Source: Onchocerca volvulus (lineage: Eukaryota > Nematoda > Chromadorea > Rhabditida > Onchocercidae). Taken from it: DNA of 64,000 nt. The stretch spans positions 26,465,832 through 26,529,831 of the forward strand of contig HG738137.1 in assembly GCA_000499405.2 (NCBI GenBank), given 5' to 3'. The notes beneath the pieces were generated by a model. The model saw only the letters and a program-made list of their open reading frames with translations. It was not told the DNA's origin and did no database searches. A program made the position numbers and the translations under genes. Shown piece by piece: positions 1-64,000 of this stretch; within the stretch, counting starts at the first letter, position 1, and each line of letters opens with the position of its first letter.

Positions 1-927
1 GAGAGAGAGAATAATTCCAGGCTTTTTTGTAACTTTCTTCGACCTTATGCTATGCGAATTTCTGAACATCAAGAAAATGATGAAAATAAATTTCTCTCAA
101 GTTGCTGTCAATTTTTCTATTTAATAAGTTGACATACTTTATCAGCACCTTTTTTTTTTTTTTTTAGTTTTATTTCAATAGTAAAATGACAGAGGTTATA
201 GTTCAGCACTTCACTCGTAAAATTACTGTTGCCAGTTGCATGCATCTTCCATCTTGCATTATTCATTATATGCAAAAGTAAGGCTTATTATCCTCTATTA
301 GTTCATAATTTACATTGAAAATCTTCGTTCAGATACAGTTTTACTATTGTAAATCAGAAGATACCAGAATGACGCAAAATCTATTTGCTCGCAAGAGCAG
401 CGAAATGCTCTTGACCGTAAGCTTTGCGACCAATTGTCACGCTTTCTTTTTTACATTCAATTCCAGTGTCAAAATATCACTCACATATATCCATTTACTT
501 ATATTCAGAAATCATGAAATGCTTCTTAGAAGTTGCAATCCCATTGGGAATCCATTTTAGAATATTTCTGATCCAAATGTTACTATTTCAACAGAACAAT
601 TTTAAAGTTCCGAAAATTTTCTAAATAGATACACCGAATAAATCAGCGTTTTAATTGTTAGATGAAAAAAGAGATGGAAAAATAGGAAGATAAAACAATG
701 AAAGCACAACAAATTTACTTATTTCTTCATTATTTTTAAATTAATTTCCACTTAAATGATATGATAAGATATTTGTTTCAAATATTCATTAGGAGATATG
801 AAATGAGAATGAAGTGCAAATTAGTAAGTAATGATTATACAATTAATGATAAATGATTACTTTCAATCTTATCACACTGTTAAAATAAACAGCCATGAAA
901 TGATGATGATAGCTATCATATCGTCGA
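1..927. other. AT-rich 3' flank of the calpain gene
   Basis: No gene is visible here. The window opens with a short GA dinucleotide run (1-11), and a poly-T tract lies near 151-165. Two overlapping plus-strand open frames at 315-624 are short, use no recognisable splice context and resemble no family I know, so I treat them as chance. The stretch is immediately downstream of the minus-strand calpain stop and probably contains its 3' UTR. Confidence 0.5.
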
Positions 928-3900
928 TCATAAATACATTAGATCATCATAGGATTGTATGGTAATTGTTAGAGTACCAATTGGCTCATTATCAGTAACA
1001 ATATCATATTCCAATGATTTCGTATCATTATCAATATTTTCCACAATATGTACTGCGCCCAAAGTTCGATCACGCATTGTCCTGCCTTCCACTAATTCTA
1101 GTAAAAATTTTTGATTCATATCTCTCCTAAAATTATTGTAAAATTATTGTAATTACAAAATAGAATATTTATTCAAATTATTTATACAATATTTTAAAAG
1201 CGAACATGAATTGAATAAATCTTTGAATTTCCAATCAATATTTATTGATAAATAATTGTAAGCTGATAAGAATGAAAGTTATGAGAATGTTTCTAAATTA
1301 ATCGTTCATGTAGAATTGCTATAATTTAATTATCCGAATAATATGCAAATTTTTTTCCTCCATAAAAAAGGAAAATTCATTCTCTAATTCACTAAATTGG
1401 ATAGTATTGAAAGCGAAACCTATAAAAAATGAAGCATTGATTCCAGGAGACTTCGACGCCTTCAACTGTTCTCGTTCGTACTACTTCTTTATCACAATTG
1501 ATAACAATATATGTACGTATTGCTGTAAAACTGATGAAAAAAAAAAAGGAATCCCATGATAGAGGTAAATTAATTTACTTCATCCTTGATATATTACTGT
1601 AAATTTGCGACAAATAATATAAAGCAGAAAATATTGTAATTGGCAAAGTTGAAAATCGTCGTCATATGACAATAAATAGAATAAAAAATTGAATGAAAAA
1701 AAAAAAAAAGGAATCATATGATGCAAAAAAATATATAAATTTCTGGATTGCTAATTGAAAAATTCTTCGATTTATAAATCTCAACAAAAATTGAATCATT
1801 AATATAAAATTGATTCAAATAAATTTAAGCGATGATTTTTGACAAATTGAAATATTCCTCTTATTTTTTTGAAACATGATTAATTTTTGATTTTGTTCAA
1901 AAATTAACAAACTAAAACCTTCATTTTTGACATTCAATTTTGCGCCATTAACAGTAATTCGAACAAGGGAGTTGATTTTTTTCCACGGACATAATGTTCG
2001 GCTAGGTGCATCTTGCATCAGTTCACGCGGAGCAATGTTTCGTTTCGAATAAATTCGAAGTAAAAATGACGCAAATTCACGAGGCGCAAATGTCGTCGGT
2101 AATAGAATGTAACGACCTTGTCGCAAATGTTGACAGTGTAAATATACTGAACGACCATAGTTATAATCTGATGTTACTTCCGGATTTATCGCCTAGAACG
2201 AAATTCGTCTTCGAGTAGATTTCACAAACATATTACTCCTCCGAATACGCTAAGCATTCCTAACTTTTAAATTATTAAAGGATCAGACATCTATTCTGAA
2301 TAAATTAAAATTATTGGTAAATTTTTTTAGTGAAATATTCTGAAATCACATGTTTTCTGCTATATTCGAATCAATTGTTTGAAAAAAAAAAAATAAACAA
2401 ATAAATTTTCAACAGTAATCATTTGATTTCAAACTTTAACTGATAAATAAAAAATAACGGTTGATTTTTTTTCTCTTGAGAAAAAATACACTTAAATATT
2501 TTCGAAAGACTTTTCTAATTTCACCTCACAGATAATTTGTGATAAATGATAAGATAGCAAACCTGATGTATCCTGTAAATCCGATTATCTTCAACTTTCA
2601 TCACATGCATTCCAATGGTCACTAGAGGTTCACAATTTTTCGAACCTTCATCTTTCACTTTTTGTGTTAATGCAAATCGAACTTCAGAATCGTCAATGTC
2701 GATATCAAATCGATACTGAAACAATGCAATGTTTTGCATAATAAAAAAAACAATAATAATAATTAATAATAATAATGAACTAATTAACTAATAATAATAA
2801 TTCATTATTCAACTAATATTTAATTCAATATTCAAATTCATTTCTTAGTAAAAAGAAGAAATTATAGCATTCTTCCATAATGCTAATCTCATTTTTTCCA
2901 ATCTGAAAAGAATCCGAGAATAACATTGGTATCGAAAGAGAGATTCTTCTTGCATACTGTGAAAAAGAGTTGACCAATTTGGTCTTGTGAATATATTTGA
3001 ATTCATAATAAAAATTAAAATCAATGTAAAATCTTAACAAAAAACAAGACAATCCAATTATTCAACATACTATTTTTTCAGCAAATGAAGCATCTGCAAG
3101 ATCAATTAAATTTAAATGATCCTCTTGAAATAAAGAATCATGTATGTCTTCATCTATTATTGATTAAACTGTCACCAACTTGATGTTGTATATTTAATTA
3201 AATAAAATCTAATCTTGCATCCGTTATATATTTTATTGTCATATTTATTGAAAATAGATCTAAAAAATATCAAATTACCATCTTTCTTTTATACCTTGAA
3301 TTTTTTGTTTCAGCAATATTATAAAATTTTTCACTTTTAAGATGATTTTTGAAGAAATTTCATTTTCATGGATTTCAACGAAAATGTAAAACCTGTGGAT
3401 TGCAACAAAATGTTGCCATAAAATTGATACAACCACCAGCCCGATCATTTAATGAGCCTTGTTTCGCTCCATTTGATTTCCATTCGCCGAAAAATTTCCA
3501 TTCATAAAATTTAGAACCAAAGCTGAATAATGGTGAATTGAAAAGTTGACATACGCTAAGATCCGTAAAATAACGGATGAATTCATTCCATGGCATCCTG
3601 AAAAATTCGGTATTATTCTGATCATCGGCATATATTTAAATCTCTACATATTATACATTTATCGGCAATACTGACAATAACAGCAATAATGTTAAAGTTT
3701 CGGCACTAGAAAGTTTTTAAAAAAGTTGAAAAGATTTTGTCGAAAGTTTAGCTTTGCTCAAAAATATATCCAGAATGCTTGATGAATGATCAAAATCAAT
3801 CAATTAATTCAATAATTTAAAAGAAATAACAGAAATGAGTACCAAAATTCGCCATCTTCCTCAACAGTAATGTCAAGTTCTTTTATAAGTGCATCTGTCA

Positions 3901-6900
3901 CCTAAAAAAATTTTTTTCATTTTTCTCAAAACTAAGAATTCCGCCAAAAAATTTGTTCTTATTCAAAATTAAATAATTTTAGCACTTCCGAAAAATTTTT
4001 AAAGTAATCAATTCGACAAGATCGAAACAGAGGATGAGATTTGTCCAACAAATTCAAAAGTTAAGTCGGTAAAAGTGAGCTACTGAAAACGAGTTTTTGT
4101 TTTAAAAGTTACTAAAAACCAATCACTTAATCATTGATTCCTTAAAAATGAAATGATGAACTAGAAAACTGATCCAAAATTAAACAGTCTGTAATAATCG
4201 GTAATTTTTTTTAAAGTAATGTTGATAAAAAGGCCTAATTATACAATATACCAGTGATATATCAAAATTCAACATTTGAGCGAAAAATATTGAAAATTAT
4301 TAGGAAGAACTGACCTGTGTCCATTCTTTGGATCCATCGGACCAAGGTCCATTCCATTCCTTCTCACCCCACGGATTCTGTAAACGTATCATCATCTGAC
4401 GTTCCGCTGTTGCGAAAAATGATGAATGACTTTTGGCATCCAGTTCGATGAAACGTACTGCAGTGACCGCATATGCATGACCTTTTACAAGACCACATTC
4501 CAAAGTTTCTTCAATTTCTTCCTTATTTTTTGCCTTAAAGAAGAAAGTGGCCTTAAAAAACTTCATAAATAGGAAATTTTAAACTTAAAGTCTTCTTCAA
4601 TCATCGTTGATAGATCAGCCAGACAGAAATCATATTAAAATTGAAATATAGAACAGGAAATTAATTTCAATTTGTTTAATTTTTGTCTTCAATAAAGAAA
4701 GAAAGTTTTTCTAAATACATCGTATTTCTTTATTTATGTTCATATGAAGGTAAGCATTTCTTTCAAAAATTTGTTGGTTATAATCAAACTATGTTCGATA
4801 AATTACTGATTGAGGTAATTTTGAACTTGATTTTTAAAGAAAGGAGATGAATTTCGATATTTAAAGAGTTTTTTTCCAATTTTTTAATGCTTTTTTGAAT
4901 TTTTCTCAAGTAATGCGATTAGTAATCAACAAATAGACTTATACTAATATTTACCATCTGATTCAAATTTTGAATTGTCCGTCCGAACTATATATATTTC
5001 TAACGAGCATTTTCTCCAACTTTACTTCATAATTAACTGAAAACTCTTATTATAAAGAAAGTTTTATCATAGAATTAAATAGCAATTTGAACAAAATTCG
5101 AAATTTTAGGCGAATTTAGCAAAGAGATTTTTTCTTGATGGTTTTTATGACAAGAAATTATTGACATCAAATATAATCAGGCTATTTTATTTAGCTCATC
5201 GTTTAACTTATCTAAATTTTTTTCAATAAAATCAGATTTTATCCTGTAGCTTTCGCTCAGCTCAGAAATAGCGCATAGAGTGACATTTTTTACCGCTTAA
5301 AGAAAAAAAAAAAATATTTTCCAAAGTTTTCTCACTTCTCAAAATTTCACTTTCAATAACTGTTCCATCATCTTGAATTTCCCCATTTCTGTCATTGAAA
5401 TTTAATGAAAATTAATAAATTCTAATTTCAAGCTGAAATTTCTAAAGTCCAAAGAATTGTCTTCCAAATGTGAACAAATTTAATTCGTCATATTCAACGT
5501 TCAAAGAATTTTACATTTATAATGCGCTAATGTCATCTCTGTGCGCAAAAAATAGTTGATCGGAATAAAATTAAGCAACTGTCTTGCGAAGTTTGATTGA
5601 AATTCACTCTTACTTCTTGTATAATTTTAGGTGAATTTTTAATTTCTATGAGTCAAATAAATGTGAAATGGCAAAATTTTGGGATTCAAAGAAATTGATC
5701 AAAGAAATTTGAAATATCTTAAGTTCAAATCAAACTAGTTTGAGCAATTTTCCTAAAAGATTAGCAGCATCAGATAGTTAGTACAATCATTATCATTACA
5801 TTCAGCGTACAGCGATTGCAGCGACGATAAGCGCCTGTTGATCAAAGGCTTGTTTGATTGTTTGAAACAATTTTCCGGACGAATCAGTCGGATCGTTCAT
5901 GAGTTGTTTTCGGACATTGATTGTTTCTGCTACACCACCCGTTATATCTTGTAGTGCATCAGCTAACTGACCACCAACCAAATTCTCATAACAACCGTAT
6001 AACCTGAAATAAAACCTTTTCAGGTTTTAATTCATTGGAAAGTTTATTTTTGCTGCACGAGATACAGTTAGATTGCTGTTGAAGCATCTGATATGAATGG
6101 TGCTGTGATATGATCAAATACTAAGAATGACGCTATAAGAGGGCATAAAAAAAAGTTGAAAATTTTCATAAACGATCAATAAATATTGCAAAAAGTTAAA
6201 TAAAAATATTCATTTCTAAGTTTAATTATCGCAGGCTTATCATCGCGGGCTCATGGATGAAATGAAAAAGATGAAAACTGTGATTTCATGTTTCTTTCGA
6301 AGATAATTATTCAAGATTAATGAAAATTTCTTTTACTTATTCGGAATTTTTTATATTACGAAATTTTGCCATCAACCGTGCAAATTGCTATCGGGAGAAA
6401 ATAATAAATGGCGGAAATGGTGTACTTGGAATATTTCAAAATTTCAACTGCCATTGGAAGTTTTGCGATGTTATTGTAAGCAACAAAAAAAAGACAACTT
6501 GGCAAAAGCTTTCTCGAGCAAAGCACTCCAAAATTCATTGGATGATTTCGATCGTGCAAAAAGTAATTTTCCATCTCGAGTTGGTAATAAATCATCAATA
6601 ACTACTTCAATCCAATTATCGAAACGCCAAAAACAAAAGCGGAATATACCGCAATATTTGTTATTCTCCGTCCATTCTTGTCCATTGCTATCCGGTATTA
6701 CCTGAATTCGATTTCGTATGTTTATTTCACGATTCAGCTAGCTAAATTTCACATTAGCATACTGGAAATGATTATCATCCAATAAATCTCGTAGCTGTTC
6801 TTGACTATTAAAACACTGAATACTATTTAATTTTCAGGACGATCCATAATTTCTTCTGTATGGTCAAAGATCAAAAATAGTGTAAAACAAATTGAGTAAA

Positions 6901-9900
6901 TTCAAAAAACGAACTTTTTTGAGCAATGCTTGATTGTGTGTAAGTGCGGAGCACGCGGATACGAACCAACAGTTACCAAGTGTACCTTGCGTTACGTCAT
7001 TTGCCGTGGCACCTTCCACGAATAATTGTGGATTGTCAACAATTTCCTGCAATTCCAAAACTTGAAAAGTTGTAAGAGCCTAGGCGGATAAATAGAAAAA
7101 AAAGAACAGGAGTTCGATGAGGAGGAACTTTGATAGAATTTTTGAAATTAAATTAAATTTCTAAAATTAAAATATCAATCACAAAAATCCTAGGATTTCT
7201 TTCGATTTTCTATCGTATCACACTATCACCTCGTCTCCTTTACTCTTTTAGCTGTTGAATTTTTTGTACTTTTGAATTATGTCAAATTAAAAGTTTGCAG
7301 AATGCACGAGAAATTTCTAAAATGAAGTTGAAATCAAAATTTTTTAAATTAAATTACAGTGAAAGTACACATAGATTGATGATAACATGAAGTGCTATTT
7401 GTCGTGATTGAGAAATATATCACGCTAGCTGATGTTAAGAAAGCGGCGAAACCGATGAGAAATTCCACAGTAAACAAAATATAAATTTATGAATCGAAAT
7501 ATTTCCTCTCAGATAAATTGGTATTTTAAGCGTAGTGGACTGTTTATTCGCATGAATCGATTAAATATACTTAGATTATCGTTGATCATCTAGTGCAGAT
7601 GGATTGAAATATATCAAACATAAGAATTTGCCAGTTCAGCACGGATAACTGTTGCAAATGATGATGATCAAAGAAATTGATTTATTTGGATTGATCAATC
7701 AGATCATAATTACTGAATAACGGCGGAAAATAGAATTTTAATAATTCAATATCTTCGTTGAAGAGAAAATTATTCCTGCTCTTGCAGAGGATTGCACAAC
7801 GAAATGATTCTGAATAATGAAAATGATAAGAAAATTTATGATAATTTCATTCATATCTAATGAATTTTTTTTTTCTGCTTACATCTTGATATATGATAAT
7901 TTCAGGATATAAGAAGAATTACATTATGAATTACTTCGAATAGTTGAAAAATTGCTATTTTTCTATTAAATTCAACAAATTTGCTTGATTAAGTTAAAAA
8001 TAGATAAACAGTTAATTCGGAAAAGTGCATTTCAAATCTTTTCTCCTTTCACTCGAACGCTATTCTCTTCTCATAACTTTGGAAAGAATTTCCAGATCAA
8101 GTGATAAGCTTATATGATAAGCTTATAGCACATTGTGATTATAAATTCTTCCTTTTGCTGAAATCATTACCTGAATGTAACATCGAACGGTGTAATTAAT
8201 TGCTTAATTACTAGTCTCCCTATGCCTAATTTTATCATAACAGACGATTTTAATGATGATTATAACTTAAGAAATACATTCTTAAGACATAAATTTGTAT
8301 TCTTTTGAAGAAAAATTTCTAAAATGTATGCCCAAGAGCTTTTCTAACAAAGAAATTGAACGAAATGATATGATAATGGTTAAGTTAGTCAAGCTGACTT
8401 GATAAGTTAGTTAAATTTCTAGATATAAACTTATATTTAGCTATACAACTATGCGAAAGATGCATTATTGATTAAGGTAGCCAAAATTTCATTATGAATT
8501 TTTCTACTGAATAAATCAATCAAACTGTCAATAATTTGTCGCAGCAACCGGATCAAATCCTCATAAAATTTCTTCTATAGTTCATACAATTTACGTTATA
8601 AATGTAAGCTAATTCAATCAATAAACGGCTTGTACAAAAGAATTAACAAAGAAAGAAAGAATGATATCGAAATAAAAAGTTCGCATATATTTGCGAATTA
8701 TTGTTTTCATTTCTCCATTTTTTTAGCGACAACAAGAAGTGATACGTTTGCGAAACCTTTGAGGGATTATTCGTGGGATGGATAAATTTGAATCTGCGTT
8801 AAGGAGCAGTGAATCAGCCAGGCAAAGGTTTGAAGAATTCAACAGTAGACCAGTCAATCTACGAACACAACCGGTATGAGATTTCTGGTCGTTGTTTTAG
8901 ATTGTATCTGCTAGTAGAAGTTTCCATGCATGGAATTTCAGTGTTTGCGACATGTCCAGAAGACAGAATAATTTTCTTGCGAAAATGTCACTGGACATTT
9001 TTCATCCATACTGTCGTCGATTAGCCGAAAATCAAATCTTTGTACTTCGAGAAAATGTTTAATTGCATTGTTTATACAATTATAATATCTGTAAGAGTTG
9101 CGATGTAATGATGTGAGGATGAAATCATCAAGCGATAGAAACAATGAAGAGCTGACATTTATTACGAATTGGCTGGTCACTCTTGGTCACTCATGAAAAG
9201 CATCAGGAGACAGGATGGTCAACGAAGCAATTGAAGCAATTGTTAAATTAGATTTTATCATTGATAGAACTATGAATTATGTCTCATAAGCAATGAATTG
9301 AGCGATTGAAATTAGAACTCTTCAAACAGTAATGGTCTGGAAAAAAAAAAAAATTATGTTCGCAACAAGAGTTGGACTTTTTCTACTTTTATATTGTTTC
9401 CAGGATAAAGATTTTGTGTGTTAAATTTAATCTTTCCCGACAACAGCATTTATCAATATTGATTATGATTAATCAGCTAGGTTAAATTTTAAAACTTAAA
9501 ATTTGAACTAATTTATGTTCAAAGTAATTAATGACTAATTATTGTTTTATGTGTTTGAATAAAACTTGATGGATAGTTTGTAATATTTCAGAATAACAAA
9601 AGCAACAACTATTTTTCTCCTGATGAATGCAACATAGCTAAGTTCTGCTTTTTTTTTTTTTTTTGCCTTTCTTATCAACGTAAAATTACAAATGATTCAG
9701 AAGTTATGTTAGTGATGATAAGTTTGAAAAGCAAAAAGGCTGAAGTACTTACACCGGGTCGTTTCCATATGATGTTAATTTCTGGATTGGCCGATCCCAA
9801 AAACAACGAATCATTGGTGGGTGGAAAATGGACATCGACAAAAAGTTGTTTCTTACGAAGACATTCTGCTTTAAGACGTCGATAGTTTTGTGCATGAAAA

Positions 9901-9914
9901 TATCGTCTTCCCAT
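928..9914 (-). CDS. tra-3: Calpain, TRA-3/CAPN5 type (atypical calpain with C2L and C2 domains)
   Basis: Intracellular Ca2+-dependent cysteine protease. In C. elegans TRA-3 promotes female development by cleaving TRA-2A; that role here is inferred. Phase-compatible exons on the minus strand: 9914-9753, 7046-6915, 6701-6499, 6003-5811, 4533-4315, 3901-3843, 3597-3393, 2715-2563, 2192-1919, 1522-1420, 1126-928, coding 633 aa; CAPN5 is about 640. The start [14 protein letters not shown] fits the CAPN5 N-terminal length. Catalytic residues are visible: Cys80 in [12 protein letters not shown], His249 in [10 protein letters not shown], Asn283 in [15 protein letters not shown]. The C2L ([18 protein letters not shown]) and C-terminal C2 (ends [17 protein letters not shown]) are present, and there are no EF hands, as in this subfamily. 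The exon 5 acceptor is uncertain: 4533 fits the family, 4551 is also in phase. An open frame continues upstream to an acceptor near 10018, which may be 5' UTR or an SL trans-splice site. Confidence 0.93.
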
Positions 9915-12847
9915 AACGGCAACGTTAGTATTTGACAATAATTTTTGCTTCACACTGCTCCTTAAGAAGCGATGACAATGATGACAAGGACGACAGACGA
10001 TGACAGTTAATGCTACCTGTAATTTAGAGACTGATGATTAATTAGGTAAATGAATCAATCATTAGAAAAATGTCTGTACATAGGAGATAGAAAAACTAAT
10101 GTAAGAGTGCTTATTTGTACCGAAAGGTCAAAATTTTTGCAAAAAAGCATTTTTTCATTTTCTTTTCTGTTCTTTCTTAAAATTATTCGCTGCACACTTC
10201 AATTTTACTGTAATTTTGCCGCATGGGAGTAGGTTTTTTTTTCAAACTTTCAGCCGATGTGTGACACTGGATATTGTCCAATAGTATATCTGATACCGGA
10301 ATATCCGAGATAAATCTCTGGTTAATTTATCTCAGATATTCCGGTATTTTCAAGAAGTGAGCAGAAGTTAGAAATAATAAAAATGTTTGTTTACAAACGA
10401 AAAGAAGGCTAAAAGGAAGAGAAATGTTATTTTAATCCGTTTTTGCAGAAAAAAATTTTTTTTTTAGAATGTCATTGAGAGCAAAAAACAACAAGCAACT
10501 TTTAAAGAAATTTTCCTTTGGCAAATATAATTTAAAATCATCTTATTTTAGTGGCAATTTAGTTAGGGAATGATAGTTCGATTTTTTGCCACTTCTAGAG
10601 TCATTTCAATTTTACCTACAATTTTCAAATCTTTCGAATAAATACGAAACTATGATCATACGAGATGACATGACAGATGTAATGTTGGTAAGGTGTAATA
10701 TTAAAATGTTGTGAGAGTACACATCAGCTTCGCAAACTGTGACGAGAAATTTGTAGAAAAAAACAAATAACAGGTATTTTGTTGTGCTTACTTTCTCCTC
10801 CCACTTTTTCAGGTAAGAATTTTCGAAATATCTATAAAAGTATATTTTTTTATGAAGATGTTCCTGTCAAAAATTAAATTATAGAACATGTGGAATACAA
10901 ATCCAGGTATTTTTCGGTTAAATGTAAATCTATTGATAAGCAACTATTTTTATAACAAAAAAAGGGCGGAATAAATTATATGATAACAAGGTGTGTGTCG
11001 CGATAAGTTTTCTTCTTGAACTTGACCCTTTATCACTATTCTTTGTCTTTTTTCCTTCTCTTTTCATTCCTGAATAGTTCCATGTTTGTGTAAACAACAA
11101 ACGCCCATCGATTTATATTTAATAAGTAATTGCATAAGTTCGAAAAGCAAGAAAAAATTTCAAACTAAAATATTTAGAAACGTTAGTGTTTTTCATCTTG
11201 CTAGTAAATTGGAAGTGTGTTTTAGTTTTGACTCTTTTAATTTGCTAATGTTTGAAATTTTTAACAATAAGACAATGAGGTATAGCAACAAAGCGATTCA
11301 ACCAGTAATTTTTCTCTTGAGCATCGAATATCTTGTAGCATTGATTCCGAAGTTTATGAAATACTACTATGTATTTCGAGAATCAACATTACCTTTTCGT
11401 ATTGGAACAATTTGTTGAAAATATTGCGTCCCATTTCTTTTTTTTCGTTATAATTAGAATATTCTATGCTAAAACATTAAGATGGATGGCATGGCTTGTT
11501 GATACCAACTGTCATCTTACTTTTTAAATATCACTTTTCCAATATTCCACGATTCTCGTGAAATTTAATGTTGACTATTAAAAAAAGGAATAACGATAGT
11601 TGCCAAGAAATAAAGGATGGCACATTTTCGAAAACAAATTGAACAGCTACTGCTGCATGTTATCATGTTACCATATCACATTACTGTAATAGTTGTGCTA
11701 CGGTTGAATTGCTTTGAATTTATAAACAAAGGTAAAGATATCGATAAGAGCAATAATTTGAACAAATCATATTTATAATTTAATTTAAATAGAATGAAAA
11801 ATAGAATAAAGAATTTGAGAATACTAACGGCAATATATTCACACTTTTCACATGTTTATACATACATATTATTTCCAGCAGCTATAATTACGACTATTAA
11901 CAAATCTCTAGCGGAAAGTGGACTAGACAGCAGATTCAATATCATTTTAAATTTACTTCACAGGGAAACTTCTTCAATTTGTATAAAAGAAATTCAATTC
12001 CTCTAAAATTAATGGAGATACTAAATTTAACAAAATTTTAGAAATAATTCTGCAAATTACTTTCAACATCATTCAATACAGAAATAACACAAGGATAATC
12101 TTTCTGCACTAATTCTTATCTTCATCTTGTAAGTCATGTTTGTTTACAAAAAGCATGATAATTTTTCTCCTCATAGCATATGATGATTCTTTTTTGGAAA
12201 AAATAACTCTAATTCAGTCAATTTAATTTGTTGATTCTAGATTCTATTGAACTAGACTTCTTGACTCCTATGTATTTCAGTGGATAGGGATTCATAGTTT
12301 TTAGCTCGGTTTGATTTCCCAATTTAAGGCTACGAACTAGAAGTTCAATGGAATATACGATTAACAGCTTTAATTAATTTCGGTCACTATATTCAAATCT
12401 CTCGGATCTTTATGTAAAATCGCAAGTAACAAAATTTAAAAATTAAAATATCTAGGAGCAGAATCGCTGTAAAAAATGAAAGAGTTATTATTAGAGCTAA
12501 TCTTGTTTTAAAGAATGTATTATCAGAGTATACTATGATTTCTTTTTCAGGAAAATTTCATTTATGTCATTCGTGTTCAAATAATAATAGTGACCATAAA
12601 TGAAATTTTTTTGAAAAAGAAATCATAAAGTACTATGATAATGCTTTTCTAAAATAAAACTGGCTTAGACAATGAAATTTATAGTTATCATTTCTTGCTT
12701 TATCTTCACAGTATGCGATATTCATTATTAAACTAACAATTTCTAATGCTTTGTTTCGTGTTAATGTATTCTGCATCAGAAACATAAAATGATGCATACA
12801 TTTGTACAATAACCGCAATCTTTCATAAGACATCTGCTCTGTCCTAT
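9915..12847. other. Intergenic region between calpain and phosphatase genes
   Basis: The 5' flank of the minus-strand calpain gene and 3' flank of the phosphatase. Apart from the hairpin at 10293-10347 and possible calpain 5' UTR up to about 10018, I see no convincing gene. Open frames at 11086-11418 (plus) and 12633-12833 (minus, 14 nt after the phosphatase stop) have no recognised domain. Confidence 0.5.
10293..10347. repeat. Near-perfect inverted repeat, 23-bp arms with 9-nt loop
   Basis: The left arm 10293-10315 (ATACCGGAATATCC...AAAT) is the reverse complement of the right arm 10325-10347 except for one mismatched pair; the loop is CTCTGGTTA. Complementarity stops abruptly at both ends, so the hairpin is about 55 nt in all. 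It lies about 400 bp upstream of the calpain start. It could be a transcribed hairpin, the terminal part of a small MITE-like element, or a cruciform-forming site; sequence alone does not decide. Confidence 0.85.
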
Positions 12848-14758
12848 TTAGACAGTTACGACATTAGATTTCAATTTCTTGACATATACATCCGGAATGG
12901 GTCGTGCCATTCCTCTCAACAGTTCTACCGTACTTTTACCTCGTTCTTTACATTCATATTCGATCATCTGTCGCCAAAATGCCACATTTGGCGATATGAT
13001 TGGTCTTTTATCTAGTACATCATAATATGCTTCTCTCAGGCTTAATCCTTCGTTGAGTACCAAAGACATTATACACAGCGAAGAAGAACGGCTAATCCCA
13101 GCGGCACAATAAATTAGTGTCTTTCCATTCTATAAAAAAAAAAGATTTTTCTTGAACGTAATTTAAATTTTTCCTCTAAAATCTGAAGCATATTTGATTT
13201 ATCACCAATATGAGCATTACTGCCTTTTTCACAGCTCCTTTGAATTTTTATAAATTCCCTAATAATTATAGCTAATATAAATGAATTAGTTTTATGTAAA
13301 TCAGTTACCACATGATAATATCTTTTAGCTCTTTGAAATTTTCATAAATATATTCATCTTATCTCAGAACTAAACAATCGTTACTATTGCTGACATTTCC
13401 CCACCTCATTGAATACTATGAATGTCGAAATTAAAAATACTAGTATCAGATATTAAATTACTATGTGTTATCGAAAGGCTTTGCTTAGAACATCATATTC
13501 CAGAACCTTTTTCTGTGCATCCTGAATAAACTGTGCAGCACTGGCAAAATGGGGTGTAAGGTTGGCGATCAAAGAATCATCCACCATAATGTCTAGAAAT
13601 GTGATCCCTTCATAATGCGGATTGTTCGGAAGATTGGTCGCATCAATTATGTGTGTTATCCCAAGGTCTCGTAGTTTCTGGAATGAATCCAAAGAAAAAT
13701 TTGAAAAAGGACTCGTAAAAAGCATTTTTCTAACTACTTCAAATCTTGAAAAAAAAATTCATGTTATTGCATTGACAATACATTGCTTTAGGATAGCACT
13801 TTTCTTCCACTCAATTTTTCTGAAAATCATATTTTTCAAATTCCAAACATTTTCTAAATACTGATGATGAAATATTTTGAAACCCAGATGAAATATTCTT
13901 TTGCAAATCTTTTCAATTACCTACAATTTCTTATTTCTTCAGTTTCGATTTTCAATTTTAATAAGCCCTTATTTTTTGAATATATTGTAACAGATTAATA
14001 TCAATCCACAACTGTCAGATTTTCAAAAAACAAAGTGGTGAACCATCATGAAATTCACTATTTCAAAGATAATACATAATGATAACGTATCAACAGAGAA
14101 AAAAAAATCCACTACTTAAGTAAAAAATGTTAACAGTAGTACGGAAAGAGAAAAGAAGTTCAATAAAATAACTGATCCATAAAATACAAAATATATTCTT
14201 ATAAACAGCTTAAAATATTTTCTTAATATTTCTTGTAAAATCTGTATGAGCAAAATAAACTAACTGCTTGTTCATTTATAAAAGATTTCCAAAATTCAGA
14301 GTTTTAAATGTTTGTAGTGCTTGAATGATAATCTCGGGTTCACATATTGAATGTTCTTTTTCTTATACTATTTTGATTCTTCTTTTTTCCATTAAGTCTT
14401 GTAAATTTTATTCCTCTTTTTTTCTCATGTCCCATAGCAATTAGCTGATCAAAATGTAACTTTTAAATTTTGTGAAAGATTTCCGAAAAGACTTTTATTG
14501 AACAAAAGTTTAATAATTAGATACAATTTTGTGATAGTATAATGCTTCTCATTTGAACAAACAATTCTTAAAATATGATATCTCCGATTGAAAGAATTCA
14601 TAGGAGGTTACCAAAACTGCTTATCAAACTGGCTCATTTCTAACAATAGCTACAGAATTTCACGAACAAAGGCTTACCTTCTCTGTAACACAGCCAAAGC
14701 CGCTTAGGTAAAGATAAGGTCGAACTTCCGAAATATCGCATAATTTTGGAGTAACCAT
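12848..14758 (-). CDS. Small dual-specificity protein phosphatase, DUSP14/18/21 type
   Basis: Predicted cytosolic tyrosine/serine-threonine phosphatase. Three phase-0 exons on the minus strand, 14758-14678, 13677-13507 and 13129-12848, give 177 aa (DUSP14 is 198). Exon 1 gives MVTPKLCDISEVRPYLYLSG, the usual 'I..I.P.LYLS/G' opening. The likely general acid is Asp61 (VDDSLIANL). The P-loop is YCAAGISRSS, with Cys92 and Arg98 intact, but the usual His before the Cys is Tyr91. The C-terminal half (LREAYYDVLDKRPIISPNV, then FWRQMIEYE, GKSTVELL and IPDVY) closely follows DUSP14-type proteins. It is a single catalytic domain with no MAP-kinase-binding domain. Its 5' end faces the divergent cyclophilin gene 2 kb away. 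Confidence 0.9.
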
Positions 14759-16806
14759 CGATTGATGTGATCTGTGGTTTGTTCCTTACATACACCATAT
14801 ACCAGCCCAACAGTGGACTTTAATTTTGTTTTATTTTTTGTATAGCATTTGTTTAATCAATACTAAACAGCCTTTGATCTGAAAATAACAAAAAAAATTA
14901 AACAAATATATTTATATTTATTTAGCTTTAATTATATGACGAATATGTAAAAGAAATTCACATTAAACTAAATCAATCATCAAATCGTTCGTTCAGTTAT
15001 CACTAATATAATTCTGATAGCAAAGAGCAGTATAATAAGATGAAATTGCTTTTATGTTTTCAAAAATACTAAAAAAAATATGAAAGCAAACAAATATGAG
15101 GAAGATCGTTACTCACATGGAGTATAAACATCTGATGTTATAAAAATAACTTGACGGGAAATTTCTTGAAGTTTATTTTGAATATTTGCAAGTTAATAAA
15201 AAGCAACCAAGAAATATCTTCAAAAGTAGCGTATTTAATAATTCTCTTCTCACCAATATATATGAAGCAGCTTTTTTTCACGCCTGTCTAATATAGTAAC
15301 AGGAAATTTCAATCTTATTCAGAAAAGCTGAAGGTTGAAAATTCTCAAAAAAAAAAGAAAAAAAAAATTCTGAAGACATTTGAGAAAAATAACTAAAGAT
15401 TTTTCTGAAAAGTTATGCGCATTTCTTTAACGATTTTTGATTTCCTTAGTTTCAAGAAACAGACGATCGGTCTTTACATTATTACCAAAGGCTCTTAAAA
15501 ATCGATAACTAATTCCTGGATACAAATCACACCATAAGTTTTATAATTCCTCATATTCAAGTGCAGTTAGATAAAAGTTGCATTGGTTGATTAATTCATT
15601 CTCAGTATTCACTGTAGGTGATAAATAAATTTACAGGAAACCTCATTATTTCTTATTTAAATGAATACTATAGTTTGAAAATTCTCTCAAGGTATTCAAG
15701 AAATTTGGAATTTCTTGAAAAACTTACGAGAGAGAGAAGAGATCATTAAACTTCACCCCATATTTGTATTTTATCGGAGGAAAAGACGAGATCGATTAAT
15801 AAAATTATAGAATTATAAATTGTAGAAAATGATCGAATCTACTAAATTTCAAAACTTATTCGTCGGGGAAAAAGAAACTTTACATATATTTAATAGAATT
15901 GGAAATCGTTTCAAAGAAATCTTTAGCATTACGATTGTCAGCTTAATTCAAATAGTATATTTATGTTTAATATATAATAAAATAAGTTTGTTTCAACTTA
16001 AACATTTTAAAGAATATAACTGAAAACGAAATATACAACAGCTATCGCCTCTTTTGAGAAATGGAATTTTTAAAACATAGAATGATCAATATAACTATAT
16101 TGTGCAACGGATTCGCAGCAATAAAAATGGAATTCAGTTTCTTTCTTCCGATTAAAATCAAAACGAATAATTTAAGAAATTAAATTTACTTAATAAAACG
16201 GAATCCCACGCAATAGCATGATAATATCCAAATGACCTTGAGATGTCCGGTGATGTGAAATATTGGTCAGCCGAGAACAAGTTGATGGAGTAGAAAGTAG
16301 TCAAATTTTGTTGAGCATGGAAAGGGCCAAGCAGGATGCAATGCGGAAGTGATCATGTATCTCTGAGACTGACAAGAAGTTCAGATTCTATGAAACTGAG
16401 AAAAGAGCCAAGTATTGCATGAGGAGAGAAGTAAGAAACAAGTGAAACAGAGTTAGCAATTAATTTACGAATAATCAAAAAAGCAATCTGCTGAAATTTT
16501 ATACAAACTTGGCTTTGAACGACTTGGACATTTCCTTCAACAACGAAACTGTCATGCCAAGATCCCCATCTATCAAGAAAATGAAACTTGGTTTTCAGGC
16601 GGAATTCAGTGTATTTGGCGTACGGTATTCTGCGGCGCGGCCCACACGGTTTTATCGACCAGTAGTTTTTGAAATGTTTGTCGATTTTCAAGTATTTTTT
16701 AATGCATTTCGTGATCCGTATGATAGAGTAGTTTGTTAAAAATCTTTACTGTAATCATTTAGCTTTGGTCAATTATACGTCAATTATACGTGGCACGTGC
16801 ATTTAT
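14759..16806. other. Divergent intergenic region between phosphatase and cyclophilin
   Basis: This is shared upstream DNA of two divergently transcribed genes. Most is AT-rich with no recognised content. A GC-richer patch at about 16500-16740, just before the cyclophilin, is open on both strands (plus 16509-16739, minus 16353-16691). Neither translation resembles a known family and neither has a convincing splice context, so promoter/5' UTR function is more likely. Confidence 0.45.
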
Positions 16807-18073
16807 ATGTCGGTCACGTTGCAGACGACATTGGGCGATATCAAAATCGAATTATATTGCGATTTATGTCCGAAAACCTGTGAAGTAAGAATTGTTATCT
16901 ATTTACAAGAAATATTTCGTACATTTAATTTTCAGGAAGTATATTTTGAATCATTATAGAAACGATCTTTAATGCAAGAAACTAGCTTGACTTTGTTCTA
17001 CTCACAAGATTATTACGTGTCATTCCATTGCATACTGAGATTATTATACGTGATCGTATATATTACGTATAATTGTATTATGCACTTAGCTTCACTGAAT
17101 GTGAAATCATGATGTGATTCTATCATATTATATTATGACACTATAATATATATGTTGTCTATAAAAAGTCATTTTTGGAATAATTCATCATATTTTACCT
17201 ATTTCAGCTCTTTTCATTTTTTAGCACTAAACTGCCTATTTGCAGAATTTCTTAGCATTGTGTGCAAGCGGTTACTACGATAACTGCATTTTTCATCGCA
17301 ATATCAAAGATTTTATGGTACAAACTGGTGATCCAACTGGTACTGGTAAAGGAGGTGATAGTATTTGGGGTGGACCGATTGAAGACGAATTAAACGCAGC
17401 TTTGAAGGTATCTTTTCTAGAAATGTGGCTCATGTTGTTTTTATGTCATGTTTAGATGTTTTCGTGTTGGCTCTATTTATTTTTGCTGTAAGATTTTGTG
17501 AAGTTTTGCTAATGATTTAGTTTTTGAGCTGCAGAAATAAACATCACGTGTTTCTTAACCCAATATATCGTTGCAGCACGACGCTAGGGGCGTTGTGTCT
17601 ATGGCTGGTAACGGACCAAATACAAGTCGATCGCAATTTTTCATCACATACGCAAAACATCCAACATTGGACTTGAAATATACTGTTTTCGGACGGTTTG
17701 TTTTCTTTTTGTTGTAGTCTTTACTTTTGATATATACGGGTTTACTGATATTTAAAGAAGTATTTTTTGCTAGTATTATATTGTTTTGTATATTTTTGCC
17801 AGCATCATATTATTTTATATTCATTTTATAAAAAAGTATGCTTGTTTTTTTCTTTTTACTTAAGAAGCAAGTTAAAAAATTTCGTCGTTCATTTTACTTT
17901 ATTTTTGCTTAATCAAGATCCATATAATTTGCAGCGTAATAGACGGATTTGACGTATTGGACGAATTGGAGAAGGTTAAAGTTGACGCGAAATATCGACC
18001 AGTTGTTGAACAGAAAATTCAGAATGTCATTATCCATGCTAATCCGATTGCCGACATGGTTACTAGTTCCTAA
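16807..18073 (+). CDS. cyn-10: Cyclophilin-type peptidyl-prolyl isomerase, PPIL3/CYN-10 family
   Basis: Single-domain cyclophilin, probably a spliceosome-associated folding factor like PPIL3. Exons 16807-16884, 17246-17407, 17577-17695 and 17935-18073 join in phase to 165 aa (PPIL3 is 161). The N-terminus [19 protein letters not shown] is diagnostic for PPIL3-like members. Active-site residues seen: Arg44 in FHRN, Phe49, Met50, Gln52 in [15 protein letters not shown], and the [11 protein letters not shown] core. The position equivalent to CypA Trp121 is Thr and that of His126 is Tyr, so weak cyclosporin binding would be expected. The last exon gives [17 protein letters not shown] and a C-terminus [14 protein letters not shown]. 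The next gene starts 115 nt downstream on the same strand. Confidence 0.95.
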
Positions 18074-18188
18074 AAACGGTTTTTTGAGTCGCATTTCAAC
18101 ATATAATATTGCGTATCATCATTTTACTTTCTCTGCTTCATTTCTAACCAAAAGTAGACCCTCAACATCCCATCTCACAAATAGCATT

Positions 18189-19438
18189 ATGTTACGGCGT
18201 TTATCTGATACAAAAGATGATAAGCTGTCCAAACTCGACGAAAGGGATCCGGTCGAGGTAGAAAAACAAATGGATTTGGAAAGAATTCGAGAAATGCAGA
18301 AATATTTTGAACAGTATACTGAGGAATTCGTTGAGATGGAAACTCAGGAAACTCCATGCGAAATTATAACAAAATCAGGTATTTATTATCTAACTTTTCA
18401 GCTGAATTTCGGCACAGTTAACAGCGATTTAACATTTGAAAACGAAATACATTTTTTTTTTTTAGACATATTTGTTAAGAGGATTGAAAAGATAGAACTG
18501 GTATTTATTATATTATTGTTAATATTTTTATTGTAACTATATATTTAACTTTACATCGTATAGTATGAAATGATGTATATAGTCTTTTAAATTTGCTCCA
18601 GCTTTTTGCCTTTCTTGCAGATCGTTTACGCCAACGTCTTGAACCTTTGCTAAACTTCCAGCAAGATTCTTCAGCAGGTCCATTTAGTGTGAAAGAAATT
18701 GTGGACATATTGCGAGCGGAACGCGCCGAGGATATCATTTGCATTAAAGTGCCTATCGATGAAACACAAAACAAACATATTATCATTTGTACGCCACATA
18801 ATATGAGACATGGTGAAGCTATGGTACTTGCTATACGGAAATGTTTCAAGCTTAAGACTGATAATCAGGTTTGTTAGATTGCATTCCCTTGTTTATCTAA
18901 TTCCGTAAATTAATTTTTTACAAATTAAAATAGAATTGATTTCACGAAACAGAACTGTAGGAATTTAAATACGGACTAATTTTATGATGTTTTTTATAAT
19001 GTTGATGAGCAATCAGATACTTTTACTTCCCTACCTCTCTTCTTTTAAAGAATAACTTTGTGCAAAGTTAAAAGTAATAGGGAACTTTCGAAAAATGCAC
19101 TTTCGGTAATTGCTGTAGTAAGTATTACTTCTATCTGCTGTTGCTGTTAGCTTTTATTGTGAATGATGAATCATGTCGAATCACGGTATTTTTTTTCTTT
19201 TTTTTTTTAAAGAATTCTTAAATGAAGACTTTTGCATTTTAAGGTACAGCCACCAAAAAAAGCGAAAGTTGGTAGATGGTTGTGTTACACTTTCGAGGAT
19301 ATCTCATTACATATAATGACTCGTGAAGCGCGACTCAAGTATGATCTTGAAAGCCTTTGGGGTATCGGATGGGTGGAAATGTTAGAAGATGAAGTCGATT
19401 TTTTAAATCCTGAAATTCCAATGCCTGTTGCTAGTTAG
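18189..19438 (+). CDS. Mitochondrial ribosomal silencing/assembly factor, RsfS/MALSU1 family
   Basis: RsfS-family proteins bind uL14 of the large ribosomal subunit; MALSU1 does this in mitochondria. Exons 18189-18378, 18621-18868 and 19244-19438 give 210 aa. The RsfS domain spans roughly residues 85-200: FSVKEIVDILRAERAEDI, then IKVPIDETQNKHIIICT, HGEAMVLAIRK, WLCYTFEDISLHIMTREAR and YDLESLWGIGW, in the same order as MALSU1. The N-terminal about 65 residues are charged and poorly conserved (MLRRLSDTKDDKLSKLD); a mitochondrial targeting role for them is inferred. The start ATG at 18189 is chosen as the first in-frame Met after a possible acceptor near 18157; an upstream start is not excluded because the frame stays open to about 17949. 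The third acceptor (19244) is TTTTAAG rather than TTTTCAG. Confidence 0.88.
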
Positions 19439-19482
19439 GCTGGTTTTTTGTATTATATTTTTTTGTTTTTGTTATTTATGTT

Positions 19483-19495
19483 AATAAACAATAAA
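19483..19495 (+). terminator. Polyadenylation signals of the RsfS/MALSU1 gene
   Basis: Two overlapping AATAAA hexamers (19483-19488 and 19490-19495) lie 45-57 nt after the stop codon, the expected place for 3' end formation in a short nematode 3' UTR. Confidence 0.7.
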
Positions 19496-22400
19496 TTTGG
19501 GCAAAACTTGCTCGGGAAATTGTACTTCATTTGAATGCGAAGAATATGGAGTTGGGTTTCCCATGTTACGCTTTAATAGTATTGGACAAATGCAGGAATA
19601 TGGGCATCTATTTACAGGTTTCAGTCTAAAATAAATGTAGATTCAATTTAAAATTGACGAATTAGCAGAGAGTATATTCTGCTGTTTTATTGTCATGTTA
19701 AGGAATGAAAATAGGACTGTAACTGATATTACTCTAGTTTGTTTTTATTATGATTTTTTATAAAAATATTTCACCTATATTATTTTTGAAAAAACTATTG
19801 TGATTGGAAAAGATTCATCTCTTTCGAATAGGCTTCAAGTGCTGTTTTCTGTGCTGACTTAAATGAGAAAAGAGTTTTGACAGTAAGTGACTGTTAAATT
19901 AAATGCCATCAGAAGTCAGAAACAAAATATTTGATTAAAATATTTCAATTATGAGAAAACTAGAAATAACACAATTTCAAATTTCATTGTAATGGATGAA
20001 ACTTAATTCATCAGAACTATTGTAAAGTTCAAGAAGTTCAAGCATTTCTCTTACTGTCATCTTCATTATTACCATGCATCTTATCTTTATTCTTGTTTAG
20101 TCTTAATTCTATCCCTTTCTTAAGAGAAATGAGTTCAAATAGAGAGTAAAATAATTAAAAGACGACGATTAAGTAATATAAATAGAATATTGAAGAATGT
20201 TCCACAATAATGTTGCCAAAGAGATGTTTTCATTTAGTGCAATATTTAATTGGCCTTCAAATTTACATAAGTTAATAGATGAGGTAAATAACGTAATTTC
20301 TTGTTTATTAAGCAGCATTGAATAATATTTAGAGTTTTTGGTGTTGTTTATTTGTTTTTCACTTGGAATTCTCTTTCGAATTCTTGTCTTCATGAATGCA
20401 ACTTAATTTATTTCTTTTAAAATTACTCTCCTTCTTGCATTTCTTGTCTAACTCTAATTGTGTCTTCATCTCAGTCGCCTTTGTCTATTTATCAAATTTT
20501 TTAAGAATGTACATTTCGTTAATGAACCAAGACTACAATTTTCGCCAAACACTTCAATTGCCTACGAGAAGATGAGCTTCGCTGAAAGTTTTAATGCCAT
20601 GAAGTAAACATGTTAGCAACGTATAAAATTTTTCCAAAAAGTATAAAGATTTGCTTAATTTTCGAGAATTTCACTTTTAATACCTTCACTATTCACTATT
20701 AAAGAAAAATTTGTATATCATGAATAAATTTGTCACTTCACCAAAAAAATGCACAAAATGTCTTTATTTGATTGTCCTAGTGAAAGTAATTTAATTACAG
20801 TATGAATTGGTTAGGCTGAGAGACTATGCATATAACCAAATTATAATTTCGTCTAAACTTCAGTCCTCGTTTTCTGCAAAAGGCTAAAGAACATTTGCTT
20901 GCAAAAATTACGGAGACAAGCGTTAACATAATTTGTCTTCTCAAACTTTGATCTTTTGGATTTTATATTTAGTATTTCAAAATTTTGTAGTTATTATAAT
21001 TTTTGAAGTCAATGAAGGATGAAATGATTTGGCTAATTTTATTATTAGATCTTGCGGATTATAATTTTTTTTTACTACTTTTATACACTCATCTGAGATT
21101 TACAGATTTACGGATATATTACGACCGGAAGGACTGTCCAGTTACTAACCTCAAACTATTTACTTTATATTCAAAAACTGATCGAAAAAAATCCATCAGA
21201 ATAGGAAAATACCGCAAAAAGAGTCAGGATCGTAGTACAGATAAGTACGAAATGTGTTTACAAATAAAAAATACGAATGAATGAATACACATTTCAATTC
21301 AACATTATTCGGAAAACAAATCAGTCCAAAAATCTGACAACCAATTGAAATGAATATCTGATAAGGAATAACTGTACTTGAGTAAATATTATTCTTGCCA
21401 ATAATTAAATAATTAACACGTCGTTTAATAATTTAGCAGTTGCTAAAATCTTAGAATTGACCAATGATTTCATGCAGCACATATGTCCTGACAGAAATCT
21501 GTTTTTTTATTTTTTATATTTAAATAGCAAGTGTCTGATATAGTAAATTCTGGGTTTCTGTTGGTCCAGTTTGTTTATCAAGCTCATACTCTGATAACGT
21601 TAGCTTAATTTTCTGTGTCATTTTTGTAGCAAAGTTTTAGAGTCTTCAGAAAAGTTCAGCATATATTTTAGCTAACTTCTCTCCAATATTGGGTGACAAA
21701 TCTTTCGCGTTTCTAAATTCGTCCGTCAACGTAAATTGCCACCTATCAATGCTTCAAGTTTTTTAAATTTTTTTGGTTGCATTTTCCTCCATTATAGCAC
21801 TCACTATTATCCATGATAATGAAATCATCCGATGTTTGCTGCTTAAATATTAATATTAAAACAAAGTATATGCAAGAAAAAAAATAAATATTAAAGGTAG
21901 ATTAAAATAAATAATCCACCTATTGATTAAATTGATCGAGGCGCAGATATTCAGCACAATTTATTATACAAATTAGTGATTAATCAATTTAAATATCAAT
22001 GAATGTCGGGAAAACCGAAATTAATTCCCAACTAAAACTAATCAATATGGAAAATTACATAACCAAATGGTTAAAAAATTGTAAAACTTTTTTCCTTATG
22101 AGTCATCATCTGTAAAATTATCTCACATTATGTGCTTTGTCCACATCAAAACACTTCTGTTTACAGCTCCTTTCTCAAAAAAGGGCTGCAAACAATGAAA
22201 CAAAGGGCGACAAAAACACATTGTGTGCTTTGTCCATGCTCATTTACAACCACATCAAACATTTTTGCTTACAGCTAATAAAGTCATAAATCATGTGCTT
22301 GTAAAACTGTCATTGTGTTTAAATTCAATTAAACTGTTGTAACATTTTTTCCTTTGTTAACAATTTTTTTTCCCTTAAAATTACCTCAACATCAATTGTT

Positions 22401-25018
22401 TTATATCCCAATACGTCCAATTCTTAACATTGATATAACCCATTAAATTCCAAAAACAAAAACCCATTTTTTTCACTATTTATTGTTGCAAATTGTTTTC
22501 GCTCTGACTAGACGATCTAAAACCTCATTGCTATTGTCCAAGCTCCCAGTATTTTTCTCCAAAAACCCAATTAATATCACTCAATTTACTTCACTTATTT
22601 ACAATACATTCGTCTGATTTCTATTATACTGTTAATTACATATTAATTGATTACTACTATTCTGAATAAAGGAATTAATATAAATCTATTCCTTCCACAA
22701 CTCAAATCAAATTTCAAACCTTCCACAACAATGAAAGTAAAAATTACCACATAAAACTTCGAATTAAATAATCAATAAATCAATGATATAATGCGAAAAA
22801 AAAAATTTTTCTTTCGATGTTTCGCTTATCATTGATCTTTTTTTTCATAGATTTTTAGCAATCATTTTTACTATATCATTTGATTATCACTTCGTCTATC
22901 ATTCAGTTTGCAATAAACTAGAGAAATAGTAACGTCTATCCGAAATAATCTCTCGACAATCCTCATATCTCATAGAAGAAGTCATAATCAACAGGTGATA
23001 AGGTTCAAAAATTGGCTGGATAGATGTGGAAAAGTTCCGGAATAATTCCATCTGAAAATAGTGCTAACAGATGACACTTCTGTCACATCATGCAAGGCTT
23101 ACACATATCTTTCATAGCATTATTGTCGATCGAAATCTGCAATCAAACGAAAGGAAGAAACAACACTTACGAGTTCGAAAACTTTCAGCAAATTTGACGC
23201 CTCCTTATCAATCCTCTCCTGATAATGCTCTTAACAGTTTCATACAATACCGTACACTTATCAATAACAGAGGGAGAGAAGCAATGAACACAAGTTTTAC
23301 TGAATTATCGATGAGTCAATCTTCTTGATGAATGGATTGTTCAGATATGAATTCATAGTACCTCTGTATTGATCTTTCATTTTCATCGATGCTTCAGAAG
23401 AAGAATGAGTGAAAAGACTCTCTTTCTCATCGATTTTAATTCAAAATTACAATTTTACTTTTTTGAAAACTCCTAAACTTTTCCAGGCAATTAATGAATC
23501 AGCTGATGAATGTGATAGAGTAGATTCTTCTGGGGAATTATGAAAAATCAAAAGAGCAACAAAAGTGAAACAATCGGGATGAAATGAAAAGTTTATTGGA
23601 AGAAATATAATTCATTTAATAAGCATAATCTTGTCTTCAATTTCAAGAAGTTTGTTTCTTGCTGAAATTTTTAAATAGTTCATTTTGATCATCTTTTTAA
23701 TGATGAAGTCAGACTTTGATGGCAATTTTTTAAATTATTATTTGACTTCACAAAACTGAATTAAATTAATTATCCAATTAATGAAAGCATTTTATAAAAT
23801 CATTTATTCCATGCTTAATCATTTTATAAAATACTTTTTTTATATCGTTCTTTATTTATTTTCAATATTTCAGCTTTCTCATTCAAAAGGGAGAAAGGGA
23901 AACACGGACTTAAATACTTAGTAATGAATTTCCAACGAGAAGAAACTCTTTTTTTTCTGAATAGAAAAGAATATAAAAAACATCTTATTAATGGTTGTAT
24001 TAGCACAATGGCATAATTAATAGGATCAGAAAGATCAAAAATCAACAAAGAGTTATTAGTTAATTTAATAATTTATTTCTGAATACTTGCAAACAATCAT
24101 TTTTTATCATACATTTTTGACAGAATCTAATAGCTTTGGATTAAGTTCATTTCTTGCTAGGCAATATTAATCTGTTACTACTACTACTACTGATATCTTG
24201 ATATATGATATGGTGACGCTTATCTTTGATAATATTTACAGATTATCAGCAACTTGGATGATGATGATTTGTATACATAGAGCAATAATAAGGAGAAATT
24301 TGTCGTTCCAACACTTTACTGCGATTCTGTATTGCTTTCTTCGTATGAATTAACTGCTTTTTTGTTATTGAAATTATCCGCTTAAGTAGTAATATTAACT
24401 ATCTAATTTCCATTGATTAGTTCATATATCAGTTCTGATTAAAATATCAAATTAAAATATCCAGTATTAAAATATTAAAATATCGATTGGTTCAACTAAA
24501 GCGAGGAGATGATACATGTATGGAACAAAAACACCGTGAAATAAAGAATTAAGAATAAAGAACTTATTTTATATTAAATTCAATTCCCAAAATTAAAACT
24601 ATTCTACTCATAGTAGTGGTTTTTCGGGCTGACAGAAAATTAAGCGAATTACTAGAAGCAAATATTTATCTTTTCCTGATAAAACACACTTTATCAACCA
24701 TTAAAGTAAATGATAGATGATCAAATAAGATTATCATTGATAATGTATTTTATATGATTTTTGAAGATTTTTCTGAGAGCAATTCATGTTTGCAGTAAAT
24801 AAACGCGAGCGAACAAAGATTATGCTGCATATTAGAAATAATTTCTATTTCGATTTCCATCGATCGATAATGAATATTGATGTGCCGTATGCATAGTGGA
24901 AATTAAATTGTCTCTTTTATGAACATTTTCAATCTATAATTGACTTATTATTTGAGTAATACATTTGGATAGAGAAGGGATCGATTCATTGAGCGATTCA
25001 AGGAAAAGATTCAAATTG
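19496..25018. other. AT-rich intergenic region, no gene recognised
   Basis: This is 5.5 kb of AT-rich DNA between the tail of the RsfS gene and the 3' end of the PAN gene. I see no family motif or chain of phase-compatible exons. Two plus-strand open frames (21003-21284, 93 codons; 23071-23328, 85 codons) were examined. The second begins right after a plausible acceptor and is less AT-biased, but its translation is not recognisable. Confidence 0.45.
22131..22275. repeat. Diverged direct repeat
   Basis: A block beginning TGTGCTTTGTCCACATCAAA and ending TTTACAGCT (22131-22167) recurs in looser form at 22224-22275, where TGTGCTTTGTCCA and CACATCAAAC...CTTACAGCT flank an insertion. The copies are clearly related but diverged, suggesting an old local duplication. 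Confidence 0.55.
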
Positions 25019-25032
25019 TTTATTTGTTTATT
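25019..25032 (-). terminator. Polyadenylation signals overlapping the PAN gene stop codon
   Basis: On the minus strand AATAAA occurs at 25032-25027, overlapping the TAA stop, and again at 25024-25019. Both are candidate poly(A) signals for the PAN-domain gene. Their closeness to the stop implies a very short 3' UTR or an alternative downstream site. Confidence 0.4.
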
Positions 25033-28000
25033 GTCTATTGTTTATCAAATTGTTTAACGAATGACCACGAGTCGAATGACATTCATCCATCTCAATATAA
25101 TCCACTTTTTGCTCTCTCTCATTGGTGAAATATTCAGGACGTGTTTGGGCGGAATCTTTGTTGAGAATACAATTCGATTTCGAATATTCATAAAAATATA
25201 TTGCTGAACGACATGTGAAAGCCAACATTTCCTGCAAACACACTTTATTCGAATGTTACAGCGAATTAATTCAAGCATTTCATTTCAATTTCCATGTAAT
25301 CAAGTATTTGTCATGCGATCAAACTTCATAAAAACGATCATCGTCTTCAGACTTCAGAGAATTTCAGAGGATGCTGAGATACGTGTGAGACGATGATCAT
25401 TGATAATACATTGTAAGACGTGAAATGAGATGTGGAACATGAATACCTGATAACGTATCTTGATAAAATGAAATGATCACTTACTCAGCATTGCTTTCAT
25501 TACAAATTTAAATTTCAAAAATGATGTAAAATTTTTATCAACTTTTCAGCGTATAACTTCATTAAAACATACCAATGATCGTAAACACATTTCGATGCAA
25601 TAATTATGTGATGAAGCATTGATCGCAGCTGTTGCGTGTCCAACAAGTATGTATTGAGGTATACGACGCAAAACTATCTCACATTTTCTACGAACCATAT
25701 CTATGAGAAATTTGAAGCATCTAATTATGAATTCTTTAAAGATTCAACAATTTAAGAATCATCTGAAATTTAGCGTTTTCCATGAAACTCTTTGAGATAT
25801 GAAATGTTAGCTTGAACAATTTTTTTTTTTTTCTAATTTTAATCTTATGTATCAAAAGTTCACATTTACATTTGCAGAAAGCTTATAACCATCAAGTTGC
25901 TGGTAATTTTCAATCATGCTGACGTAAATTTATACCAGATATGCAGATCTTCTCGAAATAGACCGTATTCTCATTTGGCGTATAGTAAGCATTTCCGATC
26001 GGAGTAATTGATGTGTTGAATAAAATGCATCGTTTAGTGATTCGATCGTATTGGACACTACGACAATTAGTCGGTAAAAGGCTTCCATTATTTAGCTGGA
26101 AAATTGGAGTGAAATGAATCAAATTCTAAAATTAACCGACATTACCGCCATTTTTATTCGCTATTCCAAAATTAATATGATTTTAAGGATACGTACGTAA
26201 CTTTAAACTTACAGACTAATCCAGATAACTGCGAAATTTGCGTTTTTGAAATAGAAGAAAAAAGTTAGTTTTTTCAATGTTACCGTATTTTTCATGCATT
26301 TATGAAGGCATATTTTAGGCGTGCGTGTTTGAAATGTTGCCATGCCTTCATCAATTACTTGAATACCATCGATTGCCTCAATATAAACCGAAAAACCGGC
26401 CAAGCAATCTACAGGATTATAGTTTGGAAGAATATATTTTGAAATTTAATATTTAATTTCCAAATCCTATAATATAAATCTAAAATTATGCAATGCTACA
26501 ATTAGACTGTCAATCTGATTTAAAATTAAAATTGTCATTCTGTTTGTTTTTATGACAACAAATGTTTTGGACTTTTCGAAATTCTGATCATTTCTACAGT
26601 TAAGAAGAAAGCAAATGATAAAAAGGATTATCACTATCTATTGAAAAACGATCGTAAACTTACCTTCCGGATTGGATAGCATGGCAATATTCCGAAACTC
26701 ATTCTGTGGTTCATTTTTTCTGGAAGAGTAGTAAGATGTCGATCCATATAATTTGATTGTATCGACTGTCGCGTTTATTTTGACTTCTTGAGTTTTATCA
26801 TCCATTATCACGGATTTTTTACCTTGCCTCATCATGGTGATATTGTTGTTACCTGGAGCGGTAAATGTTGACTGCTTAGAAGTGACGTTTCTATTTACGT
26901 GTTTTGATTCCCCGAAATCGCAGTCATCATTTACGAACAAGAGGAAACCGATCGTTGGTGTTACAGATGGTACGCATGATTTCATCCTGAAATATTTTTG
27001 TTTCTTCTTGAAAAAGATATAGTCATAATCATTTGATTATGACTATATTTGTTATCAGCGCAACCATTCATCTTATCACCAAGAAAGACAATTATTATAA
27101 CTGATTATGAAATGACGATGCGAAAAAAACTAACACGAAATTATTGCTGTTTTTTACAATTTCGATTTCCGTACTTTTAATGCGACGTTCTGAAAATACC
27201 ATAATATATGACTTATTCATAACAAATGCTTAAATCAAAGTACAATATTCTTTAGCAATAAATTAATTAAAAACTATGACAAAAAAAAAAAAAGTAATTC
27301 CAGCATAAAACCGATCTGATAATTTTGGTTACGGTAATGGAAATAGGTATAATAAGGCTGGATATTTCTCTGGAAACACCAATTATAGTTGTATCTTCCG
27401 CATTGATCAATTTTTAAGAAACGAAAAATCACTTACCTTTTTGCATTGTTTACTTTTTTGAAATTTACCTTTTTGCCGTGAAATATTCCTTTGCAACACA
27501 ACTGTAATGTCATACAATTTGCATTCCATCCTAAATAACTGCTCACCAGAAAGTATCATCAGAATCTTCAGGTATTTAATGTAAATTGTAACTCGATACA
27601 GTTAAATAGATTGGGCATTTCTTCGGAAGCATTTATTAGAATCTTTATTAAAAGGAAGTAGTTCACGATGTCAATCATTGAATTATCCTTTTCAATTCAA
27701 CCATTAATTAGCAGCAGTTGCAATTGATGAAGGTAATAAGTAGTTGGATTTTTGCTAATGTTTGTATAGGTACATGAATATATTCATCATAAAACGACTT
27801 CTAAATCATTTTAAAAATCGTTCAAAATCATCAATCTAAGGATCAAGAAACACGGGGAATCATTGATGAAGAGAATGATCAGTTTTTTCGATGATCCATC
27901 AAGATATGTATGTTTCATGTAAAGTTCTATGAATTAGAAAAATAAAATTGTTGAAATTATCGAACGACCTTATCTTGTTGTATTGACATGTTTTGGCTGA

Positions 28001-28496
28001 CATTTTCAAGCACAAGTCACGACATTCGTGTTCGTTAAGTAGAATTCGCTGCTCGTACGCAGTGGCGCATGTAATTCGCAAATTGGGATACGCTTGCAAG
28101 CATAATTCAGCTTGATTATCTAAAAAACGTTCCATCATGCAATGGCTAGTAAAAATTATCGTTGTTTCAAATTAAAATGAAGGAATTTAGTGAAGCGTAT
28201 GAAAACTAGTAAGATATAAAGTAACTTTGGCAAAACATGAAACTGAGATATGAAATAGGCGATATAATAGTATTTTTTACTTTTTTTAAAATAAATTGTT
28301 CCATTTTTCAACAAGTTAGGTATTGCGTGAGATAATCAACGTAATACTTACGTGATTAGGGGCAAAAAATGATGGAAATTGTCTCTTTCATGCACAAAAG
28401 TTATCTCACGTCAATAAATTTTGACATTAAAATGATCTTACCAGCAAAAGTGTTCAGAATGAGAAATGCGAACAGTGAGGAAAATCGAAAAATCAT
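25028..28496 (-). CDS. Secreted protein with three PAN/apple domains
   Basis: Predicted secreted or cuticle/matrix-associated protein. PAN domains mediate protein or carbohydrate binding; the partner is unknown. Minus-strand exons: 28496-28442, 28119-27969, 27530-27469, 27189-27135, 26986-26664, 26408-26284, 26095-25936, 25700-25573, 25231-25028, all phase-compatible, about 420 aa. Exon 1 encodes a signal peptide (MIFRFSSLFAFLILNTFA). PAN 1 starts at residue 19 (CATAYEQRIL, HECRDLCLK, MECKLYD). PAN 2 is about 216-310 (DCLAGFSVYIEA, CLHKCMKN, NCRSVQYD, YFEKICIS). PAN 3 is about 311-410 (KCEIVLRRIP, YCIEMCLRSL, FTCRSAIYFYEYSKSNCIL). The 108-215 linker is Asn/Thr-rich with likely N-glycosylation sites. 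Exons 3-4 are the weakest part of the model: a stronger-looking donor at 27436 would lead to an early stop, so the 27469 donor was chosen. There is no ZP or transmembrane segment, unlike LET-653 or NOAH proteins. Confidence 0.82.
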
Positions 28497-31400
28497 AACA
28501 AAGTGTAGAATGAAATAATTGTATGTAATTCTGAGAACTACTAATGGTGTACTGTAATATATTTTTGGGTCAATCCAGGCTTACTCCATTTTCAGGCATA
28601 AAATCCGTTTGATATACTTGTTTAAACATGAAACAGACCTTTTTTTTCGAGAGATATCGAAATTTAGAGTGAACTTTTTCAACAGTTCCCAGAAGCTATC
28701 AAACTTTCAATTTAATTACCATACATTTTCTATTCCTTTATTATTATCTTCCGAATGATGCATTTACTTCAAAAAGGAGAGCCAAAAAAAAAATGGAATA
28801 AGAAAGGAAGCGGTAAAATTTTTGAGTAAGGCAAGAGTTGATATGATAACAGACCTAAGAATGAACTTAGAAGAGCCAAGGATTAAATGAAAGATATCAG
28901 GGCATTCGAATGATATTCGAACGGATGCTGATTGTTTGAAATAAAATGCAATTAATTATCAGGTAATTAATTAATATTTCAATACATTTTTTTCTTTTTT
29001 TTTTTTGCCTTCAGACTGTTCAATAATGTGATAGAAGAGTGAGGAAGTTTGCATAGAAAGATGACGAGAAAAAAAACTTTAGGTTGAAAGGAAAAAAAAA
29101 AAAAAAAAGGTAGACAGGAATGTCTGAGTGTCTGTATTGAATTTCAAATTTAAATTGCAAACTTTTTCACTGTCACCAATTCAATTTTTGTCCTTCATTT
29201 GCTTAAGTTCAGACATTCTTTTGATTTGATAAAAAAAACAATTTTTCATCGATTTGATAATTACATTTTTACAATTCCTTTTTTAAAAATAGGCGTTTTA
29301 TTTGTCAATATTTAATGCTTAGCTTTTATGAAAAACATTAATTAATTAGCAAAATGATCGAATTCTTCTTAACATTAACTTAGCATTAATACTTCCCAGA
29401 TTGAAAAAGAGTATGCAAGTCGAAATTCAACTATTTTATCCAAATTAAGACAACTATTTCTTATAATTTGTTGAGAAAACATGGGTATCAGAAGAAATGG
29501 AAAAGAAGGGTCAATAGCAAAAACGTTCATTAAAATAACATATTAGAAAAATTTTGACTTATAAGCTCGAAATCGGAAAAATAAAAAATTCACAATCAGA
29601 TTCTCGATTTTGAAACAAAAACTCTTCACTACTTTCAAACAATATTTTCAGAATTTTTAATTTATCCAAAATTTAATCATCCTAGCAATTATCAAAATGA
29701 AACATTTCTTCAAGAGATTAAGTCGAGTTTCAAGGAATCCTTCATTGCGCTTTTGTACATCAGAAAACGCCATTAATAGACTATCGCAATAAAGTTTCTC
29801 AATTTTTCACATAGCGTTGGATGAATTTAAAAATCAATTATCGAAAATAAACCGTCATTTAACGAATATTATCACAGTCGAATAAACAAATGCCATTCCA
29901 TCAGAAAATAGCCGAGAAAAAAAGTACATAAATCATCATGAAAACGATTTTTCTAAGACTGATCATCCCATTATGATAACGATCAGTACGGAGAATACAA
30001 AATGAGAAGAAATGTTGGTCAAGGAATGATGGGAACATTTCTAAACTGGAAATGAAGAAAGGATTGATCTAAGAAATGAAGCTAAAGGAAACTTGATCAC
30101 ATATAAATTACCGAATAAGACGAATTTTTCCAAATTGAAAAAAAAAAAAGCCATTTTCTACTTGTTATTTCGATCAAGTTTCTTGTCATCATCACAGATT
30201 TTAATTATTGCGATCATCGAAGAGTGAAGTGAAGCATAGATTCATTTCAATCACTAATTGATAGACAATGATTCGACGTTGAATAATTCATAAAAACAAG
30301 TACCGATATTTTTAAATATTATCACAATTTCTGAAGATTCTCGTAATTAATAATTAATGATTCGCATTCGCCGCATTCGATAATTTTGCGATAAATCATT
30401 CCACTACAATAAATGCACTCCTTTCGCTATTGAAATTTCGTTTCGTTACGATAGTTCCGAAGATTTATCCCTTTAAATTAAATTCAGCACTCTGTCTCGA
30501 CGAATCGTTGGATCACATCTTTATTGTATCTCTTCGATCTTTGATCCTACACCTTCTGTTTTTTCATCGTTGCGATTCAATTCATGCGTTCATCTCGTAT
30601 ATTCTTCCCTGGAATTTAATCTCACTCATTCTTCCTCTTCGACATCGCATCTCTTTTCTGAAGAAGCCTCTCAAAATGTGAGAAAAATAAACAAGGTGAT
30701 GTATTGGAATGAGTTGTGCTCCTGCCAGTTCTCATCACCTTTTGTTCAATACAAAAAAAAAAGAAAAAAAAAATTTAACTGTGTAACTCGTGAAAGTTTA
30801 AAAATCCGTTTCGCGTTTAATTTGATCAATTGTGGTGAAATGCTTATTCTTTGTTTTATATCCCAACAATTGGTTCGATCATTGATCTCTCTCTCTCTTT
30901 CTCTTGTCTTCCAAATCAGTTTTTTGGCCAACATTTTAGCTTAACAAATTATTTACATCAAAATTCATGTGAACTTAATCTTTGTATCTTGCATTTTTCT
31001 TCACCTTTGACCGCATGTCCGTCTTTCTCAACTGATCTTTATCTTATCAAATTTAAATTATATTTTAAATCCTGGAATATACATGTATCATGATGAGGTA
31101 ATGATATTTGATTAGATTAATTATTGCTTCATTAGCTTCCTTTCTATGATGAAAATTAGCGTACGTGATCGTATTCGATTTTCAGTGGCTATCGATTTTA
31201 TCAACTATTATTGTATTGTTGTTACAAAACAAGTTGATATTTTATTGATTGCTTAAATTGAAAATCTTTCAAATAATCGTTTTAGAAATTAACCACAAAA
31301 AGAAATATTCACTTCGTTTTGCTCTTCCTCAATGGCAAGAAATGACACATTTGTCAACTTATACATTTGTCAAACTTTTTCACATTGAAATGGTTGAATA

Positions 31401-32849
31401 TATGATTGAAGAAGATGACATTTTTTTCACCGTAGCATTTCATTTCCCTATGATAATCTTCCTCGTTGTGACGACTATCCTAAATCATCCTTATCAAATA
31501 TTCTTTATATATTCGGTATTCCTTATTCCTATCATTTCTCAATTTCTGATATTTATTATGGTCAGAATGTCGTCTGCACAATTTATTGGATATTTGATTT
31601 TTAGTGTCTTACTGCTTTGGTTTTTGATCAAAATCTAATATTCGATTAAATTACACTAAGTTTGCACATAAGTTTTCCCTCTAGAATTATCTTTTTGCAA
31701 TTGATCCATTGTTATTTACATCTAATAATCTGCAAGTTTTTTCTCAAATCCGTTGATATCGCATAAAGTTCTTGCATTGCTATCATTATTTCATAGTGAT
31801 CGTTGTTTCTTTTTTCAACCACTAAATTTAAAAATTTATTTTCTTCCCATTCAGCCAAACAACTGATAATCTTTCCTTCTACGAAATTTGCTGCTTTCAC
31901 CTTTCCTCATAAACTATTATATCTGCAATTATTGATAATTAAGATGAAATGTGTTGTGTCGGAAAAATTAGTTTTGAATTGGTGTGACAGCAACGAATCC
32001 TTTATAATAAAGAGTTTGGAAGAGTGTATCTTCTCGTACAATATAAACAATTTTTAGAGAATACTCAAGATAATTGATCATAAGATTATCCTTCCTTTGC
32101 TGTTAATAGAAAAGAATATTCGGCCTCGATTGTCCATATTTATTGCTTTGTTATAGAAACTGTCGCTGTATATATCCTGGTTCGCTGTAGAAAACTGTTC
32201 TCGAGAACTCTCAGCAAAAATCTTGTTGGACAACCGATCCCATTCCAAAATATTAACCTTGTAAATCTTTCCGGGCTTCCTTCTCCTCTCCTGATCTCAA
32301 ACTCTCTTTGTTTATCTATTAATCGGAGCGTTTTGGCGAGAAACATGTTTACCCTTCTGTTTATTATTTTAGCAGTTAAACATGTTTATTTGGTCCATTT
32401 GAAATTATTTTCGCGCTTTTTCAGTTTTAACGTTCCTTGTTTGCATTAATTAGATTTTTCGACTGATTATTTGTGACATTTATCAATATTTACTATCAAT
32501 TAATGAATTTTCAAATATTTCCTATGATAGTGTGCGCATAACGCTGCGCTTGCTCCAGCATCCGCATCGTCAATATTCTTCGTCTTTTATTGTGCCCATA
32601 TCTTAGTGAAATCAATTTATTTCTTTGCTTTCTTAGCTTTCAGTTGATTTGCTTTTTTTTTTTTTTTTTTACCTGTCTTTCAGTTAATCAATATCACTTT
32701 GTTTGTTCATTTGAAATGGCATTTCTGAAGGAACTAAAAAATGAGCACATCGAAATCAACTTTCATTTACTGACATCTTATTTAATATTGTTATTATGGT
32801 AAGAAGTATATTTGCGTAATTTCTTGAGAAAGTTCTAATCGCAAATACT

Positions 32850-32937
32850 GGAATTTTAAATTTGACATCAATTTTAGAAGAAATAGTTGAAATGGAATTT
32901 TAAATTTGACATCAATTTTAGAAGAATTAGTTGAAAT
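32850..32937. repeat. Tandem duplication, 44-bp unit x2
   Basis: Copies 32850-32893 and 32894-32937 (unit begins GGAATTTTAAATTTGACATC) differ at one base. They are adjacent and direct, a recent slippage or unequal-exchange duplication in intergenic DNA. Confidence 0.9.
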
Positions 32938-34212
32938 GCTTTTTTGTAAGGAAAGAAATGTATTAATAGTAGGAGAATGAAAGAGGGCGAAGACAGACTA
33001 TTACAGCCATTTTCTACAGATTTCTGACCGTACTTCTGATGTCTCTTTATTCGAATCCGAAACCAACAGAAGAATCTGAGAATTGGTTATCTCATTATTC
33101 ATATTCACTTATAAATCCTTTGTTAAATTAATAAGAGATTAATTGAATCGCTGATGAGGTTATTACTGCTACATAATAGTGATAAAAAGGCCTTGTAAAG
33201 ATATGGCGGATCATATTACGTGAAATTTCGAAAACCGAAACAACATAACTGACTGTTGTAAACGGCATTACATAGCTTCTCTTATCAGATGATTAAAAGG
33301 GAGTGAGTTAATATTTGAAGATATCGTTGATAAGCATCATTATCATCGAATCATCATCATCATCATTATCCCAGATCTCTTGAATGTTCACGCAATCTCA
33401 CTATTATTTGCTTTCATGTTTTTAGTATTTTGGTGAAATCGCTTTTTCTGCAGAAAGAAATTTCATGCCAAGTGTTTCGTTTATTCCGCAACACAATACT
33501 TGACTGGCTAATCACACAATCATTATTCATTTGATCAGTGATTTCTCAAATCAAACATCACTGACACGGGAAGAAATATTGTATGATTAATTCCTTCTAT
33601 ATTTAGACTTTTAAACGAAACACTTTCTATCAAAATTGAATTTAAAAATTTTTAATTTAGCACAGATTCTTTCACGAAAAAGAATTCTAATTTATTAAAA
33701 TTTCAAAGAAATAATTTCTTATCTTTGGAATTGAATTTCATCGAACGAAGACGCCAAACACAAATTTAGTCATTTTTCAGATTTTAAGTTCAATTCGATG
33801 TTTAATTCGCAATGTTATGCCTAATTCTTAGATGGTTTGTTTATTTCTCAATACGCTTATGCCTCGTCTGTTATGACTTCTTCGAAATACGGTTGGGAAA
33901 TTAAATAACATCTGTCTTAAATTATTCACATTCTTTGAAGAATCTATCTTGAAATAATGCAAATCCCAAAATACTTTTCGCGGAAAAATCGCATCAACAT
34001 CGGATTCACATATCTCATTCCTGTTTTTTTCTATTTCCTTTCGATTAGAAACATTTAATAATATTTAAATCTATTTAAAGATTTTTACACAATAAGAGGA
34101 ATCCATTTTGAGGTATTTAAAATGAAAATATGTTCTTTTTTTTGGCTTATAAGAAATTTTGACCACAATTCTTGAGGAGCGATGACTGATTGATTTGGAA
34201 AAGAAGGGAAAT

Positions 34213-34216
<4 letters not shown>

Positions 34217-34247
<31 letters not shown>
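34217..34247. repeat. (GA)n microsatellite
   Basis: Uninterrupted GA dinucleotide run of about 31 bp, followed by GGGGAGAAAAAGG purine-rich DNA. No associated gene. Confidence 0.95.
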
Positions 34248-34250
<3 letters not shown>

Positions 34251-35085
34251 GAGAAAAAGGAAAAAAGGAAGCACATTAATCTAAACGAATAACTGGAATT
34301 GAATAGAAATGTATGTTTCAAATGTCAAGGTCTCGGGCAGCTGCTATGAAGGAATTGGAAGAGGTCATATGTCATCTCGTGTGTTCCATCACGTCGGCAA
34401 ATATTTTTCATCTATTGAGTCTTGCCACATCTCCATTTAATATGTTTTGGAATCTTCTTTTCCTCGAATGATCGATGAAATATAGAACCATTAAATCAGA
34501 AATTCAGTTTTGATCATCGTCTCGGCCAGATTTATCATTGATTCTTACCAATCATAACATTTTGCCTTATGACAACAGTTTTTGCCGCTTCAACCAGTTC
34601 TTTTTAACATTATATTTTTCCCGTTTTTACTTCGGCTTCCGATGGTTTCTAACATCAAAGGAATGATCTTTGATCTCGAGAAGATGAAACAAACGAAAAC
34701 GGACGATACAATTGATCATCTTGCGTATCAAATCGGCATTGTTTTCACGTTAATATTTGTCTTTGTATGTCTCAAAACCATAGCCTCTTTTATTATTCAA
34801 ATGATGAAAGCTTAGTTTTAAAACGTACTCAACTTATTGATTAGTGGTGTGTAGAACTGAAGTACGGAAGAGAATTCAATCGATCTGATTGAAATGGCTC
34901 GTACATTTCAATAGAAATGTTTTCTGAAATGACTCTTCCATTTGAATACATTCAACTGGATAGATATATATTTGATAGTTGTCTGTATGTTTACATTTCA
35001 CAAACATTACTATAAATTTGTACGTGCATGCTTATGCTCATACATGATAGTACAATCACTGCATTGGATTGAGGAGGTTGGCCAA

Positions 35086-35161
35086 GATGATAACACTGAT
35101 CGGCAGATGATAACAGTGATACTGATGATAACACTGATCGGCAGATGATAACAGTGATACT
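35086..35161. repeat. Tandem duplication, 38-bp unit x2 rich in GATAA motifs
   Basis: Copies 35086-35123 and 35124-35161 are identical, and a partial third copy (GATGATA) follows. Each unit holds two GATAAC motifs arranged as TGATAACACTGATC...TGATAACAGTGATAC, so the block has at least four GATA-factor core sites on one strand. Confidence 0.9.
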
Positions 35162-35856
35162 GATGATATAACAATAACTTAGTTCGTTAGTGGATGAATA
35201 GTAGCAACAAAATAAAGTCAGCTTGAAGATACTTCTGTTATCATAGATGATAATATCATCACTAGTAATAGTATCATTCCTTGTGGCAACAACTAAAGAG
35301 AAAGACAGAAAGAGGGGAGAGGAATAAGGAAAGAAAAAAAAGACAAATATCAACTTAGATGTAATTGAACATAAATGATCTTATTAAAATAAGAAGGGAA
35401 AAAATGTGGTAGAGAGAGGGAATGAGATGAAGTTTGGAGAAAGATGAAAAATAAACAAGATAGATGACACAAATTATGAGACGAGAGGATAAGAGGGAGG
35501 GAGAAGATGAATCTGAACAAAGCGCCATATGTTGGTTTTTTTTTTTTCTAAAAATGCTATTTAAAAGTACGCAATAATATGAATTCTTCTCTCCTTCGTT
35601 TTCCTGAATGATAAATGACAGAAGAAAGAGGAAAGGAGAGAGAGGGAGAGAGATGGATACAGAAGACAAATTTGTAAATAAATTTAGATGGAGCTTGGCG
35701 TCTTTGTTATCAGCAATTATCACGATGTTCTATGATAGGAAGCATAGAAAGGAAGAAAAATGAAAAATTTTCGATAAATTGGATAGATGTTCGTGTATGT
35801 TTCATCATCGTATGTTCTCCTACTCATGATTTATGGTATATTTCGGGAAGGAAAGG

Positions 35857-35888
35857 GAGAGAGAGAGGGATAGAGAGAGAGAGAGAGG
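35857..35888. repeat. (GA)n-rich microsatellite
   Basis: Imperfect GA/GGGA run interrupted by GGGATA, at the left edge of the GC-richer stretch. Confidence 0.85.
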
Positions 35889-36240
35889 GTTATGCCATTC
35901 GATTACGAAGATGTTTACTCGCTTGCTTGCTTGCCTGTTTGCAAGTGCACGTGCAGGTAGACTGCATATAGATGTAAACATGCAACGACGGATGCATTTC
36001 GCATTGCACTGCATTGCATCGAACATCATCATCATCATCGTCAGTAACTCTCGACGAATGCAAGATGCGAGAGAGATGCTGGTTGCAGCACTGCAGAGTT
36101 ACCTCCAGCGTTCCCATCACTTCACTTTTCGCGCAGCGCACGTGATTGTGGCACGATCGGTTTGCCTCAGAACACGACGTATTACGACCGATCAAACCTC
36201 GTCTTGCACACGTATGCAGATACATACATGTATGTACACT

Positions 36241-36416
36241 CACTAGACAGACAGGCAGACGTGCACATAGACATAAATTGTTTTATTTGCAAATGAACGA
36301 AAAAAGAGATGAAAAGAAAGAGTGTAGACACTAGACAGACAGGCAGACGTGCACATAGACATAAATTGTTTTATTTGCAAATGAACGAAAAAAGAGATGA
36401 AAAGAAAGAGTGTAGA
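36241..36416. repeat. Perfect tandem duplication, 88-bp unit x2
   Basis: 36241-36328 and 36329-36416 are identical over 88 bp (unit begins CACTAGACAGACAGGCAGAC). Perfect identity implies a very recent duplication or an assembly artefact at a repeat boundary. Confidence 0.95.
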
Positions 36417-36666
36417 ATGAGAGGAATGATGATGAACTCTGTTTTTTACTGGCTGCGAACGGGCAATGGAAGCGAAGTTTCCGATCGGATGAAGAGAGGA
36501 AGATCGATTGATGGACGCATGAGATGCGATTGATCGCTGATCGAGAACGGCTAGATCAGTCCGTCGGATCGATGATCGATGGACGCTTCAATCAAACTGC
36601 TCGATGGTTTCATTAACTTGCACCTAAACAGGATGTGATGATATGTTAAAGCGTTCATGTCGTATT

Positions 36667-36742
36667 GGGTGTGTATGTGTGTATGTATGTGTGTTTGTAT
36701 GTGTGTGTATGTATGTGTGTGTGTATGTGTGTGTGTATTTGT
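36667..36742. repeat. TG/TATG-rich simple repeat
   Basis: Mixed (GT)n and (GTAT)n tract (GGGTGTGTATGTGTGTATGT and on), interrupted, about 75 bp. Confidence 0.9.
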
Positions 36743-36983
36743 GCGCAATAATGATTGCATTAAGAAGGGGAAGTGTCAACTGGAAATGTCATAGAATTAG
36801 TGCATTTTGTCGTCATGCAACACAAACTACACGTTCTCTCTCATTCTCTCTCTTCCGTCTATCCTCTAAAATGACTAGTGCAAATCAGTAGGTGTATGTT
36901 TGATAGCTGATGACACAAGGATACATGTCATGACATGATAATATATTCGATTCCGAGATTAGAAGCAATTCCAGAGTGGCTGA

Positions 36984-37018
36984 ATCATCGATCGATCGAT
37001 CGATCGATCCATCGATCT
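36984..37018. repeat. (ATCG)n self-complementary microsatellite
   Basis: ATCG repeated about seven times with one CC interruption. GATC/ATCGAT units are palindromic, so the tract can form a hairpin. Further ATCGAT and GATCGA motifs are scattered at 36480-36580. Confidence 0.9.
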
Positions 37019-37368
37019 ATCAGATTATTTATAAACAGAAAGAAGATAGATAACGGCCATATCTAGTGTGATTGTGATGGACAGGATGTGTGGCAATGAC
37101 TGTTGGTCTCTTAGCCCCCGCTCTGGCAATTTCCCGAGAGAATGGATCAGAGCTCCCGAGGAATGTGTCACATTTACGCTCCCTGAATGATAATGATGAC
37201 GATGATTCATGCCATCTGAAGAGGCAATCCTATCGATAGGATGAAATTCTTGCAGAAAGGGAAGAGTGCGAGAGGAGCATCTGACAGGGAAAGCCCCAAG
37301 TTTCCCATTTCTAGCCCATCTGCCTCCTACCCTGCCATCTGCACCACTGCAACTTGAATATACCTGGA

Positions 37369-37376
37369 TGACGTCA
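37369..37376. promoter_or_regulatory. Perfect CRE palindrome TGACGTCA
   Basis: An exact 8-bp CREB/ATF bZIP consensus within the GC-richer region about 9.8 kb upstream of the sma-9 start. A single 8-mer has limited weight; see the second exact copy at 41708. Confidence 0.4.
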
Positions 37377-37504
37377 TAGCACACTTAAAATGTTATGCAT
37401 ACAAACAGAGAAGAGAGTGGAAGAGAGAGAGAGAAAGGTGCAGAGATGATGGGGTGAGTCTTGAAGACGCCCGCTGAATATTCTTCTCGCTTCGGAGTAC
37501 GAGC

Positions 37505-37517
37505 GGGGGGGGGGGGG
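37505..37517. repeat. Poly-G tract (13 G)
   Basis: Run of 13 consecutive G flanked by GAGC and AGCCGAG. Long homopolymeric G is unusual in this AT-rich DNA. Confidence 0.9.
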
Positions 37518-37961
37518 AGCCGAGTCGCCTAATGATTCCCTCCCCCGCCTTCCAGCAGTGCTGTGTCTGTCATGTCCTTGTCTCCTTGTCCTAGGCTCTT
37601 CTTCTTCTTGGCCAATTTCTCATTCAGTCCAGCAATTCCCACAGCATTGCAATATTTGTACTAGTAGTAGTACTAGGCCTAAGCCTTCCCTTATGGATCG
37701 CATCTCAGCGTGTTAAATATGCAGCTTACAAGTCGAACCCAACTTCCTCCCCCCCCTCCCCCTACATCACTCGTCGTGTCGCAAACAAACACTCTCAGAC
37801 GATTATCGCCAATTCCATTCCTTCTCGCTTCCACCCACGCGTCCTTCTCCGCAAAACACTTCCAACCTTTTGCGGTGCGAACGTACATTCAAATACAGCT
37901 TGCAAACTTTCTGGAGTCACTCACTCTCATCCACCATCTCTATCACATACAATCGCATGCA

Positions 37962-37965
<4 letters not shown>

Positions 37966-38043
<78 letters not shown>
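37966..38043. repeat. (CA)n microsatellite, about 39 units
   Basis: Uninterrupted CA dinucleotide run of about 78 bp followed by CATACACATATACACATATA. It is the longest dinucleotide repeat in the window and likely length-polymorphic. Histidine/threonine/valine-rich open frames across it are artefacts of the repeat. Confidence 0.97.
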
Positions 38044-38048
<5 letters not shown>

Positions 38049-38485
38049 ATATACACATATACAAATTTGTTGCTCTTTCATTGCCATTCTCAGAGTAGTA
38101 CTGATCGAAGCGAACTGTCGTCTGATTGTCGTCGTCGTCTTTACCCTTTTGTGAAATGGTCGCCGTAGTGGCGATAGTTGCGGACAATTTGCTTGATAGT
38201 AATATTCTTTTGTTTATCTTCTTTGTTTAACGTTAGCTTACAAAACTCTGTCCATCTATGTCTAAATATTTATGGCCGAGTGAAGCAAATGGCTCCGTTC
38301 ATTTTAAAAACTGCTAATGAATGATGCTAATGAACAAAATGGAACTGTTAAAATGGATGTTCCACAGCATAGCATAGCATCCCGAACAACTCCTTGTCTA
38401 CCCAAACTTTCAATTCATTTCTCATTTTTTTTACCCCAAAACAATGGTTTGGTTTTGGCAGTAAGCGACTTTAGCAATGGAAAAT

Positions 38486-38515
38486 GGAGGAAGAAGAAGA
38501 AGAAGAAGAAGAAGA
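38486..38515. repeat. (AAG)n microsatellite
   Basis: GGAGG followed by about eight AAG units. Confidence 0.9.
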
Positions 38516-41341
38516 ATGTAACAAGTTCGAGTGAATAATAATCAATTCGCTCTCACAAACCAATCAAATTAATTATTTATCAATTTATTGACAATATTTC
38601 TGCTCATTGCGTCGATAATAACAGAGTACTTTTTAAATGACATGGAATATAGCACCCATCTTCAACAACCAATCATTTTATTATTCGAAATTGAAAATGA
38701 TAGTAAACGATGAGTCACATTGCTTTCCTTTTTTTTTTTCCTTTCATTGCTACCCACTTGGCACCATAAACTTTCAAATTTTTATCTCACAATTTCGTCT
38801 TTGATTATCTCTCACTATAATTCCTCTCTCTCTTCTCTTACTATAACCATTTCTTCTTTCCTTCAAAAGCACCATGTAAATATTCTGTTCATAACTGTCA
38901 CTCTCTACTACAACGGGTACCATTATAGTATTTGAGGGAGGAGAGATAAAAGGACATGATAGAAATACCCAAGTACCATTGTTTACTGAGGTTATCGAAT
39001 GAAGGTCAACAAGTCATCGAAAGGTCAAGAGGTTGGTTGGTGTACAGTGAGCATTGTCAGAGGTTAGTATGGCAGGAGGTTGACTTCTGTTTTTTTATAT
39101 GCCTATCATGTATGTTCTGAGCTGAAGAATAGTAGTTATTATAGGAAACAACAATAGTTGTTATTATCCATTCCATACTATGATCATATAGGATTAATGA
39201 CAATTCGATTATTCTCGGTCCATCTTCTATCCTTCTCTGCTTGACCAATGTCCGTTAGTTTCTGGAATTTCCAAAGGAATTATTGATTTAGATGGATGCA
39301 TTCCCCATTTCATCTTTAACCTTATCTGCCATTCCATACTGAAAGATTTTCAATGGATAATTTTGTATGTTTATTGTAATTTTATTCTTTCTCTCTTCTT
39401 CTGTTTTAATTTACTTGCTACTTATTGTTAGTTATCAGTTGGTTATCAGAAATCAAAATAGAATCATTGAAGAATTATTTGTTAGTTATTTCGCGTAGTT
39501 TTGTTCTACCTTCTGATGATGATAATACATTTATCGAATGAAAGCGTCTCTTACGTGTTGTATCCATTCATTTTTATTCATTTTACTTTTTTGTTTTATC
39601 ACTCATCGACGATATTGTTGGCGAGCATAAATTGCTGTGAGCGTTGACGAGTATTCTTCACAATTCTCTCTTTTCATCAGTCATTGTATTATACCTGTGC
39701 GTCTCAATATAATCTTCGATCGTAGATTTTTTCAGTCATTGTCGACATTTAATTGTTTTTTCTTTTGGCTCAAATCCACATTAATTTCTTTTGTTTGATG
39801 AATCTTAAGATAATATGTACTGATAAGGATGCGTTTCATCTTCCTTTACTTCCATAACTATTTTGTATGACATAGAAAATGAGGACATCATAGAAACATT
39901 GAATAATAATCCGAAACAGTAATCTTGAAGAATGCAGAATTTTAGATGAAAAACTAGAGTGAAATTAGTTGATGTTTATTGCTTTGCTTACGATATGATC
40001 ATCATCCTGTAAGTAGAATGATATCTGCATTGCTTTTATGACATTCTCTTTAGATTTAAGGCTTATCACTGTTCAGTTAGAATTCACAAATAATACCTTA
40101 CTGTACCATTTGTGATCTATCGATAATAATGATATGATAAATAGATTGTTGTTATCGATGTTAAGAGATTTGATAATATTGATTAGGATTCGCTGGACTA
40201 GAGCTAATGAAAAAAATTTGGCAAAGTGGTCCAGTTGACAGGATAGGAATAAGAATAAGCAGCTTCCGGAAAAGGCGAGATTATTTGTTTTGTGTCTTAT
40301 CAGCTTGCCATGGCAACTGCTTGCTGAATGGTTGTTGTTTTAGATTAAAACGGGAAGATTTGAGGAAGGAAGCTAAGCAACAGCCACCGTCGCCGACGAC
40401 GCCTGAATGCTTCGATAGACGACAGGCTTAGTTACTTGGGGAAGATGAAAATAGGCATTTCACTTCTCCATCTCATCCATCCCTAAAAGGCAGCCATGCT
40501 GCTCCACTACTTATTATTATTATTTTTATTTTTATTATTATTATCATGCAAACTTTCACTTTTCAATCAATTTCTTTCACAGATGGATGGAAATGCTCGA
40601 TTTGATTGGAAAATTTAGCGCTTTCAAAATTGCAGTGCCATTTGATTAGTACGAATATAAATCGTAATGTGGAACTTTAGAATAGGAAAAATTAATTCAT
40701 TTAATTGATTTCCAGTATAAAAATTCACTAGTCATCATAGAAAGGGAAAAAAAGATGGGTTGAATGATTTAACGGCCGAATAATTCCATTTACTGGTAAC
40801 CTATTACAATTCGTCAAAATTATACGGAAGCTGTACATATTTGATGAAGGGAATGTGGATTATGTCAAATTGATGTTGTTTGACCATTTGTTGCTTTCTC
40901 TCATCCTTCTCACATAGAAGTTGTTAAAATTTGAAAAAATTTGAATAGAAAATTTCTTCGAATTAAATTTGTTTTTATTGTTGTTGTTGTTGTTGTTGGA
41001 AAAATTGAAATATGAAACAAATTTAATAACAACAATAAACATCAACGATAATGAATTTATTCTTATTTATTTCACATTTTGATAAATTTTTTAACAAAAA
41101 TCTTTTTTCTTTGCAAATTTGAGAAAGTTTCGAATTTGCGAAAATTCTGCAAAATTACAGAGGACGAGAAATGGCATCGCAGATTGTTATTTTGTTTTGC
41201 GTTTCTTCTTGCGAATACATTACTTACTCTGCGTTCTTTCACCTTCATTTCTTTTCCATTCATCTCTTCTTTTCACCTCCCTCTCACATTAAAAGAGATT
41301 TCTCTCTTTGCATTATGTCAGATTCATAAAAATCTTTGTTG

Positions 41342-41361
41342 TCTCTCTCTCTCTCTCTCTC
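41342..41361. repeat. (CT)n tract with a nearby inverted GA partner
   Basis: Ten CT units, with GGAGAGAGAGAGTG beginning about 30 nt downstream (41387 on). The two can pair as a hairpin with AGTGCTAATTATGATAGTTT in the loop. Confidence 0.8.
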
Positions 41362-41707
41362 AGTGCTAATTATGATAGTTTTGTTGGAGAGAGAGAGTGT
41401 AGGTTGATAATGATCGAAAATTAGCAGTATATTACTCGATCATTTGTGTACAAATTTAGATTACAGTATGCTCTCCGACACTTCCTACCAGCGACGTTTC
41501 ATTTTAGTTTTCAGACGGGCAGAGATCACAGAGGACGCATAAATGACGTGTCTGGCGACCGCACCCATCACACTCTCTGCTCTCTTCCTGCTTTCTCTCC
41601 CACTGATATGTTCCCCAAACAATAAGGAATGAAGAGAGAGACAGAGTGCGAGAAGGGTGAGAAGGAGAGGGTGTTCGCCTGCTGTCCGTGGGAACACCAG
41701 CGATACG

Positions 41708-41715
41708 TGACGTCA
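41708..41715. promoter_or_regulatory. Perfect CRE palindrome TGACGTCA
   Basis: Second exact CREB/ATF-type site (CGTGACGTCACAATG) in the region upstream of sma-9. Protein binding is inferred only from the consensus. Confidence 0.4.
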
Positions 41716-42380
41716 CAATGATACAAAGCTAATGTTCTCAATCCTCTCGTTCTCTCTCTCCTCTTGCACTTCTACTTTTTCTTCAATATCCGACATTCAT
41801 ACTCTCTACTTGTTCATTGCAATTTGCTGCAACCTTCTGCCTTGCATTTGGCATGAATGTCTTGTTGTCTTGCTGCAGTATTATTTAGAGAATGCTTATC
41901 ATTCTGTCAGCTCTGCCTGTTCTCTCTGGAAAAATGTCCTTTCCTTCTGGCGTCATTTGATTGCAGCAATTAGTAGTGAGGAAGAGAGATAGAGAAAGAG
42001 AGTGAGTGAGGGATAAAGGGGGGGGAACTCCCACGATTGATGGTTCCATCCAGATAAGTAGCCATTACTTCTTCCTATGCATGCCTTTACTCTACTTTCG
42101 CCTACTCGATACTCTATCTTTTCGTCGATTTCTTGCACCGTTCGTCTCGCAATCTTGCTATTCTCTTTTTTTTTTTTTCATCCTGCGCTCTCATCTTCGA
42201 CAAACTTTCTTCTATCGGCATACACACACACACACACACTCATTGAGATTTTCTTCTTCATAGTGCGTTGAAATGGGCAGTCATCGGTAACCGAATTCCT
42301 AGCACTTGTGTTGTTGTTGTTATTATGGTTAGTAGTTGCTGAGGGTTTATGTCCAATTTTAATTCATTAGTTGAGGAGGA

Positions 42381-42430
42381 TTACGTCACAATCTACGTAT
42401 ATCTTCACGTGACGTGCGCAAATGATGTCA
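42381..42430. promoter_or_regulatory. Cluster of bZIP/E-box-like sites
   Basis: Within 50 bp: TTACGTCA (42381-42388), CACGTG E-box overlapping GTGACGTG (42406-42417) and TGATGTCA (42423-42430). The density of ACGT-core sites suggests a bZIP/bHLH-bound element; no expression evidence is available. Confidence 0.4.
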
Positions 42431-42572
42431 TAGGTTAGCGGAGTTGAGGTTAGATTTCGTACAATTGGCTAATTATTTCTCGTATATTGAATGTTACATA
42501 ATTCGATGCTATTGAATTGGTAAATTGCCAAATTCTTGATTTGTTGACATAATTAGTTAAAAATGCTGAGGG

Positions 42573-42628
42573 CAGAAAGAATTGCTAGGCTTCAAGAGGA
42601 CAGAAAGGATTGCTAGGCTTCAAGGAAT
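42573..42628. repeat. Tandem duplication, 28-bp unit x2
   Basis: CAGAAAGAATTGCTAGGCTT (copy 1, 42573-42600) and CAGAAAGGATTGCTAGGCTT (copy 2, 42601-42628); nearly identical. Confidence 0.85.
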
Positions 42629-42925
42629 GGCTTTCGAGATGAATTCGGTATGATTAACAATGATGATGGCCTAGTAATGGCAATGATGCCATTATTGAAT
42701 TGGAAAAGCCAATAAAATTGGTATACTTTTTTGCATTCTTGTCCGGCTGCTAATTGTTGCCTAAAAGGAATGAATGTTAAGAGGAAGATGGCGATAGTAT
42801 TGATGAATGTGGAAGAGAACGAACGATCTCAGATTATTTCTTATCCCCAACATAAACATTTCTTTGTTGTTGTTCGAAATTAATGACAAATGCGATATAA
42901 AAACTCTCCTCTCATTCCATCCACC

Positions 42926-43057
42926 ATCACATACCTCCCAAGTCAAGTTACTTGGATCATGAAACTTGGCCATAAGTTAAGTTTGTACACTATCACATAC
43001 CACCCAATTCAAGTTACTTGGCCCATGCAACTTGGCTATAAGTCAAGTTTGTAAGAG
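42926..43057. repeat. Tandem duplication, 66-bp unit x2, diverged
   Basis: Both copies (start 42926 and 42992) begin ATCACATACC and contain CAAGTTACTTGG, an ACTTGGC(C/T)ATAAGT core and AAGTTTGTA, with about ten substitutions between them. CAAGT/ACTTG elements are repeated in both orientations within each unit. Confidence 0.85.
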
Positions 43058-43556
43058 ATATAATTGAATTGGAATTGAACTCACAAAGAATAAAAGATGT
43101 TTGTTTACACACATATCATATTACTGCTTTTTGCTCTCCTCCCAAAGCAACATTATCGACGTACTTTTTCGAATGAAACGAACAAATTGTAACAAGCAAA
43201 GAACGCGATATGTCATGTGAGCAATGGAGACATGGCCTGAAATGTTAGTGAAGAAACTAGAGTTAGCGTTGAAATATGAGATGATAGAGAAGGCAAACAC
43301 AAAGTAGTATAATTTTAAGTAATTAAATTCATTAGTAACCGTTGATTAATCAGACATTTTGCTCAGTATCGATTTGAAGCTTTTATTTCCTTTCGAATTT
43401 TCTACAATATTTGTTCAAGATGAAATTTTCATGTATACTATCATTCATCTATCCGTCCATCTTCATTCTGACATATATTGTCTGGGTATGATTCCTGAAA
43501 AAATACCCTTCCTCTTCCCTCCTTCTCATCGATAGTATAATGCGAGAATTTGAATA

Positions 43557-43618
<62 letters not shown>
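43557..43618. repeat. (ATG)n microsatellite, about 20 units
   Basis: Uninterrupted ATGATG run of about 62 bp ending in ATGATAATG. The poly-Met open frame across it is an artefact. Confidence 0.97.
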
Positions 43619-44428
43619 AATGATCGTTATTTCTCGATGTTCACAGAATCGCAGTCTCGAGATGTCTGATGTTCCTTTTTCACCTAACTCATATTCCTTT
43701 GCTTACCATATCATACCGTTCTTTTATTGCCATTTTGGATCCAAAAAAAAAAATTCTAATGTGTCGAAAAATTTAGTGTTTATTCTTGCAAAGAATGTAA
43801 ATTGAGAAAGACTTTTTCTCTTCCTCTCTCTCTCTCTCTCTTCTCTTCCCTAATACATTCTTTTGACTTTGAACTTATTTTGTTTACTTAATGAGATTTG
43901 TCTTACTTTTTCAAAAATTTCCTCATCAAGTATTTGCTATTTTCAGAAATATATCATCATTATATAGGAACAGGAAACATTTTTCCACTTCAAAATAAAC
44001 CTGAATTGATGAGTAGAAAAGAAATAAGATTGGGAATAAGCGAAGCATCGATAAAATAAATGTCGAACATTTTTCGACGTTCTTCTTTTGCGAATTATTT
44101 TCAAATTTTTCGCATCTGTACAATTTAACCATCGATCTTGGCTCATTTATCAGGATATCAGCGTCACTATGTACTTCTTCATTCAATAGTAGTAGCAATA
44201 GTGGTAGTAGTAATGTTGGTAAACAAGTTGGGAACAAAGTGTGTGTATACAATCACAATCATTGTTATATGGTGCGTGATTGATTTGGTTGGTAGTAGCG
44301 TTATCCGAGAAACGATTGCGATTGCGGAAGGGAAGAGTTGTTGACATAAATATTCGTTTTTACAAATTTGTAATTGGAAAAGATGTAATTATTCATTTCA
44401 TTCCTGCAGTAGTAGCAGTCTGTTGTAT

Positions 44429-44469
44429 GATGATAGTGATGATGATGATGATGATGATGAAGATGATGA
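44429..44469. repeat. (GAT)n microsatellite
   Basis: GATGATGATG run of about 40 bp with single interruptions (GATAGTGATG at the left, GAAGATG inside). Confidence 0.9.
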
Positions 44470-45367
44470 TCAAAACTTTTTTACCGCAAAGCAACGCACT
44501 TCCCAACGTTGCCTTCACTAAAATCAATATTGAACATTGAACAATGACTATAAATTGATCGAAAGAAAAATTGAAATCATTTCTGTTTTCTCATTCACAT
44601 CATTACTTTCTGTTTTTTGATTTAGAACGTTGGTTAAAGTATGACCTTCAAAGATGAAAGTGCAAAACAGTGCTATTCAAAATGCTGTATATGCGAAGTA
44701 TTTTGTGCTTTTTATAGTTTCAAATTTATTCTGATGATTATTGTCACTTCTAAATTTATCTAGTTACCGAACGTCATATGATTATAGTGATGATGATAAC
44801 GATAATGATATTTTATCATTCTGATTTTTATTTTCCCACAATCAAATGAATTTTTTCATCAAACTTCTATGTAATTTAGCTTTGCAAACATACCAATACT
44901 ATCAGCATTATCATCAATGCTATTATCAAGATTGTAACGGACGTCATTATTGCATTTGAATCCATTTCCATCCGAAAAATTTTTAAAGTGAACTGTTAAT
45001 TTCTCAACCTCATAATTTAAAAAGGTTTTAAAATTTGACCGTTTCCGATGTGTAGAAAATTTTTGAGATTCAAGTACTTATAAATTAATTTTTAAATTGC
45101 AAACCTCATGAAATAATAGCGAAATCAAACTTGATTAATGGCTTAAAATAAAGGCTATGCTCAAAGAAACATGGAAAACAGACGAAACGCTTTTTGATAG
45201 ATGAGAGTAATAATTGCAGACCATATTGTGTATCATTTAAAAATGTTATTTGCTCATGGAATGGTTTTGTAAAATAAATTTTTGGAATTTAATCAAATGG
45301 AATTTCTTTAAATGGATTTCTTTTTCATAAAGAACGTCACCTTATCAATTAACTGATAAAAAGTAGC

Positions 45368-45523
45368 TGTTTTCAAGTTTCGTAGTTTTGAAATATCCTA
45401 AAATTGAAAATTTTCTTAATTAGTCAAATGGTAATTGAGATAGATTGTTTTCAAGTTTCATAGTTCTGAAATATCCTAAAATCCAAAATTTTCTTAATTA
45501 GTCAAATGGTAATTGAGATAGAG
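45368..45523. repeat. Tandem duplication, 78-bp unit x2
   Basis: Copies starting at 45368 and 45446 (TGTTTTCAAGTTTC, then GTCAAATGGTAATTGAGATAG) differ at only a few positions. They are intergenic, about 1.7 kb upstream of the sma-9 start. Confidence 0.88.
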
Positions 45524-47157
45524 TAATATCGGACTTACTTTCATTTATTAACTCAATTTCATCCCAAATATTCCAAGAATTCTTCGTGATATATGTCTGT
45601 GATAATTGATAAGTCTAAGGTGTCGAAATCATTTTAATGTATCGTTTTTGATAATCGTTAATAATCAGTGATGTACATGCGATATTCTTTTCATAATTGG
45701 AAATGTGAAACAGGAAGAAAGAGTTTGATTTCAGGATTGATAATTTTGCTGTCAGAGCAGGAAGGAAAGAAAATCTTCGTTGAATAATTAATTTCATGTA
45801 AGTTTTAGTCAGCTTTCTCCGACCCTCAATTTCCGCTGAGGTGCTAGTAGTATTGATTATGGGTGATATTAGTATTGATTATGGCGTAGTAATGATTCTG
45901 GATCAGAATGTAGCATTTTAGTTATTACCAATTGCTCTAACTAGTGAATACACGCTTGCATTGATTAAAATAGTAGCACCGAATAAGTGAAATAACGAAT
46001 GATAGTAGTGATAACGGTTATGGTGATAATTATATGGTTTTAAATTGGAATTTGTGGATTTCAAAAAGGAAGTGAGGGACACGATGATTGCCAAGTTGCT
46101 TAAGCTTGGATTTGTACGAAATTCACATTTCCTTATCTTGGAATATACTGAAACGTTGAAATATGAAATGAGATCTCGTATCTCAGAATCATATCATTTA
46201 TCAGCAAATGTAATATCCTGATGACAGAGAGCGCCAATAAATTAAAGTCATTTGGAATTCTTTTTTTAAAGTGACTAAAAATTAATTTTGAAGGAATCAG
46301 TCTCAAAATTTGAATTTTTTTTTTTTTTTGTAATTTTATTTCCAAAAAAATTCTTGCTACACAATATTGAAACAGTTGGCCCTTGATATAATATAGTCCA
46401 TCTCATAGCAAGAATATAGTGTAATAGTTTTTCTCAGTCCTTTTTTACTTGTGATATATTTTTTTGAAAAGAAATATATGTGTAAGTGGACTAATGTTAA
46501 ATCGATCGATTTTTATTTATCGCCTAATTCATTTCATAGTCCTTCTATATATCCATCAACGATAGATGATATGCAATTGTTGTGAAGTCAATCAATTAAA
46601 TTCTTTTCCGAAATTTGTAACTTAAAAAAAGGTTGTATAATCTTTCGAATAAGATACGAAGCAAGAGAGTGATATTTAATGGTAATAAGGATAAGGTAAA
46701 AAGAAAAAAATCGCACTGAGATTTCAAGTCCATGTAATAAGACAACCTTTTTTAGATATGCTAAAATGCCAATTTTGTCCAGTTCGTATCAAATTGTGTG
46801 CTGACGATAAGGGAAAGGCTTGAGGTAACTTTTAAATTTTTGTAAAAAATTTCTTTGTCCATTGAATAATCAATTTGATTTTGAAGTATTTATATTCGAT
46901 TTTTTCTTTTACTCATTAGCATAAAATATGTATTGACGGAACTCAATTTCGATTTCATAGCAAATTTCTATAGTTTTTATGTGTTTTAATTATTGTTGTT
47001 ATTATCATCATTATTAATATTCTTATTTCTGGTTATTTATTAATTATTTGTCGTTGTTAATGGAATCATCGTTATCATTTCTTATCAACATTATCATTAT
47101 TATTTATATAAATTACATTGATTGCATATATTTATTAGTGCAATATTTTTTTCGGAA

Positions 47158-50100
47158 ATGGCATTTGTATCCGGAGGAGGAGGCGGTGGTGGCGGTGGAA
47201 CCGGAATTGGTGGAATAGGAAGTGGTTTACCGACGGTAGCACAACCAGCAGCAGCAGCAGCAGCACCGTGTGGTATACCCTCTGGTTCGTTACGTCCTCA
47301 GGTCTGGTTTTATTTGGCATATTTTAATTGAAATTACTCTCTTTTCCATCTCTTCGCATGCATTCATACGTCATCTATCTTTCTTTCAAAATGAATTTTA
47401 TGTATACCCTATTAAAGACCTGTAGAAAAGTAACGAGAAGTTAATTTGATAATAAATAAATTGATTACTGCTATAAAAGATCAAGTTACTGAGTAGTACA
47501 GGAATTTTTCTACGCTAAAATTTCAGGATCCGCAAGCTATATCGCCTCGTAGCGCAGCAGCCTTGGCAGCTGCGCAAGTTTCGGCAACTCCAATTCCTGC
47601 AGCTCATCTTCTTTATCAACAATTTCTTTCGGCTGGAGCTATTGCAGCACAGTCGCAGCTGTTGCAAGGAACAGCAGCGGCAGCAGCAGTGTCGCAAACA
47701 ACACCATCTCTTCCGCCGCCGACGCAAATATTACCGCAAGCTGCTGTAGCAGCAGCAGCAGCAGCAGCAAATGCTGTGGCGGTTGCTGCACAACAACAAC
47801 AGCAATCTGTTCCGCCTCAACAACAGCAAACTGCATCTGCACCACAGTCACAACAACAACAGCAGCAACAGAATCAAGCATTTGTACTGGCAAATGCAGC
47901 GCAAGCATTTGCGATTAATCAGTTGCTGCTGCAACAGAATCCGCTGCAACAACAGGTAAGCTTGCTTGCAGTTTTGCAGTTTATGATGCAATGCTTTATC
48001 ACGTTGGTATTCTTAATATTTTGTTTTAAATGTATTTGATATGAACACATTTTTGGTTGCATTCCTGGTTGATTCTTTTGCATAAAAGTTGCCGCTTAGT
48101 TACAGAAGCGAAACAGATTTGATAAATTTGTCACAATCTTTATTGCTTTCGCCACAAAATTCCTTTCTCCCACCAAGTAAGTGTCATGAAATGTCAGGTG
48201 CAAGCAGCATTGGCGCAATTGCTCAATCCGTTTGCCTACTACCAACCACATTTGACGGCATTACTTCAGCAGAGTCAGCTTACTGCTGCTAATCATATGC
48301 AGCAACCGCAACAGCCACCTCAAATTCAAGGTATATTTTGCACTCTCTATTGTTTCCTTCATATTGACTCACATTAGTATGCCGGCATGATTATAATCAA
48401 TTTATTCCAGAATAGCATTAGTGGCATGCTTAGATTATCTAATTTGACTGCATTAGTAGCATGTTAACTTCGACCGTAATGTTTATTTTTCGAGGAATTG
48501 CCTCGTCTTAAAAACTGATTTTTCAAATGAATTCCATGTATTGATTGTTTATTATTGCTTATTAATGCTTTAGTTCAAAATGGAATTGGAACACCAGTAG
48601 CTGCTCAACAACAACAAAAATTGATTGAAAATTTGCTAGTGGAACAAGTGATTCGAAATCCAGCAACACATGATAAAATAGGTTTGTTTTTTGGGAATAG
48701 GTTCCCCAATCTCGAAAACTTAAAATTAAAATATTGTAGATTAGTTAAAGCAGAACTAGGAATTGGGTAGAGCAACTAAATTTAGGATGAATCTGATTAG
48801 CAAGAATCCAATGGCATGTAAGAAGGACGAAGTATATTTAGTTAAATTTAGTATCAGTTGCTTGATCAGTTCTTCGCTTGTATAGTTAATGGTCACAAAT
48901 GATCAATTCAGCGTTAATTGGATAAGAAGGATATTTCTGTTTTGTTCCTGTTATTATTTAGAAAACAAATTGAAATGAAACATCCTTAAGATATATCACA
49001 ACCGGTCGTAGCGGATAATAGAAATGTTGGATTATTGACAAGTGCAGAATCGGTAAAGGAACACATATCGCGATTGATTAGCGAAAATGAAGCAATTCTG
49101 GAACAAAATCCGGGTCTTATCAAAAGGCGTCCATATCATCGTCAAGTAGGCTCACAATCATCCATTGAACTTGAAACGGGTATCAGAAGCCAGAGTAATT
49201 CACCAGGTATTCACCAATTCACTTTTATTTTTATTTTTCATTTTGACGCAGAATTGATGTGGTTTTAATATATATATATATATATGAATAAGTGAAAAAT
49301 GTGTTTATGTAAAAGTGTAAATATTTACTCCTAGAATCTTTACATTATTAAGGTTTGCGAGACGTACGCTTACAGTTTACACACGGTCAGTCATTCTATG
49401 AATCGCATAAGCCACTTGCTTTACGAGTTGCCGGTGGTCCATTAACTAACGGCCATCCAATTGTAAAAGCATTGGACAAATGTACATGCAATTATTGCGA
49501 ATTAAAATTTCCAAATGATGCTGCTCTTGTTGCTCATGAAATCCGTTGCAGCAAGTTCGTTTTATTTTTTATTTTTATTTTACTTTACGAATTTCGTAAG
49601 TCATTTTATTCTCTATTTTCCATTTCATTCTAATAATTATTTTGTGTTCCTTCTCTGTCAAACACCAATATTCAATGCCAGGATAGATGTTAGGACATTA
49701 CCAATGTATCTCGCAAAGCATAGTAACCTTCCCTTACTCTCTAAAGCATTTTTTATTTCAAGTCTTTTCCTTTTCATTGGTTCTAGAATAGAGATTAATC
49801 TGGGTCATATTCCTCTTCGAATGTCTTTTAACAATGCGTCATATATCGTTTGTCTCTGTGAAGGACAACGTCTTCTACTGTTTAAGTTTGACGATATCAT
49901 TATGATTTATTTTCTTTTTTTATGCTTGTATTTGCTGTAAATATTTCCTTTTTTTTTTTGAATTTTATATCTTCTTATCATAAATATTGTTCCGAAAACA
50001 AGAAATACACGTCCATTGTATCTGTAATATTTCTATGAACAGAAGCTTGACTGATTTCAAATAACGGAATGATTTGCTTCTAAAAGATTTATCGAACTTT

Positions 50101-53100
50101 GTATCGAAGAAGTGCGTTAAAACTGTTGTCTTGTGCCGCTCGAGAAAAAAAAGAGCGGGTTTTTTTTTTTTTTTTCTTTACTAATTGAGATCTTTCTTTA
50201 CTTATATTGTAAAATACTTCATAATAGTCGATGAAAGAACAAATTCTAATGAAAATACACTGATCATATCTTGTTGTCAGAATATTTATGATAAGGAATA
50301 ATATTATTAACTAATTATACTTACATCTCATTTATGCTTTTTGAAGACGGGCTGAAGTACATTCACAAGCAGCATCCTCATCAACATCATCATCAGCAGC
50401 AACCGCTGCACACCTTCAAATAGTGCGACAGCAGAATCCAGTTAATACTGGAACAGTTGATAGAATTGGGCGTAAGTCGAATATTTGCGACAATAATAGT
50501 ATAGCTTCTTCTCCCGTATTGCATGAAAATCGCCATCCACTCAAACGACGCCTTTTAGCAGCTGCGGAACATCTCGACGAACCGCAAGCATCCACAAGCA
50601 AAACTTCTAAATTGGTACAAAATTTGATGTCTTATTTGAATTCCATGTTTGTTTCTTTTTTTTTTTTTTTTTTTTATTTTTTTTAGAGGCAATCTAGCAG
50701 TATATCTCTATTCGGCCCAGATAAAATGTTTAATCAGTCGTTGAAACTGGTTAAATTCTCATTCTCATTTTGTTTTTCGTCATTATTCTTATCTCGTTTT
50801 TTTTGTTTTCAAAAATGTTTACGAATTATTCAGATCATATCTCGTGCTGTCCGAATCCTATCAGTTATTGTTAAGATCATGTCTGAATTTTCCAATTTAA
50901 TGATTTATTTTTAGGAAACATCCAAATCTAATGTAAATGTTACAAATCCAGTCTGTATTTCGTTACCTGCAACACATTACAAAACACCAGTAGTTCCTCA
51001 ACGAAGTTTCAATAGTGCTAATAATATCAATGCTGCAAGTGAGACTTCCGTTCCTGCTGCACAAACGGTAATAATAGTAACTTCTCAACCTACCAGTCAA
51101 CTTGTGGCTTCGAAGAATGCACAAGCTCATCAGCGAATATATCCCTCCTCAACGGTTCCACATGTATGTTTATAAATTTTTTTTATTTTGATTTAAATAT
51201 ATCGCATGTAATTGCGTCGTCATTACAAAATACGCACTATGTCTTTATTTTTTGAGATGCCAGGAAAATTTCGAAGTCTTATTTTTCTTATAATCATTCT
51301 TTTTTAATTGTTCGGTCTGTCTTATAAATTATTATTGGGATGCTTTTAGCTTGTGTCATCCCGATTATATGTGTAGAAAAAATTAATAAATAAAAAAAGT
51401 GGCAGCACGGAATATTCAATTCAAGTTCACATCATTTAGTTATCTTTTATTATTTTTGTTTAGAATACCAGTGCAGCGGCTAATAAACCATATATTTTAA
51501 CTTTAAATGATATGTCAACAACCCGAAACGATGGTACGTCACGTCGAAGTCGCATGCGTAATATTACTACAGAAACGTTTGCTACGTTGAATAAACCGCA
51601 GCCAATGTTCTGCGAACATATGCCGAAATTAAGCATGTACAGTAACTGGCAACAAGTTAGTTGTTTTCTGTTATAAGATTTGCCTTTTTTTTTTTTGGCA
51701 TATTAGTTAACATTTTTTTTTTTGACCGCGAAATTTAAATTGGCTTTCAATTTCATATTTAAGGAAATAAGTTCCTTTATTCCATATTCATTTGAATTAG
51801 TCACAGGCAGGAAGCAGTGAAATTTTCCTTAAATAATTAAACTTTTGGATTTTCGATTTTCAAGAACTTTTCAAACACATTCGAGAACCTTGAATTTGTT
51901 TAGTGGTTTGATTTTGCTCTGTTTTCAAAACGTTCAATAGTGCAGGAATTTTGTGACGATATATTCGTCTAATCTACTTATTTATTATTCTTTGCTTGCA
52001 GAGTACTGTGGATTCAGAGGAAGCAAAGTTGAATTTGCTTTATATAAGCACGTGTTCGACAAAACCTCGGATGGGTGTTAAACAACTATGGAGGTATACT
52101 ACAGCATTACGTGAAATGGGTGTACTCAAAGTGACACATTCTTCATTTTGGGATTATTCGACTAAAGTATGTAGTTTTTTTTTTTGACATCTATAAAAAT
52201 TAATATTGAAGCTTGTTGAATCAAAACGTATGCAGTTATTTGGTTCGCATTTCATCCTCACTTTTTATCTTCAGAAGTCTACAGTTTTTCCATTTTAATA
52301 TTTTCTTCATTCCTATTGTATTCATCGCACAATGGGTTTCAAACCATAATAAAAAAAATAGTAACCATGTATTCATTTAATACTACTTAATAACAGTTTC
52401 TCTTCATTTTCTTTCTCATCTTTTTTTTTAAGCACATAAGGGGACAATTTTTATGATAAGAATAAGAATAAAAAAGAAGCAAATCTGTTATAGATGCGCT
52501 TACGTCAAAATGCAGCAGCAACAGCAACGACGGTAGCACCAATAAATTCCCAAGCAGTAATTGCTGCCTTTGCCCGGGAACGCTCTTCTGCGATAGCATC
52601 GACATCTGCAACTGTTTCTGCTACTAATGTTACCAATTTTTTACCGCCAAGTAATCCTCCGAACGGAAAGACTGATAGTGATGCAAGCATCAGTGGTAAA
52701 GAAAATATGGCAGTGGTGGAGAAGAATCGGAATGCTTCGACTTCTTTGAAAGAGTATATTTCTCGCATTTTCTAACTTTTTTCTCTCTCTCTCTCTCTTT
52801 CTTTTTGAATACGTCAATTATTATATAATTGTTGAAGATTGTTAATACTGCATAACGTAGAGAATTAATGTCTAGAAAATGATTTCGAGATTCCATGCTA
52901 TTTGTGGATTCTAAAATTATCTATTAAGTATAAATCAACTTCACATACGAATTAGGTTGCTAGGCCTAGAACAATGTGGATGACAAAAATAATCAGCAAC
53001 AGAATGAGAAAAGATCCAATTCATTTAAAATCAAATCGAATTTGATATGAATTTTATCTATCATGATTTAATTAAGGAGAGTGTATTTAAAAAAAAATGA

Positions 53101-56100
53101 TGATAAATTCACAATTGCTTTTAGAATTACCGATAAACAGCAATCACGAAATCGAATTGCAAATGAATCAACAAAAACATTATCTCAAAAAATAGTGGGA
53201 GGCTATTTTTCAAATGAAATTTATGTTTATGTTCGTGGACGTGGACGCGGTCGATATGTTTGTGGTCGTTGTGGGATACGTTGTAAAAAACCGTCGATGT
53301 TGAAAAAACATATTAAGTCAGTTGATTTTTTCTTTCTTTTTTAATGCAGAATTTTGTATCATTTTCCATATTGCTTCTAATCTTTTTTTTCTGGTATCTT
53401 GATTGAATTAGGCAAACTTGGTAAACAGTTTAAATCCAAAGCAGCAAGATTATTCGATTATTGCTGTCATGTATGTTTTTTGTATGATGATGTTTGGGCA
53501 TAAGCATATATTTTAAAGGGGAGTTTTTTTTTTTTTGTATTTTATGCTAATCTTTTCATTATTAATTGCATTATAGAAGCAGGAAAAAACTTTCTCTTCA
53601 TTCATCCAATAGATTATTTTCATATCGCTTACAGGTCACATTCGGATATACGGCCATACGGTTGTAAACAATGTAATTTCAATTTCAAAACAAAAGGTAA
53701 CCTTACTAAACATTTGCAATCGAAAACACATCGTCGTCGAATGGCTGAAAAAGAGAAGCAGAAAATAGCTGAGCAAGATTCGGATAGTGATCATGATCGA
53801 TTAGAAATTGCGAGCCGCAGTGGAACCGCATCAACTTTTAGCAACGATCCACTTTCAGATGATGAATGGTAAATTCTTCATTTGCAGAATCCCCATGTTC
53901 AGAATTTTAATTTTATCATCTTGTTAAAATAAACATTTTTTAACTGTTCGGCATTTTCTCTTTTTTTTTTAGTTCGTCAGACGAAGAATTGCGACCACTC
54001 TGTAATGACAAGAACAAAAATATGTATCGAAAATTTGGTCAAGGTGATTTCTTTTTTTTGTATGAAGTTTTTCACCTACAAAATTGAAATTGATACTAAG
54101 AAAATTAAGAATTCCTCTTTTTTCTTGCCTCCTCCTTATTTATGTCAGAAGCAATGCGGCTATCATCAAGTTCTATCGGAACTTAATGGATAATCGCACT
54201 GCTTCTATAATAAAATTTTATTATCCTGCAACGTCTATTAAATTTTGTTCATTTAAAAATGAACCTAATTTGCCTTACAAGTTACTGTGTATAAAAAAAA
54301 TTCATCCATCGTCTTATGTATATGACATAATATGATTACTGCCTTTTGATCTAAAATGCCTGCATAAATCAATTTTTTCTTTTTTTTTTTTAATGAAATC
54401 GATTTAATTTCTTCATCATTTGCACGCTCATCACATAAAAGCGCAGTTGGTCACTTTTTTAGTGGAAAATTGCTTTATTACTTCATAATTCATAAATATA
54501 ATTTTCACTAATATTCAAGAAAATATATTAATGGAACGAACAGCTCATACACCACCAATGTTATGGATTGTTGGTGAAACGATTTTTGATTGGTCGATTC
54601 CAAATTGCTTTCGGTCGTGTCATAGCGCACCACCTAGTGCGCGATATCCATCGGAAGGACGAAAGCAACAAAAACTATTGGAAACCAATTTTTTGTTAAT
54701 AAAGGTAATCGTTGATGAGCTTTTGGTAGCAATTTCGATTCACTTACAAAAATTTATGGATTCATTTTACCTTTGTTAATAATAGCTCTTCGAAATTTTT
54801 TATTTAAAAGTTTAGGATACCTCGGAAGACATACGTAGCTCTGAAGTCAAGCAACCAACAACTTCTACTCTACCAGTAGTTCAAACTTTGGTATCTACAA
54901 CTAGTGATTGTTCGCAGCTACAGTCATTATCATCCTTCATAACAGAGCAGCAACCTTCAGTAGGAGCATTTTTCGCTAAGGAGGTCTGTAACAATCTTTT
55001 TATTAAACTTGCTTTTTGTCTAAGTAAATTTGGTGATTTCTGCATGGGTGACTGACAATAAAAAATGAAAAAAAATTAGTTTCTTTTTCTTTTCTCAGTG
55101 TATTATACATATAATCATTTAGCAAATATTATCAGAATAAGTGTCAATGAAGTGTTTTTCTTTTTTTGCATAGTTTTATGTTTTTTTATGAAATTTTTAT
55201 GAAATATCGTTTTATGAAATGCTGCACGTATCACATGTACAGTTATACAGTAAATATTACGTAAATTAGCACGAAATAGAGTAATTCTCTTTTTTTTTGG
55301 GGGGTAGATTGTTACTGTTTGGTCTTATGAATATGGCGTTTTTTTCTTTTTAAAGACGATGATATGTGATATTTGCAAGCGCATATTTCGAAGCTCGACA
55401 GAGATGACATTGCATCGCAAAATCCATTTGATTGGACCGTCGAATTCACGTATACGGTCTTATCAGTGTAGCGAATGTAAATATTCGGTTCGATCACGTA
55501 ACGCTTTACAACGACATATGGAAGAAAGGCATGGAATTGTTGAAAGTTTGCAGACAGAGCAGCTAAATGATTCAGATAATGGTATGTACTATCAGTACGA
55601 TTAATTGTAATTTACGTAAGTTTATTACCTTGCAAAATATCCATCATGAAAATATTATATAAAACCGCATAATCTGATAATATATTGAGTATGAGTGTAA
55701 ATATCATCAATGTTTCAAGTTAACCGAAATGTTCACTATCAAAGATCAATAGTTTCGAAGCGATGATTGATAATTTACATGGTTTGATAGAATATGGCTC
55801 AGTCAGATATTCAGTTTGGACACCATCGTGGAAGATGAATACATGAAATAACATAAATCAGTTATTAAAAGAACTATTTCAGAAGAAACCAATACAAATT
55901 TGTCGTCGATGAATCCACGATCTTTTATGTGTACCGATTGCAATATTGGATTTCGGAAACATGGTATCCTCGCAAAACATCTACGCTCCAAAACTCATGT
56001 TATGAAACTGGAAAGTTTGCGTATTATCCCAGAAGATTCGCTATCACTGATAACACGTAAAGAGGGAGGTGTATATTTGAACGAAATTGATACTACGGAT

Positions 56101-59100
56101 TGTGAGCATGCACGGCAGAGCATTCTCGGTTAATTATTTTGATTTTTCAACTTCATTATTCACAAAGATATTAGTCTGAAATATAATATTTTGGTTTTTT
56201 AGATTATATTTACGATTGCTTTGCAATTATATTTTTCAAAAAGTAAGAAAGAAATTTTAATTTAATAAGAATAATCAAACAAGAAATAAGTTTTAGTTAG
56301 GTTTCGCAAATCGATTAAATGCAATTTGTTTTGAAATGACATAATCTGACTCGATCTGTGAATTTTTTTTTTCAAAGAGGAAGCAAAAGATTGTCATTTG
56401 CCCTTGTCTACTGTTAACAAGTTAAAGTCGTTGTTATTTGTTAGCTGTGATGTGTTAACACTGTAATTAATTGATTTGATATTTCTTTTCCCTAAAAACC
56501 TTGTTCTTATTTCTGCTGTTATCATACCATCTATAATAGAGTCAAGTATGGAAATTGTTTGAATTGGTGTTACCCTTATTTCATTTATTACCTCTTTAAC
56601 TTCTTTTTCCTGCCAAGCTATTTTTTCTGCTGTAAGTTGTTTTTCGGGCGTATCGACATTCCCAATAAGCAGTACTCTTCCTTCACTTACTTTAACTTTT
56701 ATAGGTGAAAATAATCCATGCTTTAAGAGCTCCTTATTGATTCTGACATAAACCATTGCAAAACTTAAGCACTTTCCGTACATAAAAATTAACCTCTTGA
56801 TGATTTTGTACCAAGATTAATTCGACACAATTATCAAAGAATAAAATTTGATTTTCAGGAATCATTTCCACATTACGTGATTCAAATACTTTGGAATGTC
56901 GTGAACAAATGTTGCAGTTACCGGTATCACTGCTACAAACTACAAGCAACAGCAATAACAATAATCATAACACCACCAACATTAGCTATTCGTCGCAACA
57001 GCTGAAGACACAACGTTCTCCGATGCCATCCACTAGTCAATCTGGTACTGAAAATAAGCGATTACTGACTGGTCATTCATATACGTCTAAGCGTCTCGAT
57101 GTCCTAGCAACAAAGATGCCGGTATATGTTTCTCATGTTGATTAGAAAATATAGACGAGGATGATTGGACATTAAAGTCAAGGAGACGAGAGAAGTATTG
57201 GAAAAAAATCTGATCGATTGAATTTATATAATTTGCTTTGTAGATTGGTTGGATTGGAGATAGATTCTTTTTGCTGTTGTGATTCGACAAGGATAGCAAT
57301 AGGCTTTATTGAGTGATACGATATTATACACAGTATTGTACTATATAATAGTAAACAGTAAATGAACAATACACGAGAAGAAGTGGTACTATAGATGAGT
57401 TGACTTTGTCTCGTAGAACTGTAACTGTACATCTAATTAAACTCGAATTGTTCCAAAATCGGAACCTTTTAAATCCTTTCGGGACTCCTTTTCTTCTCAC
57501 ATGTTTATCCTTGTTAATCCATTTAAAATAGTCTTCGCGCTTCTTGACCTTTAACTCCTTGTTTTTAATAATTGTAATACTGTGACCTTTAATATAGCTT
57601 GTTTATTATGATTGCATCCTTTGAATTCGTCAACATCCGGCATTTGATCTTTAGATATTTTTCTATCTATACACAATTACTTACATTTTCGGCTTTCGCT
57701 GAAAAGAAGGATGAAGAAAAAATGCACTTGATTTTGGCAATTTCTCCTCTCTTAAAACTACTTCATTTCAGCAAACAAATATTATTTCATTCCAGCGAAC
57801 AAATATTATAATATTTCAGACTGAAACATCACCCAGAAAATGTGATATGACAACGTCGCAACGGAAAACAGACGACTTAAATGGGAAATCGATCTCTGCT
57901 AACATTTGGATGCCTCCAAAACTTGATGTAAATTCGGTATGAGTTCGAGTTATTTTCTGCTTGTCTTTCATCTGTTCCTTATTTATATTTGCTAAATTTC
58001 AGAAGATATCTGCAACACGAACTTTCGTTTGACATATATAGATTCTTTAATAAAAACTCTTCAATATATTCATTTGCACTTTTTTTTTGTTTTTTCATGT
58101 GGCAGTTCCATTAAAAAGTTGATAGCTTTCATTTTTGGTCAAATAATTTAGATAATAAGTCCTTGAAAATAATTCGGGTAACGATTTCCGAAAATTCTGT
58201 TTAATTTCAGTATTATTTATGCATCCTTGTACTATATTTTTATTATGATCCTTAATTTCATTGTTTAGACTTCCGATCGTCGCTCTGTTGATATAATTGG
58301 TCGTTCAACAGTAGACTCTGCTGCTCTTTCGGATAACGGTAAGTTAATGTTTGGACTTGAAAAAAATTTAAATGTGTTACTGCACAAACTAATCTAGCTT
58401 GTGGTATGTTTTGATCATACAGCATATGTTTTGAAATATGGGATTATGTCAAGGTTTGCATGATTTATGAATCAATTATCGATGTTTAATGATCTTATTT
58501 TATATATAAGATATTGGTTTGCAATTTTTTTTTAATGCATAGGTTCTTCTGTACGATCTGATGAAGCAAACAGTGAAGGGGCTGGACGTAGTGAAAGCTC
58601 GACACCAACGCAACGTGTTTTGGCTGGTACCGCACCATCACCCCTCTTACCAGCTTCTACTAGATGCAATCTTTGTGAGGTCAACTATGAATCCAGCTTT
58701 GATTTGCAGGTAGATCGCCATAGCAGGAGAGCACTCAATTACTTTTTTTACTTGACTGCATTTCGTGAAGTTTACCGAACCTATTTTAATCTTTAAGATA
58801 TGTAATTATTGAATTTTAGAAACGAGAATATAAAGTTGCCGAATTTTTAACATTAGATTGCGCAAAATGATTTATTTACAAAATGATAAAAATTACTTCT
58901 CAGAAACATTGATTAATCTGTTATTATCCCATTATCGTGTGATATTTATTAAAGGTCTGTTTAGGTTCATCTTCATGCTGATCATGTAATGCTTCGAGAT
59001 GGAAAAGATTTTTGTTGTCCAAAGAAACAGTGTGACAAAGTCTATCCAAGTCGTGAAAATCTTAGGCAGCATATTGCTGCACACTATCATGGTGGTGCCA

Positions 59101-60332
59101 CTACACCCTTGCCAGGTTTTGATTAATTAGAGTAACAAATTTAATAAGTGACATCGCTTAAAACAATGAATCTCTCTCTCTGTCTATATATATATATAGG
59201 TTAGGACATTTCAGAATTCGGGATGTATTGTTTCCAACACCATTTTTTAAGATAGTCGTGATGAGATCGAGAACGCAATCATGGTGTTATCAGACGCGAG
59301 TAACACATCAGTAGTTCTGCACCGTAAATCAACGAGTTCAACACTTGGGCAGCACGCAAATTCGGTGCCGAATCATAGTCCAAATGCACCGGAAGAATCT
59401 CATACAGCTTGTTCAAAAATATCTACATCCAGTTCTTCTATGTTAATATCGTCGATGGATTCTGGTGATGTAGATAATGGAATCTCAGTAACGAGGCATG
59501 TCATTTTATAATGAGAAGTTTCAATATGCATTTTGCGAAAATATAATTTATTGAAGCTCTTGTTAACTTATCATTTCACTAAGAGAACTAATCAATGATT
59601 AGAAAAATGAGACAGGAAGAATGGGTGATAAATAGGATGAGACTTTTATTAGAAAAACTGTTGTATGCATATGGTTCACATTACATTTAATATTTCTAAA
59701 TTTTCTTTATTCAGAGACTAAGCTCTTTACTTTTGCACAATTTTGCGATGCAGTTTTTCTACCATTATTTACAGCAATGGAATGGTAAAACAAAGTCAGC
59801 CAATAAAACTCAATGAAGCTGAGAAAGCGAACGGGTACAATACTGTGGATGCAACTATTCTAGTAAAATTCACTTCATAACCTTTTTATATTCTTCGTAA
59901 TTGAAATTGGAGACACATATTATATTTGTTCTATATGTTTCATTCATCTAACGGGAAATGTAACCTTGAGATGGTTGCGTACTTATTAAGAGTGCATTAT
60001 GGTGATTTACTGTTCAGATTAGCATTTAACTATTTCATTCGATTTTTTTTCACTCAATTTTAACACTTCAAATTTAGGATCGGAAGTGGTCTACGTCGAT
60101 GCAGCCAACAGTTACGTCTGCGTCATCTATAAATGCCGCAACAGTATCAACAGCTTTACCTTGTGCTATTTGTGGACAATCATTCCCGGATGCATTTGCT
60201 CTGCAACGACATTGGCTTTCACATGTTTGTGATCGACCACATATTTGTAAGCAATGTGATGCCGGATTTACAACTGCCGACGCTCTGAACATTCATACGT
60301 TAACGCATCAAAACAACAGACGCGAACGATGA
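47158..60332 (+). CDS. sma-9: Schnurri/HIVEP-type zinc-finger transcription factor, SMA-9 orthologue candidate
   Basis: Nuclear cofactor of the DBL-1/BMP Smad pathway in C. elegans (body size, male tail, mesoderm); the role here is inferred. I trace 27 exons, about 1701 aa: 47158-47301, 47527-47955, 48198-48330, 48574-48681, 48991-49206, 49353-49554, 50347-50614, 50687-50749, 50915-51163, 51464-51655, 52002-52166, 52494-52753, 53125-53316, 53635-53868, 53973-54043, 54520-54704, 54816-54983, 55356-55581, 55883-56128, 56859-57121, 57820-57936, 58269-58338, 58543-58709, 58965-59115, 59252-59495, 59775-59862, 60078-60332. The N-terminus has Gly9, Ala and Gln tracts. Fingers: CCHC 389-409; Schnurri pair 856-906 ([30 protein letters not shown]); 1097-1117, 1131-1152, 1185-1207; 1442-1462 (spliced across two exons), 1472-1494; 1646-1666, 1674-1694. 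A HIVEP-like GRGRGRYVC precedes the pair. The start and any upstream exons are uncertain. Exon 25 to 26 needs a GC donor or exon skipping. Confidence 0.9.
56394..56783 (-). pseudogene. Truncated bacterial BON-domain protein gene, Wolbachia-like nuclear insertion (candidate)
   Basis: A 129-codon minus-strand frame wholly inside sma-9 intron 19 (56129-56858). Residues 10-72 form one BON domain: [49 protein letters not shown]. Residues 80-111 begin a second: [29 protein letters not shown]. It then runs into unrelated Asn-rich sequence where the beta-strand 'NG(V)VYL.G' part should follow. The usual lipoprotein signal peptide upstream is absent. BON proteins with two domains are periplasmic lipoproteins of proteobacteria; the wording here is closest to those I recall from Rickettsiales. 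The homologous part is about 56451-56756. No introns and no frameshift or stop lie within that part. Expression is unknown. The alternative, a genuine intronless nematode gene, is unlikely because I know no BON family in animals. Confidence 0.72.
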
Positions 60333-63300
60333 TGTATATGCATATATAAAATACATAGGTTTATTACAAAACGAATGAAACCTGCTGAAATTGCTGATTA
60401 TATGAAGTTGAAGACTTATTTGTTAAAATAGATAGGTCCTTCAGTTCAATCAATCGCATTACATTAGCTGTTAGTTTCGCTTCAACTAATATTTTTTCTA
60501 ATCATTCCAATATTTAATCTTTTTGCGAAATCAAATTTTGTTTGTTTTAAAATTCAAATGTAAATTGTTTGCAAGATCAATGAAGAATGCTTACAATAAT
60601 CCAATATCCTCACATTGTTATATATATCGTAATACTTAATAAGTATTCGTTTACTTAATAAATAAGCAATACGTATGCTTTAAGTTATTTGAATTAATTG
60701 ATCAATAGATTGATTGATTGATTAATCAGTGGACAGCTGCACTAATTTTGCAATATAGAAGTAAAATGATTTCCCAAATGAACCTATCCTTTTACTTATA
60801 AAATCCGTTGAAGCAATTTGTTGTCTTTTTCTTTTCACTTCATTTTACGAATTCAATGAGTTGTTTATTCAATGATGATTGTTTATTTTCGTTTGTAAAG
60901 CATTTGTGAATTGTCCATTATAATTTTTTATTTACTCAGATACTTTTAAACTATTTTTCCTTACTCAGTAGATGCACCGGTTCTCAATTCTAACAAAAGA
61001 TACTATTTATGAACATTTCTAACATATCTTGCAAGGCATAAGCTATTCCAGATATTGTCATATATATATATGTTTCATAATGCTTGGTAACCAGGAAATA
61101 AGTATGCTTTAAATACTTTTTTTTTCGGAAGTGGTGGTATACATTTTGCGCCTTTTTCCTTGTCTTAAAACTCAACTTTTAATTGAATATGTTAAATAAC
61201 TATTAATCGATGAAAATGAATTATATTGATTTTTCTTATCCTGTGACGTAAATAATCATCAAATGATCGGTAAGTTTTAGTAATCCCGGTAACTATTCTG
61301 TTATAATAAAAAAGTAGAATTTTAGCAACATTATAACCTTTTTTTTTTTCAGAAGTGCCACATTTTTAAAACTTTTCATTAAAAAATTATTTAATTTTAT
61401 TGTTTTTTTGAATCATATTTTTTGACGCGGAATTGTTGTACATTTCTGGCTAGCGCTATTAACACGTATATTTTCATTTGAATGCTCATTTTCATATTAC
61501 GCGTTTTCATTTGCCGGTGTTTTTCCCTATTCCACTTTTTCGCATTTGTTTGTTTTCTGAAATTTTAAATTTATGTTATCAAATTCTAATATAAGCAGTT
61601 TTTCTTTTTTTTTTTTTTTTTGTTTTTGATCTCTGGATACTTCTCATCTTTTTGGACTTTTTGCGCGCATTGACGTATAAGGAATGTTCATTCTCCTATT
61701 TCAAAGTTTCAGTTAATATTAACTTGAGAAATGTCGAAAATACTTCTAAATGGTATGCTCTTTATGCTCTTCATTTTAGATGAGTCAGGATTCCGTTTTT
61801 CCTCTTTTATTAACTCTGATTACATTATATATCTAGGAAGTGCACCATATATTTAACTTTCCAAAACAAGGATTAATTTATTCAAAACAAACTAATGAAT
61901 TCAATTCTGAGCTGTTTAGATTCTTCAACATTCCATGATAATTCATTTGAGGAAGCAATTCATTGCCATTTGAGTAAAAATTTGTGATTGCTGCAAAATC
62001 TCCAAAATATTTATGAATAATTGTATAGGCTACTAATTTCATTTCATATTGAGATTTTTGTATAACGCTACGTTTATCGTCTAACTTTTAGCAGTAAGCA
62101 TGCATTGTACTCTCAAGGAAGGCTTGATATAGTTTATCAAATGTTCACTTAAATTTATGACTCCTAAACCTTTTTTGAAGAGGTCAGTATCCTTTTCCAT
62201 GTAGCAAAAAGAGATATGAGGAAGAAAATCACAGTTCTGAAAATTTCTGTTGTGGACTTCATAGAAAATGCGGTGTTTCGATATGATTTTTGAGATTCGT
62301 TGAAGTTCAAAAAAAAGAAAACGATGTGCGAAGCGTTGTTAAATATACTTGCTGGAAATTCTCAGTCTCTTTTTGTACGTTTCAAATATCTTTGTTATTT
62401 AATCGTACATATATACATGTATTGTATATCTTTAAATATTATCTATGTACTTCATTGATCAGTTATTTTAGTTGGAATGTTAATAATGATTAAAAATCGG
62501 TTGTTCGATGAGAACAAAATACACTAATATGGTATCGTTACATGCAATAACGTATGTCTGGAGTTCTAACGATGAAAAATGTGAAGAAACGTAAAATCAA
62601 TCAGCTCATCTATTTATCGTATAATATAAAGGAAGTTGAAAATAATTATTAATAATTATCCCAAATTTTACTGCCAGAATCGATGATAATAAAGAATATA
62701 ATAATTTAATATAATATTACCGAAAATTTGTGACATTATGATGTCAGCAGAAAGCAAATGCGATTAAATGACAAACTTGCAAAGCGGAAAAATGACAAAG
62801 ATTTTGATGAATAATAATATTTTAAATAAATTATCAGTTTATCAAAATCTTTACATTATTTTATCGAAATATTTATATTTTGTTATACATTAATTATACA
62901 TATACAGTGTGATCGGATAATATGTTAGGAAATACATTTACATGAAAATTTTAAAAAATTGGATAATAATCAGTTCTTTAGTTCTGTAATATTCTCTGAA
63001 GAATATTACTAAAAATTTATGTAATAATAAAATGTTATCAAATGATCTGCAAAAATTTACTAAGCGAATAAATTACATTTGTTAATTAATTTAAGTTATT
63101 TTGCTAAATTTTAATTTAGTATTATCAATTGTATGATTGGAATCTAAAGAAGAGGATATAATAAGATAATATCGACTAGTACTAATTATTGCGTCACCAA
63201 ATAATTTCGATTGATACTAAGCAAGCGATGACTGGATAATGTCAATAATAATTAAATATGATCGAATGTTATTAATATAATTTGATAATGATACTCATAT

Positions 63301-64000
63301 TAAGTAAGATGTGATAAGAATATGAAATGATTTCGAAAAATATTTGATACAAATATAATGATATAAATGGAAAGTGTAATGAAATTTTCCAGTTCATTAA
63401 AATCATATTCTAGTTTCAAGCAAAAATATAATTTGAAATTTCATAATTTTTGATAAAAAAATAATTATGAAAAAATAATTAGTCATAAAATAATCATATT
63501 TAATAAATTTTGATTAAATTTTTTCAATTTGCATTAATGAAATTTCAAAACTGTGAAACTTATATATATTAAAAATTTACTAAATGCTTGACAATATTCA
63601 TTATACAAGTTTTTATAGAATTTGGAATTATATCATTTGCTAGAAATCATCATATGGCATCAATTATTTGAAAAATTTTATTATATTTTGCATTTATATT
63701 ATTCGCAAATATTTTTCGTGGAAATATAGCATCAATTTTGAGCTTAGTATATACAATTAATTATAAACAAAGTTCTCAGAAAATATAGTATTAATTATTG
63801 ACAAGTTGATATCAGTAAAATTAAATGTTATGCAATCCTTTATATCGTTACGAAAAAGAATCGCAAAATAAGCAAACTTCGCAAACCACTATAGTATTCG
63901 TATTTTATCATTTAATCATATTATAATAAATTATCTGATACCATATAATGAAATACATAGTGATTTATTATTTTATCATTTATATGGCAAATTTTCATAT
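60333..64000. other. AT-rich 3' flank of sma-9, no gene recognised
   Basis: A possible sma-9 poly(A) signal lies at 60657-60662 (see separate entry). Beyond it the DNA becomes extremely AT-rich, especially from 62.6 kb, with no motif-bearing open frame. The two short frames (minus 60990-61175, plus 62290-62493) carry nothing recognisable. Confidence 0.5.
60657..60662 (+). terminator. Candidate polyadenylation signal of sma-9
   Basis: AATAAA about 325 nt after the stop codon, within TTACTTAATAAATAAG. Several weaker AT-rich variants occur nearer the stop, so the real 3' end may be earlier. Confidence 0.4.

Follow-up and report, generated by a model that had tools for sequence, protein, structure and literature searches.

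Inserts of Wolbachia DNA in the nuclear genome (nuwts) have already been published by the hundreds for the river-blindness worm, Onchocerca volvulus. As far as the accessible text of each paper goes, the count was 531 in 2016 (PMC5310847), and a paper of 2025 reports 653 regions with 818 matches (PMC12693587); these counts correspond to about 0.35–0.44 nuwts per 64 kb. The symbiont of O. volvulus (wOv) and its sister, the symbiont of Onchocerca ochengi (wOo), differ by about 4,400 SNPs, an identity of 99.51%, according to the available part of one paper (PMC5310847); that of another (PMC8116671) puts the identity at 99% and lists wOv under accession NZ_HG810405. Here we describe an insert within a 64-kb window of O. 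volvulus DNA, by which we mean the whole stretch of 64,000 nucleotides that we analysed. Judging from the available portions of the published catalogues, the insert is an unremarkable example of a class that has been well catalogued. We put the probability at about 90% that it is a real nuwt, i.e., a piece of supergroup C Wolbachia in the germline nucleus, and that it is young and most likely functionless. Very probably, the locus already figures in those published lists, as an exact match of 296 bp would pass the criteria described in the accessible text. Because nuwts of O. volvulus are in print and this one has very probably been listed, its interest is low.

The insert lies at 56451–56746 on the minus strand. 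In a DNA search, 296 of its 296 bases were identical to positions 856746–857041 of wOo (NC_018267; E = 3e-153), which excludes a chance match. The reference is thus the sister of the worm's own symbiont, as wOv was absent from the loci that we compared. The runner-up is the symbiont of Dirofilaria immitis, with 89% DNA identity to the insert, then come four further records from Wolbachia or Rickettsiales (84–87%) and the Dipetalonema symbiont (83%). We also built a tree from the insert and 12 of the 20 loci in our scan of bacterial and archaeal genomes; L013–L020 and an old copy on contig C5 (see below) were left out. The insert is identical to wOo, the pair joins the Dirofilaria symbiont at a weakly supported fork (82/65), with the Dipetalonema symbiont as the next to join (95/93). 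The alignment is short, at 296 columns, and of the nine inner branches only one clears both thresholds of support. The first-pass annotation had proposed a transfer from Wolbachia to a filarial nematode, and the exact identity to wOo, the distance to the next-best record, the protein relatives, and the tree all bear this out.

Across the 730-bp intron that holds the insert, these 296 bp are the only long match to wOo; the other matches score at most 35.6 bits (the wOo reference that we searched contained 8,000 bases reading N). We therefore rejected the idea that several Wolbachia pieces were stitched together at this site. The host-derived ends of the open frame have no significant match to wOo, and the flanks share only short chance words with it. 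The junctions had been estimated at about 56451 and 56756; the first is correct, while the right-hand junction is at 56746. When we checked the edges for a target-site duplication or transposon-like ends, we found no long repeat. The insert starts with TCA, as does the host flank that follows it, which we take as chance. The plus strand of the insert contains neither AATAAA nor ATTAAA.

The insert is antisense within a host intron (56129–56858, plus strand) that is in phase 1 and has GT...AG ends; in the assembly, this intron corresponds to C2:26521960–26522689. As the first-pass annotation had it, the intron is flanked by exons at 55883–56128 and 56859–57121 (both plus strand), and these are open in compatible frames; the 3' limit of the second exon is taken from that annotation, and its frame follows from the upstream exon. 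The first of these exons encodes a C2H2-type zinc finger that matches solved structures (PRDM9, E = 2.1e-8; MBP-1, E = 2.2e-7). In Pfam, no family reaches its cut-off for this exon, and zf-met comes closest (20.6 bits, with a cut-off of 21.2). Farther upstream, exons within 53240–53770 (plus strand; limits approximate, with an intron between them) encode a pair of zinc fingers that is most like human MBP-1, which we take to be HIVEP1, of the Schnurri family. We joined this peptide across the intron by eye. Its best solved match is MBP-1 (PDB 1bbo, E = 2.2e-25), as expected of a Schnurri-type C2H2 pair, with ZNF568 just behind (E = 3.5e-25). At the level of the zinc fingers, then, it is plausible that the host is a sma-9/Schnurri-like gene.

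The donor gene encodes a Wolbachia protein of 197 residues, which one source names OsmY. Its Pfam scan has two BON stretches, and its N-terminus reads by eye as a lipobox or signal peptide. From the frame offset, the insert covers donor codons 53 (in part) to 151, or 99 of the 197 residues, the first only partly, and it keeps the native frame. The first-pass annotation was right that the minus strand carries a BON-domain frame (Pfam BON PF04972, 53 bits with a curated cut-off of 27, E = 4.2e-14), and that this is a remnant without the signal peptide and the second half of the second BON domain. It had placed one full BON domain at residues 10–72, plus half of a second; we find that the first domain is almost entire and the second incomplete, with a single stretch scored by Pfam, at residues 14–73. 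The supposed layout of a lipoprotein with two BON domains is true of the donor, while the fragment has one scoring BON domain and an N-terminus that is derived from the worm.

The first-pass annotation had asked for a search of the frame against Wolbachia and other Rickettsiales. Our protein search gave 66 matches from 74 candidates. A precomputed BON domain is present in 64 of these, and the other two are short fragments, one of which is named BON. Many of the matches are nameless; those assigned to an organism by name belong to Wolbachia, Mesenet, or Ehrlichia, except for a single partial protein that is assigned to the aphid Cinara cedri and is perhaps symbiont contamination. None of the 66 carries a nematode gene name. 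We therefore rejected a nematode origin of the frame, as those of its relatives that have a named organism are bacterial, with the one aphid protein as the exception. Of the 20 loci from our genome scan, 12 are from Wolbachia or other Rickettsiales, at 64–91% protein identity, and the other eight are from other bacteria, at 35–44%. Within the bacterium, the BON gene looks to be under constraint: in a comparison of 96 codons with the Dirofilaria symbiont, 22 codons differ silently and 5 by a replacement.

The open frame itself, which had been reported at 56394–56783 on the minus strand, does run for 129 codons from ATG to stop, but it is chimaeric: residues 1–12 and 112–129 are worm flank rather than bacterial, so that 12 host codons precede the insert and 18 host codons and the stop follow it. 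It had been suggested that such a frame implies either a recent insertion or constraint. Measured from stop to stop, the frame has 140 codons. We ran 5000 trials in which the insert was given random flanks of a composition like that of the real ones, and 16% of them reached at least this length (median 119 codons). That the frame is open is thus no evidence of selection. Also, because there are no differences from wOo, dN/dS cannot be computed, and selection has nothing to show. The open frame therefore reflects the youth of the insert and not constraint. We give almost no credence to the idea that selection has kept the fragment because it functions, be it as an antisense unit or by coding for a protein. 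The 129 open codons would fit with it, and so would the four Brugia malayi transfers whose transcription is regulated in a stage-specific way, as described in the available text of PMC3849323. On the other hand, this fragment is truncated at both ends, its frame is no longer than chance allows for an undecayed insert, and the nuwts of O. volvulus "appear to be largely nonfunctional," in the words of the accessible part of PMC5310847.

How unusual is an exact match? Out of the 958 kb of the wOo genome, we compared 70.3 kb to the assembly (94,684,704 bases in 115 contigs) with four queries: one of 10.3 kb and three of 20 kb, for which we scored 40 of 84, 62, and 64 candidates. This listed 27 matches for the shorter piece and at least 41, 42, and 42 for the others, so nuwt-like matches are dense in the O. 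volvulus assembly. Among the 152 matches listed, some of which may belong to a single nuwt, identity has a median of 86%, and 146 lie at 67–97%. The insert is the only match listed at 100%, but its rank is biased, as we picked the first query for containing it. Of the 63 matches listed that span at least 200 bases, four reach 98% and one (the insert) 100%, and five matches other than the insert are at 98–99% over 101–369 bp. So the insert is of ordinary size for a nuwt, yet its perfect identity is unusual.

As for the BON gene itself, one protein match to the frame was found in the assembly, on a 28.3-Mb scaffold. At the DNA level, our search for a second copy elsewhere in the assembly found only an older, decayed fragment (L049 1501–1662, at C5:13099560–13099721) that is 78% identical to wOo. 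The window also contains an older nuwt at 21535–21836, which aligns with wOo 433845–434149 over 309 columns that include indels, at 82% identity; the frame of this wOo region reads by eye as RNase III. A 52-bp match nearby (22168–22219, 83% identical to wOo 723077–723126, E = 1.6e-5) is perhaps what remains of a third. Separately, six stretches on C2 and C4 (L053–L058) match COX1 but have internal stops, with two scoring above the family cut-off. These are either nuclear mitochondrial fragments or decayed symbiont oxidase genes, and the true COX1 copy is likely on C115.

The insertion is young: as none of the 296 bases differs from wOo, the upper 95% limit on divergence is about 1.0%. The divergence between wOv and wOo predicts 1.4 differences over this length, with a 26% chance of none, so the insertion may lie on either side of the split between O. 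volvulus and O. ochengi. Within the insert region, the protein cluster P0002 has one I-to-V difference from wOo. If P0002 is wOv, then the insert carries the wOo-like state, which would favor insertion before that change in wOv.

The age could be underestimated if this is a genuine nuwt of somewhat greater age that lost its differences when the consensus was corrected with symbiont reads. The accessible text of PMC5310847 does describe consensus correction of the assembly with ICORN2 and Illumina reads, and such correction would favor the more abundant symbiont allele. Correction to wOv should however have left about 1.4 differences from wOo, which is a weak test given the 26% chance of none, and the sampled matches at 98–99% retain differences from wOo, which could themselves be specific to wOv. 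We consider such overwriting unlikely. It is a variant of the nuwt reading, so its odds overlap with those of the explanation that we favor.

Another challenge would be that the insert is not in the worm's chromosome at all and that gap filling put symbiont reads into the intron. The first-pass annotation had argued against contamination by a separate bacterial contig. As the assembly stands, this is ruled out, as host exons flank the insert on both sides and the scaffold is 28.3 Mb long, but that argument does not extend to a local artefact of assembly. An artefact would explain the exact identity to wOo. Also, the available part of PMC5310847 states that gaps in the O. volvulus assembly were closed automatically, with IMAGE and Gapfiller, and the same data gave the genome of the symbiont, so symbiont reads were presumably present. 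Nevertheless, there is no N within the 64-kb window, the flanks have no further significant symbiont match, and the junctions lack a long repeat that would drive a false join. The five other matches at 98–99% show that the insert is not alone, unless they too are artefacts, and the authors of the assembly verified four nuwts of over 1 kb (PMC5310847, accessible text). On balance, an artefact seems quite improbable.

If we are correct that this is a young nuwt, then a 296-bp piece of the worm's supergroup C Wolbachia chromosome would have been taken into the DNA of a germline nucleus, with end joining at a double-strand break as the likeliest route. It would have landed in an intron of the putative sma-9/Schnurri-like gene, antisense to the gene, so recently that the bacterial frame has not yet decayed. 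The insert would be spliced out with the intron, and it most likely has no function, because it is intronic and antisense and lacks the donor's start, signal peptide, and second half of BON 2. We think it a long shot that the insert is still polymorphic in O. volvulus and that its chimaeric antisense frame is transcribed. Should some worm populations prove to lack the insert, or only one of the species O. volvulus and O. ochengi to carry it, it would provide a marker that can be dated. We also note that PCR or read mapping that targets the BON gene of the symbiont can catch the nuclear copy. The insert adds one clean, young case of the flow of DNA from symbiont to nucleus, but on its own it adds little.

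As far as the available text of PMC5310847 and PMC12693587 goes, the insert resembles the published nuwts of O. volvulus: it is in the same genome, it has the same supergroup C donor, and it is a fragment of a gene. Supergroup C nuwts in Onchocerca average 434 bp (PMC12693587, accessible part), so its size is ordinary. Where most of the nuwt-like matches that we sampled are 67–97% identical to wOo, the insert is exact over its whole length and its frame is undecayed. It retains just part of the Wolbachia BON protein. In its high similarity to a living symbiont, it is like the recent nuwts of Brugia malayi (PMC3849323). Those amount, in the available text, to at least 115.4 kbp, with 32 complete open frames and the four regulated transfers, whereas the insert is a single truncated fragment.
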